64,000 nucleotides of DNA, from positions 1 through 64,000 of the forward strand of contig JAJFFB010000009.1 in assembly GCA_021776925.1 (NCBI GenBank), read 5' to 3'. The notes under the pieces are model-generated. The model worked only from the letters and a program-made list of their open reading frames with translations. It ran no database searches and was not told where the DNA came from. This document shows positions 1 to 64,000 of the stretch, piece by piece (positions within the stretch are counted from its first letter, which is position 1; each line of letters starts with the position of its first letter). Made by a program: the position numbers and the translations under genes. This DNA is from Planctomycetota bacterium (GTDB lineage: Bacteria; Planctomycetota; UBA1135).

Positions 1-1
1 G

Positions 2-2626
2 CGCCGCTACTGGCAGGCGCTGCACCTGATGGAGGTCGAGGACCGCCCCGGCCCTGCCGCCGATGCCTTGCTCGAACTCGCCAACGACGAGGCGCTCAAC
101 CGCCTGCGCGGCCAGTCCGCCTATCTGATGGCGCAGGCCTATCGCGCGCTGATGCTCGCCGGCCGCCCCGCCGACGCCGCCGCCCTGATGCCCAACATCC
201 GCCGCGACTCGGTCGGCACCGAATTCGAAGACCCGGTGCGCGAAATCCTGCGCACCGCCCGCCCCGCCCCCCAAGAAGAACTCGACCCCGACTTTCTCGA
301 AATGATCCGCGGGGTTTTGTCTGAGAAAAGGCCTTCCATCGATGTGAGTCTCTATGGCAAGAAGGTCCTGCCGTACTGCTTGGTCCTGCTCGGAAAAGAG
401 GACAAGGGCGATGCCTCGTTGGTGCAAATCAATGCCATGGAGATCATACGTAGGCAGGGGGACCGTGCAATATTGGAGCGTCTATTAGAAACGGTCAAAC
501 TTGCTGATTCAAGTTGGCTCAATTCCGTTCGTATTGGTGGGTTTGACACTCGAAATTTGCAGAGTCTGAGAAAAAATTGGGAGTGGTTTCTTATTGAGGT
601 AAGCAGAGATGACCGAATTAGCGTGGCTCGGCTTGTCATTCCAGCATTACTTTACTTAGCTGGGGAGGAGTCTTCAGCAAGCTCAATGCGGTTGACAGAA
701 ATTTGGGAGTCTGAGGAAGACACTCTCGCGGTCGAAGCTGCCTTGCAATTGGCTAGGCTGGGGCAAAACCTTCAGTCTATTTCAGACAGAGGCTTCCTTT
801 TTCGAATCGCGGCGATTTCACCACAGCGAGCGGTCGCTGCCCATGCACGAGAGGCGATGGTTATTGCAGGCATGCATCGACAATTGACCCAATTTACGGA
901 TACTGGAGATCTGAAAGACCTCTCCAGGTTGGCCAGGTCGCGAGTAACCACTGCAAACTTAACCAACGTCGGGCTTCCATCCGGTGGATACAAGTATGGG
1001 CCTTCTCTGGATCTGTTGCCAGAAGACGAGGGGTTTCCTCGACCTGAGAATGGCAAATGGGTTGCTGCAGGTCGGCGGCCGGATGATGTCACTTTTGAAG
1101 ATGTAGCTCCCATGTTGATGTCAGAGCACGAATTCCTTCGCGGAGCTGCAGTTGTGGCTTGTATTCAACATAAACTTTGGGATGGTCTTCATGAGGCATT
1201 GAGTGGTGGCAAGGCCGAACTCCCTGTGAGCTTCCCGCAGCTTCTTGCAAATAATTACCCGGATTGGATCAATGAACATTTGGTCAAGTTGGCTGAAAGT
1301 GACAATATGGACGCCACTCTTGCGGCTAGGGTTTTAAGCCGAAACCCTGGAGTACTGACCTGGCCACAGATCCAAACATTGGCAAGGCATGTGGACGTTT
1401 CGGAACTGGTAGGAAGAATGAGTAAATCTTGGGGCCAAGACCCTGAGACACGGCCTTGGCTTTCTGAGGCTTGGAAACTTCCTGATCTGAGACCAAATAT
1501 TCTACGCAACCTGACACGTGAGGTGGCTGCCGCCAATCCTATGGATCTTGGGGTCATTCGCGACATCATGGAGGATTCTCGCCTTGATCATGAGCAGCGT
1601 GAAAACCTCTTTCCGTGGATATTGAATTATGGTTTTGAGGAATTGGGGCGACGATTAGACCTCGGACGCGCCTTCAATCAGAGCGAAGCCCTTTTCCTTA
1701 AGTGGGCCTTCAGTCAGGTAAAAGCCCGCGTGGATCATCCTGATGGATGGCGGATGAATTCGGGAGGTCTGTCCAAGGTCGTGGGCGATCAATTGAAAGC
1801 CAATCAACCAGAAATGGTCGAAGCTGTGGAAGGGTTTATGAGTGATCCCGGAATGGTGGAATGGTTTGGCAAACAAATGTTCGAGCTCGGCCCCGAATGG
1901 ACACCAAAAATGGTGGCGCGCGCCATTGAATTTCAAGCAGCCCTGCCATCCAGGGAAAAAAATGGAATCGAGTTGGCTAAATCAAGACCGGAGGCAGCGG
2001 TTTTGCTTCTAAAGCACTCTCCCCTCAAACTTCAACACGGCGTCCTGCTGGGTTTTTCCCAAGACAAAGTGCTGCCAAAGAGCTTCAAATCGGTTGCAAT
2101 CGACTTACTTGGCGACCCGGACCTTGCTTCAAGAACTGCCGATGTTTTGAGCTGGCATGAAGAGAGTGATGCTTATGCCAGTGAAATCATTGCTGCCATT
2201 CAGGTGAAAGGTCTGGTGAATCTCCCACTCCTCATTCGTGCAATGGGGCGCATGCAACTAGAGGAGTTTATCCCCGTCTTCATTGAGGCCTTGTCTGACC
2301 GCGACGGAGCAGTGGCTTCGGAAGCAGCCGCGGCCCTCAACCGCATCAAACGTGAGCGCGAGGAACGGCTGGCGTGGTTGGCGTGGCAGCGGTCGGGGGG
2401 TGAGGGGGGGCCGATTGATTCGTTGTTGAAGAAGCTTGGGCATGCGGATGCGGAGGTGCGGCTGGCGGCGATTGCTTCGTTGGGGACGATGGGGGCGAAG
2501 GAGGCGTTGCCGGTGCTGGTTGAGTTGATGACCAGCGAGGATGCGGCGATGAAGGCTGCGGCCGCCTTGGCGGTCAAGCAGATCAACGCCGTGGGGAATG
2601 ATGCGGAGGGCGGCGGCGGGGAGTGA
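2..2626 (+). CDS. HEAT-repeat protein, 5' end outside the window
   Basis: The reading frame is open from the left edge, so the ATG at 29 need not be the true start and at least 865 residues are present. The protein is almost entirely helical. Its last ~100 residues contain clear HEAT-type repeats (for example EVRLAAIASLG and ALPVLVELM), and the first ~90 residues are Ala/Arg-rich helices. No signal peptide or catalytic motif is visible in the part seen. HEAT solenoids are usually protein-interaction scaffolds; no specific partner can be named. Base composition is odd: about the first 300 and the last 290 bases are very GC-rich like the neighbours, while the roughly 2 kb between them is much more AT-rich with different codon choice. 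The frame is uninterrupted throughout, so the gene looks intact but mosaic. Function unknown. Confidence 0.75.
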   Translation, partial: RRYWQALHLMEVEDRPGPAADALLELANDEALNRLRGQSAYLMAQAYRALMLAGRPADAAALMPNIRRDSVGTEFEDPVREILRTARPAPQEELDPDFLEMIRGVLSEKRPSIDVSLYGKKVLPYCLVLLGKEDKGDASLVQINAMEIIRRQGDRAILERLLETVKLADSSWLNSVRIGGFDTRNLQSLRKNWEWFLIEVSRDDRISVARLVIPALLYLAGEESSASSMRLTEIWESEEDTLAVEAALQLARLGQNLQSISDRGFLFRIAAISPQRAVAAHAREAMVIAGMHRQLTQFTDTGDLKDLSRLARSRVTTANLTNVGLPSGGYKYGPSLDLLPEDEGFPRPENGKWVAAGRRPDDVTFEDVAPMLMSEHEFLRGAAVVACIQHKLWDGLHEALSGGKAELPVSFPQLLANNYPDWINEHLVKLAESDNMDATLAARVLSRNPGVLTWPQIQTLARHVDVSELVGRMSKSWGQDPETRPWLSEAWKLPDLRPNILRNLTREVAAANPMDLGVIRDIMEDSRLDHEQRENLFPWILNYGFEELGRRLDLGRAFNQSEALFLKWAFSQVKARVDHPDGWRMNSGGLSKVVGDQLKANQPEMVEAVEGFMSDPGMVEWFGKQMFELGPEWTPKMVARAIEFQAALPSREKNGIELAKSRPEAAVLLLKHSPLKLQHGVLLGFSQDKVLPKSFKSVAIDLLGDPDLASRTADVLSWHEESDAYASEIIAAIQVKGLVNLPLLIRAMGRMQLEEFIPVFIEALSDRDGAVASEAAAALNRIKREREERLAWLAWQRSGGEGGPIDSLLKKLGHADAEVRLAAIASLGTMGAKEALPVLVELMTSEDAAMKAAAALAVKQINAVGNDAEGGGGE

Positions 2627-2657
2627 GCCCGCCGCCGCATGGGGGGGGCACGCCGAG

Positions 2658-4121
<1,464 letters not shown>

Positions 4122-4411
4122 GGTTTCCTGCCGAGGATCTCGCTCGGTCTCGAGGTAGGCCTGGAGCTGCATGCGCAGTCCTCCGGCCACAAGGAACCAG
4201 GACGCTCGGGCTGTTTTCCGGCTTGGGTGCGGTGGCGCTGCCCGCGTATGCGGCGGCACTGCCAGGCACCTTCACGGTGGCGGACCCGCGGGAGAATCTC
4301 ACTCCGCTTGCCAGTCACCGGCGTCGAGGCTGGGAAAGAACGCGGCGATCCTAGCGCGGCGCCGCGGGCCATCCCAGCCCCGAAAAGCAGTGCCCGGCAC
4401 GGTCAGCTAAC

Positions 4412-6163
4412 TCAAGGCAGGAAGGTCACCGGCAGCGCCACCGAGCTGTACTCCCACTGTCCCCACGGCAGCCGGCAGATGGCGGCGAAGTAGAAGGTCG
4501 AGTTGAGCACCCCGGGCGGGATCGCGCCGGCGGGCACGCTGAGCCGGGCGGTGGCGTCGCCCTGGTTGTCGAGCAGTCCGGTCGGGTCGGTGAAGCCGGG
4601 TTGGTAGTTGCCCAGGTAGGTGTTGACCAGGTTGACGTCGTAACCCAGCGGTACCGGCAGCCCCTGGATCGAGGTCGGCCCGGTTCCGGCGCCGGAGTAG
4701 AGCAGCTGGTACCAGTAGAAGCGGGCTTCGGCGGGGAAGTCGAGGTCGAACAGCACGGTGCCGCCGCTGGAATTGGTCAGCGTGTCGGCGCTCGCGCTCA
4801 TCTGCGGCACGATCTCGCTCGAATAGAGCGCCGCCCGTCCTTCCGGCTGGAACATCGACAACCACTCGAAGCGCGGCGCGGCGAGGTCGCCGAGTCCATC
4901 GTTGTTGACGTCGCCGGCGAAACGCAAGAAGGCGCCGAGGACCTGGTTGGTGTCCGCGCCCTCCTGATACAGCACCTTCTCCCCGCTGGTTCCGGAGAAG
5001 GCATAGAAGGCTCCGCGATTGGTCACCCCATCGGTGGAAACCGTGGGCGCACCGACCAGAATGTCAGCCACCCCGTCGTCGTCGACGTCGCCGGCGTCGA
5101 TCGAATAACCGAACAGATCGAACTTTCCTTCGCCGGTCCAGAACAGGAAGTCCTCACCGGTGGCCCCGGAGTACAGAGTGACCATGCCACTTTTGAAGGT
5201 GCCGGTCAACAGGTCTGCAAAGGGGGCACCGACCAGGAGGTCGGGAACCAGATCGCCGTCCAAATCACCCGGAGAGGCCAGGCTGGAACCAAAATAATCA
5301 TCATCTTCCTCGCCTTCGAGAATGGTGATCACGCTGCCGTCGGCGCCCGATATCACGAAGACCCTGCCAGGATTGAAGTAGAAGGTGGTCGGCGGTTCCT
5401 CGCCCGGTGCACCAATGACGAAGTCAGCGATGCCGTCGCCATTGAGGTCGCCGGGGGCGAGCAGCGCGCGGCCGAAGGACTCGCTGTCCCATACACCGCT
5501 CCACTGGCGGATCAATCCGGTGGCCTGGGGGTCGGCGCCCGAATACAGATCCACTTGTCCTGAATCGTAGATCTGGTTGCTTTCGTCGTCGGCGAAGGGC
5601 GAGCCGATCAGCAGGTCCGAACGGCCGTCGCCGTTCATGTCGCCGGCGTCGACCAGCACCTCGCCGAAAAAGTCCCAATTGTCCTGTCCTTCCCAGCTGT
5701 TGATCAGCGCGTAGGGCGGCTGGCCCGAGTAGAGATAAACGCCGCCGGTTTCGAAGCGCCCGCCGTGGTTTTCCAAGGGCGCGCCGATCGTCACGTCATT
5801 GAAACCGTCGCCATCGACGTCGCCGGTGACGGCAAGCGACATGCCGAACTCGGAATCCGACTGGCTGCCGTACCAGCGCATGAGCGGCGAGAAATCTATT
5901 CCCGAAACGAGCTCGACCGAACCGCCCTCATCGACACCCCCGGTGCCGTCAAACGGCCGCCCGATCAGAAGGTCGTCGAAGCCGTCGCCATTGAGGTCGC
6001 CGGCCGGCACCACGTGGGGCAAGTCGGTGCCTTCCGCATCGGTGACCACAAAATCATGCAAGGCATCCAGGCGCCCACCGTGGGGCTGTTGTGCCGCGGC
6101 CGGGGAAGGGAGGAACGCCAGGGTAAGAAGAGAGCAAGGAAACAAGGCTTTGGGGAGATTCAT
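4412..6163 (-). CDS. Secreted FG-GAP (integrin-like) beta-propeller protein
   Basis: A 583-residue exported protein. Residues 1-24 are a Sec signal peptide (MNLPKALFPCSLLTLAFLPS, cleavage near AAAQQ). Residues ~50-440 contain about seven FG-GAP repeats, each with a calcium-binding style loop such as DLNGDGFDDLLIG, DVDGDGFNDVTIG, DMNGDGRSDLLIG, DLNGDGIADFVIG and DLDGDLVPDLLVG. This is the integrin alpha N-terminal propeller architecture. The last ~140 residues are a distinct beta-rich C-terminal tail (with SVPAGAIPPGVLNSTFYF) similar in layout to the tail of the adjacent YVTN-type protein. Large numbers of such proteins occur in planctomycetes; they are presumed surface adhesion or binding proteins. 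No enzymatic motif is present. Confidence 0.88.
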   Translation of the reverse strand: MNLPKALFPCSLLTLAFLPSPAAAQQPHGGRLDALHDFVVTDAEGTDLPHVVPAGDLNGDGFDDLLIGRPFDGTGGVDEGGSVELVSGIDFSPLMRWYGSQSDSEFGMSLAVTGDVDGDGFNDVTIGAPLENHGGRFETGGVYLYSGQPPYALINSWEGQDNWDFFGEVLVDAGDMNGDGRSDLLIGSPFADDESNQIYDSGQVDLYSGADPQATGLIRQWSGVWDSESFGRALLAPGDLNGDGIADFVIGAPGEEPPTTFYFNPGRVFVISGADGSVITILEGEEDDDYFGSSLASPGDLDGDLVPDLLVGAPFADLLTGTFKSGMVTLYSGATGEDFLFWTGEGKFDLFGYSIDAGDVDDDGVADILVGAPTVSTDGVTNRGAFYAFSGTSGEKVLYQEGADTNQVLGAFLRFAGDVNNDGLGDLAAPRFEWLSMFQPEGRAALYSSEIVPQMSASADTLTNSSGGTVLFDLDFPAEARFYWYQLLYSGAGTGPTSIQGLPVPLGYDVNLVNTYLGNYQPGFTDPTGLLDNQGDATARLSVPAGAIPPGVLNSTFYFAAICRLPWGQWEYSSVALPVTFLP

Positions 6164-6322
6164 GGCGATTCTACCGTATCATGAAACTGCAATTGTTGGC
6201 TTATTCGTCAATTGAAAACTATTCGCATTATGAAGAAGGACAAGTCATCAGGCGCGATTGACCGATACAGCTTGAGCGCCCCACGTTCCACCTGGATGCA
6301 ACCCTAGATCGCGGCTGGACCG
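6164..6322. promoter_or_regulatory. Divergent promoter region between FG-GAP gene and porin operon
   Basis: These 159 bases separate two divergently read genes and so must hold promoters for both. The stretch around 6180-6235 is markedly more AT-rich than its surroundings. I could not pick convincing -35/-10 pairs, so only the region is marked. Confidence 0.4.
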
Positions 6323-7462
6323 ATGCTTCTGAAATTCCTTGTACTTGCCCTTTGTGGGCAAACTGTTTGGCTGACCCCTGCCCTGGCCCAAGAGCCGGTG
6401 TACGAGGAGGACGGTCTGCAGGATTACCTGTTCGATCTTCCCGATGAGACCAACCTCGAGTTCAAGTCCTTCGGCGACTTGGGCATGTCCTATCGCAATC
6501 CGCCTCATCCCGACCGCGGCCAGACCAGTTTCGGTTTCGGAACGCTCGATTTCATCCTTACCGGAAACCTCAGTGAGAACCTGCGTTTCTTCAGCGAAAC
6601 GCTGCTCGAGTCCGAACACTCCAACGAAATCGAACTCGACCAGGAGCGCACCTGGGTGGAGTGGCAGGAATCCGATTCCTTCTACCTGCGTGGTGGCATG
6701 GACCTGACCGTCTCTTCGCACTGGAACCGTGAATTCAACCACGGCCGCTGGCTGGAACAGTCGACCTCACGCCCCTTTCTGGCAGCTTTCCAAGACGACG
6801 GTGGCGCCTTGCAGATGCACGAGGTCGGGATCCAGGCTGGTGGCTCGTGGGGACACGCTTTGGGACGCTCGGAATGGCTGATCACGTTGTCCAACGGCCG
6901 CGGACCGCTGGCCGGAGACCGCCAGCGCATCGCCGACGTCAACAATGCCAAAGCCATCGGCGTCAGCCTCGAACTGGTGCCGAAATCTCTCGATGCCCTG
7001 AGCGTCGGGGTTGCCCTGCGCACCGATCTGATCCCGCCAGATCCCACCGACCCGGCGCGCGGCGGCACGGTACGAGAGGAACTGGCCAATCTATTCGCCT
7101 ACTACGAAGGCGAACGGGTGGAAATCCTCAGCGAGCTGGGCCTGCTCCAGCACGAGGATCACGCCTCCGCGCAGAACTTCCGTCACCGCATGGCCTTCGT
7201 GCAGCTGGCCCTGCCCGGTGAGGACTACACGCCCTATACGCGCTTCGACGTCCTCGGCATGGAATTGGGCGATCCCTACCTTTCCCCGGAAAGCCAGGAC
7301 CTCGACCGCTGGCGACATACGGTCGGATTGCGCAAAGAAATCAGTTCCTCCACCGCGATGAAGTTCGAACTGGCCTATGGCTGGGATGAACTGCGCAACG
7401 GCGGCACCACCGCACACCAGTCCTACTTCCAGGCAGCCTTTCAAATCGCGTGGGTATTCTGA
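6323..7462 (+). CDS. Porin-like outer membrane beta-barrel protein
   Basis: A 379-residue exported protein with a clean signal peptide (LVLALCGQTVWLTPALAQ, cleavage after ALAQ) and an aromatic C-terminus (QIAWVF), the usual signature for outer membrane barrel assembly. The body is a series of alternating hydrophobic/polar beta strands (for example LDFILTGNLSENLRFFSETL and MKFELAYGWDEL), like the phosphate-selective OprO/OprP or DUF-type porin families. No lipobox. It begins a three-gene unit: its stop overlaps the start of a small PstS-like protein, followed six bases later by a hybrid histidine kinase. That context suggests a pore or barrel sensor component that delivers or samples a ligand for the kinase. 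Ligand not determinable from sequence. Confidence 0.72.
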   Translation: MLLKFLVLALCGQTVWLTPALAQEPVYEEDGLQDYLFDLPDETNLEFKSFGDLGMSYRNPPHPDRGQTSFGFGTLDFILTGNLSENLRFFSETLLESEHSNEIELDQERTWVEWQESDSFYLRGGMDLTVSSHWNREFNHGRWLEQSTSRPFLAAFQDDGGALQMHEVGIQAGGSWGHALGRSEWLITLSNGRGPLAGDRQRIADVNNAKAIGVSLELVPKSLDALSVGVALRTDLIPPDPTDPARGGTVREELANLFAYYEGERVEILSELGLLQHEDHASAQNFRHRMAFVQLALPGEDYTPYTRFDVLGMELGDPYLSPESQDLDRWRHTVGLRKEISSSTAMKFELAYGWDELRNGGTTAHQSYFQAAFQIAWVF

Positions 7463-8001
7463 TGAACCTCCTCCTGAGCATCTGGCGCGTCCCCCTGGTG
7501 GTGATCGCTTTCCTGCTGCCTGCTGTTCCCGGAGCGGAGCTGCAGGAACAGGAACCGCCCAAGAAAGCGGTCTACCTCGAGATCGCGGTCGTCGGCAAGG
7601 CCGATCACGGGCAAAAGAGCTTCTCCACCGCCGAGGTGAAGGAGTTCTTCAAGCTGGACAAGCGCTTCTGGCCGGATCATTCGCGGGTGGTCCTTTTTCA
7701 GCGTCCTGCTTCCAGCACCATCCAGGAGCTGATGCTGAAGCACGTTTACGGCACGTCCGAAAGCCACCTGCGCAAGCACTTCGTGAGTCTGCTCAACAAG
7801 GGCAAGGTGCAGGCGATTCCCAGCGTGGTGCCGAAGGACTCGCTACTGAAACGCCTCATCCTGCATAAGGGCGGCTCGCTCGCGGTGATGGAAGCAGGCA
7901 AGGTGCCGGAAGGCCTGCATGTCTTCCCCATCGACGGCAAGAAACCCGGAGAGAAGGGCTACCCGCTGCGTTTCGAGGTCGAACCAGCCACCACGGAGTG
8001 A
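7462..8001 (+). CDS. Small PstS-like periplasmic binding protein
   Basis: A 179-residue protein. The ATG at 7462 overlaps the TGA of the porin gene (TGATG), which argues for translational coupling; a GTG at 7450 is a less likely alternative. Residues 1-22 are a signal peptide (LSIWRVPLVVIAFLLPAVPG). The rest resembles the short phosphate ABC transporter substrate-binding-like family: a strand of AVVGKADHGQKSF, the STAEVKEFFKLDKRFWPD segment, then VVLFQRPASSTIQELML, and a C-terminal GSLAVMEAGKVPEGLHVFPI. It is shorter than true PstS and no transport genes are nearby, so a sensory role feeding the adjacent kinase is more likely than uptake. Ligand unknown. Confidence 0.7.
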   Translation: MNLLLSIWRVPLVVIAFLLPAVPGAELQEQEPPKKAVYLEIAVVGKADHGQKSFSTAEVKEFFKLDKRFWPDHSRVVLFQRPASSTIQELMLKHVYGTSESHLRKHFVSLLNKGKVQAIPSVVPKDSLLKRLILHKGGSLAVMEAGKVPEGLHVFPIDGKKPGEKGYPLRFEVEPATTE

Positions 8002-8007
8002 CTCGAA

Positions 8008-12330
<4,323 letters not shown>

Positions 12331-12334
<4 letters not shown>

Positions 12335-13125
12335 GTTGGTCGGGGTCCGGCACAAACGCCGCGGGGGGCATCGAGGACGAAGCGGGCGAGTTCAACCACC
12401 AACGCTTCCGCATGGGAGGATAATTCCTCGGCCACCGCTTGCGGGCCGCGCTCGCCGGCGAATAGGGCGTGCAGAGCTTTGCGCACCTGACCGCGCTGTG
12501 CGGAGCTGAAGCCGGCGCGTTTCATGCCCAGAGCATTGGGGCCGCGCCAACGCGCCGGATAGGAGCCGACCACGATCGAAAAGGGGGGCGCATCGCGGGT
12601 CAGCATGCAGGCCCCACCGACCAGCGTCAGCCGCCCGACCTGGCCGTATTGATGCACCGCCGAATACGCCGACAGGAAGGCCTGGGCGCCGATGCGGCTG
12701 TGGCCGGCGGCGGCGGCGGCGTTGACCATGACCACCTCGTCGTCGAGCTGTGCGTTGTGGCCGACGTGGGACCCGGCCATCATCATCACCCCGTCGCCGA
12801 GCCGGGTGACCCCTTCGCCACACGCACGGTGCACGGTGACGTGCTCAAAAAAGCGGCAGTTACGGCCGATGACAACCCCGGTCGGCTCGCCCTGATAGGC
12901 CTTGTCCTGCGGTTCGCCCCCGATCACGCTGCCGCTGCCGATGCGCGCGCCGGGGCCGATGCGGGTGCGGCCGAGCAGGTGGACGTGGGGGGAAAGCGCG
13001 CAATCGGCCCCCAATTCGACTCCAGGTTCGATCACGCAATAGGGGCCGATCTCGCAGCCAGGCCCGATTTCTGCCCCCGGATGGACCACGGCGGTCGGGT
13101 GGACCGCGCTTGGAAAGTTATCCAT
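12331..13125 (-). CDS. lpxA: Acyl-ACP--UDP-N-acetylglucosamine O-acyltransferase
   Basis: A 264-residue left-handed beta-helix acyltransferase that carries out the first step of lipid A synthesis, moving a 3-hydroxyacyl chain from ACP to UDP-GlcNAc. The hexapeptide repeats (for example VVHPGAEIGPGCEIGPYC) run through residues ~8-180, followed by an alpha-helical C-terminus. The catalytic His is His123 in AGSHVGHNA, matching His125 of the E. coli enzyme, and the GGEPQDKAYQGEPT segment is an LpxA signature. It implies a lipid A-type outer membrane. No other lpx gene is in the window. It overlaps acs by four bases and lies divergent to the amidohydrolase array. Confidence 0.93.
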
Positions 13126-13224
13126 TCGGTAAGCATAGGAAAAATGCTCGAATTCCGAGGGCCTCCCTTCGTATCCTCAATCCCGCGTAATTCCCTCCGA
13201 AACAGGGAGATCGGTCCTACCCTC
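13126..13224. promoter_or_regulatory. Divergent promoter region, lpxA-acs versus amidohydrolase array
   Basis: A 99-base gap between two divergent operons; both promoters should lie here. A short inverted repeat TCCCT-7-AGGGA sits at 13192-13208, just before the first array gene, and could affect its leader. No clear -35/-10 pair or strong ribosome site for the first array gene was seen. Confidence 0.4.
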
Positions 13225-14655
13225 ATGAGAATCGGCCCTCAACTGGGCGCAGTCTTGATTGCTGCGCTTCCCATGGCTTCCCCCGTGACCGCCCTTCCCT
13301 TCTCCCCGCAAGGAGAAGAGGAAAGCGCCCTCGGGTACACGCGCGAGTACACCATCCAGGCCGATGCCGCCTGGCTGGAGCCAGGCAAAACCCTGGCCCC
13401 GGCCTACGTCACCATCCGCCAGGGGCGCATCGCCCGTGTGTCGACCCGCCCACCCGGTCCACGCCGCGGTCCCTTCGGCGCCATCGAGCCAACCATCCTC
13501 AAGGTCGAGGGCACCCTCGCCCCGGGCATGGTCGACGCCTGGAGCCGCTTGCTGCCCGCGGACCTGCTCAATGATCGCAATCCGCTGGCCCACGCCGAGG
13601 TCGCCGATTCGTTGCCGTTGCAGCGTCCCGGGGCCGATGCTGCCCTGGCGGCGCGCGTCGGTGCATTGCGCGAACAAGGCCTGGCCGCGGCCTATCTGGC
13701 TGCGGTGGCCGGTGGCGTGCAGCGCGGCGTGGGCAGTGCGGTCGAATTTTCCGTCCATGACCTGCCGGTGGCCTACGCCGAAGGCAAGCTCGAGTTTGCC
13801 CTCAGCGGCGACCGCTTAGGTGCGCAGAGCGCGGCGCGGAAACTCACCGCTGCCTTCGTCGACGCCGAAGCCTGGCGTGAATCACTCGACGACTACCAGG
13901 AAAAGCTGACCAAGTACGAAGAGAGCCTGGAGAAGTACCACAAGGACCTCGACAAGTACATCGAAGAGAAGGAAAAGAAAGAGGCCGAGGAAAGCAGCGA
14001 ACAAGCTCCCGGTCGCTTGCAGGAAGAGTCCGGGGACAAGGACAAGAGCAAGGAAAAGGGCAAGGCCAAGCCCGAGGACAAGGGGCCGAAGATGCCCACC
14101 CGCCCCAAGCGTCCGGTCGAGCCACGCCCGAGCACGGTGCGCAACCTGATCCTCGACGTCCTCGACGGCAAACGCGGGGTGCGCGTCGTCGCCGATGACC
14201 GTAGCGCGATCGAGGCGGTGATCGCGCTCCACGACGAATACGACCTGGAACCGGTGCTGGTCGGCGGCGCCGAAGCCGACCTGCTCGCCGAAGAACTCGC
14301 CGATGCCGAAATCCCGGTGGTGCTGGCACTGCGCGCCGATCCGGCCGTCGGCGGCCAGCGCACCCTGGTGCAGCGCTACAACACCTTGATCGAGGCCGGC
14401 GTGGTCGTTGCCCTCGCCTCCGGCGGCAGCGATGGCTCCGCCGCGATGATGCTGACCCTGGCCGGCGAACTGATCGCCGCCGGCGCCGACGCCGAGCAGG
14501 TCTGGGCTTCGTTGACCACGGTGCCGGCCGGCCTGTGCGGGCTAGGTCAGCGCAATGGTCGTATTGCTTCCGGCCACAGCGGTTCCATGATCCTGTTCCA
14601 AGGCAGTTCGCCTTTCGACGCCTCGGCGTCCTTCCGTACCCACAAGCCCAAGTAG
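13225..14655 (+). CDS. Exported amidohydrolase-like protein 1, metal site lost
   Basis: First gene of a nine-gene array. 476 residues; the ATG at 13225 is chosen because it opens a signal peptide (MRIGPQLGAVLIAALPMASP). Residues ~45-110 match the N-terminal beta-sandwich of the amidohydrolase superfamily (ITIRQGRIARVST-like, then GTLAPGMVDAW). Where active members have D-A-H-x-H the sequence reads D-A-W106-S-R108, so both metal-binding histidines are missing. Residues ~223-296 are an extremely charged Lys/Glu insertion, predicted coiled coil. The C-terminus (LCGLGQRNGRIASGHSGSMI) matches the family's returning beta-sandwich strand. The fold call is solid; catalytic activity by the normal mechanism is unlikely. 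Twelve bases separate it from the next gene. Confidence 0.78.
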   Translation: MRIGPQLGAVLIAALPMASPVTALPFSPQGEEESALGYTREYTIQADAAWLEPGKTLAPAYVTIRQGRIARVSTRPPGPRRGPFGAIEPTILKVEGTLAPGMVDAWSRLLPADLLNDRNPLAHAEVADSLPLQRPGADAALAARVGALREQGLAAAYLAAVAGGVQRGVGSAVEFSVHDLPVAYAEGKLEFALSGDRLGAQSAARKLTAAFVDAEAWRESLDDYQEKLTKYEESLEKYHKDLDKYIEEKEKKEAEESSEQAPGRLQEESGDKDKSKEKGKAKPEDKGPKMPTRPKRPVEPRPSTVRNLILDVLDGKRGVRVVADDRSAIEAVIALHDEYDLEPVLVGGAEADLLAEELADAEIPVVLALRADPAVGGQRTLVQRYNTLIEAGVVVALASGGSDGSAAMMLTLAGELIAAGADAEQVWASLTTVPAGLCGLGQRNGRIASGHSGSMILFQGSSPFDASASFRTHKPK

Positions 14656-14667
14656 CCGGAGCCCATC

Positions 14668-15756
14668 ATGATCTGTGCAAGTCTGCTTCTGCTCGCCGCT
14701 CAGGGCGCCACCGCCGAGGAAACCCCGGCCTGGGTCCTGGCGCCGACCGCCGTGGTGATGGCCGATGGCCGCAGTGAGAGCGGGGTCGAAATCCTCGTCC
14801 AAGGCGAGCGCATCGTCGCCGTCGGCAAGGACCTCAATGTGCCCGCCGGCGCCCACCGCGTGCCGCTTAGCGGCGTCCTTGCGCCGGGCATGGTCGACGC
14901 CTTTTCGGCCTTTGGCGGTGCCGCTCCGGCGCGCGAGGATTCGCGACGTCTCACGCCGATGCTGCACGCCGCCGACTCGATCAATCTGCGCGAAGATCCG
15001 ACCTGGAAGCGGCTGCGCGCTTCCGGCGTGACCTCGATCCACGTCCTGCCGGCCGCGCGCAACGTGCAATCCGGCTGGGGCACCCTGGTGACCACCGGCG
15101 GCAGTGATCGCAGCCTGGCCACGCGCACCCGGCAACTGCTGTCGCTGCACTCGCAGACCTTCGATGGGGGCACCGGCCCGAGTTCCATGACCGGGGCCAT
15201 CGAGGTGTTGGAACAGGGCAACACCACCGGCATTCCCGGCCTGGAGACCCAGGGCGCGATCGTGCTGGTGGACAGCGCCGAAAGCGTGCGCGCCACGCGC
15301 CGCATTCTCGGCCACACCCCTCTGTTCTGGATGCTCTCCGGCGATCCCGCCAGCTACGCCGGCGCCCTGCGCGGCGAGCTTGTCGGCCTGCCGATGACCC
15401 AGGACAGTGGCTTCAGCCCGCGCAATCTCGACACCCTGAAGCGCCTGCACGACGCCGGCGTGCGCGTCTGTTTCGGGACTGCTGCGGGTTCCAGCCGTGG
15501 TCCCGAGGATCTGCGCCGCGCCGCCATCGCCTTCGCTCGTGCCACCGGCGACCCGGCGGCGGCCTGGGCTGCGGTTTCCACCGCGGCGGCCGAATACGCC
15601 GGCACCGGCAAGGTCGGCAGCATCGGTGCCGGCCAACGCGCCGACCTGGTTCTGTGGAGCGCCCATCCGCTCGACGCCAGTGCGCGAGTACAGGCGGTGC
15701 TGATCGGCGGCGAAACCGTCTACCGGGCCGCGGCCCTACCGGAGGAAGAGAAATGA
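14668..15756 (+). CDS. Exported amidohydrolase-like protein 2, metal site lost
   Basis: 362 residues, short for the superfamily. Signal peptide of about 18 residues without any basic residue (MICASLLLLAAQGATAEE). The N-terminal sandwich is intact (VVMADGRSESGVEILVQGER, VLAPGMVDAFSAFGG), but the HxH positions are F and A. The middle segment (GVTSIHVLPAARNVQSGWGT) is family-like. The C-terminus has AGTGKVGSIGAGQRADLVLW and a final VQAVLIGGETVYR strand, the usual composite domain closure. Its TGA overlaps the ATG of the next gene by four bases. Probably a non-catalytic or non-metal member of the array. Confidence 0.8.
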   Translation: MICASLLLLAAQGATAEETPAWVLAPTAVVMADGRSESGVEILVQGERIVAVGKDLNVPAGAHRVPLSGVLAPGMVDAFSAFGGAAPAREDSRRLTPMLHAADSINLREDPTWKRLRASGVTSIHVLPAARNVQSGWGTLVTTGGSDRSLATRTRQLLSLHSQTFDGGTGPSSMTGAIEVLEQGNTTGIPGLETQGAIVLVDSAESVRATRRILGHTPLFWMLSGDPASYAGALRGELVGLPMTQDSGFSPRNLDTLKRLHDAGVRVCFGTAAGSSRGPEDLRRAAIAFARATGDPAAAWAAVSTAAAEYAGTGKVGSIGAGQRADLVLWSAHPLDASARVQAVLIGGETVYRAAALPEEEK

Positions 15757-17342
15757 TCTCCAGCCTGATTCTGACCACCCTGGCCGCGCCTGCCGCGGCC
15801 CTGCCCCAGGCCGATGCGCCGACCGCGATTGCCGTAGACCGTCTCCACGTCGGCGACGGCAAGGTCCTCGAAAACGCCGTCATTCTGCTGCAGGACGGGC
15901 GCATCCGTTCGGTGGCCCAGGGCGCTGCGCCATCGGGCGCGCTGCACGTCGACGGCGCCGAACTCACCCCGGGCCTGGTCGACGCCTATTCCCTGATGGG
16001 GGTGGGCAGCAACACCGTCGAGGAATCGCGCGAGACCACCGCCGGCATGCCGCTGCTGCAGGCGCTGCGCCTCGACCATCCTTCCTTCCGCCGCGCTGCG
16101 GAACAGGGTGTGACCACCGCCTTTCTCACCCCGGACTCGCTCAACGCCTTCGGCGGTCTCGCCGCAGTGGTCAAGACCCAGGGCGGCGAACCGGCCGACC
16201 TCTACGCTGAGCCGGGCAGCGCCGCGCAGGTGCTCAACGCGGCCGCGGCGCTGAAGATCAGCCTCGGCAACGACGTTGCCTACCGCAACCACGCACCGCG
16301 GCGCAATCCGAGCGATTACTTCTCGCGCCGGCCGACCACGCGCATGGGCACGGTGTGGACGTTGCGCCGCGATTTCTACCGCGCCGCCACCTACGCACAG
16401 CAGCGCGCGCGCGGCGAGGTCGAGGCCGACGCCGACCTCGACGCCATCGCCAAGGTCCTCAGCGGGGAACTGCCGCTGCGCATCCACGCGCGGCGCAACA
16501 ACGACATCCAGACCGCGCTGCGCCTGGCCGAAGAGTTCCAGCTCAAACAGGTGACGATGGAAGAAGCCACCGAGGGGCACAAAGCCGCGGCCCTGCTCGC
16601 CGCCGCCGGGGTACGCGTGGTCGCCGGTCCCGGCTACGACGACCTGCAGCGCTCGATCGCGCGCGGTCCCAGCATCGCCGATCTGCGCATGGTGCTGGAC
16701 CCGCCGGTGGTCTGCTGCGAAGACCTGCACGACGAAAGCTTCCTCGCCGAGATGGCGTGCCGTGATCCCTTCTGCAAGCAGGTGGTGCGCGGCGCCGACC
16801 AGCCGGCCGCGCTCTACCACGAAGCCGAGCGCAATGAATTCGGCATGGCGGTCGATCCCGATGACCCAGGTCCCGGGCACGACCACGACCAAAGCGTGGT
16901 CGACCCGGCCACCGGCCTGGTGCAGCCCAAGGGTCTGGCACTCGACCTTCTGACCTTGTTCCAGCCGCGTTATGCCACCGGCCTCAACATCGGCCGCCGT
17001 GGCGAAGGCGACACCTCCACTCCTGCGCTGCCCGCGATTCTGCACGCCGCCGGCGTCCACGCCGCGCTGGGCAGCGCCGAGGCGCACGACCAGCCGCTCA
17101 GCGAAAGCAGCCTGATCCACCAGGCGCGCCTGGCGGTGCGTTATGGGCTCGACCCGCAAAGCGCGCTGTCGATGGTGACTTCCCACGCCGCCGTGAGCTG
17201 CGGCATGGGCGAGCGTGTCGGCCGTGTGGCCGCCGGGCTCGATGCCGACCTCGTGCTGTGGTCGGGGGATCCACTGGATCCCGCCTCCCGTCCTCTCCTC
17301 GTCCTCATCGACGGTCGCATCGCCGTCGACAACCGCAACTGA
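15753..17342 (+). CDS. Exported amidohydrolase-like protein 3, HxH lost
   Basis: 529 residues. The ATG at 15753 lies in an ATGA overlap and has a strong GGAGGAAGAG ribosome site, which decides the start over longer in-frame options. Signal peptide MISSLILTTLAAPAAALPQ, again with no basic residue. HxH is replaced by Y-x-L (LTPGLVDAYSLMG). It does keep a later histidine block PLRIHARRNNDIQTALRLAE and EEATEGHKAAALL, which in active relatives includes barrel metal ligands, so part of the site survives. C-terminal closure CGMGERVGRVAAGLDADLVL and VLIDGRIAVDN is normal. An internal loop (VDPDDPGPGHDHDQ) is His/Asp-rich. 22 bases to the next gene. Confidence 0.8.
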   Translation: MISSLILTTLAAPAAALPQADAPTAIAVDRLHVGDGKVLENAVILLQDGRIRSVAQGAAPSGALHVDGAELTPGLVDAYSLMGVGSNTVEESRETTAGMPLLQALRLDHPSFRRAAEQGVTTAFLTPDSLNAFGGLAAVVKTQGGEPADLYAEPGSAAQVLNAAAALKISLGNDVAYRNHAPRRNPSDYFSRRPTTRMGTVWTLRRDFYRAATYAQQRARGEVEADADLDAIAKVLSGELPLRIHARRNNDIQTALRLAEEFQLKQVTMEEATEGHKAAALLAAAGVRVVAGPGYDDLQRSIARGPSIADLRMVLDPPVVCCEDLHDESFLAEMACRDPFCKQVVRGADQPAALYHEAERNEFGMAVDPDDPGPGHDHDQSVVDPATGLVQPKGLALDLLTLFQPRYATGLNIGRRGEGDTSTPALPAILHAAGVHAALGSAEAHDQPLSESSLIHQARLAVRYGLDPQSALSMVTSHAAVSCGMGERVGRVAAGLDADLVLWSGDPLDPASRPLLVLIDGRIAVDNRN

Positions 17343-17364
17343 TCCGACCTCGCCCATTCCTTCC

Positions 17365-18717
17365 ATGCGCACAGCAGCATTGATTCTTCCCGTTCTGGCC
17401 TTGTCCACGGCCCTCGCCCCTGCCCAAGAAGGCAGCGTCGCGGTGCGCGCAGGCAAGGTCCTGACCGGTACCGGACAGGTGATCGAAAACGGCACCGTGG
17501 TGGTCGAAGGTGGCCGCATCGTTGCCGTCGGCGGCCCCGACCTCGAGGTGCCCTTCGACACCCTGTTGCGGGAATACCCAGATGGGGTCCTGTTCACCGG
17601 CTTCGCCGAGGCCCACACCTCCAGCGGCGTCGACCGCGCCAACGAGAACGTGCCGGTGGCGCCGTTCCTCGACGTGCGCGATTCGATCGACCCGGTCAGC
17701 TTCTTCTACGAGAACGAACTGCGCGGCGGAGTGACCGCGCTGGGCGTGATCCCGGGCAACAACTGCGTCATCGGCGGCCAAGGCAGGGTGCTCGCTCCCG
17801 CGGGAATGACCGTCGAAGAAATGACGCTCTCTTCCTATATGGGCATGAAGGTCGCCATCGGTCCCAAGTTTGGTTGGAGCCGCAGCGCCCAGCTGGCCGA
17901 ACTGCGCGAAGCCGAGACCGCCCTGGTCGAAGCGCTGAAGCGGACTGGCCAGACACTGCTCGACAAGGAGCAGGCCAGCGCCGACGCGCGCCGCGCCGGC
18001 GAGGAGCAGCCCGGGCCCGCCGAGGATCACGACGATCTCGACAGCGCCGGCGGCTTCATCCAGTTCGGCGAAGACTTCCCCGGCAAGGCGCTGATCTCCG
18101 AAGAAGACGTCGACGAGATCCAGCGTGGTCTGGTGCGCATCCTCAACGGCGACGAACGGCTGTGGCTGTCCTGCCCGGGTCCGACCGACGTGATGCACGG
18201 TCTCGACTGGGCGCGCGACCACGGTCTGCTGGAGCAGTGCGTTTTTGTGGTTTCGTCCGCCGCTCATGAAGCCGCCGACCTGCTCGCCGAGAGCGGTCGT
18301 CCAGTGGCCCTGGTGGGTGGTCTCTTCCACGTCGAGAACGACCCGGTGACCGGCAAAGAAAAACGCACCTTCGCGCCCACGGTCCTGGCCGAGGCCGGGG
18401 TCACCTTTGCGATCGGCTCCGAGAAGGGCCGCATGGGTCCTGATCGGCTCGCCTACCAGGCAGCGACCTGCGTGCGCGAGGGCATGAGCCGCGAGCAAGC
18501 GCTGGCGCTGGTCACCACCGCTCCCGCCGTGCTGTGGGGTCAGGAGGGTCAACTCGGAGTGTTGGCCAAGGGCGCCCTCGGCAACATGGTCCTGCTGGAC
18601 GGCGATCCGTTGGCGATCTCAAGCAAGGTGCTCAAGGTCTGGGTCAAGGGCCGCGAGGTCTACGACCGCGATCAAGATGAACGGCTGCAAGGCCTGCTCG
18701 AAGGGGGAGTCAAGTGA
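17365..18717 (+). CDS. Exported amidohydrolase-like protein 4, half of HxH kept
   Basis: 450 residues; the ATG at 17365 opens the signal peptide MRTAALILPVLALSTALAPA. Family strands VRAGKVLTGTGQVIENGTVV and GGRIVAVGGPDLEVP are clear. The metal motif region reads FAEAHTSSG: the first histidine is present, the second is Ser. The later TDAP-type aspartate motif of active members reads GSEKGRMGPDRLAYQAA instead. The end VLAKGALGNMVLLDGDPL and KVWVKGREVYD is typical. The TGA overlaps the GTG start of the next gene (GTGA). Catalysis by the standard metal mechanism is doubtful. Confidence 0.8.
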   Translation: MRTAALILPVLALSTALAPAQEGSVAVRAGKVLTGTGQVIENGTVVVEGGRIVAVGGPDLEVPFDTLLREYPDGVLFTGFAEAHTSSGVDRANENVPVAPFLDVRDSIDPVSFFYENELRGGVTALGVIPGNNCVIGGQGRVLAPAGMTVEEMTLSSYMGMKVAIGPKFGWSRSAQLAELREAETALVEALKRTGQTLLDKEQASADARRAGEEQPGPAEDHDDLDSAGGFIQFGEDFPGKALISEEDVDEIQRGLVRILNGDERLWLSCPGPTDVMHGLDWARDHGLLEQCVFVVSSAAHEAADLLAESGRPVALVGGLFHVENDPVTGKEKRTFAPTVLAEAGVTFAIGSEKGRMGPDRLAYQAATCVREGMSREQALALVTTAPAVLWGQEGQLGVLAKGALGNMVLLDGDPLAISSKVLKVWVKGREVYDRDQDERLQGLLEGGVK

Positions 18718-21575
18718 AACGCGTTCTTCCGGCCCTGGTCCTGCTCGGCCTGGCCGCACCTCTGGTGTCGGCGGCGGCCAGTGGGGCGCTCGCGCGGAGC
18801 GCGCCACCGTCCGCCCAGGAAGGCGGCCTGGTGGCCTATCGCGCGGCCACGATCTACCAGTCTGAACAAGCTCACCACAACGCCACTCTGCTGGTCCGCG
18901 ATGGCAAGGTCGAGGCTTTGCTGAAGCAGGGCGAAGCCCTGCCGCCGCTGGTCCCGGTGGTCGACTTCGGCTCCGCGGTGCTGATGCCTGGCCTGGTCGC
19001 CGCCGACGCGCCGATGACCGGCAGCGGCAACCAGGGCGACCGCTCGATGGGCGCCGACCGGCGTGCCTTCGATGACTACGACCCCTACGCCGACATGGAT
19101 ACGGTGCTCGAACGCGGGGTCACCACCTACTACCTGTCGCCCGACCGCCGGCGCCTGGTTGGCGGGCGCGGTGCGGTAGTCAAGAGTGCCGGCACCCAGC
19201 GGGTGCTGCGCGAGGTTTCGGACCTGCGCGTGTCGCTCGAGCCGTCGGCTTACAACCCGCCGGCCTACTTCCGCCCGCCGATTCCACCGACCTCCGAGAA
19301 CCCGATCCGCCCGGCGCAGGTGCAGGCGCCGCAATCCCGCGCCGGAGCGCTGATGGCCCTGCGCGAGAGCATCACCGCCGCGCGCTGGGGCAGCGGCGAC
19401 GCCCACACCAAGGCGCTGGCCGAGTTCCTGGCCGAGCGCGCGCCGCTGCGGGTGGCCGCGCGCAGTCATGGCGAGATCCAGGGCGCGCTTGAACTGGCGC
19501 GCGCGATGGGCGCTTCGCTGCTGGTGGACGGCGGCGAAGAAGTCGCCGAACTGGCACACGAACTGGCTGCCGCCAAGGCCAGCCTGATCTTCCATCCGCC
19601 GCTGTTCACCAGCCTGCCCTCCTTTGGCAGCGATTGGCAGCCTCCCGCCGCCGACAGTCTGCGCAAGCTGCGCGACGCCGGCGTCGCGGTGGCCTTGGCT
19701 CCGGGCGCCGAAGGGCGCTGGACCTGGCTGCTGGAATCGGCCGCCGCTTCGATGGCCTACGGCCTCAAAGAAGGCGAAGCGCTCGTCGGCGTGACCGAAG
19801 CCGCGGCCGCGGCTCTCGGCGTCGCCGACCGCGTCGGCAGTCTGGGGCCCGGCCGCGACGCCGATTTCCTGGTCCTGGATGGCGCCCCGCTCGACCCCGC
19901 CACCTCGGTGCGCGAAGTCTTCATCAACGGCGTCCGCGTGTGGCAACGCGACCGCGACGGCCGCGGCGCCGCGGTGGTGCTGCGCGCCGGAACGGTGTGG
20001 ACTGGTCAGGGGCAGCCGATCACCGGGGGTGCCGAGGTCCTGCTCAAAGACGGCAAGGTCGTCGCCGCCGGCAAAAGCGTGCCGCATCCGGCGGGTGCAC
20101 GATTGGTCGATGCCGGCCCACACGCTCACATCACGCCCGGATTCATCGACGCGCGCAGCACCTACGGCCTCGGCCGCACGGTCGACGCCGAGGCGATCCT
20201 GGGCCTGATCGGCAGCGGTTCGGTGCAGAATCCCGGCTGGCGCCAGCAGGCGCGCAATGGGGTGACCACGGTGGTCGTTGCGCCGGCCTCGGTGAGCAAG
20301 ACCGGCACCCTGGGGGCGGCGGTCAAGACCGCCGCGCAGGGCAGCGCAGGCGCCTACGTCGATGGCCGTGAAATCGTGCTCATCGACATGCGCACCAATG
20401 ATCTGCTCGACCTCGATAAGCGCTTCGACGACGTGTTGAAGAAGGGCAAGAAGTACTTCGACACCTGGGAGAAGTACCGCGCCGACCGCGCCAAGTGGGA
20501 AGAGGAACAACGCGGCAAACAGGCCGACGCGCGCGCCGAACGCGAGGCCGCGTTGCGCGAGCGGTTGGCCAAGGGCGCTGCACCCGAACCCGAAAAGGCA
20601 GAGGTCGCCGAGGAAGAGGCCGAAGAGAGCACCGAGGAGGCCCCGGTCGAAGCCGAGGCAGATCCGCTCAACGGCCTGTGGGAAGGCACCATCGTCCACG
20701 AAATGCTGCCTGAACCGGTGTCCTTGACCGCGCGACTGGTGCACGAGGGCAGCAAGCTGACCGGGATCTTCTCCAGCCCGATGGCGCCCGGCGAAGAGGC
20801 CGAACTGGAGGGCACCTGGAATGCCTCGACCAAGACCGCGCACTTCGAGATTCCGACCGAGGTCGGCACCGCGACGATCAGCGGCAAGGTCGACGCCCCC
20901 GATCACATGGCGGTGCACGCCGAACTGGCCGGAATCGGATCGGTCGATTTCGAGATGAGTCGCACCGAAGCAGACGCCGGCGGGGTGGTGGTTCAGGTCC
21001 AGCGCAAGAAAAAGGAGAAGGGGCCGCAGGAACCGCGCAAGGACGCGCGCCAGGAAGGCATGCGCGCGCTCTTCGAGGGCCGCGCCACCGCTTTGGTCTA
21101 TGCCAACCAGGCCGAGGTCATCCGCGCGGCGGTCGGCGCCTTCGAGGCGCACAAGCTGCCGATGACGCTGGTCGCCAGCAACGACGCGCTCGAGGTCGCC
21201 GACCTGTTGCGCGACAAGGGCATCGGCGTGGTGGCGCCGACCTCGCTGGTGGTGCGCGAGGACGGGGTTGATTTCGCCCCCGCGGCGCGTCTGCACGAAG
21301 CCGGTCTGACCACCGCCTTCCAATCCGGCGGCGGGGGCGGCGCAGCGATGCTGCCGCGCGCGCTGGCGATGGCCACCCGCTACGGCCTCGGCGCTGAACA
21401 GGCGCTGCAGGCCATGACTTCCGGCGCCGCGCAGCTGCTCGGCCTGCAGGACCGCGTCGGCAGTCTGCGTCCCGGTCTCGACGGCGATGCCGTGATTCTC
21501 GACGGTCCGCCATTCGACCTGCGTACGCGGGTCCTCCACGTGTTCGTCAACGGCCACGAGGTGCCGCAGGAATGA
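18714..21575 (+). CDS. Exported tandem fusion of two amidohydrolase-like modules with charged and beta-domain insertions
   Basis: 953 residues from a GTG that overlaps the previous stop. Signal peptide MKRVLPALVLLGLAAPLVSA. Module A (~40-410) has VLMPGLVAADAPMTG in place of the HxH strand and its own closure VGSLGPGRDADFLVLDG. Module B starts near residue 420 (LRAGTVWTGQGQPITGGAEV, ITPGFIDARSTYG), again without HxH, and closes with VGSLRPGLDGDAVILDG. Module B is interrupted at ~572-650 by a Lys/Glu-rich coiled coil and then at ~652-755 by a small beta domain (NGLWEGTIVHEM, KLTGIFSSPM, ATISGKVDAPDH) that looks lipocalin-like. So one polypeptide carries two metal-less modules. It overlaps the next gene by ATGA. 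Function unknown; a scaffold or binding role is my inference. Confidence 0.8.
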   Translation: MKRVLPALVLLGLAAPLVSAAASGALARSAPPSAQEGGLVAYRAATIYQSEQAHHNATLLVRDGKVEALLKQGEALPPLVPVVDFGSAVLMPGLVAADAPMTGSGNQGDRSMGADRRAFDDYDPYADMDTVLERGVTTYYLSPDRRRLVGGRGAVVKSAGTQRVLREVSDLRVSLEPSAYNPPAYFRPPIPPTSENPIRPAQVQAPQSRAGALMALRESITAARWGSGDAHTKALAEFLAERAPLRVAARSHGEIQGALELARAMGASLLVDGGEEVAELAHELAAAKASLIFHPPLFTSLPSFGSDWQPPAADSLRKLRDAGVAVALAPGAEGRWTWLLESAAASMAYGLKEGEALVGVTEAAAAALGVADRVGSLGPGRDADFLVLDGAPLDPATSVREVFINGVRVWQRDRDGRGAAVVLRAGTVWTGQGQPITGGAEVLLKDGKVVAAGKSVPHPAGARLVDAGPHAHITPGFIDARSTYGLGRTVDAEAILGLIGSGSVQNPGWRQQARNGVTTVVVAPASVSKTGTLGAAVKTAAQGSAGAYVDGREIVLIDMRTNDLLDLDKRFDDVLKKGKKYFDTWEKYRADRAKWEEEQRGKQADARAEREAALRERLAKGAAPEPEKAEVAEEEAEESTEEAPVEAEADPLNGLWEGTIVHEMLPEPVSLTARLVHEGSKLTGIFSSPMAPGEEAELEGTWNASTKTAHFEIPTEVGTATISGKVDAPDHMAVHAELAGIGSVDFEMSRTEADAGGVVVQVQRKKKEKGPQEPRKDARQEGMRALFEGRATALVYANQAEVIRAAVGAFEAHKLPMTLVASNDALEVADLLRDKGIGVVAPTSLVVREDGVDFAPAARLHEAGLTTAFQSGGGGGAAMLPRALAMATRYGLGAEQALQAMTSGAAQLLGLQDRVGSLRPGLDGDAVILDGPPFDLRTRVLHVFVNGHEVPQE

Positions 21576-22843
21576 TTTCGACCGTCACCTTCCTTCTGGC
21601 CGCGCTCGCACCGGCCGCCGCTGCCCCAGCTCAGGTCGCAGCCGTGGCTCCGCAAGCGCAGCCTGCCGCAACCGAGTCCGCGCTCCCCGAAGGCTTGCGG
21701 GTGCTGACCGCTGCCAAGGTCTTCACTGCAGCCGAAGGCGACATGATCAACAACGGTGCGGTGGTGGTGCGGGGCAGTCGCATCGAGTGGGTGGGACGCG
21801 CCGTCGACCTGCCCGCGTTTGACGGGGCCGTGCACGTCGACCTCGGCGATCTGTGGCTGGCTCCGGGCGCGGTCGAGGCGCACAACCACGTCGCCGGATC
21901 GTTGCGCGACCTCAACGACACCGTCTACCTGACCAATCCGGCGATGCAGACCCACGCGGTGCTGGAGCCGCGCAATCCCTACCTGCTCGACGCGGTGGCG
22001 GGCGGCATCACCTCGGCACTTTTCATTCCGGGGTCGGGCAGCAACATGGGTGGTTTCGGCATGCTGGTCAAGACCAGTTCCGACACCGTCGAAGAGATGG
22101 TGGTGCGCAACCCGGGTTCGCTCAAGATCGCGCAGGCCGGCAACCCCGAGCGCTACGGCTTCGGCGTGGCGCGCATGCTGATGAACTGGAACACCCGCGA
22201 CACCCTGAAGAAGGGCATGGAGTGGGTGCGCGCCTACCGCGCCGGTGAGGTGCCGTGGGATCCGAAGTGGGCCAACTTCGAGGGTCTGGTCGACCACACC
22301 GTGCCGGTCTCGGTGCACACCCAGATCTACCAGGTGGTGATGCAGACGATCCTGATGCAGAAAAAGGAGCTCGGTCTGGCACCCTTCATCGACCATGGCA
22401 CCTTCGACGGTTTCAAGACCGGGCCGCTGGCGGTGCAATACGACGTGCCGGTGATGAACGGACCGCGTCAGTTCTGGTTCGACCGCACGCGCGCGCGCAT
22501 CCAGGGCAACGCCGCCGGCTGGTTCGAACACGTCAAGGACGGGCTGCTGCTCGGTTACAACACCGATGCACCGGTGATCCCGCAAGAGGAACTGCCCTAT
22601 CAGGCGGCAATGGGCGTGCGCCTCGGTGCCGGCACCAGTCGCGACGGCCTGCTCGGCATCACCTCGCACCCGGCCCGCGCGCTGCTGATGGACGACATCG
22701 CCGGCTCCTTGCAAAAGGGGCTCGAAGCCGATCTGGTCGCCTGGACCGGCAACCCGATCGATCCGCGTTCGCACGTCGAAAAGGTGTGGGTGCGCGGTGA
22801 GCTGGTCTACGACCTGTCCCGCGGAGACCAAAGGCGCTACTAG
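21572..22843 (+). CDS. Exported amidohydrolase family protein 6, metal site intact
   Basis: 423 residues. Signal peptide MISTVTFLLAALAPAAAAPA, no basic residue. This member keeps the metal site: His104 and His106 in EAHNH, His249 in VSVHTQI, His275 in FIDHGTFDG and Asp332 in YNTDAPVIP, the pattern of imidazolonepropionase/prolidase-like amidohydrolases. It also has the closure AGSLQKGLEADLVAWTGNPIDP. It is therefore one of only two likely active enzymes in the array. Substrate cannot be read from the sequence; related exported enzymes hydrolyse cyclic amides or dipeptides. ATGA overlap with the upstream fusion gene; six bases before the next, also intact, paralogue. Confidence 0.85.
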   Translation: MISTVTFLLAALAPAAAAPAQVAAVAPQAQPAATESALPEGLRVLTAAKVFTAAEGDMINNGAVVVRGSRIEWVGRAVDLPAFDGAVHVDLGDLWLAPGAVEAHNHVAGSLRDLNDTVYLTNPAMQTHAVLEPRNPYLLDAVAGGITSALFIPGSGSNMGGFGMLVKTSSDTVEEMVVRNPGSLKIAQAGNPERYGFGVARMLMNWNTRDTLKKGMEWVRAYRAGEVPWDPKWANFEGLVDHTVPVSVHTQIYQVVMQTILMQKKELGLAPFIDHGTFDGFKTGPLAVQYDVPVMNGPRQFWFDRTRARIQGNAAGWFEHVKDGLLLGYNTDAPVIPQEELPYQAAMGVRLGAGTSRDGLLGITSHPARALLMDDIAGSLQKGLEADLVAWTGNPIDPRSHVEKVWVRGELVYDLSRGDQRRY

Positions 22844-22849
22844 CCGGCG

Positions 22850-24043
22850 ATGATCACGCTCCTCCTCGGCCTCGCCTGCACCCCCCAGACCGCTCCCGCA
22901 GCGGACACCGTCATCGACGTGGGGGTGGCGATGCCGATGAGCAACCGCGAGGTCATCCACAACGCGCGCATCCTGGTGCGTGACGGCAAGATCGTGCGCG
23001 TCGGCCGGCGCCAGGACGTGCCCTTGCCGGCGAACTATCAGCACTATTCCTACCCCGACGCCTTCGCCTTCCCCGGCGCCGTCGACCTGCACTCGCACAG
23101 CCAGACGGGAACTTGGGAAGACATCAACGACATGGTCCATCCGGACAACCCGGAACTGCGCGTGCTCGACACCGTGCGGCCATGGAATCCGATGTACCGC
23201 GACGCCAGCGCCGGCGGTGTGACCACCGTCAACGCGATCCCCGGCTCGGGCACCAACTTGTCCGGCGCCGGCGTGCTGGTCAAGCTGATGCCCGCCGAAG
23301 ACGACATCGATCGCGCCATCCTGCGTCATCCTGGTTCGGTCAAGGTCGCCCAGGGTTACAACCCCGAGCGCTCCGGCGATCTGGGCGGTACGCGCATGGG
23401 CATGTGGTGGATGCTGCGCTGGTATCTGGCGCGCGCGCGCGAGGTCTCGGAAGCCGACACTCTCGAACAGAATCCCGATCTCGCCCACATCGCGCAGATC
23501 GAACGGCGCCACCACCCTTACCTGGTGCACACCGCCGGGGCGCGCGACACCTATGGCACGGTGCGCATGTTCCTGCTCGAGGCGGGGCTGCCGGTGGTGG
23601 TCAGCCATGCCTCCTTCCACGGCTACCTGGCCGGTGAAGCGATCGCCAAGACCGGTGCGTCGCTCAACGTCGGCCCGCGCAATTTCGACGCCACCTTCAA
23701 CGGCATGGGCCAGGTGCGTGGTCTGGTCGAAGCCTACGAGAGCAGCGGCAACACCGACATCTCGGTGCAGACCGATGCTCCTGTGGTGCCGCCCGAAGAA
23801 TTCATCTACCAGGCCACCCTGGCGGAGCGGCACGGCTGCACCACCTGGACTGCCCTGGCCTCGATCAACGCCGTACCGGCCCGCCAGATTCTGGCCGAGG
23901 ACCGCATCGGCACCCTGCAACCCGGCCTCGACGCCGACATCGTCATCAAGGCCGGCCAGCCGCTCGACCCCCGCAGCCCGGTGCTGCTGGTGTTCGTGAA
24001 CGGCGAAGTCGTCTACGACATCCAAGACGGACAGCGATACTGA
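22850..24043 (+). CDS. Exported amidohydrolase family protein 7, metal site intact
   Basis: 397 residues, the closest paralogue of the preceding gene. Very short N-terminal hydrophobic leader (MITLLLGLACTPQTAPAADT) with no basic residue and no proper lipobox. Full metal site: His81 and His83 in DLHSH, His227 in YLVHTAG, His253 in VVSHASFHG and Asp309 in QTDAPVVPPEE. Family strands NARILVRDGKIVRVG and closure IGTLQPGLDADIVIKAG are present. Together with gene 6 it may form an active homologous pair or heteromer. Three bases to the next gene. Confidence 0.85.
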   Translation: MITLLLGLACTPQTAPAADTVIDVGVAMPMSNREVIHNARILVRDGKIVRVGRRQDVPLPANYQHYSYPDAFAFPGAVDLHSHSQTGTWEDINDMVHPDNPELRVLDTVRPWNPMYRDASAGGVTTVNAIPGSGTNLSGAGVLVKLMPAEDDIDRAILRHPGSVKVAQGYNPERSGDLGGTRMGMWWMLRWYLARAREVSEADTLEQNPDLAHIAQIERRHHPYLVHTAGARDTYGTVRMFLLEAGLPVVVSHASFHGYLAGEAIAKTGASLNVGPRNFDATFNGMGQVRGLVEAYESSGNTDISVQTDAPVVPPEEFIYQATLAERHGCTTWTALASINAVPARQILAEDRIGTLQPGLDADIVIKAGQPLDPRSPVLLVFVNGEVVYDIQDGQRY

Positions 24044-24046
24044 CCC

Positions 24047-25456
24047 ATGCTTGCTGAACTCCTGCTCGCCGCACTTCCCGCCGCCCTGCCTCAGGACGGC
24101 GCCGACCCGCCGGTCGGCCGGGCCACGGTCTACCGCCTGGATTCCATCGAAACCCTGGATGGCAAGGTCCTGACCAACGCCACCATCCTGGTGCGCGAAG
24201 GCGTGATCGAGCGCATCGGCCAGGCGGTGGTGATCCCGGATCACGCGCGCGTCTATGACCTGCGTGGAAGCGGGTCGGTGGCGATGCCGCCGCTGGTCCT
24301 CGGCCAGGCCGGCATGCTGCGTCAGACCACCAGCGGTGGCGGCCTGCGCGGCAAGATCAAGGGCATCGACCATCTGCAGATCAGCCAGGATCAGATGGCC
24401 GACCTGCGCGAGATCGGCGTGTTGCTGCTCGGCGTCGAGCCTGGCGGCAGCGGCATCCCCGGGCGCACCTCGGTGCTGCGCACCGATGCCGAAGCGCCCA
24501 TCGACGCGCTGGTCCACGACCTGCACCTGAAGATGACTCTGGACATCAGCAAGTCGTCCAAGGATCTGCTGCGCAAGGCGCTGAAAGACGCCGACGCAGC
24601 GATCGACAAAGAGGCCAAGGCCAAGGCCGATTGGGAAAAGGCGCGCAAGGAATGGGCCGAGAAGCAGAAGGCGGCCAAGGAAGGTGGCAAGGAAGAGAAG
24701 CCGGCCGACAAGGTCGAAAAGGACAGCGGCAAAGAAAGCTCGTCCGGCCGTGGCCGCGGAGCCGCTCTGCGCCAGGAGCCCGAACAGGAAAAGGGCAAGG
24801 ACGGCGACAACAAGGGCAAGGAGCAGGAAAAGGGCCCGCCCGAGACCTTTGAGCCGCCCAAGATCGATCCCAATCTGCAGCCGGTGGTCGAGTGGGTGCG
24901 GCACCAGCGCATGGTCCAGGTACGCCTGGACAACGCCGGCGAATGGCTGCACTGGCTCGACGTGATCGGCAAGCGCGAACTTCCATGGGAGGTCGTGCTG
25001 GTGCACGGTGGCTCGACCAATCTGGCCGAGGTGGTCGACGACCTGGTCGCTCACCAGGTGCGCATCCACGTGCCTGCACGGATCTCGACCCTGCCGAGCA
25101 CGCGCATCCAGCAGAACCTGCCGGCGCTGCTGGCGCGGGCTGGCGCCGAAAGGATCGTCCTCACCCCGACCAGTTCGGGTTCGATCAACGCCGCCAAGGA
25201 CCTGCGGGTCTTGCTTGCCGACGTAGTGCGCGAGGGTCTCGACCGCAGCGTTGCCCTGCGCGCGGTCAGCGTCGAGGCCGCCGCCGCACTCGGACAGGAA
25301 GACCTGGTCGCGCCGCTGGCCGCCGGCGCCCCCGCAAGTTTCATCATCCTCGATGGTGATCCGCTCGACCCCCAAGCCCGCGTGACCCACCTGGTGGCCG
25401 CAGGCGAAATCCTCTACGACCGCAAGAAAGCCGAAGCCGCGGAGAACCGGGAATGA
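24047..25456 (+). CDS. Exported amidohydrolase-like protein 8, metal site lost, charged insertion
   Basis: 469 residues. Hydrophobic leader MLAELLLAALPAALPQDG, without a basic residue. N-terminal sandwich strands LTNATILVREGVIERIG and MPPLVLGQAGML; the HxH positions are Q and G. Residues ~171-268 are a long Lys/Glu/Asp-rich insertion (for example KAKADWEKARKEWAEKQK), predicted coiled coil, in the same barrel region as the insertions of genes 1 and 5. It shares a segment with genes 6 and 7 around KGIDHLQISQDQM and ends with LVAPLAAGAPASFIILDGDP. ATGA overlap with the next gene. Confidence 0.78.
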   Translation: MLAELLLAALPAALPQDGADPPVGRATVYRLDSIETLDGKVLTNATILVREGVIERIGQAVVIPDHARVYDLRGSGSVAMPPLVLGQAGMLRQTTSGGGLRGKIKGIDHLQISQDQMADLREIGVLLLGVEPGGSGIPGRTSVLRTDAEAPIDALVHDLHLKMTLDISKSSKDLLRKALKDADAAIDKEAKAKADWEKARKEWAEKQKAAKEGGKEEKPADKVEKDSGKESSSGRGRGAALRQEPEQEKGKDGDNKGKEQEKGPPETFEPPKIDPNLQPVVEWVRHQRMVQVRLDNAGEWLHWLDVIGKRELPWEVVLVHGGSTNLAEVVDDLVAHQVRIHVPARISTLPSTRIQQNLPALLARAGAERIVLTPTSSGSINAAKDLRVLLADVVREGLDRSVALRAVSVEAAAALGQEDLVAPLAAGAPASFIILDGDPLDPQARVTHLVAAGEILYDRKKAEAAENRE

Positions 25457-26889
25457 TCCTCTCCACCCTCTCTAGTCTGCTGCTGACCCTTTGCGCGGCG
25501 GCGCCTGCTGGCGCCGAGGCTGGCCTCGCCGAAGTCTGCACCCCTGGAAACGCCTGGCTGGCCCAGGATCCGCCCGCCGAGGAACAGGGCGCCGAATCCG
25601 AACAAGAAGAAGCCGCAGAGGCGGGCGAAAGCGCAGAGCCCGAAGCCGATCCAGAGCCCAATCCCTACCTCGCCATCGTCGGCGGAGAGGTGCACACCGT
25701 CACCGGCGGGGTATTGGCGCGCGCCACCGTGCTGTGCAAGAGCGGGCGCATCCTCAAGATCGGTCCGCGGGTGCGCATCCCCGAAGGCGCCGAGATTCTC
25801 GACGCGCACGGCATGCGCGTGTATCCGGGCCTGGTTGCGGTCGAGTCCTTCGGCATCCTGCGCGGCCGCGGGCCGAGCATCGCCGACTCCTTCGACCCCT
25901 TCGCGCTCAACGTCGATCTGGGGCTGGCCGGTGGCCTGACCACGGTCCAGACCGGCGATGCCATCGCCAAACTGACCCGCGGCACCCTCGACGGACATCT
26001 GCTGGCCACCGCCCCCTGGACCAGTCTGAGCTATGGCAGCACCTCGCCGAGTGCGCGGCGCAAGCTGCGCCAGCGTCTGGAAGGGGCGCAGGAATACCTG
26101 CGCAAGGTGCGCGAGGTCGAGATCGCCAAGCAGCTCGGCGAGAAGGACACCCCCGACGTCGAAACCAAGGGTGTCGACATGGAGGCGGTCAAGCTCCTGA
26201 AAGGCGAAAAGACCGCACGCTTCCGCGCCAACAGCGCCAAGGATCTGCTCGCGATCTGCGATCTGCTGGAGAGTTACCCGATGCGTTCGGTGATCTTCGG
26301 TGGCCGCGAGGCCTGGACTCTGGCACCACGTCTGAGCCGCGCCGGTGCGCGCCTGGTGATCACGCCGCGGGCCAAGTCCTGGGCCGATGACCGCCTCAAC
26401 CGCCCCAATGGCTGGAGCATCGAAAACGGCCGCGTGCTATGGGACACCGGCGTCGAGTTTGCGATCCTCCCGGGACAGACCTCGATCAGCCTCGGTGGCC
26501 TGGCCGGTCGCGACCTGTTGACCCTGCCGATGGAAGTGGCTTTTGCCATTCGCGGCGGGCTCAACCAGGATGCCGCACTGCGCTCGATCACCCTGGATGC
26601 CGCGCGCATCCTTGGAGTGTCCGACCGCATCGGCAGCCTTGAAGTCGGCAAGGATGCCGACCTGATCATCACCGACGGCGATCTCTTCGACTACCGCACC
26701 TTCGTGCAGTGGGCGGTGGTCAACGGCCGCATCGCCTACGACAAGCAACAGGCCTCCTACTTCGCGCACATCCGCCCGCGCCCCGAAGCCACCGCCGAAG
26801 AAGTTGCCGCCGAGATCGCTGACGCCTTGATCAAGGCCGGTGCCGCCGACGACGGGGGCGAAGGAGGCGAAGGCGACGGGCCACGCTGA
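25453..26889 (+). CDS. Exported amidohydrolase-like protein 9, metal site lost
   Basis: 478 residues, last gene of the array. Signal peptide MILSTLSSLLLTLCAAAPAG, no basic residue, followed by an acidic low-complexity linker at ~38-72. Sandwich strands IVGGEVHTVTGGVLARATVL and closure IGSLEVGKDADLIITDGD are clear. The HxH strand reads VYPGLVAVESFGIL, so both histidines are gone (E and F). Other family segments remain (GLTTVQTGDAIAKLTRG, AFAIRGGLNQDAALRSIT). The C-terminal ~35 residues are Ala/Glu/Gly-rich. A 111-base gap follows, so the operon probably ends here or weakens. Confidence 0.8.
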   Translation: MILSTLSSLLLTLCAAAPAGAEAGLAEVCTPGNAWLAQDPPAEEQGAESEQEEAAEAGESAEPEADPEPNPYLAIVGGEVHTVTGGVLARATVLCKSGRILKIGPRVRIPEGAEILDAHGMRVYPGLVAVESFGILRGRGPSIADSFDPFALNVDLGLAGGLTTVQTGDAIAKLTRGTLDGHLLATAPWTSLSYGSTSPSARRKLRQRLEGAQEYLRKVREVEIAKQLGEKDTPDVETKGVDMEAVKLLKGEKTARFRANSAKDLLAICDLLESYPMRSVIFGGREAWTLAPRLSRAGARLVITPRAKSWADDRLNRPNGWSIENGRVLWDTGVEFAILPGQTSISLGGLAGRDLLTLPMEVAFAIRGGLNQDAALRSITLDAARILGVSDRIGSLEVGKDADLIITDGDLFDYRTFVQWAVVNGRIAYDKQQASYFAHIRPRPEATAEEVAAEIADALIKAGAADDGGEGGEGDGPR

Positions 26890-27000
26890 GTCCGGGCACA
26901 AATGCGCTGGCGTCCTCGGTCGGCGGCGGCATAATCGTCCGGGCTGGTCCAGTGCGTGTTTGCGCACCGGCGGCATCCCCCGCAGCTTTCTTTTCCCGAA

Positions 27001-27483
27001 GTGGTCAACCCCCTCCTGGCCGAGGGCAAGCGTGCCCCTGCCTTTACTCTGGCCTCTTCCGCCGGAGACAAGTTCCGCCTCACCGACCATCGCGGACGAT
27101 GGGTCGTGGTGTTCTTCTATCCGAAAGACCTGACTCCCGGTTGCACCGCCGAAGCCGAGGGCTTCCGCGATCAGCACGCGCATTTCCGCAAGGTAGGTGC
27201 GGTGGTGGTCGGGCTCAGCCCCGATCCGATGGCACGGCATCTGGAGTTCGTCGAGAAGCACCAGCTGGACTTCCCGCTGCTGTCCGATCGCGACGCCAAG
27301 GTGGCGCGCCGATACGGAGTCTGGCGCACCAAGAAAAACTACGGCCGCGAGTACGAAGGCATCGTGCGTTCGACTTTCCTGGTCGACCCATCCGGCAAGC
27401 TGGCCAAGGTGTGGGACAACGTGCGCGTGCGCGGCCACGTGGAGCGGGTGCTCACCGCCCTGCGCGAGGAGAACGCGCGTTGA
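27001..27483 (+). CDS. bcp: Peroxiredoxin, BCP/PrxQ type, single cysteine
   Basis: Thiol peroxidase that reduces hydrogen and organic peroxides. I place the start at the GTG at 27001 (160 residues, normal for the family); a GTG at 26956 would add 15 residues. Motifs: GKRAPAFTL near the start, then FYPKDLTPGCTAEAEGFRD with the peroxidatic Cys and the catalytic Thr/Pro. The position five residues after the peroxidatic Cys, where many BCP proteins have the resolving Cys, is Glu, and no other Cys exists in the protein, so it must use an external thiol. VRSTFLVDPSGKL is the usual C-terminal strand with the active-site Arg. 22 bases separate it from the TrpD-like gene. Confidence 0.9.
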   Translation: MVNPLLAEGKRAPAFTLASSAGDKFRLTDHRGRWVVVFFYPKDLTPGCTAEAEGFRDQHAHFRKVGAVVVGLSPDPMARHLEFVEKHQLDFPLLSDRDAKVARRYGVWRTKKNYGREYEGIVRSTFLVDPSGKLAKVWDNVRVRGHVERVLTALREENAR

Positions 27484-27505
27484 AATCTCGGCCGAACGGT
27501 TTCTG

Positions 27506-28531
27506 ATGTCCAAGCGCCTGCGCCGCTGGGTCCGCATCGTCGGTGGGTCGATCACCCCGTCCACCGCGCGCAACCTCAGTCGTAGCGAAGCGGAAAGTGT
27601 TTTTGCCAGCCTGCTGTCCGGCGATGGCAGTGATTCCCAGGTGGCCGCCTTTTTTACCGCGATGCGCGCCAAGGGTTGTTCGGCCGACGAGCTGGTCGGT
27701 TTTGCTCTGGCGGCGCGCGCGCGCATCGATTTCCCGCGCCTGCCGGCGGGGGGGGTAGTGGTCGCCACCACGCGCCTGGGCAAGCTGCATAGTCCGCCGC
27801 TGGGGCTTGCGGCCGCGGCCGCGGCGGCGGCAGCTGGGGTGCCGGTCCTGTTGCAGGCGGCACCCCACGCCGAGGGCGGCGGACCCACTCTAGGTGACCT
27901 GTGGATGCGCATTGTCGGCAAGGAGTGCTGCGAAGCCGAGCAGGTCGAAGCAGACGCGTGCAAGGGCCTGAGCTGCTGGTGCCCGACCCATTTCGACCAT
28001 GGCTGGGAGCGCTTGTTGCGCATCGAGGAAGAGGTCGGTCTGCGCAGCGTGCCGGACCAGGTCAGCAAGCTGCTCGCCCCGGACGGGGCAGCGATCCTGG
28101 TGCCGGCGATGCCCGGTCCGGTGCTGGGCATGGCCTGCGAGGCTCTGGGCGAGATCGGACACAGGAACTGCATCGTGCTCCAGGGCAAAGAAGGCTCGAT
28201 CGATCCCTCCTGCGTCGAGCAGACGCGCGGCCTGGAACTCGATGGCGGGGTGCAGTGTCTGGTGCGAATCCGGCCCGAGGATTTCGCCCTGGACTTCCCC
28301 CACGAGCCGCGCCAGATGCACGAAGACCGGCTTGAGGCAGCGCTGGAATCGACTCTGCGCGCCTTGATGGGAACGCGCGGCCCCGAACGCAGCGTGACCT
28401 TGCTGGGAGCGGCGCTGATCCTGCGCCTGGGCCGGCGCTGCACGGATCTCGCCTCCGGCGTTGCCCTGGCTGAAGAGGCGATAGAATCCGGGGCGGCCCA
28501 CCGCATGCTGTTCGATGTTCCTTCTCGGTGA
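27506..28531 (+). CDS. Anthranilate phosphoribosyltransferase-like protein (TrpD2/YbiB-like)
   Basis: 341 residues, the usual length for the glycosyltransferase family 3 fold. The N-terminal helical domain is recognisable (NLSRSEAESVFASLLSG, DSQVAAFFTAMRAKG). The catalytic domain is divergent: where true TrpD has the GTGGD and HGN.S motifs that bind PRPP and magnesium, this protein has TTRLGKLHSPPLGLAAA, and the region around 140-160 is Cys-rich (GKECCEAEQ, CKGLSCWCP). It is outside any trp operon. TrpD2-type relatives lack TrpD activity and bind nucleic acid in E. coli, so I do not assign tryptophan synthesis. Probably cotranscribed with bcp. Confidence 0.65.
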   Translation: MSKRLRRWVRIVGGSITPSTARNLSRSEAESVFASLLSGDGSDSQVAAFFTAMRAKGCSADELVGFALAARARIDFPRLPAGGVVVATTRLGKLHSPPLGLAAAAAAAAAGVPVLLQAAPHAEGGGPTLGDLWMRIVGKECCEAEQVEADACKGLSCWCPTHFDHGWERLLRIEEEVGLRSVPDQVSKLLAPDGAAILVPAMPGPVLGMACEALGEIGHRNCIVLQGKEGSIDPSCVEQTRGLELDGGVQCLVRIRPEDFALDFPHEPRQMHEDRLEAALESTLRALMGTRGPERSVTLLGAALILRLGRRCTDLASGVALAEEAIESGAAHRMLFDVPSR

Positions 28532-28588
28532 CATCTGCGGAAGCCGCGCCGTGGAGGGCCGTGGCACAGTTTTTGCCAAATTGAGCCC

Positions 28589-29539
28589 ATGCGATGCCCT
28601 CGTCCTGCCGTTTCCCTCGCCGCCTTGCTGGCGGTAGGGGGGTGCGCCGTCGGTGGCCCAGATGAGGCAGATCCGGTTTCCAGCCTCGAAATCTCGGCAC
28701 CAGGCTCGGATCTGCACTTCAGCCGCATCGAGTCGCCTGAGGTCCATCGCCTGCTGCAACTGGATGAGCAGCTCTACAGCGGCGCCGAGCCCAAGACCGA
28801 GGCCGCCTTCGCCGCGCTGCAAGACTTGGGCATCCGCACGGTGGTCAGCGTCGATGGCGCCCGGCCCAAGGTCGACCTCGCCTCCCGCTATGGCATGGAC
28901 TACGTCCAGATTCCGATCGGTTACGACGGGATCAGCCAGGAACAAGCCTGGGCCATGGTTCATGTGGTGCGCGCGCGTCCCGGTCCCTATTACTTCCACT
29001 GTCATCATGGTCGCCACCGCGGGCCGGCTGCTGCGGCGATCGCCCTGCGGGCACTGACCGGGGCCGACGCCTCTGCGGGCAGCGAGGTGCTGCTCACCGC
29101 CGGGACCAGCGAGAACTATCCCGGCCTGTGGCGCGACGTCGAGGCCTTCCAATTGCCCCCAGCCGGTGCGCTCCTGCCCGAATTGGTTGCTGTTGCAACG
29201 ATTTCCGACCTGGCTTCTGGCATGGCCAGCATGGATCGTACCTGGGACCAGATGAAAGAGATCCAGGCCGCGGAATGGGCCAGCTCAGCGGCGCACCCTG
29301 ACCTGGATCCGCACCAGGTGGCACTGATCCTGCGCCAGGCCTTCGAAGCCGTGCGGGATTCGGCCGAGCCCGATCTGGCCGGGCAAGAGGCCTTCCGCGA
29401 CGACCTGGAGCTCGGCCTGGAGGCCTCCGCTCTGCTCGAGGAGGCCCTCAGCGAGGGCAATCAGGAAGCCGCCGCCGCTGCCTATGCCGACGTGGCGCGG
29501 TCGTGCAAGTCCTGCCATAGCGAATACCGCAACGGCTGA
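28589..29539 (+). CDS. Lipoprotein fusing a cysteine phosphatase domain to a cytochrome c'-like heme domain
   Basis: 316 residues. N-terminal lipoprotein signal with lipobox LLAVGGC (Cys19). Residues ~40-190 are a dual-specificity/tyrosine phosphatase-like domain: LYSGAEPKTEAAFAALQDLG, IRTVVSVDGARPKVD, and the signature CX5R as C138-H-H-G-R-H-R144, with the flanking YYFHC strand. Residues ~200-316 are all-helical and end with C306-K-S-C309-H310 followed by EYR, the position and spacing of the heme site in cytochrome c' or c556-type four-helix bundles. Both domains would lie outside the cytoplasm, where c-type heme is attached. Similar phosphatase domains are found in exported planctomycete proteins, but the heme partner is striking. 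Activity and substrate unknown. Confidence 0.75.
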   Translation: MRCPRPAVSLAALLAVGGCAVGGPDEADPVSSLEISAPGSDLHFSRIESPEVHRLLQLDEQLYSGAEPKTEAAFAALQDLGIRTVVSVDGARPKVDLASRYGMDYVQIPIGYDGISQEQAWAMVHVVRARPGPYYFHCHHGRHRGPAAAAIALRALTGADASAGSEVLLTAGTSENYPGLWRDVEAFQLPPAGALLPELVAVATISDLASGMASMDRTWDQMKEIQAAEWASSAAHPDLDPHQVALILRQAFEAVRDSAEPDLAGQEAFRDDLELGLEASALLEEALSEGNQEAAAAAYADVARSCKSCHSEYRNG

Positions 29540-29596
29540 GCTGGAACCGGTCACCGGGCTACGGGTCACCGGCCGCGGCGCAGGGGTGGGGCCACG

Positions 29597-29630
29597 GAAA
29601 ACGCCCGGCCTCCGAGAAGGAAACCGGGCG
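29597..29630 (-). terminator. Possible rho-independent terminator of the pseudopilin-like gene
   Basis: On the minus strand CGCCCGG and CCGGGCG form a perfect 7-bp stem around a 15-base loop, followed by a short T run (TTTT). It lies 36 bases past the stop at 29666. The T run is short, so the call is tentative. Confidence 0.5.
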
Positions 29631-29665
29631 AAGCTCCAGAGTTGGAGTGAAGGTGAAGGTATCAA

Positions 29666-30106
29666 TCAGTAGGACAGATAGGGGTTTCCCTGAGAGTCCA
29701 CGCCGTTGAAGTCAACGTGTAGCGTGGCGGTTGCCGGCAGGTAGACCCAGCCCGCGGTGCCGTTGGCGCGCACTTCGCTGAAGCCGGCCGGCATCACGCG
29801 GACGGTGCTGCGGCCATTGAGCGGGTTGACCGGGATCTCGACCAGGTATTCGAGCAGCTGGTCCTCCAGGTCGCCTCCACTCACCGAGGCCTCGCCGCCG
29901 CTGGCCAGGTAGCGCTCCAGGCCGACACGGAGCTGCGCCAGATGGTCTCGCACCTCCTGGCTGAGGTCCGCTGGTTGCGGCTCCGGGGTCCGCCAGGAAG
30001 AGGGCAGGGCGATCAGCACCGAAGCCACCGCCACGCCAAAAAGGGCGGCGAGGCACTCAAACAAGGGGAGGGGCTTTTGGGACATGATCCTGGGCGCACT
30101 CTTCAT
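29666..30106 (-). CDS. Pseudopilin-like membrane protein
   Basis: 146 residues with one N-terminal transmembrane helix (LAALFGVAVASVLIALP); an in-frame ATG at 30085 is an equally possible start. The helix contains an early Glu (LFECLA) as prepilins do, but there is no G-[FY]T cleavage motif. The C-terminal part (PVNPLNGRSTVRVMPAGF, GTAGWVYLPATATLHVDFN) closely resembles the end of type II secretion/type IV pseudopilins, where a proline-asparagine-proline loop and a Trp-Val-Tyr strand are common. I read it as a degenerate or atypical pseudopilin. It is transcribed alone, divergent from topB, with a possible terminator behind it. Confidence 0.55.
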   Translation of the reverse strand: MKSAPRIMSQKPLPLFECLAALFGVAVASVLIALPSSWRTPEPQPADLSQEVRDHLAQLRVGLERYLASGGEASVSGGDLEDQLLEYLVEIPVNPLNGRSTVRVMPAGFSEVRANGTAGWVYLPATATLHVDFNGVDSQGNPYLSY

Positions 30107-30258
30107 CGGACCGATGCCTGCTCCAGCTTGAGTCCTCTCTCCTCCTCTGGGGCCCGACTTGCTCCGCAGCAGCAGTCCGGCTAGGCTCCCGCCATGCGTG
30201 GACGCCCCCAGGGCATTCCACGCCCTCGCCCCTGGTCAATCCGGGAAGAAATCGTGCC
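30107..30258. promoter_or_regulatory. Divergent promoter region before topB
   Basis: 152 bases between the divergent pseudopilin-like gene and topB must contain both promoters. I see no convincing -10/-35 pair or operator. Confidence 0.35.
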
Positions 30259-33249
30259 ATGCAGTTGATCATCGCTGAGAAACCCTCGGTCGCTACCGAC
30301 CTTTCCCGCGTCCTCCCGGGTTCGTTTGAGCAACACGAGGGTTATTGGGAAGGAAAAGAGCACCTCATCACCTGGGCGGTGGGTCATCTGCTCGAACTCA
30401 ATGCGCCCGAGGACTATTCGCCCGAACTCGCGGCCTGGCTGCTGGATTCGCTGCCGATCATTCCCGGCGAGCCCTCCGGGGTGAGCGGCGAGGTGCTGCC
30501 GCCCTTCCTGCGCAAGCCGCGCGCCGGACTCAGCAAGCAGTTGCGGCTGATCCGCAAGCTGGCCAAGCGCGACGACGTCGATTCCATCGTCAACGCCTGC
30601 GATGCCGCGCGCGAGGGCGAGTTGATCTTCCGCGAGATCGAAGAGCAGCTCGACACCAAGGCCAAGGTGTGGCGCCTGTGGCTGCAGTCGATGACCGATT
30701 CGGCGATCCTCAAGGCCTTCGCCGAGATGGAGCCGGCGGCGGGCTACCAGGGCCTCGCCGACGCCGCTTATTGCCGCGCCGAGGCCGACTGGCTGATCGG
30801 CATGAACGCTACCCGTGGAATCACCAAGCGGCTCAAGGGGCGGCGTGAATCGGGGGTGTGGTCGGCCGGGCGGGTGCAGACCCCCACCCTGGCGCTGCTG
30901 GTCCACCGTGAACTCAAGGTCCTGGCGCACGTGCCGGTGCCGTTCTGGCGCCTCAAGGGCCACTTCGTCGCCAATGGGCACAACTACCAGGCGCAGTTCC
31001 GCACCGCGCGCACCGGCAAAGACAGCGAAAAGATCTGGCAGGAGGACCAGGCCCTGGCGATCCAGAAGGCGTGTCTGGGCACCGCCGCCGAAGTGGTCGA
31101 GAAGGTCTCGGAAAGCACGCGCAATTCGCCCGCGCTGCACCACCTGACCTCGCTGCAACAGGAAGCCAACTCGCGCTTCGGGCTGTCGGCGCGCCGCACC
31201 CTGGCCGCCGCCCAGCGGCTTTACGAAGGACAAAAGGTCCTGTCCTACCCGCGGACCAGTTTCAACGGCCTGCCCGAAGACGAAGAGATGCGCCGCACAG
31301 TCGAAGCGGTGATCGCCGACCTCGCCAGCGGCGTCGGCGGCGGCGGACCACTCGATGGTGCCTTCGCCGAAGCGCCGCGTGCCGATGCGATTCCCCAGGC
31401 GGCGCAGAAGGTGGTCGAAGACGGCCTCAAAAACACCGCGCGCCACTTCGACGACGCCAAGACCGGCGATCACCACGCCATTATCCCCACCGGCACCTGG
31501 CCATCTTCGCCGCTAGGCGGCGACGACGCCAAGGTCTTCGAGCTGGTTCTGCGGCGCTTTCTCGCCGGCTTCCTGCCACCGAGCAAGTGGCAGAAGGTGG
31601 TGCGCGAAACCACCGTGCTGGCCGACAAAGCCGAAAAGCCGCACCGCTTTTTTACCGAGTCGAATCGCATGGTAGTGCCCGGATGGCAACTGGTCGACCG
31701 GCGGCCGGCGGCTTCGGAAATGCTCGGCGATCTAGGTGTGGTGGCTGGTGAGACCGCGATGGGGACCACCAAAGAGGTCGAACTCGAAGCCGAAGAAACG
31801 CGCCCACCCAAGCGCTACACCGAGTCCAGCCTGCTCAAGGCGATGGAATCGGCCACCGACCTCGACCTCGACGCCCATGAGGAGGTCGAGGACGAGGAGG
31901 AAATCGCGTCCCTGCGCGAGTGCGGCCTCGGCACCCCGGCCACCCGCGCCGACACCATCGAGGCCCTGATCGCCAAGGGCTACGTGCTGCGCAGCGGCAA
32001 GACCCTACGCGCCGCGGCCAAGGGCATCACCCTGATCGATTTCCTCGAACGCTGCCGCATCAACCACCTGGCCAAGGCGGAACTGACCGCCGACATGGAG
32101 TTCCGCCTGTTCCAGGTCGAGAACGGGCGGCAGCCTCCGGAAAGCTACATGGACCTGGTCAAGTCCGGGGTGCGTGACCTGGCCGAGAAGCTGCGCAACT
32201 TCAGCTACGACGACCTTTATCGTGGCCTCGAGCCGGTGGGCGTGTGCCCGCGCGACGGCCAAACGGTCTACGAGGGACTCAAGGGCTATCGGTGCAGCAA
32301 GGAGGCCGTCGGCGACCGCTTCGAGATCGCGGTCAAGGGCGCCGGCAAGGAAGCCACCCTGCCACTGGCCGACCTCGCCGCGCTGATCGCCAAGGAAGCC
32401 GCCAAGCTTGAGGGTGTGATCGAAACCGACGCGCAGCCAAAGCGCACCAATGCCAAAGTCCTGGTGCGTATCGCTTCTGCCAGGCCGACGCCGCCGGTCA
32501 TCGCCGAGCTTGAGCAATTGGTGCAGCGCGTGGTTCCGGCCGGCGCGATGAAGGAGTTCAAGGTCGGCGAGGTCGATGCCGAAGTGTGCGGCTTCACCAT
32601 CTGGAAGGAGTTCCGTGGCCGCTATCTGAACCGCCCGGTGGTCGAAACCCTGCTGGTCGAAAAGCAGTCGCCGGCGTTGGACGGTTTCGTCAGCATGCGC
32701 GGCGAGACCTACGCCGGCCAGATCCGTCTTGACGAAGACTTCAAACTGCAGTTCGAGCCGGTCAAGGGCTACAAGGGTTCCGACGACAAAGGCGAAGTCG
32801 CCCCGGAACTGGTGTCTTACGCGGTCGATGCGAGCCCATTTGTCGAGTGCCCGCGCTGCAACAAGGACCAGATCCGTGAAACGCCGACCCACTTCGCCTG
32901 CCAGGACGGTGACGGCGGCAAGGGCTGTGGTCTGATGATGCCGCGCACGGTGTGCAAGCGTGAACTGGCGCGCAAGGACCTGCAATCGTACTTCGATTCC
33001 GATGTCGGCCACACCGAATGGATCGAAGACTTCATCTCGCGCAAGGGCCGGCCGTTCACCGCGCGTCTGGTGCGCAAGCCGAACGGCCGCCACGGCTTCG
33101 AATTCAAGCCGCGCGAAGGGGGTCCGGCGAAGAAGAAAGCCTCACGCAAGAAGGTGGCCAAGAAAACCACCAAGCGCAAGGCCAGCAAGAAGAAGGCCAC
33201 CACGCGTAAATCGGCCACCCGCAAGGTGGCGGATCAGAAAGGCAGCTAG
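30259..33249 (+). CDS. topB: DNA topoisomerase III
   Basis: Type IA topoisomerase of 996 residues, long for the family. It relaxes and decatenates DNA by passing strands through a tyrosine-linked break. Toprim domain at the N-terminus (IIAEKPSVA with Glu7; CDAAREGELI with Asp115 and Glu119/121). Catalytic Tyr330 in LSYPRTS. The central domains include GVWSAGRVQTPTL and TGDHHAIIPTG. C-terminal repeats include a Cys-containing unit (CPRCNKDQIRETPTHFACQD) probably binding zinc. The last ~45 residues are a Lys/Arg/Thr/Ser tail of histone H1-like character (KKASRKKVAKKTTKRKASKK), presumably a DNA-binding extension. It overlaps the cytidine deaminase gene by one base. Confidence 0.94.
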   Translation: MQLIIAEKPSVATDLSRVLPGSFEQHEGYWEGKEHLITWAVGHLLELNAPEDYSPELAAWLLDSLPIIPGEPSGVSGEVLPPFLRKPRAGLSKQLRLIRKLAKRDDVDSIVNACDAAREGELIFREIEEQLDTKAKVWRLWLQSMTDSAILKAFAEMEPAAGYQGLADAAYCRAEADWLIGMNATRGITKRLKGRRESGVWSAGRVQTPTLALLVHRELKVLAHVPVPFWRLKGHFVANGHNYQAQFRTARTGKDSEKIWQEDQALAIQKACLGTAAEVVEKVSESTRNSPALHHLTSLQQEANSRFGLSARRTLAAAQRLYEGQKVLSYPRTSFNGLPEDEEMRRTVEAVIADLASGVGGGGPLDGAFAEAPRADAIPQAAQKVVEDGLKNTARHFDDAKTGDHHAIIPTGTWPSSPLGGDDAKVFELVLRRFLAGFLPPSKWQKVVRETTVLADKAEKPHRFFTESNRMVVPGWQLVDRRPAASEMLGDLGVVAGETAMGTTKEVELEAEETRPPKRYTESSLLKAMESATDLDLDAHEEVEDEEEIASLRECGLGTPATRADTIEALIAKGYVLRSGKTLRAAAKGITLIDFLERCRINHLAKAELTADMEFRLFQVENGRQPPESYMDLVKSGVRDLAEKLRNFSYDDLYRGLEPVGVCPRDGQTVYEGLKGYRCSKEAVGDRFEIAVKGAGKEATLPLADLAALIAKEAAKLEGVIETDAQPKRTNAKVLVRIASARPTPPVIAELEQLVQRVVPAGAMKEFKVGEVDAEVCGFTIWKEFRGRYLNRPVVETLLVEKQSPALDGFVSMRGETYAGQIRLDEDFKLQFEPVKGYKGSDDKGEVAPELVSYAVDASPFVECPRCNKDQIRETPTHFACQDGDGGKGCGLMMPRTVCKRELARKDLQSYFDSDVGHTEWIEDFISRKGRPFTARLVRKPNGRHGFEFKPREGGPAKKKASRKKVAKKTTKRKASKKKATTRKSATRKVADQKGS

Positions 33250-33698
33250 TGGTGCTGGCGCCGCCCTTGGCTGAATTGCTCGAAACGGCGCAGCAGGCCG
33301 CCGCCAACAGTTATTCGCCCTATAGCAGCTACGCGGTCGGTGCCGCGGTGCGCTGGCAGGATGGCAGCGTCAGCAGTGGCAGCAACGTCGAGAACTGCAG
33401 TTTCGGTCTTAGCCTGTGCGCCGAACGCGCCGCCCTGGTGGCCGGCGCCAGCCGCGGCCAGCGTGTCCTGCAGGCCGTGGCGGTGTGGGTTGCCCAGGCC
33501 CCGGTTGCCACCCCGTGCGGAGCCTGTCTTCAAGTGATGCAGGAATTCGCTCCCTCCGCTGCCACTGAGGTCGCCGCTACCGAGGTCGCCGCCCCCAGAG
33601 AGGTCGTGGTGGTCCTGGGTGCACCCGGACAGCCACCGAAGCTCACCACCCTCGGCGAGTTGTTCCCACTGCCCTTCCGCGCCGACCTCGACAGCTGA
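33249..33698 (+). CDS. cdd: Cytidine deaminase
   Basis: 149 residues; deaminates cytidine and deoxycytidine to uridine forms in pyrimidine salvage. Zinc site: Cys57-Ala-Glu59 in SLCAERAAL (the tetrameric Cys-type) with Cys90 and Cys93 in TPCGACLQVMQEF. The substrate motif SNVENCSFGLSLCAE is complete. Start is a GTG whose G is the last base of the topB TAG, so the two genes are coupled; a second GTG follows directly. Between the core and the C-terminus there is a small repeat (ATEVAATEVAAP), an insertion compared with typical enzymes of ~130 residues. Confidence 0.93.
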   Translation: MVLAPPLAELLETAQQAAANSYSPYSSYAVGAAVRWQDGSVSSGSNVENCSFGLSLCAERAALVAGASRGQRVLQAVAVWVAQAPVATPCGACLQVMQEFAPSAATEVAATEVAAPREVVVVLGAPGQPPKLTTLGELFPLPFRADLDS

Positions 33699-33753
33699 TC
33701 CGCTCTTCGTCACTGTGCGGAGCAAGACCGCAGCGCCGTGGCCCGGTCGGAGC

Positions 33754-34542
33754 TCAAAGAATGTCGCGGCGGCGGCAGGCCAGCCAGGCGAGGGCAAAGA
33801 AGGCCAGCGAGCCGAGGCCGAGTACGGTCAGGGAAGCGAGCACGCCGGGGGGATCGGGCTCGGGGGTGAACATGCCCGACCAGCGCGAGTTGACCTTGCA
33901 CCAGGAGTCGGCCAGGCCCATCAGGTAGCGGTGCGGAGAGGTGGTGCGCAGGTCACCGGGCAGGCCGCCGATCACCGCGCCCCAGCCGATCAGCAGGCCC
34001 AGCGCCCATAGGATCGAGCGGCGCGACCACACGCCGAGGAACAAGCACACCGCGCCGTAGGAGAAGCCGCCGACGGTCAGCACCGCCACCAGCCCGCCGA
34101 CGCGTTTCAACCACAGGCCGGTGGCGATGCCTTCGCCACTGAAGGCCAGGATCAGGCCGGGCAATAGCGCCGACAGCACCAGGGTAGGCAGCATGGCCAG
34201 GAAACTGCCCTGGAACAAACCGAGCAGGGGTGCCCAGCGTGGAACCGGGCGCGTGACCACGTAGGCCATCGCCCCTTGTTCGTAAAGCTCGCCCAGGATT
34301 GGCAGCATGGTGAACATGCTCATGAACGGGATCACGAAATAGATGCACAGCGGAACGATGTAATCGCCATACAGCCCAAAGGGATCATCCGTGCTGAAGA
34401 TCACCGCAACCACCGCCACCAGGGTCGGAATGGCGGCCACCGCCAGATTGGGCAGCGCACCCAGTCCGCTGAGGCGGCGGCGGAAGGCGAAGGCGCTCAT
34501 CGCGCGCACCGCGGGGCGCACCGGGGTCGAGGCCTGGCTCAT
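33754..34542 (-). CDS. ABC-2 type transporter permease
   Basis: 262 residues with about six transmembrane helices (for example LAVAAIPTLVAVVAVIFS, IVPLCIYFVIPFMSMFTML, VLGLGSLAFFALAWLAC). The loop LYEQGAMAYVVTRPVPRW is typical of ABC-2 permeases. It is the last gene of a four-gene operon and its start overlaps the stop of the preceding ATPase by ATGA, so the two presumably form one exporter. Substrate not identifiable. Confidence 0.85.
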   Translation of the reverse strand: MSQASTPVRPAVRAMSAFAFRRRLSGLGALPNLAVAAIPTLVAVVAVIFSTDDPFGLYGDYIVPLCIYFVIPFMSMFTMLPILGELYEQGAMAYVVTRPVPRWAPLLGLFQGSFLAMLPTLVLSALLPGLILAFSGEGIATGLWLKRVGGLVAVLTVGGFSYGAVCLFLGVWSRRSILWALGLLIGWGAVIGGLPGDLRTTSPHRYLMGLADSWCKVNSRWSGMFTPEPDPPGVLASLTVLGLGSLAFFALAWLACRRRDIL

Positions 34543-35471
34543 GCGGTCTCTCCGACCAGGAGGTCGAAAACGGCTTCTAGTTTTTCGTCTTCGATGTCGA
34601 GGCCGTGCAGCTGCCCGCTTTCGCCGAGCGCGGCGAGGCGGTCGAGCAGCGGCGGCAGGCTGCGCGTGTCGAGCGCCAGGCGGCCCTCCTCGGTGAAGGT
34701 GAGACCGGTGACCAGGTCCTCGGCGAGGAGTTTGGCAGCGAAGCTGCGCAGATCGTCACCCGAGATGACCACGCGGCGCGGCTTGCGGTCGACCAACTCG
34801 CGGATCTCATCGAGGCGACCTTCGGCGAGCAGCCGCCCGTGGTGCAGCATGACCACCTGCGAAGTCACCGCCTCGACTTCGTGCAGCACGTGCGAAGCGA
34901 GCACCACGGTGCGCCCGCGGGCGCTGTAATCGCGCACCAGATCGAGGGTGCTGCGGCGCGAGATCGGATCCATGCCGTTGAGCGGCTCGTCGAGCAGTAG
35001 CAGTTCGGGGTCGAAGAGCAGCGCCTGCGCCACTTTGACCCGTTGACGCATGCCCTTGGACATCGCGTTGATCTTGGTGGTGCGGCGGTCGAGCAGGCCG
35101 ACCTGGTCGAGGACCTGGTCGGCGCGACGCACGGCCTCGTCGGCCGAATCGCCACCGAGGCTGGCGAGCAAGGCAAGGAAGTCGACGGCGCGTTCGGTCT
35201 CGAAATGGATGTCGTCGCCGGGCGAATAGCCCATGCGGGCGAAGATCGAGTGCTGGTCGGGGCGCACCCGCTGGCCGAAGACCTCGGCGTAGCCACGGCT
35301 GGGCTTGATCAGGCCGGTGAGCAGGCGCATCAGGGTGGTCTTGCCCGAACCGTTGGGGCCCAGCAGGCCGACGATTCCCGGATGGATGTCGAGGTCGAGA
35401 CCGGAAATGCCCTGCACCTCGCCGTACCAGCGCGACAGTCCGCGGCAGTGGATGACGGGGGGGGCGCTCAT
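34539..35471 (-). CDS. ABC transporter ATP-binding protein
   Basis: 310 residues. Walker A GPNGSGKTT, ABC signature NAMSKGMRQRVKVAQALL (a less usual MSKGMRQR variant of LSGGQ), Walker B LLLLDEPLNGMDP and the switch His in LASHVL. The last ~80 residues form the C-terminal extension found in ABC-2 ATPases of the CcmA/NatA group. Four-base overlaps with the permease on either side show coupled translation. Probably powers the permease at 33754-34542 or both permeases of the operon. Confidence 0.92.
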   Translation of the reverse strand: MSAPPVIHCRGLSRWYGEVQGISGLDLDIHPGIVGLLGPNGSGKTTLMRLLTGLIKPSRGYAEVFGQRVRPDQHSIFARMGYSPGDDIHFETERAVDFLALLASLGGDSADEAVRRADQVLDQVGLLDRRTTKINAMSKGMRQRVKVAQALLFDPELLLLDEPLNGMDPISRRSTLDLVRDYSARGRTVVLASHVLHEVEAVTSQVVMLHHGRLLAEGRLDEIRELVDRKPRRVVISGDDLRSFAAKLLAEDLVTGLTFTEEGRLALDTRSLPPLLDRLAALGESGQLHGLDIEDEKLEAVFDLLVGETA

Positions 35472-36367
35472 CCGACCAGGCTCCGTTTGCGCAGCCGCTG
35501 CAGCAGCACCAGCAGCGACAGGAAGATGATCAGGAACAGCACCCCGGCGGTGAGATTGGGGTCGGCGTACTGGTCGTCGAGATCGTCACTGACCCCCAGG
35601 CAGGTCGCGGTGAAAACGTGGATGCAGTGCAGGATCGACAACGCGAAGAAATTGGCATTTTCTCCGGACAACTCGAACAGGATGCCGCCGACCGGAGCGG
35701 TAAAGATAAAGATGGCGACGAAGGTCAGGTTGGTCCAGATGCCGCTCTTGGTGATCGCGGTCACCGCCTGGATCATCAAGGCCAGCGCCAGCGAGGTGAT
35801 GAACATCGCCGCGGTCATGCCCAACGGCACGCTGGCGACCTCGGCGAAGTGCTCGTCGGGACCGGTCAAAACGTCGTAGGCCCAGATCCACAGCATCGGC
35901 ATCAGCGTGACCAGCAGCATGAAGCCGACGTAGGCGAGGGTGCGGCCGAGGATGTAGGCGGCCGGTGTGATCGAGCGCGAGAAGTACGACTCGAAAGCGT
36001 TGGCGCGCAGGTCGGCCGAGATCAGGTCATAGCCGAAGACCAGCGACAATGGCAGCAGGATCGGAAAGACGAAGAAGCGCAGCAGACCGAGGTAGGTGTG
36101 CGCGTCGATGCGCGCGTCTTCCTGGTTTTCAGGAAGGACCATGTTGCCCATCTCGACCAGCATTTCGCGCCAGTTGGGGACGACCTGGTAAAGGAAATAG
36201 ATCATCACCGTGATGCCGAGCGCCGAGGCCATCGACAGGAAGGTGATGCGGCGCACCCACTTCGAGCCCCAGCCGCGGCGCAGGGTCGAGGTCAGTACCG
36301 GCCACCACACCGGCATGCGGCTGCGTTCGCCCTCGAAGGCCTCGTATTCGGCGGCGCGAAAGGCCAT
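35468..36367 (-). CDS. ABC-2 type transporter permease
   Basis: 299 residues, about six membrane helices (ITFLSMASALGITVMIYFLY, FFVFPILLPLSLVFGYDLI, ILGRTLAYVGFMLLVTLMPM, VLFLIIFLSLLVLLQRL). The segment DLISADLRANAFESYFSRSI is typical of ABC-2 permeases of the ABC-type export family. Coupled to the ATPase genes on both sides by overlaps of one and four bases. Confidence 0.85.
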   Translation of the reverse strand: MAFRAAEYEAFEGERSRMPVWWPVLTSTLRRGWGSKWVRRITFLSMASALGITVMIYFLYQVVPNWREMLVEMGNMVLPENQEDARIDAHTYLGLLRFFVFPILLPLSLVFGYDLISADLRANAFESYFSRSITPAAYILGRTLAYVGFMLLVTLMPMLWIWAYDVLTGPDEHFAEVASVPLGMTAAMFITSLALALMIQAVTAITKSGIWTNLTFVAIFIFTAPVGGILFELSGENANFFALSILHCIHVFTATCLGVSDDLDDQYADPNLTAGVLFLIIFLSLLVLLQRLRKRSLVG

Positions 36368-37302
36368 CAGTCGGCGTCGCCCTCAAGGGCTTCGAGGAAG
36401 GCGTCTTCGAGAGAGCGGGCCGCGGCCTTGAGACCGAGCACGCGGGTGCCGCAGGCGCGCGCGAGGCGGAAGACGCGGTCGGGTGGGATCGCTGCGGATT
36501 CGTCGATCAGGACCCATTCGTCGGCGCCTTCGCCAGGAAGAGCCTCGAGGCCGTCGGCGCGTGCCGCCTCGGCGAAGCGCGCCGAGTCGTCGCGCGGCAG
36601 GCGCACGCGCTGGCCACCGCGGGCGGCGGCGGTCAGATTGGCGATGGTCTCGCTTTTTTTCATCACCCCCTCGTCGAGCACCCACACGCTGTCGCACAAC
36701 ATTTCCACGTCGGGCAGCAAGTGGCTGGCGATGATCAGGTGCTTGCCGTGTTCCTTGCGCACCCGGTCGATTAGCCCGAGCATGCGCACGCGCCCGCGCG
36801 GGTCGAGGCCATTGGTTGGCTCGTCGAGGAACAGCAGGTCGGGATCATGCACCAACGCTGCGGCCAGCTTGTAGCGCTGGCGCATGCCAGTGCTGAAAGA
36901 GGAAACTTCGCGGTAACGCTCTTCGCCGAGGCCGACAAAGTGCAGAGTGTCGTGGGCGCGCAGCATCGCGTCGGAGGGCAGCAAGCCGCAGATCTCGGCG
37001 AGGTGGGCCAGACCGCGCACCGCGGACACGCCGGGGACCCAGGAATCGCGCTCGGGCATGTAACCAACGCGCCGCCGCATCAGGGCACCTTTCTTTTCGG
37101 TGTCTTCGCCGAACAGCCGCACCACCCCGCTGGCCGGGCGCACCAGGCCAAGGATGCTGCGCAGCATCGAGGACTTTCCCGCGCCGTTGGGCCCGAGCAG
37201 TGCCAGCGCACCGCCGTCAAAGGAGGCGCTGACCCGGTCGAGAGCGGTGAACCGTCCATAGCGGACGGTCAATTCGGCCAGTTCCAGGACAGGAGGGGGC
37301 AT
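36367..37302 (-). CDS. ABC transporter ATP-binding protein
   Basis: 311 residues from an ATG at 37302 (MPPPVLELAELTVRYGRFTA); an in-frame ATG at 37404 would add 34 residues unlike the family. Walker A LLGPNGAGKSS, signature SSFSTGMRQRYKLAAALV, Walker B LLFLDEPTNGLDP, switch His in IASHLL. First gene of the operon ATPase-permease-ATPase-permease; its TGA overlaps the permease ATG. The two ATPases are only moderately alike, suggesting a heteromeric or dual exporter. Confidence 0.92.
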   Translation of the reverse strand: MPPPVLELAELTVRYGRFTALDRVSASFDGGALALLGPNGAGKSSMLRSILGLVRPASGVVRLFGEDTEKKGALMRRRVGYMPERDSWVPGVSAVRGLAHLAEICGLLPSDAMLRAHDTLHFVGLGEERYREVSSFSTGMRQRYKLAAALVHDPDLLFLDEPTNGLDPRGRVRMLGLIDRVRKEHGKHLIIASHLLPDVEMLCDSVWVLDEGVMKKSETIANLTAAARGGQRVRLPRDDSARFAEAARADGLEALPGEGADEWVLIDESAAIPPDRVFRLARACGTRVLGLKAAARSLEDAFLEALEGDAD

Positions 37303-37412
37303 TTGCGTGGCAGTACGGCTCAAGCGCCGCGATGCAGCATATTCCGGCGCAGCGGGCGGCTCCAGTTTCCTCAACGGATGGCCGATGGAGAATTGGACCT
37401 CCACCGCTGACC
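37303..37412. promoter_or_regulatory. Divergent promoter region, ABC operon versus prepilin-like gene
   Basis: 110 bases between divergent starts. Promoters for the four-gene ABC operon and the prepilin-like gene are expected here; no specific motif was identified. Confidence 0.35.
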
Positions 37413-37868
37413 GTGCCTCCCTCCCCCCGAACCCGCGGCTACACCCTGGTCGAGCTGACCCTGACGGTCATCGCTATCGGAGTCACATTGATCTCGATGA
37501 TCCCGCGCTTCGAATACCAGAGCGAGAAGCCGGTGGTCGAGAAAGCCCTGCGCTGGAGCCACGTGGTGCGCCAGGCCCAGGAGGCATTCCTCACCGAGCA
37601 CGGTCAATACGCCCACGCCTTGAACCAGCTGCGGTCCAGCGAGGAGCCGGTCGGCTTCCGCATCCTCGGGGATTTTGATTCGAGTGACTGGACGCGCGAC
37701 TGGAACATGAAGCTGGTGCGCGAGGATTACGCCTCGGCCTTCGGGGACTACAGCCTGGTGATCGACCAGAAGGGGCTGGACCTGGAGCAGAGTACGGTGC
37801 TTCCGGCGCTGGTCGAGAACCTGGCAGGCCCCCCGGGGGCGACCAGGTCCAGGGCATGGACGCGGTAG
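37413..37868 (+). CDS. Type IV prepilin / pseudopilin-like protein
   Basis: 151 residues from a GTG at 37413. The prepilin signature is nearly perfect: RTRG followed by YTLVELTLTVIAIGVTLISM, with cleavage expected after Gly, Glu at +5 and a hydrophobic helix. The C-terminal domain is small and alpha/beta (VEKALRWSHVVRQAQEAFLT). It is the only gene in its transcript that relates to pili and no assembly genes are near, so it is an orphan minor pilin or pseudopilin. The start is uncertain because an ATG at 37332 is in frame but would give an unusually long leader. Confidence 0.75.
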   Translation: MPPSPRTRGYTLVELTLTVIAIGVTLISMIPRFEYQSEKPVVEKALRWSHVVRQAQEAFLTEHGQYAHALNQLRSSEEPVGFRILGDFDSSDWTRDWNMKLVREDYASAFGDYSLVIDQKGLDLEQSTVLPALVENLAGPPGATRSRAWTR

Positions 37869-37899
37869 CCGGGCTCCGCTGGGAGGCTAGACTGAAGCC

Positions 37900-39216
37900 A
37901 TGCCACCGCTCCTGCTGTTTGTGACCCTGTTGGCGCAGGCGGCGCCCGCCGAGACCGTCGCCGACCCTTGGAGCGACCGCCTCGCCGCGGTCATCGGCGA
38001 AGGCTTCGCCCCTGCGGCGGCGATGCGCTTCAGCAGCGACGGCTCGCACCTGGCCTATCTGACCGTCGATGCCAAGGGCCGTAACGTGCTCTTCGTCGAT
38101 GGCGAGGAGCAGAAACCGCACGACTACGTCAACCTGCCGGTGTTCAGCGCCGACGGCACCCACCTTGCCTGGTCGGCCGGCGACCGGGTGAACGACAAGA
38201 TCGAAAAGTGGTACGCCTACCTCGATGGCAAGAAGCAGAAGAAGTTCGAGTGGGCGGGTCCGGTGGTCATGGATGCGGCTGGCAAGCAGACCGCCTACTG
38301 GGCCGGCAAGGGCGTCAAGTTGAGCAAGGATGGCTGGTACCGCGGTGGTGAGTATCACTTGATCCTGGGTAAGAAGAAGGTCGCCGAGGTACGCCAGTCA
38401 CCGGAGTGGGCGCCCGCCCTCAGCCCCGACGGCAGCGAAGTTGCATGGAGCGTGCTCACCGACCGCTATCAGGTGATGCGCGGGAAAGATGAGTTCGGTC
38501 CCTACCTGTGGACGTCCGGACTGACCTGGAGCGCCGACTCTTCCACCCTGGCGTGGCAGGCCGCCGACGGCGCCAACCTGGGCGCTGGTTTCGGCCAAGG
38601 GCCGATGCCCGGTGCGATCTACGTCAACGGAATCGCGCACGGCCAGGACTACCAGAGCGTGGCGGCGCCGGCGCTCGGACCGCAGGGCAAGCGCCTCGCC
38701 TTCGTGGCGTTGAAAGACGAGCAGGTGCTGGTGGTTGTCAATGGCAAGGAATGGGCCAGTCGCTGGGACCTCGCCGGCACGCCGGTCTTCGATGCCAGCG
38801 GAGAACACCTGGCGGTGTGCGTCAATCGCGGCATGAAGCGGTCCGAAAACGGCATGCCGATGCTCGACACGGGCTGGCTGGACGGCAGCGACTACGCGGT
38901 GATCGATCCGGTCACTGGGCAGACCGTGCTGCAGCAGGCCAAGGGCGAGTGCTTCCTGCTGGTCGACGACAAGCAGGTCGGCCAGGCCTGCCGCCGCGCC
39001 ATCGGTCCGGTGTGGTCGCCGCAGGGCGAGGTGGTGGCCTACCGCGCCGAATACGAGGATGGCTGGAAGATCGTCGTCGGGGAGCAGGCCAGCGAGATCT
39101 ACGACGAGCTCACTGCCCCCGTTTTCAGCCCCGACGGCCGCCACGTGGGCTTTGGTGCGCGCTCCGGCCGCGACATCTGGTGGAAGGTGCTGACCGTGCG
39201 GTCCGACTCGCCGTAG
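37900..39216 (+). CDS. Secreted TolB/WD40-like beta-propeller protein
   Basis: 438 residues. Signal peptide MPPLLLFVTLLAQAAPAE with no basic residue. The body consists of repeated blades with the pattern FSxDGxHLAY/W (RFSSDGSHLAYLTVD, VFSADGTHLAWSAG, ALSPDGSEVAWSV, TWSADSSTLAWQA, VFSPDGRHVGFGA), as in TolB-like and WD40-like six- or seven-bladed propellers. No catalytic motif. Probably a periplasmic binding protein. 31 bases separate it from the prepilin-like gene. Confidence 0.8.
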   Translation: MPPLLLFVTLLAQAAPAETVADPWSDRLAAVIGEGFAPAAAMRFSSDGSHLAYLTVDAKGRNVLFVDGEEQKPHDYVNLPVFSADGTHLAWSAGDRVNDKIEKWYAYLDGKKQKKFEWAGPVVMDAAGKQTAYWAGKGVKLSKDGWYRGGEYHLILGKKKVAEVRQSPEWAPALSPDGSEVAWSVLTDRYQVMRGKDEFGPYLWTSGLTWSADSSTLAWQAADGANLGAGFGQGPMPGAIYVNGIAHGQDYQSVAAPALGPQGKRLAFVALKDEQVLVVVNGKEWASRWDLAGTPVFDASGEHLAVCVNRGMKRSENGMPMLDTGWLDGSDYAVIDPVTGQTVLQQAKGECFLLVDDKQVGQACRRAIGPVWSPQGEVVAYRAEYEDGWKIVVGEQASEIYDELTAPVFSPDGRHVGFGARSGRDIWWKVLTVRSDSP

Positions 39217-39265
39217 AATGAAATCTGCCACTGGATGGTGGCGTTCTCCCTCCCCACACAACCCC

Positions 39266-40918
39266 ATGCTCCATCCCTGCGCCCTGGCCGCTGTTGCGGT
39301 TCTGCTGACCCCTATTGCCCTACCCGCCCAAGGAGCGGGAATTCTTTCCTGGGGCGATGACACCTTCGGCGAAGTCTCCCTCGCGCCGACCGCCGAGGAT
39401 CTGATCCACGTGGCCAAGGGTTGGCAGCACGGGATCGCCGTGCACGCCGATGGATCTCTGCAGTCCTGGGGCCGCATCGATCGTTTCGGCGAGTTGGCCG
39501 GCACTCCCGGCGACGTCGGCTACCAATCCGTTGCCGCGGGTGCGTGGTATTCGCTGGCATTGCGCGCCGACGGCAGCATCGCGGTGTGGGGCTACGACAC
39601 CTTCGACCAGGTTTCCACCGCGCCGACCGCCGCGGGCCACCTCGAGGTGGCCGCCGGAGACTTCCACGGCCTGGCACGACGCGCCAATGGTTCGATCGCG
39701 GCGTGGGGTCGCAACGACGCCGGCCAGGTCGGCAACGCTCCATCCGGATCCGGCTACGCGCAACTCGCCGCCGGTTATCTGCATTCGCTGGCGCGCCACA
39801 GCGATGGTTCGCTGTTGTCGTGGGGCAGCAATGACTTCGGCCTGGTCAGCAATACCCCTGGCGGCAATGACTTCGTCGACATCGCTGCCGGTTACCGCCA
39901 CTCCCACGCGGTGCGCGCCGACGGCACCTTGGTGTCGTGGGGGGATGACACCCTTGGTGTGGTTTCGCAAACCCCAGGCGGCAATGGTTTCCTGCGCGTC
40001 TCGGCCGGTTTCTACCACGCGATGGCACTGCACAACGACGGTTCGGTGGTGGTGTGGGGCGACAATCGCTTCGACCAGATCAATGACGTGCCGCCCTTCC
40101 GCATCTTTGCGCTCCCGGTGGCCGGCGGCTACTCGTGCCACGCGCTAGGACAGCTCGATCCAGACCTGGACAGCGACGGATTGAGCGATTCGGAAGAAGA
40201 CCTCAATGGCGACGGACTGGTCGACCCCGGCGAAACCGATCCCTTTGACCAGGACAGCGATGATGACGGCCTCGGCGACGGCGAAGAAGCCTTGACGCTG
40301 CTCACCGATCCCCTGGTCGATGACACCGACTTGGACGGCGTGCAGGACGGAACCGAAATCGGCCGCGACAGCGTGGTGTGGGACGGCGATCTCGACGGCG
40401 ACGGCACGCCCGACGTGCTCGGCACCAATCCGGCGCGCTTCACTCCGGACAGCGATCCGCTGTCGCAGACCGACCCCTTGGTTGCCGACAGCGATGGGGG
40501 GGGGCTGAGCGACGGCATGGAAGACCTCGACGCCAACGGCGCGGTCGACCTGCCGGACGAGTTCGATCCGACCGCTCCAGGCGACGACGAATTCCTGCTG
40601 GTCGTGGACCCATTGATCCCCGGCGAGTTCTACACCATGACAGCAGGGCCGGTGCGTGCCGGCAGCCACGTGTACATCCTCTCCAGCCTGGTCGGGCCCG
40701 GACCCCTCGACACCTTTTTCGATTTGCAGTTACATCTCGATCTGCCGATCAATTTCATGGTTGACGAGGTCACGCTGGTCGTCGACACCGTCAGCGGCCA
40801 GGCCTTCGTGCCGATATTTGCTCCGCCAGGAACTCCGGTCTGGTACCACTCCGTCGAACAACTGACCGCGCGCAATTCCTTCCGCGTTTCCAATCCGGTG
40901 ATGCGAGCCGTGGAGTGA
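39266..40918 (+). CDS. Secreted RCC1-repeat protein with thrombospondin type 3 calcium repeats
   Basis: 550 residues; the ATG at 39266 opens the signal peptide (MLHPCALAAVAVLLTPIALP). Residues ~25-300 hold seven RCC1-like blades (for example ALRADGSIAVWGYDTFDQVS, ARHSDGSLLSWGSNDFGLVS, ALHNDGSVVVWGDNRFDQIN), which form a propeller. Residues ~305-440 are Asp/Gly-rich calcium-binding repeats of the thrombospondin type 3 kind (DPDLDSDGLSDSEEDLNGDG, DQDSDDDGLGDGEE, DTDLDGVQDGTE). The final ~100 residues are a beta-rich tail ending VSNPVMRAVE, resembling the tail of the next protein. Likely a large secreted surface protein. Confidence 0.85.
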   Translation: MLHPCALAAVAVLLTPIALPAQGAGILSWGDDTFGEVSLAPTAEDLIHVAKGWQHGIAVHADGSLQSWGRIDRFGELAGTPGDVGYQSVAAGAWYSLALRADGSIAVWGYDTFDQVSTAPTAAGHLEVAAGDFHGLARRANGSIAAWGRNDAGQVGNAPSGSGYAQLAAGYLHSLARHSDGSLLSWGSNDFGLVSNTPGGNDFVDIAAGYRHSHAVRADGTLVSWGDDTLGVVSQTPGGNGFLRVSAGFYHAMALHNDGSVVVWGDNRFDQINDVPPFRIFALPVAGGYSCHALGQLDPDLDSDGLSDSEEDLNGDGLVDPGETDPFDQDSDDDGLGDGEEALTLLTDPLVDDTDLDGVQDGTEIGRDSVVWDGDLDGDGTPDVLGTNPARFTPDSDPLSQTDPLVADSDGGGLSDGMEDLDANGAVDLPDEFDPTAPGDDEFLLVVDPLIPGEFYTMTAGPVRAGSHVYILSSLVGPGPLDTFFDLQLHLDLPINFMVDEVTLVVDTVSGQAFVPIFAPPGTPVWYHSVEQLTARNSFRVSNPVMRAVE

Positions 40919-41001
40919 ACCATCCCCGGTTAGGTGCCCCAGCCTGGGCTGGTCATGTTTCGGCAACATTTATTGCATAAGTTTGTCTGAGGCCTTTCAC
41001 C

Positions 41002-42741
41002 ATGCACGCCACCCTTCTGATCCTTTTTTGCTCTGGGTTCCTTGCACCTGATGGTGCACAAAACCCGCGTCCTGCGCAGCGCGTAGACACATCCACCGGC
41101 ATCGTTATCGGCACCGCCGTAGGTAGTGATGGCGATTTCTCGGTGGTGGCCTATAGCCAGGGAGATCCCTACTCGACGCGCATCCTCGCTTCGTGCAGCG
41201 ACGGGCGCGGCCTGACCTGGAGCGCGCCGGTGCCCGTCGACGGCGGGTTTTTCAACGCGCACAGCCTGCTCGCCATTGACTCGGTGTCGGTGGCGGGGGA
41301 TCGCGCATATGTCTACTGGCGCGATCAGCGTCACGGGCCCAATGCCGACGAAATCTATTTCAATTTCAGTCCGGATCGAGGAGCGAGCTGGGTTGGCGAG
41401 CGGCGCCTCGACAAAGGCCGGGCGATTGGTTCTGGCTACGTTCAGTTCAGTGCCATGGCGGTGTCGCCGGAAGCAGGGGGTGCGGATCACGTCTACGTCC
41501 TGATGTCGGTGGTCCCGGCTCCCGGCGCCAAGCGGGAACTGGTGCTGGCCGCGTCCCACGACGGCGGAGTGAGTTTTCAGCCCAGCACGAGAGTTGGCGC
41601 TCTGGGTGCCGGGACCGCCGACGTCAACGGCATCGGCCTGGCCGCCCAAGGCCAGAGGGTGCACGTGGTGTGGGCCGATGACCGAGTCGGCACGGAGCGC
41701 GGCGTCTACTACCAGGTCAGCAACGACGGCGGCCTCAGCTGGCTGCCCGCCGACTTGCGCCTCGACACCACCCAGGCCTCGACGGTCGGCAACGCCGACC
41801 AGTCGGTGGTCATCGCCGCCCGCGGCAGCCGCCTGCTGGTGGTGTGGAACGATCGCGATGCCGGCGCCACCAGCCACGACCTGCGTTTCAATCATTCCAG
41901 TGACGGCGGCCTGAGTTGGGACGGTGACCAGCAGTTCGGCGATGCCATACCGGGCGTGGATGACACGCGTTTTCCGCAGCTGTTTCTCAATGACGACGCC
42001 ATGGTGGTGGCGTGGGAAGATGATCGCGAAGGCGTGGACAACGTCTTTGTCGCCGTATCCACCGATCTGGGAGTGAGCTGGAAGTCCACCCAGTTGTCGC
42101 AGGGTTCCGGGATCTTTCCGCGCCTGGCCTCGGACCCCTCGTCCGACACCATCGCCCTGAGCTGGTCCGGTTTCTACGCCCCGAGCCCGGCCTTTGCCAG
42201 TCTCGGCCTGGCCTCCGGCCGCTCATGGACCCCGGCCTTCGAACTCTCCGACAACCTCGCCGACGTCGACACGAGCTCGCTGGCGATGAATCCCCGCTAT
42301 GGGAATTTCATCGCTTCGTGGATGGCCCAGGAACCTTGTGACAACCACACCTATACCGGCGGATTCCGCGCTGCCACGCTGCGCCTCAGCGGCGCGCCTT
42401 CGGCCGGCCAGCCGCTGCATTTCGAGTTTCATTACTTCCAGCCGCAGGCGGCTTCGCACGCGATGGTGGTGGCTTCTGGCGGCCTGGGGCAGGCGCGCCT
42501 GCCCGGCGGGGATGGTCGCGTGCTCGGCCTACGTGATGACCCGATTCTGCGCGCATCGCTCGCCAATCCGGGAGATCTGATCGCACGCATCGGCACCGAC
42601 GGCAGCGGCAGCACCGCCGACCGGCCGTGGCCGGCGCGGCTGCCGGTCGGAACCTCGGTCTATTTCGTCGCCGTCGGGCTCGATCCGGCAACCGGTGCAT
42701 TCGGCGACCTCAGTGACGTGGTTCACGCTATGGTCGAATAG
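41002..42741 (+). CDS. Secreted Asp-box (sialidase-like) propeller protein
   Basis: 579 residues. Leader MHATLLILFCSGFLAPDG. At least six Asp-box motifs of the form S-x-D-x-G-x-x-W/F: CSDGRGLTW, SPDRGASW, SHDGGVSF, SNDGGLSW, SSDGGLSW, STDLGVSW. This is the bacterial neuraminidase (BNR) repeat of six-bladed sialidase-like propellers. The catalytic Arg triad, Tyr and Glu of true sialidases cannot be confirmed, so no enzymatic activity is claimed. The C-terminal ~110 residues (ending GTSVYFVAVGLDPATGAFGD and DLSDVVHAMVE) are a separate tail like that of the upstream RCC1 protein. Confidence 0.82.
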   Translation: MHATLLILFCSGFLAPDGAQNPRPAQRVDTSTGIVIGTAVGSDGDFSVVAYSQGDPYSTRILASCSDGRGLTWSAPVPVDGGFFNAHSLLAIDSVSVAGDRAYVYWRDQRHGPNADEIYFNFSPDRGASWVGERRLDKGRAIGSGYVQFSAMAVSPEAGGADHVYVLMSVVPAPGAKRELVLAASHDGGVSFQPSTRVGALGAGTADVNGIGLAAQGQRVHVVWADDRVGTERGVYYQVSNDGGLSWLPADLRLDTTQASTVGNADQSVVIAARGSRLLVVWNDRDAGATSHDLRFNHSSDGGLSWDGDQQFGDAIPGVDDTRFPQLFLNDDAMVVAWEDDREGVDNVFVAVSTDLGVSWKSTQLSQGSGIFPRLASDPSSDTIALSWSGFYAPSPAFASLGLASGRSWTPAFELSDNLADVDTSSLAMNPRYGNFIASWMAQEPCDNHTYTGGFRAATLRLSGAPSAGQPLHFEFHYFQPQAASHAMVVASGGLGQARLPGGDGRVLGLRDDPILRASLANPGDLIARIGTDGSGSTADRPWPARLPVGTSVYFVAVGLDPATGAFGDLSDVVHAMVE

Positions 42742-42774
42742 ACGCCGCCACAGCAGTCCCACTCCAGGGCCACC

Positions 42775-42813
42775 CCCGGCCCGCGCCCGGTTCACGCCCG
42801 GCCCGCGCCCGGT
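42775..42813. repeat. 17-bp direct repeat, two copies, period 22
   Basis: The 17-base unit CCCGGCCCGCGCCCGGT occurs at 42775-42791 and again at 42797-42813, separated by five bases. It lies in the 90-base gap just before the esterase-fusion gene, partly in the expected leader. Could be a binding site or a slippage product. Confidence 0.85.
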
Positions 42814-42831
42814 CTCCGATTCCGGCCTCCC

Positions 42832-45800
42832 ATGCTCGCGCTTCTTTTCCTCCTTTTCCCGGGCGTCCAAGCAGGTGCACAGGAACCCCCGCCTGCGGTG
42901 CTCGATGGCAAGGGACCCCAGCTGGTCCGTCAACACCTCGAGGGCATGGTGCGCGCGGCGGCGGCGCGACCGCTTCCGGCCGATGCGCGTGCCCACCGCG
43001 CGCGCAACGCCGCCGACCGCGTGTTGCTGATGCGGGCGCTCGGCCTCGAAAACCTGTCCTCGGCGAACCCTTTGCAGGCCCGCATCACCGGCACGCTGCA
43101 GCGCGACGGCTACCGCATCGAGAAGCTGGTCTACCTGAGCCTGCCCGGCTTCCACGTGACCGCGCATCTCTACGTACCCGAGGGGCACGGTTCCGGGCCC
43201 TTCCCGGTGATCGTCAACCCCCACGGGCACTGGCCGCACAAGAAGGCCGAACCGGTGGTGCAGACGCGCGCCATCGCCCAGGCGCGCGCCGGCTACCTGG
43301 CCATGGTGGTCGATTCTCCCGGCCACTCCTTCGAAGGCGACCGTCCGGTCGAACGCCGCTGGCAGGGCAGCCATAACGACTGGGCGCTGGCGCTTTCCAC
43401 CGGCGGCGTCACCGGTTTCTACGTCTGGGACCTGATGCGCGGTCTGGACTATCTCGAGGGCCGGGCGGACGCAGACATGCACCGCGTCGGCATCACCGGT
43501 GCCTCTGGGGGGGGGCTGACCACCCTATACGCATTCGCCGCCGACCCACGTTTTCGCTGCGCGGTGCCGGTGGTCTACGCCAGCAGTCTCGAGGTCAATC
43601 CGCACAACGGCTGCCTGTGCAACCACGTGCCCGGCGCGCTCAAACTGGGTGACCGCGCCGACGTGCTGGCGCTGCGTGCGCCGGCGCCGGTGCTGGTGAT
43701 CGGCGCCAGCGAGGACCGCGAGTTTCCCGCCGAAGGCACGCGCCGCACCGGCCACAAACTGCGCGCGCTGTATCAGTTGCACGGCGCCGCCGAGCACGCG
43801 CGCTGGCAGGTGTTCGATTCGCAGCACGACTACAACCAGCCGATGCGCGAGCAGGCGATGGGCTTCTTTGACGAATTCCTGCGCGGACGCGGCGACGGCA
43901 GTCCGGTGATGGAGCCGGCGATCACCCCTGCCGACCCGCTCGATCCTGAACTTGCGGTGCTCGCCGAAACTCCGCCGCAGGTGCGCAGCATGCGCGACCA
44001 CGCCCGCAGCCGTCTGCACTACGGAGGGCGCGGTGGCTGGGAGGACAGCGTGATTCAAAACGGCGGCCTGCCAGCGCTCAGCGAAATGCGCGGCGAGGTC
44101 CTCCAGCGCACTCCCTTCGGTGTCGATGGGCGCAGCAACGCGCTGCGCATCGGCACCCGGGTCGGCCCCGATCTCGCCGCACTGCTGTTTCAACCAGAAG
44201 CAGTGCCGCGCGCCTTTCTGATCCTGGTTGCCGAAGGCGGCAAGAACGCCGCCGCAAACGAGTTCGAGATCGCCACCCTGGTCGCCGACGGCTACGCCTG
44301 CCTGGCGCTGGACGTGCGCGGTTTCGGCGAACTCGAGGGTCTAGACCCGCGCCTGCGCGCCTATCTCGGCGTAGCGGCGCCTTTTTTGATGGCGCAGGAC
44401 GTCGTCGCTGCGGCCGACGCGGTGGCGCCAAGCGAGGTACCGTGGGCGGTGCTCGGCCGCGGCGCCTGTGCATCCCAGGTCGCGTTGATGGCGTCTTTGA
44501 TGCAGCCCCGCTTCACTTTTGTCGTCGGCCTGGAAGGGCTGCGGTCCTACGAAGAGGCCTTCGAACAAGCCCAGCGGCCCGCCGCGCTGCAGCCGGGCGC
44601 GGTCTACGGCGCGTCGCTCGCCAATCTGCGTATGGCTGTTCAGGTTGCGGCGCTGTGGCACAACTCCGGCGACGATCCGCCCGACTGGAAGAGCGCCCTG
44701 GGCGCGGTCTTCCCCAGCGGGGGGGGCTTGGCCCAAGCGCGGCGCAACGCGCTGGACGCGCAAGAGGCGTTGCAACGGTGCCGGCTGTTTGTCTCCGGCT
44801 GGATGGCTCACGCCGATCCGCTCAGCGGCCTGATCCCGACCAACTTCAGCGGCGGCAAGGACCTCTGGACGGCCGCCAACAGCGCCGCCGACAACTACCC
44901 CTTCATGGTGCTGACCGCCGCGCTGACCGATCGTGAGCTGCTCGCCGGCTCGATGCTCGAAATGTTGAACACCGAACGGCGCCTGACCACCCGGCCCTCG
45001 GGTCTGCCCGACGACTGGTCCTTCAGCCGCGAGGCTTTCCGCCACGACCAGCCCAATCTGTCGCGCATGCAGTTCGGCGCTTCGGAGTACGTCAAGGACG
45101 GTCTGCTGCCGCTGACCGAATGGCTGGGCCCGAGCCCGTGGAGCGCGCGCATGATCGAATTGATCGAGGCGATCTGGGCATCGGCCGAGCATCCGACCGC
45201 CGCCGGCCTGGTGCCGACCGACAACGTTGAGGTGCACGGTGAAATGCTGCAGACCTTGAGTCGCGTCTATTGGATGACCGGCGAACACAAGTACCTCGAA
45301 TGGGCGCTGCGCCTCGGGGATCACTATCTGTTGGGCGAAGACAACCCGCTGCGCAGCGACCGCGTCCTGCGGCTACGCGACCACGGCTGTGAAGTGATCT
45401 CGGGCCTGTGCGAGCTGTATACGACCCTGCACTTCGTCATGCCGGCGAAGAAAGAGGAGTACCGAGCGCCGCTGCATGAACTGCTCGACCGCATCCTCGA
45501 TATCGGCCTGAATGAAGACGGCCTATTTGTCGATCAGGTCCACCCCATCAGCGGTGAGCAGCGCTTGTTCAGCGGCCGCGGGGCCAAGGCCACCGACACT
45601 TTTGGCTATACGCTGAACGGCTACTACGCGGTGTATCTCGTCGACGGTGACGAGGATTATCGCCAGGCGGTGCGCAAAGCCCTGTCGGTGCTATGGCGCG
45701 GATACCGCAGCCATCCATGGGAGGGCTCCAGCTCCGACGGCTACGCCGATGCGATCGAGAGCGCGCTCAACCTCTACAACCGCGAGCCGGTGGCCTCGTG

Positions 45801-46266
45801 CGCCAGATGGCTGGATTCCGAAATCCGCGTGATGTGGAGCAAGCAACAGGCCGACGGGGTGATCGAGGGCTGGCACGGCGACGGCAACTTCGCCCGCACC
45901 AGTCTGATGTATGCCCTGTGGAAGACCCAGGGCGTGACCGCGCGGCCGTGGCGCTCCGACCTGCGCCTGGGTGCGGTGCGCGAAGGAGAAGTTCTGCATC
46001 TGACCCTCGAAGCCGACGCACCATGGAGCGGGCAGCTCCACTTCGACACCGCGCGCCACCGCACCCACCTGCATATGCCGCTGGACTGGCCGCGCATCAA
46101 TCAGTTCCCGGAGTGGTTCGTGGTCGACGCTGACAAGCGCTATCAGGTCGAGCCCACCCGGGATTCCGCCGGCGAGGTCCGCAGCGGAGACCAGCTTGCC
46201 GCTGGCTGGCAGCTGCACCTGGAGGCAGGCGACCTCATGACCTTGCGTGTGCAAGAGGTTGATTAG
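42832..46266 (+). CDS. Exported multidomain protein: esterase-like, degenerate hydrolase, alpha/alpha-toroid
   Basis: 1144 residues. Leader MLALLFLLFPGVQAGAQE. Residues ~90-370 are an acetyl xylan esterase/dienelactone hydrolase-like alpha/beta hydrolase with the nucleophile elbow GITGASGGG, an upstream NPHGHWPH strand and a candidate His in DSQHDYN. Residues ~440-620 are a second alpha/beta hydrolase fold (AFLILVAEGGKN, CLALDVRGFGELEG) whose elbow reads LGRGACAS, with Ala where the nucleophile should be, so it looks inactive. Residues ~690-1060 are helical repeats with glycosidase toroid features (HGEMLQTLSRVYWMTGEHKY, GYTLNGYYAVYLVDGDEDY, SDGYADAIESALNLYN). A final beta domain follows. A carbohydrate ester or polysaccharide substrate is plausible but inferred. 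Confidence 0.75.
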   Translation: MLALLFLLFPGVQAGAQEPPPAVLDGKGPQLVRQHLEGMVRAAAARPLPADARAHRARNAADRVLLMRALGLENLSSANPLQARITGTLQRDGYRIEKLVYLSLPGFHVTAHLYVPEGHGSGPFPVIVNPHGHWPHKKAEPVVQTRAIAQARAGYLAMVVDSPGHSFEGDRPVERRWQGSHNDWALALSTGGVTGFYVWDLMRGLDYLEGRADADMHRVGITGASGGGLTTLYAFAADPRFRCAVPVVYASSLEVNPHNGCLCNHVPGALKLGDRADVLALRAPAPVLVIGASEDREFPAEGTRRTGHKLRALYQLHGAAEHARWQVFDSQHDYNQPMREQAMGFFDEFLRGRGDGSPVMEPAITPADPLDPELAVLAETPPQVRSMRDHARSRLHYGGRGGWEDSVIQNGGLPALSEMRGEVLQRTPFGVDGRSNALRIGTRVGPDLAALLFQPEAVPRAFLILVAEGGKNAAANEFEIATLVADGYACLALDVRGFGELEGLDPRLRAYLGVAAPFLMAQDVVAAADAVAPSEVPWAVLGRGACASQVALMASLMQPRFTFVVGLEGLRSYEEAFEQAQRPAALQPGAVYGASLANLRMAVQVAALWHNSGDDPPDWKSALGAVFPSGGGLAQARRNALDAQEALQRCRLFVSGWMAHADPLSGLIPTNFSGGKDLWTAANSAADNYPFMVLTAALTDRELLAGSMLEMLNTERRLTTRPSGLPDDWSFSREAFRHDQPNLSRMQFGASEYVKDGLLPLTEWLGPSPWSARMIELIEAIWASAEHPTAAGLVPTDNVEVHGEMLQTLSRVYWMTGEHKYLEWALRLGDHYLLGEDNPLRSDRVLRLRDHGCEVISGLCELYTTLHFVMPAKKEEYRAPLHELLDRILDIGLNEDGLFVDQVHPISGEQRLFSGRGAKATDTFGYTLNGYYAVYLVDGDEDYRQAVRKALSVLWRGYRSHPWEGSSSDGYADAIESALNLYNREPVASCARWLDSEIRVMWSKQQADGVIEGWHGDGNFARTSLMYALWKTQGVTARPWRSDLRLGAVREGEVLHLTLEADAPWSGQLHFDTARHRTHLHMPLDWPRINQFPEWFVVDADKRYQVEPTRDSAGEVRSGDQLAAGWQLHLEAGDLMTLRVQEVD

Positions 46267-46290
46267 ACCTTTTTGCGCCTCGCGATGCTG

Positions 46291-46323
46291 ATGGGGTGCC
46301 GATAGGGTACCGATCGGGTACCG
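46291..46323 (+). repeat. Three tandem 11-bp repeats upstream of the TPR-CHAT gene
   Basis: ATGGGGTGCCG, ATAGGGTACCG and ATCGGGTACCG follow each other without a gap, 31 bases before the start of the TPR-CHAT gene. The 11-base period is one helical turn, so three proteins could bind on one face. Possible operator. Confidence 0.75.
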
Positions 46324-46353
46324 CACGCATGGTCGGCTGGTAAGCTGGACACG

Positions 46354-49300
46354 ATGCTGTGTAAAGGATTGGGCCTGCTGCTACTCCTTGGTTTCCAAGA
46401 GCCACAGTCGCCAGAGTTGCTCGTGCCCGAAGTGCCGGTCCATGGCTCTATTGGCTCCTCCGCGGTCGAAGTCCACGCGCCTGCCCTTGACGCTGACGGC
46501 GGTTTGGCCACTTGGGGGGAAACCTACCGCATCCTGGTGAAGGAGACGGGTACGTATCATGTTGAACAACGCTCCTTTGATTTTGATTCCTATTTGATCT
46601 TGAGGGATGGCGATGGCGCGGTGGTGGGCGAAGACAATGACGGTCTGATCGGTTCCCACGCGAGACTGGAAATGGAACTGGAGGCCGGTCAGGAATACCA
46701 GTTGTCGGCGGTGGCTCTGCATCGAGGAATGGGGGAATTCGTCCTGGCTCTTCGCCAGGGTGCGGGCGAACCATTGAATCCTTCTCAGCGATCGCAGCTT
46801 GAGCATGATGATTTCTCCGAGCGCGTCACCCATTTCGAAAGGAAAGAAGGGCGCACCAGCGTTCACGTCTGGAACCTCCTGAGCGATCGAGGACTGGATC
46901 TCCTGCGTGCGGGAGAGTACCCCTTGGCGGAGCCCCTGCTTCTTCGTTGCGTGCAGTTGGATGAGGAAGTGTTCGGCAAGGGGCACCCGGACAATTCTGC
47001 GGCGATTGGAAACCTTGGGTATTTGTACCGCCTCATGGGAGAACTGGCCAAAGCCGAACCCTTGCTCCGTGAGGCGGTGGCGATCGACCAGGAACATTTG
47101 GGGCCAGAGCACCTCACCACCGGGGTTAGCTTGAACAACCTCGCGATCCTCTTGACGGATCTGGGGCGATACCAAGAGGCGATTGCGATCACGGAACGGG
47201 TTCTTGCCATTCGCAAGCGCCACCACGGTCCCAGGCATCCGGCAACGGCCACCATTCTCAACAACCTCGGGCATTTGCATCAGGTGCACGGCGACCGGCA
47301 GGGAGCCGCTTCGTTTTTTGAAAGCGCCTTGGAGATCCGTCGCAAGAGCCTGGGCGATGAGCACCCAGCCGTCGGTCAGAGTTGGAACAATCTAGGAACG
47401 CTCCTGGCCCAGAGCGGCGAGGCCGCGGCGGCGATCGACCATTACCGCCGGGCGCTCTCGATCTATGAGAACTCCATCGGCAAGGACCATCCGGAGACGG
47501 CATCGGTCTGGCACAACCTGGCCCTGGTCCAGATCCGGATCGGGGACCTGGATCTGGCCAAGGAGTCAATTCAAAAGACGCTTGCCATCCGCAGCCGGAC
47601 TCTAGGTGATTACCATCCGCGTACCTTGCTCAGCATGAACGCCCTGGCTGGGATCGAGCGGAGGCTGGGGCGTTTCATTGCCGCGGCAGCGCTGCTGCAG
47701 GAAGCCAGCCGGAAGCAAGCGTGGCTGCTGGGCCCGCTGCACCCACACAGCATCCAATCGCAATACAACTACGGACTCACCCTGGCTGGTCAGGGCAGGC
47801 TCGAAGCGGCTCTGGAAAGTGTGAGCCGAGGCCTGGGAAATGCTCTGGAATATCTGGACATAGAACTTCCGACCATGACCGAAAGCGCCAGCTTTGAGTT
47901 CCTGGTCACCCTCGGAGACCCTGAAACGACCTTGCAACTCGTGCACAAGAGAGCTGCCGAGGAGCACCGAGAATATTTCAACCTCTACTTGAATTGGAAA
48001 GGCAAGGCCACGCGCATGCAGCATCAGCGCCTACTGCTGCGCCGTAACTCGGAGGATGAAGCCCTACAACAAGAACTTGCTGAATTGAAGACCCTGACGT
48101 CTACGCTCTCCTCAATGCTCTACCGGTCTGGCAAAAAGTTCACCGACGAATTTAATTCCAGGCTGCAGGACCAAAAGCAAAGGCGCATCGCTCTGGAGAG
48201 ATCTATCAACCGCCGGATTCATGCGCAGACCGGCGACCTCTTGCCGGGCGCTGCGGAGATCCAGGCCGCCCTCCCCGAGCATGGTCTGGCTCTGGATTTC
48301 TTCGTCGGCGAGCGGGTTTACGCCTGGGTGGTTCCCAAGACGGGAGTAATCCGCCTGCGCGATCTAGGTGAATCGACAGCGATCCAAACGGCGTTGAACG
48401 CATTTCTGGACCGGACCACCGAGCGGGGCGGAAGAACGCTTGGGGACACCGCGGATCCCTCAGTCGCACTGAGAGCATTGATCTGGGAACCCTTCCGGGA
48501 GGAAACCAAGGGTAAGGAAACGATCATCCTGAGCCCCGATGGCTTCCTCTGCAGACTTCCTTTCGCTGCTCTGTCTGACGCCGATGGGCGATTCCTGTTG
48601 GAAGACCATCGCTTCTACTACGCTTCGGACCTGACCCGAATTCCTGGCCACGAGCCGGGTGCATCAGGTCGCCAAGGACCGATCCTGGCCTTGGCCGACG
48701 TCAATTACTACCGACGTGGGCCTATGCCTGCGCAGGCTCAGACCTCCGGCCTGCCACGTTCCTCCCTGGGCCGGACCTGGCCATCCCTGAGCGCGACCAG
48801 GCAGGAACTGGCGTTGCTAAAGGACCTGCACAGCATCGTGCTCAAATGGGACAGTCCTTTCATGGAACTGGTCGGACCGGCGGCCACCGAAGAGGCCGTG
48901 CGCGCCGGACTTCCTGGCAAGCGCTATCTGCATCTTGCCACGCACGGGTTTTTTGAACCCGAGAGCCTGCCTTCGCTGGCCGCAGAGTTGCAACGCCTTC
49001 AAGCACCCAGTGATTTGGATATCCAGCAAAGGGCTGTGGGCCAGTTGCCAAGCCTCCTTTCGGGTCTTGTCCTGGCCGGTGTGAATGCTGCAAGCGAGGA
49101 AGGCCGCGACGATGGATTTCTGACCGCCGAAGAGATCCAGAACCTGGACCTCTCTGCCTGTGACCTGGCGGTACTCTCTGCTTGTGAAACCGCACTCGGT
49201 AGCATTCGGTCTGGAGAGGGCATGATGAGCATGCGGCGTTCCTTCGAGCTGTCAGGGGCCAAGACCGTGCTCGCCTCGCTGTGGAGGGTAGACGATCAGG

Positions 49301-49476
49301 CAACTGCCAGCTTGATGCAAGACTTCTACCTGAACTTCCTTTCCCAGAGGTTGGACAAAGGCGAAGCCCTGTACCAGGCCCAGTTGGAACAGCTGCGGCA
49401 GAATCGCGCCGACTACCAGGGCGACGCCCGCCCCAGCACCTGGGGTGCCTTTGTGCTTAGCGGGGACTGGCGCTGA
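46354..49476 (+). CDS. Exported TPR-repeat protein with CHAT (caspase-like) peptidase domain
   Basis: 1040 residues. Short hydrophobic leader (MLCKGLGLLLLLGFQ). Residues ~25-130 look like a PPC-type beta domain (ETGTYHVEQRSFDFDSYLIL, LEAGQEYQLSAVAL). Residues ~170-500 hold about seven TPR units of the TPR_12 kind (PLLLRCVQLDEEVFGKGHPD, LNNLAILLTDLGRYQEAI, WNNLGTLLAQSGEAAAAID). A helical linker leads to a CHAT domain at ~630-1040 with the catalytic dyad His864 (LHLATHGFF) and Cys944 (VLSACETALG), plus the closing PSTWGAFVLSGD. CHAT domains are clan CD proteases related to caspases and separase. The leader implies export, which is uncommon for TPR-CHAT effectors. The gene is less GC-rich than its neighbours. 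Three 11-bp repeats precede it. Confidence 0.88.
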   Translation: MLCKGLGLLLLLGFQEPQSPELLVPEVPVHGSIGSSAVEVHAPALDADGGLATWGETYRILVKETGTYHVEQRSFDFDSYLILRDGDGAVVGEDNDGLIGSHARLEMELEAGQEYQLSAVALHRGMGEFVLALRQGAGEPLNPSQRSQLEHDDFSERVTHFERKEGRTSVHVWNLLSDRGLDLLRAGEYPLAEPLLLRCVQLDEEVFGKGHPDNSAAIGNLGYLYRLMGELAKAEPLLREAVAIDQEHLGPEHLTTGVSLNNLAILLTDLGRYQEAIAITERVLAIRKRHHGPRHPATATILNNLGHLHQVHGDRQGAASFFESALEIRRKSLGDEHPAVGQSWNNLGTLLAQSGEAAAAIDHYRRALSIYENSIGKDHPETASVWHNLALVQIRIGDLDLAKESIQKTLAIRSRTLGDYHPRTLLSMNALAGIERRLGRFIAAAALLQEASRKQAWLLGPLHPHSIQSQYNYGLTLAGQGRLEAALESVSRGLGNALEYLDIELPTMTESASFEFLVTLGDPETTLQLVHKRAAEEHREYFNLYLNWKGKATRMQHQRLLLRRNSEDEALQQELAELKTLTSTLSSMLYRSGKKFTDEFNSRLQDQKQRRIALERSINRRIHAQTGDLLPGAAEIQAALPEHGLALDFFVGERVYAWVVPKTGVIRLRDLGESTAIQTALNAFLDRTTERGGRTLGDTADPSVALRALIWEPFREETKGKETIILSPDGFLCRLPFAALSDADGRFLLEDHRFYYASDLTRIPGHEPGASGRQGPILALADVNYYRRGPMPAQAQTSGLPRSSLGRTWPSLSATRQELALLKDLHSIVLKWDSPFMELVGPAATEEAVRAGLPGKRYLHLATHGFFEPESLPSLAAELQRLQAPSDLDIQQRAVGQLPSLLSGLVLAGVNAASEEGRDDGFLTAEEIQNLDLSACDLAVLSACETALGSIRSGEGMMSMRRSFELSGAKTVLASLWRVDDQATASLMQDFYLNFLSQRLDKGEALYQAQLEQLRQNRADYQGDARPSTWGAFVLSGDWR

Positions 49477-49506
49477 GAGCGGGATTTGACAGAATCAGGA
49501 GCCAGC

Positions 49507-49956
49507 ATGAAATACCTGCTCCTCACCCTTGCTGCCGGCGGCATTGCTCTTGCCGGCGATCCCGAACCGCGGGCCTACGCCCTGCTCGACCCGAACTCCA
49601 AGGATGAAGTCCTGGTGGTGTTGGAGCACCAGGGCGATCACGCCGCGGTCATCTGGGACGCTGAAGATGAGCAGTTCGGCGAGGTCAAGAAGGATCGGGG
49701 AGAGGTGCTCGAGCCGACGCCCTTCGGGGTCAAGTTGATCGCCCCGGGTGACATGGACACCACGCGCAAGGCTTATCCCAACCTCGATGCTATCGACGAC
49801 GTGGTGTTCAAGGTGGCGGGGGAAAAAGATGAGGTCTTTGCCAATTCCACTTTCCCGGCCCAAGGACTGCACCACCATCGCTTCGATCTGGAAGGACGGT
49901 TGGAAGCCTATGCCGACGGCAAGGGCAGTTATGACAACTTGCGCTCTTTCCGTTAG
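49507..49956 (+). CDS. Hypothetical exported protein
   Basis: 149 residues. Start at 49507 has an AGGAG ribosome site seven bases upstream and opens a signal peptide (MKYLLLTLAAGGIALAGDPE). The mature part is a small alpha/beta domain (AYALLDPNSKDEVLVVLEHQ, HAAVIWDAEDEQFGEV). No family recognised. The frame continues without any other stop beyond the TAG at 49954 into the next small frame. Probably follows the CHAT gene in one transcript (30-base gap). Confidence 0.65.
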   Translation: MKYLLLTLAAGGIALAGDPEPRAYALLDPNSKDEVLVVLEHQGDHAAVIWDAEDEQFGEVKKDRGEVLEPTPFGVKLIAPGDMDTTRKAYPNLDAIDDVVFKVAGEKDEVFANSTFPAQGLHHHRFDLEGRLEAYADGKGSYDNLRSFR

Positions 49957-50151
49957 GTGAGCAAGGCTGGCAAACGCCTCGACATCTGGCCCGAATCAAT
50001 CAGCAGCGGTGGCGGAGATACGATCACCACCCAGCGCCGCGTTCCCGAGAACCTGCCGCGCGGCGCCAAATTACAGCTCGGCGTCCTGGTCGGAGCCAAG
50101 CGCGAACGCGTGGAGTTCTCCTTCTCGCAGATCCTGAGAAGCGACGCCTGA
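49957..50151 (+). CDS. Small hypothetical protein or read-through extension of the preceding gene
   Basis: 64 codons starting with a GTG directly after, and in the same frame as, the TAG of the preceding gene. The translation has protein-like character (RLDIWPESISSGGGDTITTQ, LQLGVLVGAKRERVEFSFSQ), ending before the convergent PAP2 gene with one base between. No ribosome site is seen before the GTG, so it may be a coupled small gene, a C-terminal part made by stop read-through, or the remains of one longer gene broken by a nonsense change. Confidence 0.4.
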   Translation: MSKAGKRLDIWPESISSGGGDTITTQRRVPENLPRGAKLQLGVLVGAKRERVEFSFSQILRSDA

Positions 50152-50152
50152 A

Positions 50153-50959
50153 TCAGAACTGCCACAGCAGACCGATGCCTGCACCGGCGCCGGACGGGTC
50201 CAGGATCGGCACCAGCTGGCCGCCGAGGATTTCGGCCTGGTGTTCGCGCGCGATGGTTGTGCCGATCACCCAGCCGACGGTCCAGCCGGCGATGACGTCG
50301 TCCAGGTCGTGTTCACGGTCATCCATGCGCTGGAAGCCGACCATCATTGCGAGCGCGTAGGCGGGGACTCCGGCCTTCCAGCCGTACTGTTCACCAAGTG
50401 CGGCAGCCGCAGCCATGCTCATCGAGGAATGTCCGCTGGGGAATCCTTCCGGGATTCCGTTGGGTCGTTCGTCGCGGAACAGGGCCTTCATCGCCAGCGT
50501 GCTGACCCCGGTCACGATCAGCGTCGATGCCAGCGCCTGGCTCTTTTCGACGCCCTCGGCGTTATCCGCAAGAGCATTGATTCCGTACCAGGCGGCGGTG
50601 CCACCGAGCAGGACGTAGCCGGTGCCCAGGTAGTCCAGCGCGTGGCTGGTCACCCGCGGCAGGTAGTCGCGTGAATCGAAATCCGCAGCCAGTTCGTCCT
50701 CGACCCCGGCCGAGTCGAGGCCCAGCGCCAGCGCGAGACCGCCGCCGAAGTAAAGCCAGGTCGAAGGAGCGAGGTAGACCGATTTGGTGTCTTCCCACAT
50801 GCCGGCCAGAAAACCACTCTGCTGGTAGCTGCGATGGGCAGCGCCGCTCAAGGAGGGCGGATAGCCCGGGCGCCAGTCGCGAGTGGGCGCGTTGGTACAT
50901 GAAACCGCAGCCATGGATGCCAGCAAGAGGGTCAGGCACGGTGCGGGTTTCAATGGCAT
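50153..50959 (-). CDS. PAP2-superfamily phosphatase lipoprotein
   Basis: 268 residues. Signal peptide with lipobox-like end (LLLASMAAVSC). Several membrane segments (LYFGGGLALALGLDS, YVLLGGTAAWYGINALA, LASTLIVTGVSTLAMKAL). The three PAP2 motifs are complete: KALFRDERPNG, PSGHSS, and RMDDREHDLDD (Arg-x5-His-x3-Asp). Such enzymes remove phosphate from lipid phosphates such as undecaprenyl pyrophosphate or phosphatidate at the envelope. Substrate uncertain. Divergent from the ATP-grasp gene. Confidence 0.88.
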   Translation of the reverse strand: MPLKPAPCLTLLLASMAAVSCTNAPTRDWRPGYPPSLSGAAHRSYQQSGFLAGMWEDTKSVYLAPSTWLYFGGGLALALGLDSAGVEDELAADFDSRDYLPRVTSHALDYLGTGYVLLGGTAAWYGINALADNAEGVEKSQALASTLIVTGVSTLAMKALFRDERPNGIPEGFPSGHSSMSMAAAAALGEQYGWKAGVPAYALAMMVGFQRMDDREHDLDDVIAGWTVGWVIGTTIAREHQAEILGGQLVPILDPSGAGAGIGLLWQF

Positions 50960-51032
50960 CGCGAATCGATCTTAGGAATCCGATATGCCGCTTTCATCTA
51001 TTTTGATTCCTTTGGAACGAGCGCTACGATGA
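50960..51032. promoter_or_regulatory. Short divergent promoter region
   Basis: 73 bases (or ~120 if the ATP-grasp gene starts at 51081) between the divergent PAP2 and ATP-grasp genes. The segment 50980-51015 is AT-rich for this window. Promoters for both genes are expected; none is assigned precisely. Confidence 0.35.
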
Positions 51033-52115
51033 ATGCGCCTTGCCCTTCGGCTTGCTGGCCGGACTCCATGTTGGATCGCCTTGCGCATCTGCCTGCTGAC
51101 CAATCAAGACATCGACGAAGACCCGTTCCCGAAAGAGGACTGGCCTTGCGATCCGCGGCCCTACCTGCCCGATGCCGACTGGCATCTGGAAGTTTTGCAG
51201 GACAAGGAAAGCGGACCGCTGCGCACCCGCGAATTGATCGAAGAGGGATTTGACCTGTTCTTCAACCTGTGCGACGGCGCCGAAGGCCAGGACGACGAGC
51301 CCGGCGTCGAGGTGGTGCAGATGCTTGAGAAGCACGGCGTGCCCTTCACCGGCGCAAGTTCCGAATTTTACGAGCCGACCCGCATCGAAATGAAGGAAGC
51401 CTGCGCCCGGGCCGGGCTTGCCTCGCCCGACTACGTGCTGGCGCGAAACCGGCGCGACCTGAAACGGGCTCTGCGCGACCTCGAGTTCCCACTCTTCGTC
51501 AAGCACCACAACAGTTATGCCAGCATCGATTTGAGCCGCCATTCGCGCGCCCAGTCTCCGGCCGGCCTGGAACGCCAGTTCAATAAGATTGTCTCGCGGC
51601 ACGGTGCAGCTCTGATCGAGGAATACATCGAAGGGACCGAGTGCACGGTCCTCGTCGCCGAGAATCCCAAAAACCCCAAACGCCCCATCGCCTATACCCC
51701 GGTGGAGTATCGTTTTCCCGCAGGAGAGAGCTTCAAGCACGAGAAGCTGAAGTGGGAAGATTTTAACGGGCTCGACGCGTTCCCGGTCCGCGATCCTGAA
51801 CTCGCCGAGCGATTGCAGGCTGAGGCGATCCGCTTGTTCCTCGAACTCAAGGGCGCGAGTTTCGGCCGCGTGGACGTGCGCGTCGCCGCCGACGGAACCC
51901 CGTACATGTTGGAAATGAACTCCAACTGCGGCCTCTACTATCCCGAGGATGCGCCCGGTAGCGCCGACCTCTGCCTGCGCTTCGACCCTGCCGGCCACGA
52001 GGGGTTCACCCGCCAATTGGTGGCGGTCGCTCTCCAGCGCGCCAGGCGGGCGGCCAGGGCGTCCTCCAAGGGAACGGCCAAGAGATCGGCCAAGAGAGCC
52101 ACCAAGGCACGCTAG
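51033..52115 (+). CDS. ATP-grasp ligase, D-alanine--D-alanine ligase-like
   Basis: 360 residues as drawn. The ATG at 51033 is the first start, but a TTG at 51081 begins MRICLLTNQDIDEDPFPKED, which looks more like the true N-terminus. ATP-grasp features: HHNSYASIDLSRHSR loop, LIEEYIEGTECTVLVAEN (typical ATP-binding strand), GRVDVRVAADGTPYMLEMNS with the Mg-binding Asp/Glu/Asn, then NCGLYYPEDAPGSADLC. The last ~25 residues are an Arg/Lys/Ala tail (ARRAARASSKGTAKRSAKRA), similar in nature to the topB tail. Forms a peptide-like bond using ATP; the substrates are unknown and it is not beside mur genes. Confidence 0.78.
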   Translation: MRLALRLAGRTPCWIALRICLLTNQDIDEDPFPKEDWPCDPRPYLPDADWHLEVLQDKESGPLRTRELIEEGFDLFFNLCDGAEGQDDEPGVEVVQMLEKHGVPFTGASSEFYEPTRIEMKEACARAGLASPDYVLARNRRDLKRALRDLEFPLFVKHHNSYASIDLSRHSRAQSPAGLERQFNKIVSRHGAALIEEYIEGTECTVLVAENPKNPKRPIAYTPVEYRFPAGESFKHEKLKWEDFNGLDAFPVRDPELAERLQAEAIRLFLELKGASFGRVDVRVAADGTPYMLEMNSNCGLYYPEDAPGSADLCLRFDPAGHEGFTRQLVAVALQRARRAARASSKGTAKRSAKRATKAR

Positions 52116-52148
52116 TCGCCTATCGATGCGCTTGCTAGCCTCATAGGC

Positions 52149-55100
52149 ATGCAGTCCCTCTTGCGGAAGGGTCGCGCCCTGACTTGCGCGGTTTCCACCA
52201 CGGCGCTGGCCTTGGTGGTGCCCTGGGTCCCGCTTACTGGTGACCGCGAGCCACTTTCCTTCAATCGGGACGTCCGCCCGATCCTTTCCAACAACTGCTT
52301 CCGCTGTCACGGTCCCGATCCGTCCACACGAGAGGCCAAGCTGCGATTGGATACCCAGCAAGGCTTGTATGCCGACCTGGATGGAATCCCTCTGGTCGCT
52401 CCGGGTGACCCGGAGGAGAGCGAACTGTATTTGCGCATCGCCTCGGAGGATGCCGAAGATCGCATGCCGCACCCGGATTCCGGGCTGACCCTGACCGAGG
52501 AACAGATCAGCACCATCGCCCGGTGGATCCGCGAAGGGGCGGTGTACGAAGGTCACTGGGCCTATCAGTCTCCTCGGCCGGTTGATCCACCCGAGGTCGG
52601 TGATGCGAAATGGTCCCGTTCACCGGTGGACCCCTTTGTCCTGCGCGCCCTTGAGCAACGCGCTTGGGGAGCTTCCCCCGACGCTGACCCCCGCTCCCTG
52701 GTCCGGCGTCTGTACCAGGATCTGACCGGACTTCCGCCGACCGCGGCCGAGGTCGCGGCGTTCTCCGCGCAACCCCTGGAGCTTGCTTTGGAGTCCACGG
52801 TGGATCGTCTGCTGGCCAGTCCGCACTACGCGGAACGCATGGCTGTGCACTGGCTGGACCTGGTGCGTTACGCCGATACCGTCGGCTACCACGGGGATCA
52901 GGATCGCAGCATGTCTCCATTTCGGGACTACGTGATCCAGGCCTTCGCCGACAACATGGCCTACGATCGTTTCGTGATCGAACAATTGGCCGGCGACCTG
53001 CTGCCCGAGGCCACTCTGGAACAACAGATCGCCTCCGGCTTCAACCGTTTGAACCAGATCACCGCCGAAGGCGGTGCCCAGGAGAAGGAATACCTTGCGA
53101 TCTACGCCGCCGATCGGGTGCGGACCACCGCGACGGTATTTCTCGGTTCGACCCTGGGTTGCGCGCAGTGTCACGACCATAAATTCGATCCGTTCACGAC
53201 CAAGGACTTCTATTCCTTCGGTGCGTTCTTCGCCGACCTCGAAGAACGCGGTGTCTATAACGGCGCCAACCAGGACGGGAACTGGGGGCCGCGCGTCGAG
53301 GTTCCGACCGCAGAGGAACAAGCCCTGATTCAGGAGCAGGAAATGCAGTTGGCCTCCCTGCACCAGGCTCTGGACACCAACACGCCGCAAATCGAGGCGC
53401 TGCAACTCTCCTGGGAAGAGGAACTGCGGCGGCGACTTCCGGCCCAACCCGAAGACTTCGACTGGATCGATGACGCACAGGAAAACGGCGGCACCACTTC
53501 GGGTTCCTGGACCTTCGTCGGCAGCGATCAGGTCGAGGCCCTCAGCGGTGCCAAGGCGCGACGGCAAGAGGGATCAGAAATCGTGCAGCATTTCTTCCAC
53601 GACGCCGATCGCCGGGTGCGAATCGGTGCGCAGGACCGCTTCTTCACGCACGTCTGGATCGATCCCGAATCTCCCCCCGACACCTTGATGCTGCAAATTC
53701 ATGCCGGCGCCACTTGGGAGCACCGGGCCTATTGGGGGGCGGACAAGATCAATTTCGGAGGGATCGGCCGGAAGGGCCCCGGACACCGCCACCAAGGACC
53801 TTTGCCTGCAGCAGGTCAATGGGTTCGGCTGGAGGTCGATGCAGCCACTCTCGGGCTGGTGCCCGGCGAAGAAGTCGACGGCATGGCCTTCACCCAGTTC
53901 GGGGGACGCGCCTACTGGGATCGTTCCGGCCTGCACGCGCAGAACCCACTGCACTCGATCGAGGGGATCGATTCCGGGATCCAACAGGCCTTGGTTCTTG
54001 CGCCGGAGGAACGGACCACTGAACAACGACAGGAACTCTCCGTTCTCCACCGTCGCCTCTGTCCTGAACTGGCCGATACCCGCGCCGAACTGGCAACCAC
54101 CGAGGCGCGCCTGAAACAAGCGCGGCAGGGAGTCACCACCTCGCTGGTCAGCCGCGCGATCGAAGCACGAGTCATGCGTGTACTCCCGCGCGGCAACTGG
54201 ATGGACGAGAGCGGGGAAGTCGTCCTCCCTGCGGTGCCTCGCTTCCTTGCCCAGATTCCAGGTTCCTCTTCCCAGCCTTTGGCTGAGGATGGCTCCCGCC
54301 TGGATCGCCTCGACCTCGCCCGTTGGCTGGTCGATCCACAGAACCCGCTGACCGCGCGGGTCTTCGTGAACCGCATCTGGGCGCTCTACTTCGGCCGTGG
54401 CATCGTGCGCAGCCTGGGGGACTTTGGTGCCCAGGGGGAATGGCCGGACCACCAAGAACTTCTCGATTGGCTCGCCCTGGACTTCGTCGCCAGCGGTTGG
54501 GACGTGAAACACCTGGTGCGGCGCATCGTCACTTCACGGACCTATCGTCAGGCCTCGGCCGGTTCCGGACCCCTATGGAACCGGGACCCGGAAAACCGCG
54601 CGCTCGGCCGCCAGCAACCCTATCGGATCGACGCCGAATTCGTGCGCGACCACGCGCTCGCGGTCAGTGGACTATTGAACCGCAGCGTCGGCGGCCGCAG
54701 CGCCAAGCCCTACCAGCCGGCAGGCTTCTGGCGCGAACTCAACTTTCCGGTGCGCCAATGGAAGCACGACCCGAGCGTGGCCGGATTGAGGCGCGGCCTC
54801 TACACCTACTGGTGTCGGACCTTTCTGCATCCGAGCCTGGCCGCCTTCGACGCGGTAAGCCGCGAGGAATGCGCGGTCGAGCGGACCCGGTCCAACACTC
54901 CGCAGCAGGCTCTGGTCCTCCTGAACGACCCGACCTACGTGGAAGCCGCACGCGCGCTGGCGCTGAGAATCCTGGCGCAAGCCCCGTCGGATCCACTCGG
55001 CCGCATTCGATTCGCCTTCCAGACCACCTTGCAACGGGACCCCCGCGGCGACGAGATCCAGGTCATGCTCGGCTTCCTGGAAGCGCAGCGGAGCAGGATC

Positions 55101-55244
55101 GAGGCAACACCGAGTTCATCCACAGGACTGTTAACCGTGGGGGACCACGCCCGGGTCGACGCACAGGACTCGGACGAAGTCGTCTTATGGACCGAGACCG
55201 CGCGGGTCCTGCTCAACCTCCACGAATTCATCACCCGCTCCTGA
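52149..55244 (+). CDS. Planctomycete cytochrome c (PSCyt1), DUF1549 and DUF1553 protein
   Basis: 1031 residues. N-terminal membrane or signal segment (VSTTALALVVPWVPL). Heme site C50-F-R-C53-H54 in SNNCFRCHGPDPS starts the PSCyt1 domain. Then DUF1549 (ARIYQDLTGLPPTAAEV-like segment, YADTVGYHGDQD) with a second C-x-x-C-H in GCAQCHDHKFDPFTTKDFY, a middle Concanavalin-like region (~430-600), and C-terminal DUF1553 (DPQNPLTARVFVNRIWALYF, GRGIVRSLGDFG, SNTPQQALVLLNDPTYVEAA). This architecture is almost exclusive to Planctomycetota and Verrucomicrobiota and is paired with DUF1501. Role unknown; some members are linked to polysaccharide use. TGATG overlap with the next gene. Confidence 0.95.
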   Translation: MQSLLRKGRALTCAVSTTALALVVPWVPLTGDREPLSFNRDVRPILSNNCFRCHGPDPSTREAKLRLDTQQGLYADLDGIPLVAPGDPEESELYLRIASEDAEDRMPHPDSGLTLTEEQISTIARWIREGAVYEGHWAYQSPRPVDPPEVGDAKWSRSPVDPFVLRALEQRAWGASPDADPRSLVRRLYQDLTGLPPTAAEVAAFSAQPLELALESTVDRLLASPHYAERMAVHWLDLVRYADTVGYHGDQDRSMSPFRDYVIQAFADNMAYDRFVIEQLAGDLLPEATLEQQIASGFNRLNQITAEGGAQEKEYLAIYAADRVRTTATVFLGSTLGCAQCHDHKFDPFTTKDFYSFGAFFADLEERGVYNGANQDGNWGPRVEVPTAEEQALIQEQEMQLASLHQALDTNTPQIEALQLSWEEELRRRLPAQPEDFDWIDDAQENGGTTSGSWTFVGSDQVEALSGAKARRQEGSEIVQHFFHDADRRVRIGAQDRFFTHVWIDPESPPDTLMLQIHAGATWEHRAYWGADKINFGGIGRKGPGHRHQGPLPAAGQWVRLEVDAATLGLVPGEEVDGMAFTQFGGRAYWDRSGLHAQNPLHSIEGIDSGIQQALVLAPEERTTEQRQELSVLHRRLCPELADTRAELATTEARLKQARQGVTTSLVSRAIEARVMRVLPRGNWMDESGEVVLPAVPRFLAQIPGSSSQPLAEDGSRLDRLDLARWLVDPQNPLTARVFVNRIWALYFGRGIVRSLGDFGAQGEWPDHQELLDWLALDFVASGWDVKHLVRRIVTSRTYRQASAGSGPLWNRDPENRALGRQQPYRIDAEFVRDHALAVSGLLNRSVGGRSAKPYQPAGFWRELNFPVRQWKHDPSVAGLRRGLYTYWCRTFLHPSLAAFDAVSREECAVERTRSNTPQQALVLLNDPTYVEAARALALRILAQAPSDPLGRIRFAFQTTLQRDPRGDEIQVMLGFLEAQRSRIEATPSSSTGLLTVGDHARVDAQDSDEVVLWTETARVLLNLHEFITRS

Positions 55245-56635
55245 TGAACCCAGGGCCCAACCCGAGTCGCATGTCCCGACGGGACTTCTTTCGCCGCGGT
55301 GCAGGTGGCCTTGGTGCGATCGCATTCGGTAGCTTGCAAGAGCCACTGGCCGCCCACAGTCTGCCCCATTTTGCACCGCGGTGTCGGCGGGTGATCCATC
55401 TCTACATGGCCGGTGGACCTTCGCACCTGGAGACCTTCGACTACAAGGCGGAACTGGCTCGACGCCACGGCGAAGCGATGCCGGAGTCGTTCACCGCCGG
55501 ACAACCGATCGCCCAGCTGCAAGGCCAGGAATTGAAGTGTCTCGCGCCGCAGCATCCCTTCGAACGCTTCGGCGAATCCCAGCAGGAGATCTGCTCCTTA
55601 TTCCCGCACATCGGCAGCATCGCCGACGACATCTGCATCGTGCGTTCGATGCATACCGATCAGATCAATCATGATCCGGCGCACACCTTCATGAACACCG
55701 GTTCGCAGATCTCGGGCCGTCCGAGCATGGGATCGTGGGTGAACTATGGGCTCGGCAGCGAATGCGAGGACCTGCCCGGCTTCGTGGTCATGTCCTCGGT
55801 CGGCAAGGGCGGCCAGAGCCAACCGATCGCGTCCCGCCAGTGGCACTCCGGTTTCCTGCCGTCCAAATTTCAGGGAGTGCCCTTCCGCAGCAGCGGGGAC
55901 CCGGTCGAATACCTGGGTAATCCGTCGGGCATCGATCGTGAGGATCAGCGCGCCGCCCTCGATGCCATTGCGGCCCTGAACCGGTCCCACGCCGAACTCG
56001 TGCACGACCCCGAGATCGAGACGCGCATCAGTCAATACGAGATGGCCTTCCGCATGCAGGCCAGTGTGCCCGATCTGATGGACCTGTCGGGCGAACCCGA
56101 ATCGGTTCTTGAGGAGTACGGCACGCGAGGCGCCGACGGCAGCTTCGCCGCCAATTGCCTGTTGGCGCGTCGTCTGGCCGAACGCGGGGTGCGCTTCATC
56201 CAGCTCTATCACCGCGCCTGGGACCACCACGGCGCGGTCAAGCGCAGTATGGAGATCACCGCAGGCGAGGTCGACCGCGCCAGTGGAGCCTTGATCCGTG
56301 ACCTCAAGCGTCGTGGCCTGCTCGAGGACACGCTGGTTCTCTGGGGAGGCGAATTCGGTCGCACTCCGATGGGGCAGGGTGATGGGCGGGACCATCACAT
56401 CAAGGGTTTCTCCCTGTGGCTCGCCGGCGGTGGCATTCGCGGCGGCATGAGTTACGGCGCCACCGATGATTTCGGTTATCACGCGGTGGACCGCCCGGTC
56501 CACGTCAACGATCTTCACGCCACCATGCTGCATCTGCTCGGCGTCAACCACACGCGTCTGACCTATCGATCGCAGGGGCGGGACTTCCGCCTCACCGACG
56601 TCGGCGGCCACGTGATGCAGGACTGGATTGCTTGA
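55244..56635 (+). CDS. DUF1501 protein, Tat-exported
   Basis: 463 residues from the ATG in the TGATG overlap with the PSCyt1 gene. Residues 9-45 are a Tat signal (SRRDFFRRGAGGLGAIAFGS). The DUF1501 fold belongs to the alkaline phosphatase/sulfatase superfamily; conserved segments include LYMAGGPSHLETFDYK, MHTDQINHDPAHTFMNTG, ARRLAERGVRFIQLYH, AWDHHG, LWGGEFGRTPMGQG and GRDHHIKGFSLWLAGGG. The His/Asp-rich motifs may bind metal. It works with the upstream PSCyt1 protein, with which it is nearly always paired. Exact activity is unknown. Confidence 0.95.
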   Translation: MNPGPNPSRMSRRDFFRRGAGGLGAIAFGSLQEPLAAHSLPHFAPRCRRVIHLYMAGGPSHLETFDYKAELARRHGEAMPESFTAGQPIAQLQGQELKCLAPQHPFERFGESQQEICSLFPHIGSIADDICIVRSMHTDQINHDPAHTFMNTGSQISGRPSMGSWVNYGLGSECEDLPGFVVMSSVGKGGQSQPIASRQWHSGFLPSKFQGVPFRSSGDPVEYLGNPSGIDREDQRAALDAIAALNRSHAELVHDPEIETRISQYEMAFRMQASVPDLMDLSGEPESVLEEYGTRGADGSFAANCLLARRLAERGVRFIQLYHRAWDHHGAVKRSMEITAGEVDRASGALIRDLKRRGLLEDTLVLWGGEFGRTPMGQGDGRDHHIKGFSLWLAGGGIRGGMSYGATDDFGYHAVDRPVHVNDLHATMLHLLGVNHTRLTYRSQGRDFRLTDVGGHVMQDWIA

Positions 56636-56702
56636 CCCTTGTTGGCTTCAATCGACGGTCCACCCCGCCGTCCGACCGCGCTAGAATCCTCGCCTCAGGT
56701 CA

Positions 56703-56828
56703 GTCCCCGTAGCTCAGTAGGATAGAGCGACGGTTTCCTGACGGTCTTTTCGGTGACCCAGGCGGACTGTGGAGGCCATGCTGTGCCAGGAGGGGACTCC
56801 AGGTCCTGCATGTTCGAAAACTGGTGTC
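56703..56828 (+). pseudogene. Interrupted, decayed tRNA-Arg(CCT)-like sequence
   Basis: 56703-56738 reads like a tRNA-Arg(CCT) 5' half: acceptor GTCCCCG, TA, D-arm GCTC-AGTAGGATA-GAGC, then ACGGTTTCCTGA. The 3' side of the anticodon stem should be ACCGT but is CGGTC. About 60 unrelated bases follow (with a GGTC-8-GACC hairpin), and then AGGTC and TTCGAAA, elements of a variable loop and T-loop, appear at 56801-56820 without pairing stems. It ends where the intact tRNA-Arg begins. A stretch GGGGACTCCA at 56792-56801 could also pair with the acceptor. Best read as a broken duplicate. Confidence 0.5.
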
Positions 56829-56905
56829 GCGCCCGTAGCTCAGTCGGATAGAGCGGCTGATTCCTAATCAGCAGGTCGCAGGTTCAAATCCTGCCGGGCG
56901 CACCA
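56829..56905 (+). tRNA. tRNA-Arg (anticodon CCT)
   Basis: A full cloverleaf of 77 bases with the CCA end encoded: acceptor GCGCCCG/CGGGCGC, D-arm GCTC/GAGC, anticodon arm GCTGA-TTCCTAA-TCAGC with CCT at the anticodon, variable loop AGGTC, T-arm GCAGG-TTCAAAT-CCTGC, discriminator A, CCA. All stems pair perfectly. It decodes AGG. An older, decayed copy lies immediately upstream. Confidence 0.97.
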
Positions 56906-56942
56906 TCGGCTCGAAATAGGCAGCGTCATGACACCTTCGCCC

Positions 56943-57058
56943 TCAGCGGGGCTTGACCAGCACCAGGGCTCTTCTGTGGGGAATCTGACCCCATCGGGTT
57001 TTGCGACCCGCCACTACCAGCACGCCTCCGCTGGCGGCAGAGTGAAGGACACCAGGAA
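56943..57058 (-). pseudogene. Possible 3' remnant of a secreted protein gene
   Basis: In the gap behind katG one minus-strand frame gives a protein-like C-terminus, VPGVLHSAASGGVLVVAGRK then TRWGQIPHRRALVLVKPR and a stop. It has no start and no ribosome site and upstream it runs into katG in another frame. It resembles the last strand of envelope proteins in this window only loosely. Possibly what remains after katG was inserted. The rest of 56906-57097 holds nothing I recognise. Confidence 0.25.
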
Positions 57059-57097
57059 CCTTGGCGGATTCCCGGCGTCGAGATGTAGAGCGGATCG

Positions 57098-59531
<2,434 letters not shown>

Positions 59532-59963
59532 ATGGAACAGATCTCCCACCTTGAACGCATGGAGCGCGCCTACCTTTCCGAAGGCCTGCCAATGACCACA
59601 CAGCGGCGTGCGTTGATTGAGGTTTTGGCTAGCCGCAAGGACCACCCGACTGTCGACGAGATTTTTTCGAAACTGTCGCGGCGGATCCCGGAAGTCTCGA
59701 GGACCACGGTCTACCGCTCGCTTGAGATGTTCACCGAGCTTGGGCTTATCAAGCGCGTCGAGCATCCAGATGCGGCCGCCCGCTTCGACCCAAACGTCTC
59801 GGAGCACCACCACTTCCTATGCACGAACTGCGGCGGATTGTCTGACTTGCCGGCCGGTGCGCTGCGCGGTGTCCGCCGCCTCGCGTACGTGGGTAAGGGC
59901 AAGCACACCGCCGAGGAGATCTCGGTGCTGGTTCGCGGCAGCTGCGACGACTGCTCGGCGTAG
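59532..59963 (+). CDS. Fur-family transcriptional regulator, PerR-like
   Basis: 143 residues from the ATG at 59532 (a TTG at 59517 is also in frame). N-terminal winged helix (MTTQRRALIEVLASRKDHPT, VSRTTVYRSLEMFTELGLIK) and C-terminal metal domain with the regulatory ligands ARFDPN and EHHHF, and structural zinc cysteines CTNC and CDDC. Divergence from katG strongly suggests peroxide-dependent control of katG, as PerR does in other bacteria. The peroxide-sensing His/Asp assignment is from the family and not proven here. Confidence 0.9.
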   Translation: MEQISHLERMERAYLSEGLPMTTQRRALIEVLASRKDHPTVDEIFSKLSRRIPEVSRTTVYRSLEMFTELGLIKRVEHPDAAARFDPNVSEHHHFLCTNCGGLSDLPAGALRGVRRLAYVGKGKHTAEEISVLVRGSCDDCSA

Positions 59964-60130
59964 GCGCATCCCTTAAGGCATGCCCGGATTCCCATGATAG
60001 AGGGGCTTGGCCTATTCGCGGTCATGATGTGATTCGCTCCTGCCCGACGAGTACACGATGATCTTCGGGCGCAGGGGCTCGTACTTCCGTCCGCTCACGC
60101 CAGCGTGGCGGCCGTACACTTCGGGACGCC

Positions 60131-60730
60131 CTAGATTCCGGTTTGCACGAAGGCGGCGAGCAGGGCGCCGAGGCGGTCGTACAGCGGGTGGCGGTTGGCC
60201 TTGATCATGGCCTGGGCCAGGTCGGGCAGCCATTGGGAGGCGTGTTGCTGCCAGAAATCACGATGGCGCTGAAGCCAGACCTCTTCGCCGGACTCTACCG
60301 CCTCGAAGGCCAGGAAGTAGAGGAACTCGAGTTCGTGGCAGACGTGGTCCGGGGCATCGCGCGGGCCGGGAGCGGGTTCCAGTCCGGCCTCGGCAAAGGC
60401 TTGGGCAACCTGTTGGCTGACCACGCCCATGATGCGTTTTTCAGGGTCGCGATAGTTCGACTCGTAGGGCGGCGCGTCGATCTCGAAAGGACCCAGGAAG
60501 AGCTTGGCGTAGGCGATTTCGACCGCTTCGCGCTCGCCTCCAACGGCATCCATGGCGTCGGCCAGAGCCACGGCCAGGGCCTGCACTTCCCCGCCCAGGG
60601 GTTCGAAACCACCGCGCATCCCTGCTGCCAGTTCCTCGCTCCAGTCTCGCGGCAGGGCGAAGCACTGGGCCAGGAGCTGGCAGGCGTTGGCGTGGGCGAC
60701 GAGCCCGGGCGGGACGAGGTCAGTAGTCAC
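60131..60730 (-). CDS. TorD/DmsD-family molybdoenzyme chaperone
   Basis: 199 residues, all helical. Motifs of the TorD/NarJ-like family: YAKLFLGPFEIDAPPYESNY and the PDHVCHELEFLYFLAFEA segment. Such chaperones bind the Tat signal of the catalytic subunit and help insert the molybdenum cofactor before export. Start is a GTG at 60730 that lies within the end of the ferredoxin gene (11-base overlap). Last gene of the operon; the 167 bases downstream to the perR-like gene hold no supported gene. Confidence 0.88.
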   Translation of the reverse strand: MTTDLVPPGLVAHANACQLLAQCFALPRDWSEELAAGMRGGFEPLGGEVQALAVALADAMDAVGGEREAVEIAYAKLFLGPFEIDAPPYESNYRDPEKRIMGVVSQQVAQAFAEAGLEPAPGPRDAPDHVCHELEFLYFLAFEAVESGEEVWLQRHRDFWQQHASQWLPDLAQAMIKANRHPLYDRLGALLAAFVQTGI

Positions 60731-61412
60731 GGATGTAGAAGACGTGAGGGTCGGTGCCCTTCTCTTTCTGCAGCACCCGTGGCGGGTGCTTGGCCAGTGC
60801 CTTGCGCGGTGCGCTCGCGGGGTCGTTCAGGTCACCAAAGATGCGGGCACCCGATGGGCAGCTTTCCACACACCAAGGGTCTTTGCCCTTGGCCACGCGG
60901 TGGTCGCACATGGTGCACTTCTCGATGATGCCCTTGGGCCGGATCCCCTTGTAGGTCTCCGCCCGCTCAGCATTGTAGTGCGGGATCTCTTCTCCGGATT
61001 TCTCCGCCACCTCTTTGCCGCTCGAAGTGCAGCCGGCGATGGCTACCTCTTCGTCGCGCCAGCGCGAGTGCGGCTTCTCGTCGTTGCGGTAGATCGCACC
61101 ATAAGGGCAGCTGACCATGCACGCGGCGCAGCCGATGCACAGGTCCGGATCGTGCAGCGTCAGGCCCTCATCCGACTTGTGCATCGCCGTGGTCGGGCAA
61201 TTGGCCACGCAAGGAGCGTCCTCGCAGTGGTTGCACAGAGTCGGGATGTAGCGGTAGTTGACGTCGGGAAACTTGCCCCTGGTCTCGATGATGTGATTCG
61301 ACCAGTGGAATCCCTCGGTGACGTTGTTCTCTGTCTTGCAGGAGATGTCACATCCGCCGCAGCCGACGCAGCGGTGCAGGTCGATTACCATTCCCCATCT
61401 TTCGTTGGTCAT
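60720..61412 (-). CDS. 4Fe-4S ferredoxin subunit (DmsB/PsrB/TtrB-like)
   Basis: 230 residues from the ATG at 61412, which has a strong GGAGGAAA ribosome site; an upstream in-frame start at 61445 is less likely. Four Cys groups for four 4Fe-4S clusters: CVGCGGCDISC, CNHCEDAPCVANCP, CIGCAACMVSCP and CTMCDHRVAKGKDPWCVESC. It passes electrons between the molybdopterin subunit and a quinone-side partner. No own signal peptide, so it probably rides out with the Tat-targeted catalytic subunit. No NrfD-type membrane anchor follows in the operon. Confidence 0.93.
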   Translation of the reverse strand: MTNERWGMVIDLHRCVGCGGCDISCKTENNVTEGFHWSNHIIETRGKFPDVNYRYIPTLCNHCEDAPCVANCPTTAMHKSDEGLTLHDPDLCIGCAACMVSCPYGAIYRNDEKPHSRWRDEEVAIAGCTSSGKEVAEKSGEEIPHYNAERAETYKGIRPKGIIEKCTMCDHRVAKGKDPWCVESCPSGARIFGDLNDPASAPRKALAKHPPRVLQKEKGTDPHVFYIRDY

Positions 61413-61431
61413 CGTATTTCCTCCGGTATGC

Positions 61432-64000
61432 TCACACAGAGACAACCTTCACGCGGGTGACGCCGCCGTGGCGCGCCGTGGATCCGCTGAGGCGATCGTA
61501 TTCAGGTGGCAGGATCTGATTGTTGTTTCCACCCAGCGGGATGCGCTTGTGGAAATCCTGGGTTGCGACGCGGCCGTAGGCCCAGTGGCCTTGGCCGTAG
61601 CACTTGGTCACCGTCCCCGGCCGTACGCCCTCCCACAGTTTGAGGCGGGCGGTGAGCTTGCCGGTGGGCGATTCCACGCTCACCATGTCGCGGTTGTTGA
61701 GGCCGAGCCGCTTGGCATCGACCGGATTCATCTTCAGTACGTCGTCCCAGTTCTCATCGCCCGGGTCGACGTTCTTGTGCTCCTGGTACCAGGTGCAGTT
61801 GGCCGAACGCCCTTCGCGGTTGAGGCGGCTGCGGTGCTCGAAGAAGACGAAGGGGAATTCCCCCTCGTCACCCCAGCGCAGCGCCGGTTCGAAGTGGGGG
61901 ACGAAGGCCTGTTCCCCGCGGGCGGTGTAGTTGGTGGCCTCGAGTACCGCGTCGACGGTGGAGCTGTGTTTCTCGGCGTGCGCGGTCAGCGACTTCTTCA
62001 GCGTTTCGCTGTAGAACTCGAACTTCTTGGTCACGGTGCCGAAGGCGCCCCACTTCTTGCCGCTCTCGTAGCGGCTGGAGTTCCATACACCCTTGTCGAC
62101 GAAGTCCTGCCAGCCGGCAAGGCGATCGCCGTATTTGCCGTAGTCCTGGTGCTCGGAATTCCAGCACGCCTGGGTGAAGAATTTGGTCGCGGAAAGAGCA
62201 AACTCCTCGGAGTTGGTCGGCTGCTGGCCGGTCTCTGGATCAGCGAACTGCTCCTTGAAGTAGGTCAGCATGTTGTCGAAACCGCGCTCGGCCAGCTTTT
62301 CGGCCAGCATCCACGGAATCTCGGTTTCGTCCTGGCGCACGTCCCACATCGGTTCGATGACCTTCTGGGTCAGGGTCGAGTAGCCGTGCAGGTTTTGCTT
62401 CGACTTGAGGAAGCTCCACTTCTCGAACATGTGGTGCGCTGCGGGGAGCACCAGGTCGGCGAAGTAGGAGGTCTCAGAAGCGTGAGTAGTGATGTGGGCA
62501 AAGAAGGGCAGCTTCGACAGCGCCTCTTCCCAACGACTGGTGCCGGAGCACGAGAAAGCGAAGTTGGCCCAATAGGCGATCACGACCTTGAGGTCGTAGG
62601 GATCTTGCGCCAGCATCGCGTCGGCAACGTTGTTGGTCACCACGCCGCCGCCGCTCTTGCCCTTGGCCAGCACCGGGAAGGCCAGGGTGCCGCGCTGGTC
62701 GATCTTGGCTTCCTTGGAGTGCTTCTTGGCGATTTCGTCCTGGTAGGGACCGACGTCGGGCACGGTTTCGGCCGGCACCTTGGTCTTCTGGGTGGTGCCG
62801 CCCTTGCTGTCGGCCGAACCGACCAGACCGTTCAGCGCGTGTTGGGCCATCGCCGCGTAACCGCCGCGAGCCTGCATGCAGGAGCCCGGAGATACCCAGG
62901 AGATCGAGGCCGGCGCCGCCTTGGCAAACCCGATCGCCACGCGGCGAATCTGATCCGCAGGAATGCCGCTGCGTTCCGCGGCCCATTCGGGAGTCCGATC
63001 TTTGAGTTCAATGTTCCACCACTTGACCACACCATTGGAATGGATTTCGGTGAAGGCGGCCTCGTCTACGGCTTCTCCGTTCTTGAACAGATTGACGCTG
63101 TCGTTGAATTCGCCGACAAACTCTCGGCTCCACAGACCCTCGGTGAGGATGACGTGTGCCATCGCCACCGCGAGCGCGCCGTCTTCGCCCGGCATCACCG
63201 GCAACCATTCGTCCGCCTTGGCCGCGGTCGCGGACAGGCGCGGATCGATCACCGCGATCTCGGCGCGGTCGCGGACCTCGCCCCAGATGCTGATCGCGTG
63301 CGGGACCTGGCGGTTCGAAGCCAGCGGGTCGGCACCCCAGCACAGCACGTAGCGGGTGTTCTCGAGGTCGTAGTCTCGATAGTCCCAGAAGCCCTCGGTG
63401 TAGTAGGCGCCGAACTTCTCGGCCTCGGCGCAGATCGCCGAGTGGCTGATGCCATTGGGCGAACCGAAGATCTTCGGCACCGAACCGTAAAGGATGTCGC
63501 GCAGGTAGCTGTAGCGCCCGCGGAACACCGAGAACTTGTGCGATTCTTCGCTGGCGCGCAGTTCCATCATCTTGTCGGCCAGGGTCGACATCGCTTCGTC
63601 CCAGGTGATCGGCACGAAACCAGGATCCTGGTCACGGCCCTTCAGTGGGTTGGTGCGCTTCATCGGCACCTTGATACGGTCGGGGTCATAGACCTGCTGC
63701 AGCGCAAGGTGCGGCCGCGGGCAGATCTGCCCGTGGTTGGCCGTGGAGTGGGGGTTGCCGCGCACCTTGATCGCGCGACCATCGACCACCTTGACCTGCA
63801 CCGGACACCAGGTGGTGCAGCCCTGGCAGGTCGTGGACATCCACTGGCCCTGCACTGCGGCGGCCTGGCTGCCGCTGGAGCGGGCGAAGTGGTTCAGAAA
63901 GGGGCCACCACTGGAGGCGACGAGCAGGCCGGCGCCGGTGCCGCCGAGGAAGCGGCGGCGCGAAACCCGTCCCGCGGATTGCGCACGCTGACCTTCGCTG
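61432..64000 (-). CDS. Molybdopterin oxidoreductase catalytic subunit, 5' end outside the window
   Basis: At least 855 codons are present; the frame stays open to the right edge. The Tat signal is visible near the edge (VSRRRFLGGTGAGLLVASSG), so the start lies beyond 64000; a GTG at 63855 is not the real start. After it comes the N-terminal 4Fe-4S motif CQGCTTWC with the fourth Cys in GQICPRP. The molybdenum ligand is probably the Cys in SHSAICAEAEKFG, i.e. a Cys-type enzyme such as thiosulfate, polysulfide, tetrathionate, arsenate or selenate reductases. The MPT-binding segments CWGADPLASNRQ and DPRLSATAAKADEW are clear, and the C-terminal dinucleotide-binding domain ends near 61432. Operon with the ferredoxin (19-base gap) and TorD. 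Confidence 0.92.
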   Translation of the reverse strand, partial: SEGQRAQSAGRVSRRRFLGGTGAGLLVASSGGPFLNHFARSSGSQAAAVQGQWMSTTCQGCTTWCPVQVKVVDGRAIKVRGNPHSTANHGQICPRPHLALQQVYDPDRIKVPMKRTNPLKGRDQDPGFVPITWDEAMSTLADKMMELRASEESHKFSVFRGRYSYLRDILYGSVPKIFGSPNGISHSAICAEAEKFGAYYTEGFWDYRDYDLENTRYVLCWGADPLASNRQVPHAISIWGEVRDRAEIAVIDPRLSATAAKADEWLPVMPGEDGALAVAMAHVILTEGLWSREFVGEFNDSVNLFKNGEAVDEAAFTEIHSNGVVKWWNIELKDRTPEWAAERSGIPADQIRRVAIGFAKAAPASISWVSPGSCMQARGGYAAMAQHALNGLVGSADSKGGTTQKTKVPAETVPDVGPYQDEIAKKHSKEAKIDQRGTLAFPVLAKGKSGGGVVTNNVADAMLAQDPYDLKVVIAYWANFAFSCSGTSRWEEALSKLPFFAHITTHASETSYFADLVLPAAHHMFEKWSFLKSKQNLHGYSTLTQKVIEPMWDVRQDETEIPWMLAEKLAERGFDNMLTYFKEQFADPETGQQPTNSEEFALSATKFFTQACWNSEHQDYGKYGDRLAGWQDFVDKGVWNSSRYESGKKWGAFGTVTKKFEFYSETLKKSLTAHAEKHSSTVDAVLEATNYTARGEQAFVPHFEPALRWGDEGEFPFVFFEHRSRLNREGRSANCTWYQEHKNVDPGDENWDDVLKMNPVDAKRLGLNNRDMVSVESPTGKLTARLKLWEGVRPGTVTKCYGQGHWAYGRVATQDFHKRIPLGGNNNQILPPEYDRLSGSTARHGGVTRVKVVSV

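Follow-up and report, generated by a model that had tools for sequence, protein, structure and literature searches.

A conserved planctomycete operon of amidohydrolase-like paralogues with leader peptides, most of them without a metal site

The window analysed here is a stretch of 64,000 nucleotides from a Planctomycetota bacterium (GenBank assembly GCA_021776925.1, contig JAJFFB010000009.1, positions 1 to 64,000), whose genome comprises 4.59 Mb in 203 contigs and is 87% complete. At 13225-26889, nine plus-strand genes, which we call g1 to g9, encode ten amidohydrolase modules, each gene opening with a hydrophobic leader sequence (Table 1). From g1 to g9, the distances between consecutive genes are +12, -4, +22, -4, -4, +6, +3 and -4 bases. 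A preliminary description of this DNA had placed nine genes and ten modules in this interval, with leaders, beta-1 triplets and closely spaced junctions, including four 4-base overlaps, and we reproduced all of these exactly. By a hydropathy test, 93-99% of the orthologues of g2 to g9 have leaders, a figure biased towards a positive answer because starts were partly chosen by hydropathy. Judged by these leaders, the products of the operon are likely exported, to the periplasm or the surface. A scan for promoters and terminators gave nothing above chance, and the only RNA element found in the window is one tRNA. Elsewhere in the window, positions 28589-29539 encode an N-terminal phosphatase-like motif (HCHHGRHRG) and a C-terminal cytochrome c' domain (PF01322).

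Table 1. Genes, modules and inserts of the operon, in window coordinates.
Feature	Position	Strand	Beta-1 triplet	Description
g1	13225..14655	+	WSR	predicted exported, amidohydrolase-like pseudo-module without metal ligands
g1 insert	13813..14001	+		one helix of 63 residues (197-259) following beta-4, then charged linker (AlphaFold2)
g2	14668..15756	+	FSA	predicted exported pseudo-module
g3	15753..17342	+	YSL	predicted exported pseudo-module; beta-4 Lys retained
g4	17365..18717	+	HTS	predicted exported pseudo-module; first His and beta-4 Lys retained
g5	18714..21575	+		predicted exported two-module fusion, GTG start; neither module with metal ligands
g5a	18714..19958 (boundary approximate)	+	DAP	first module of g5
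g5b	19959..21575 (boundary approximate)	+	RST	second module of g5
g5b insert	20412..20972	+		53-residue helix (567-619) and eight-stranded beta domain (654-753)
g6	21572..22843	+	HNH	predicted exported catalytic module; ligands H104, H106, K185, H249, H275, D332
g7	22850..24043	+	HSH	predicted exported; second, lineage-specific catalytic module with ligands H81, H83, K165, H227, H253, D309
g8	24047..25456	+	QAG	predicted exported pseudo-module with charged insert
g9	25453..26889	+	ESF	predicted exported pseudo-module; final gene of the operon

Pfam recognizes g2 to g9 through the C-terminal part of PF01979/PF07969 only. The window's g1 has no match, and PF01979 is matched by 28 of 36 members of the g1 family; in profile-profile comparison, g1 is homologous over 377 columns (E 2.9e-33), and the alignments of the modules to g6 each span 351-392 columns, with probabilities of 99.9-100%. 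All modules have the fold of the amidohydrolase superfamily, a beta-sandwich with a (beta/alpha)8 barrel. AlphaFold2 predicts intact barrels for both g1 (pLDDT 87, pTM 0.82) and g5 (pLDDT 87.9, pTM 0.68, a value that makes it less certain how its two modules lie relative to each other), and the best Foldseek match of either model is 3ooq (E 1.6e-22 for g1 and 4.6e-27 for g5). Most g1 orthologues carry a long, charged segment at the place of the insert, and the eight-stranded domain of g5b carries an invariant G-x-W and has no Pfam match. Reading the reaction from curated families was abandoned, as no module attains any NCBIfam cut-off: g6 scores 64.9 bits against a cut-off of 500 for Xaa-Pro dipeptidase of the Caulobacter type (NF051886), with the other modules lower, and 36.7 bits against 298 for imidazolonepropionase (TIGR01224).

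All 132 copies of g6 have the full set of six metal ligands (HxH, K, H, H, D), as do 41 of 45 copies of g7, three of the other four being cut off within the site. With HxH on beta-1, Lys on beta-4, His on beta-5, His on beta-6 and Asp on beta-8, the ligand set of g6 and g7 is that of binuclear sites with a carboxylated lysine, and 3ooq shows an identical set when aligned with g6. The preliminary description had HxH lost from eight of the ten modules. The loss holds well beyond the window: not one copy of g1, g2, g3, g4, g5a, g5b, g8 or g9 has the full set or qualifies as catalytic in type. Profile alignment and column counts found no relocated or replacement ligands in the metal-less modules, which rules out the reading, raised at the outset, that the ligands are displaced but present elsewhere. 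Remnants of the site persist. In g4, the beta-4 Lys is kept in 87 of 92 copies and the first His in 78 of 92. Many copies of g3 still have Lys, most of g8 have Asp, and some of g5b have HxH but nothing else of the set. The combination of HxH and beta-4 Lys is limited to the g2 of three distant relatives (L076, L078 and L196). In these three, the two later His are gone, as if the metal site had been lost later than in other modules.

The array is common to many planctomycetes and is not peculiar to the window's genome. A search with g6 found a match in 61 of 61 genomes from the window's family and order, and 40 stretches around g6 matches repeat both the gene set and its order, except where contig ends cut them. 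When one genome for each species of bacteria and archaea was scanned with a g6 profile, 80 further loci emerged, again collinear, many of them labelled Phycisphaerae, Pirellulales, Planctomycetia or plain Planctomycetota. Coverage beyond Planctomycetota comes from these 80 best g6-profile matches; the majority carry a planctomycete label, some are called just 'bacterium', and a single one is assigned to Bacillota. The Bacillota record (L158) has an eight-gene array and reflects either mislabelling or transfer. The array was found in 16 of 20 extra stretches drawn phylum-wide, and the order agrees in ten additional stretches, including single-contig and other 99%-complete genomes. Each of the 151 genomes sampled from the window's class has a g4 match, and 100 of 394 Planctomycetota genomes have a g6 match at E <= 1e-90. 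The array is missing from some near-complete genomes; G414, a 99%-complete genome from another class that consists of a single contig, carries it.

Across 135 loci, 106 of them distinct, the gene order g1-g2-g3-g4-g5-(g6)n-(g7)-g8-g9 is never violated, and 71 of the distinct loci carry a complete array from g1 to g9. All junctions are short gaps or overlaps, with medians of -4 to +18 bases, and in the relatives examined the genes are neither scattered nor degraded nor frameshifted. As the order is fixed in 106 distinct loci and the full ligand set never occurs in the eight metal-less modules, chance is excluded. Flanking genes vary by lineage, which indicates that the gene set is self-contained; conserved partner genes were therefore dropped as a clue to function. 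Plasmid carriage was also rejected, the only matches being weak and partial.

The complete arrays (n = 71) contain zero to four g6 genes and zero or one g7 gene each, always at least one catalytic gene in total, and the commonest form (37 of 71) has eight genes, with one g6 and no g7. A single catalytic gene is thus the likely ancestral state, and the window's two are a feature of its lineage. Two active enzymes, as first described, are correct for the window but not in general, with one in the commonest form and up to five at some loci. Because the number of catalytic copies varies between arrays, no single fixed stoichiometry is implied.

All genes of the operon are under strong purifying selection. 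Between close pairs, dN/dS is about 0.02-0.16 in every gene, usually lower for g6; it rises to 0.2 in more distant pairs and to 0.17-0.46 in the faster-evolving pair L203/L204. These values rule out pseudogene decay. They also count, together with the occurrence of the array in many families and its fixed order, against the view that the tandem duplication is recent and its copies are drifting into decay; a row of tandem paralogues with lost active sites is what such a history would leave, but the reading is refuted and we give it practically no credence. Intact frames, the absence of moved ligands, dN/dS mostly at about 0.02-0.2 and a phylum-wide fixed order instead bear out the earlier proposal that the metal-less modules were selected for a non-catalytic job.

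The catalytic module has the lowest dN/dS in several pairs and the most invariant columns. If the products formed an extended surface lattice or filament, as the leaders on all of them, the long helices inserted into g1 and g5b and the structural role open to metal-free amidohydrolase-fold proteins (CRMPs) might lead one to think, the activity of g6 and g7 would be secondary. That is hard to reconcile with a catalytic module that comes first or nearly first in conservation, and a Pfam scan shows no sorting or anchoring domain; we consider a lattice very improbable.

Near-invariant polar residues number 33 in g6 and 32 in g7. An intermediate group follows with 17 in g4, the best conserved of the non-catalytic modules, 16 in g9 and 14 in g3, and a sparse group with 9 in g5b, 7 in g5a, 3 in g1 and 2 each in g2 and g8. 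So few invariant polar residues are as expected for subunits without a reaction, and by this measure the sparse group behaves like a scaffold. The 14-17 residues of g3, g4 and g9 exceed the apparent need of a bare scaffold, and some of these three modules may bind a ligand, hold the catalytic subunit or have another activity. Taken further, the same residues, along with the beta-4 Lys and first His retained in g4, could mean that some modules, chiefly these three, are enzymes with a new active site, either metal-free or differently placed. However, the retained residues do not amount to a complete known catalytic set, replacement ligands are absent from the profile alignment, and the catalytic paralogues have about twice as many conserved polar positions, so that we regard new active sites as distinctly improbable.

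Conserved polar residues in g3, g4 and g9 despite loss of the metal set, and the intact barrels modelled for g1 and g5, would also fit a reading in which the metal-less modules are independent periplasmic carriers or sensors that bind ligands such as small peptides or cyclic amides and feed g6 or report substrate, forming no complex. We think this unlikely. The near-invariant polar residues of g1, g2 and g8 are only two or three, the operon has no accompanying receptor, transporter or regulator, and the fixed order and the fusions of neighbours point to contact between the modules.

These fusions join g1 to g2 in L197, L211 and, by score, probably L198; g4 to g5 in L120 (on the same contig as L191); and g8 to g9 in L196. 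The modules g5a and g5b form a single gene nearly everywhere. Separate proteins also combine active and metal-less modules. On contig C5 of the window's genome, L209:2226-6722 (plus strand) encodes a 1498-aa protein in which a metal-less module and a G-x-W-type domain are followed by an active module (HSH) and then by another module without a metal site, and a 1493-aa protein from the near-complete genome G198 (L206) has the same layout. A 948-aa protein (L205:9222-12065, plus strand) consists of an active module (HSH) and a metal-less one (YSM); in its single-contig planctomycete genome (G296), a search with g4 finds no array. The neighbour fusions and the separate pseudo-active proteins are the main evidence for contact and indicate that the modules probably touch; taken with the structure of the operon, the fusions suggest that the modules of the array are in contact.

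Collectively, the fixed order, tight packing, neighbour fusions, pseudo-active fused proteins and leaders favour one exported complex. The model we hold to be probable is an exported, hetero-oligomeric amidohydrolase whose catalytic subunits, one or a few in number, are kept in place by metal-free paralogues dedicated to this role. The catalytic subunits would be g6 and, in the window's lineage, its paralogue g7; g1, g2, g3, g4, g5a, g5b, g8 and g9 would be structural or regulatory subunits, each with a fixed place beside the catalytic ones, and the long helical inserts and the G-x-W beta domain would make additional contacts. Such a complex would probably have arisen when a homo-oligomer like 3ooq of Thermotoga maritima duplicated and its copies specialized by position. 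The reaction could be amide or small-peptide hydrolysis, a guess by analogy with the COG1228 dipeptidases. A more specific version, which we offer tentatively and rate just short of an even call, is a pseudo-symmetric envelope enzyme, with eight position-specific dead paralogues placed around interchangeable live subunits (one to five per array) that set the substrate.

Pseudoenzymes are usually studied singly. Here, as eight dead modules and a live one keep a constant order within one operon throughout the phylum, it can be traced module by module how an enzyme was divided into specialized non-catalytic subunits, and the presence of the array in all sampled genomes of the class and in G414 may make it testable in culture. 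The operon further identifies a large group of proteins that lack a metal site but would receive a plain amidohydrolase annotation.

The nearest solved relative by sequence is 3ooq, an amidohydrolase of T. maritima (E 1.2e-74 with g6 and 9e-58 with g4), which has HxH, K, H, H and D like g6 and is also nearest by fold to g1 and g5. It differs in being a single catalytic protein, with an entry that holds no metal-less partners, and we found no paper on the function of this structural genomics target in the open-licence literature searched. The COG1228 dipeptidases (Cc2672, 3mtw; prolidase, 3feq/3n2c) share the amidohydrolase fold and are among the next-best PDB relatives, but are far more distant from g6 (E 8e-19, with only the two ends aligned); they are not known to need pseudoenzyme partners. 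The CRMP/DPYSL proteins are related to dihydropyrimidinase, have no enzyme activity and form tetramers; unlike the operon's products, they are eukaryotic and cytosolic and have no operon with a catalytic paralogue. An example of a CRMP structure appears in PMC4051505. In the aspartate transcarbamoylase (ATCase) dodecamer of Pseudomonas aeruginosa, according to PMC7053772, an inactive dihydroorotase-like chain is required for activity. A metal-less amidohydrolase-fold subunit is thus needed in that complex, as would be so in the one proposed here; the Pseudomonas enzyme has one type of pseudo-subunit, is cytoplasmic, has an active partner of another fold and involves no paralogous array.

Also comparable are the fused planctomycete proteins L205, L206 and L209, which belong to the same subfamily and unite active and metal-less modules in one chain, L206 and L209 with a G-x-W domain; they are single genes of two or three modules, against an operon of nine genes and ten modules. 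Metal-less amidohydrolase-fold subunits are already known, and in the titles and abstracts of the open-licence literature searched we found no account of an operon that groups eight of them with an active paralogue. Given its wide occurrence, the array is no local oddity. Under the pseudo-symmetric version of the model, a single homo-oligomer would have been divided among many dedicated subunits, a course also taken by the eukaryotic proteasome.
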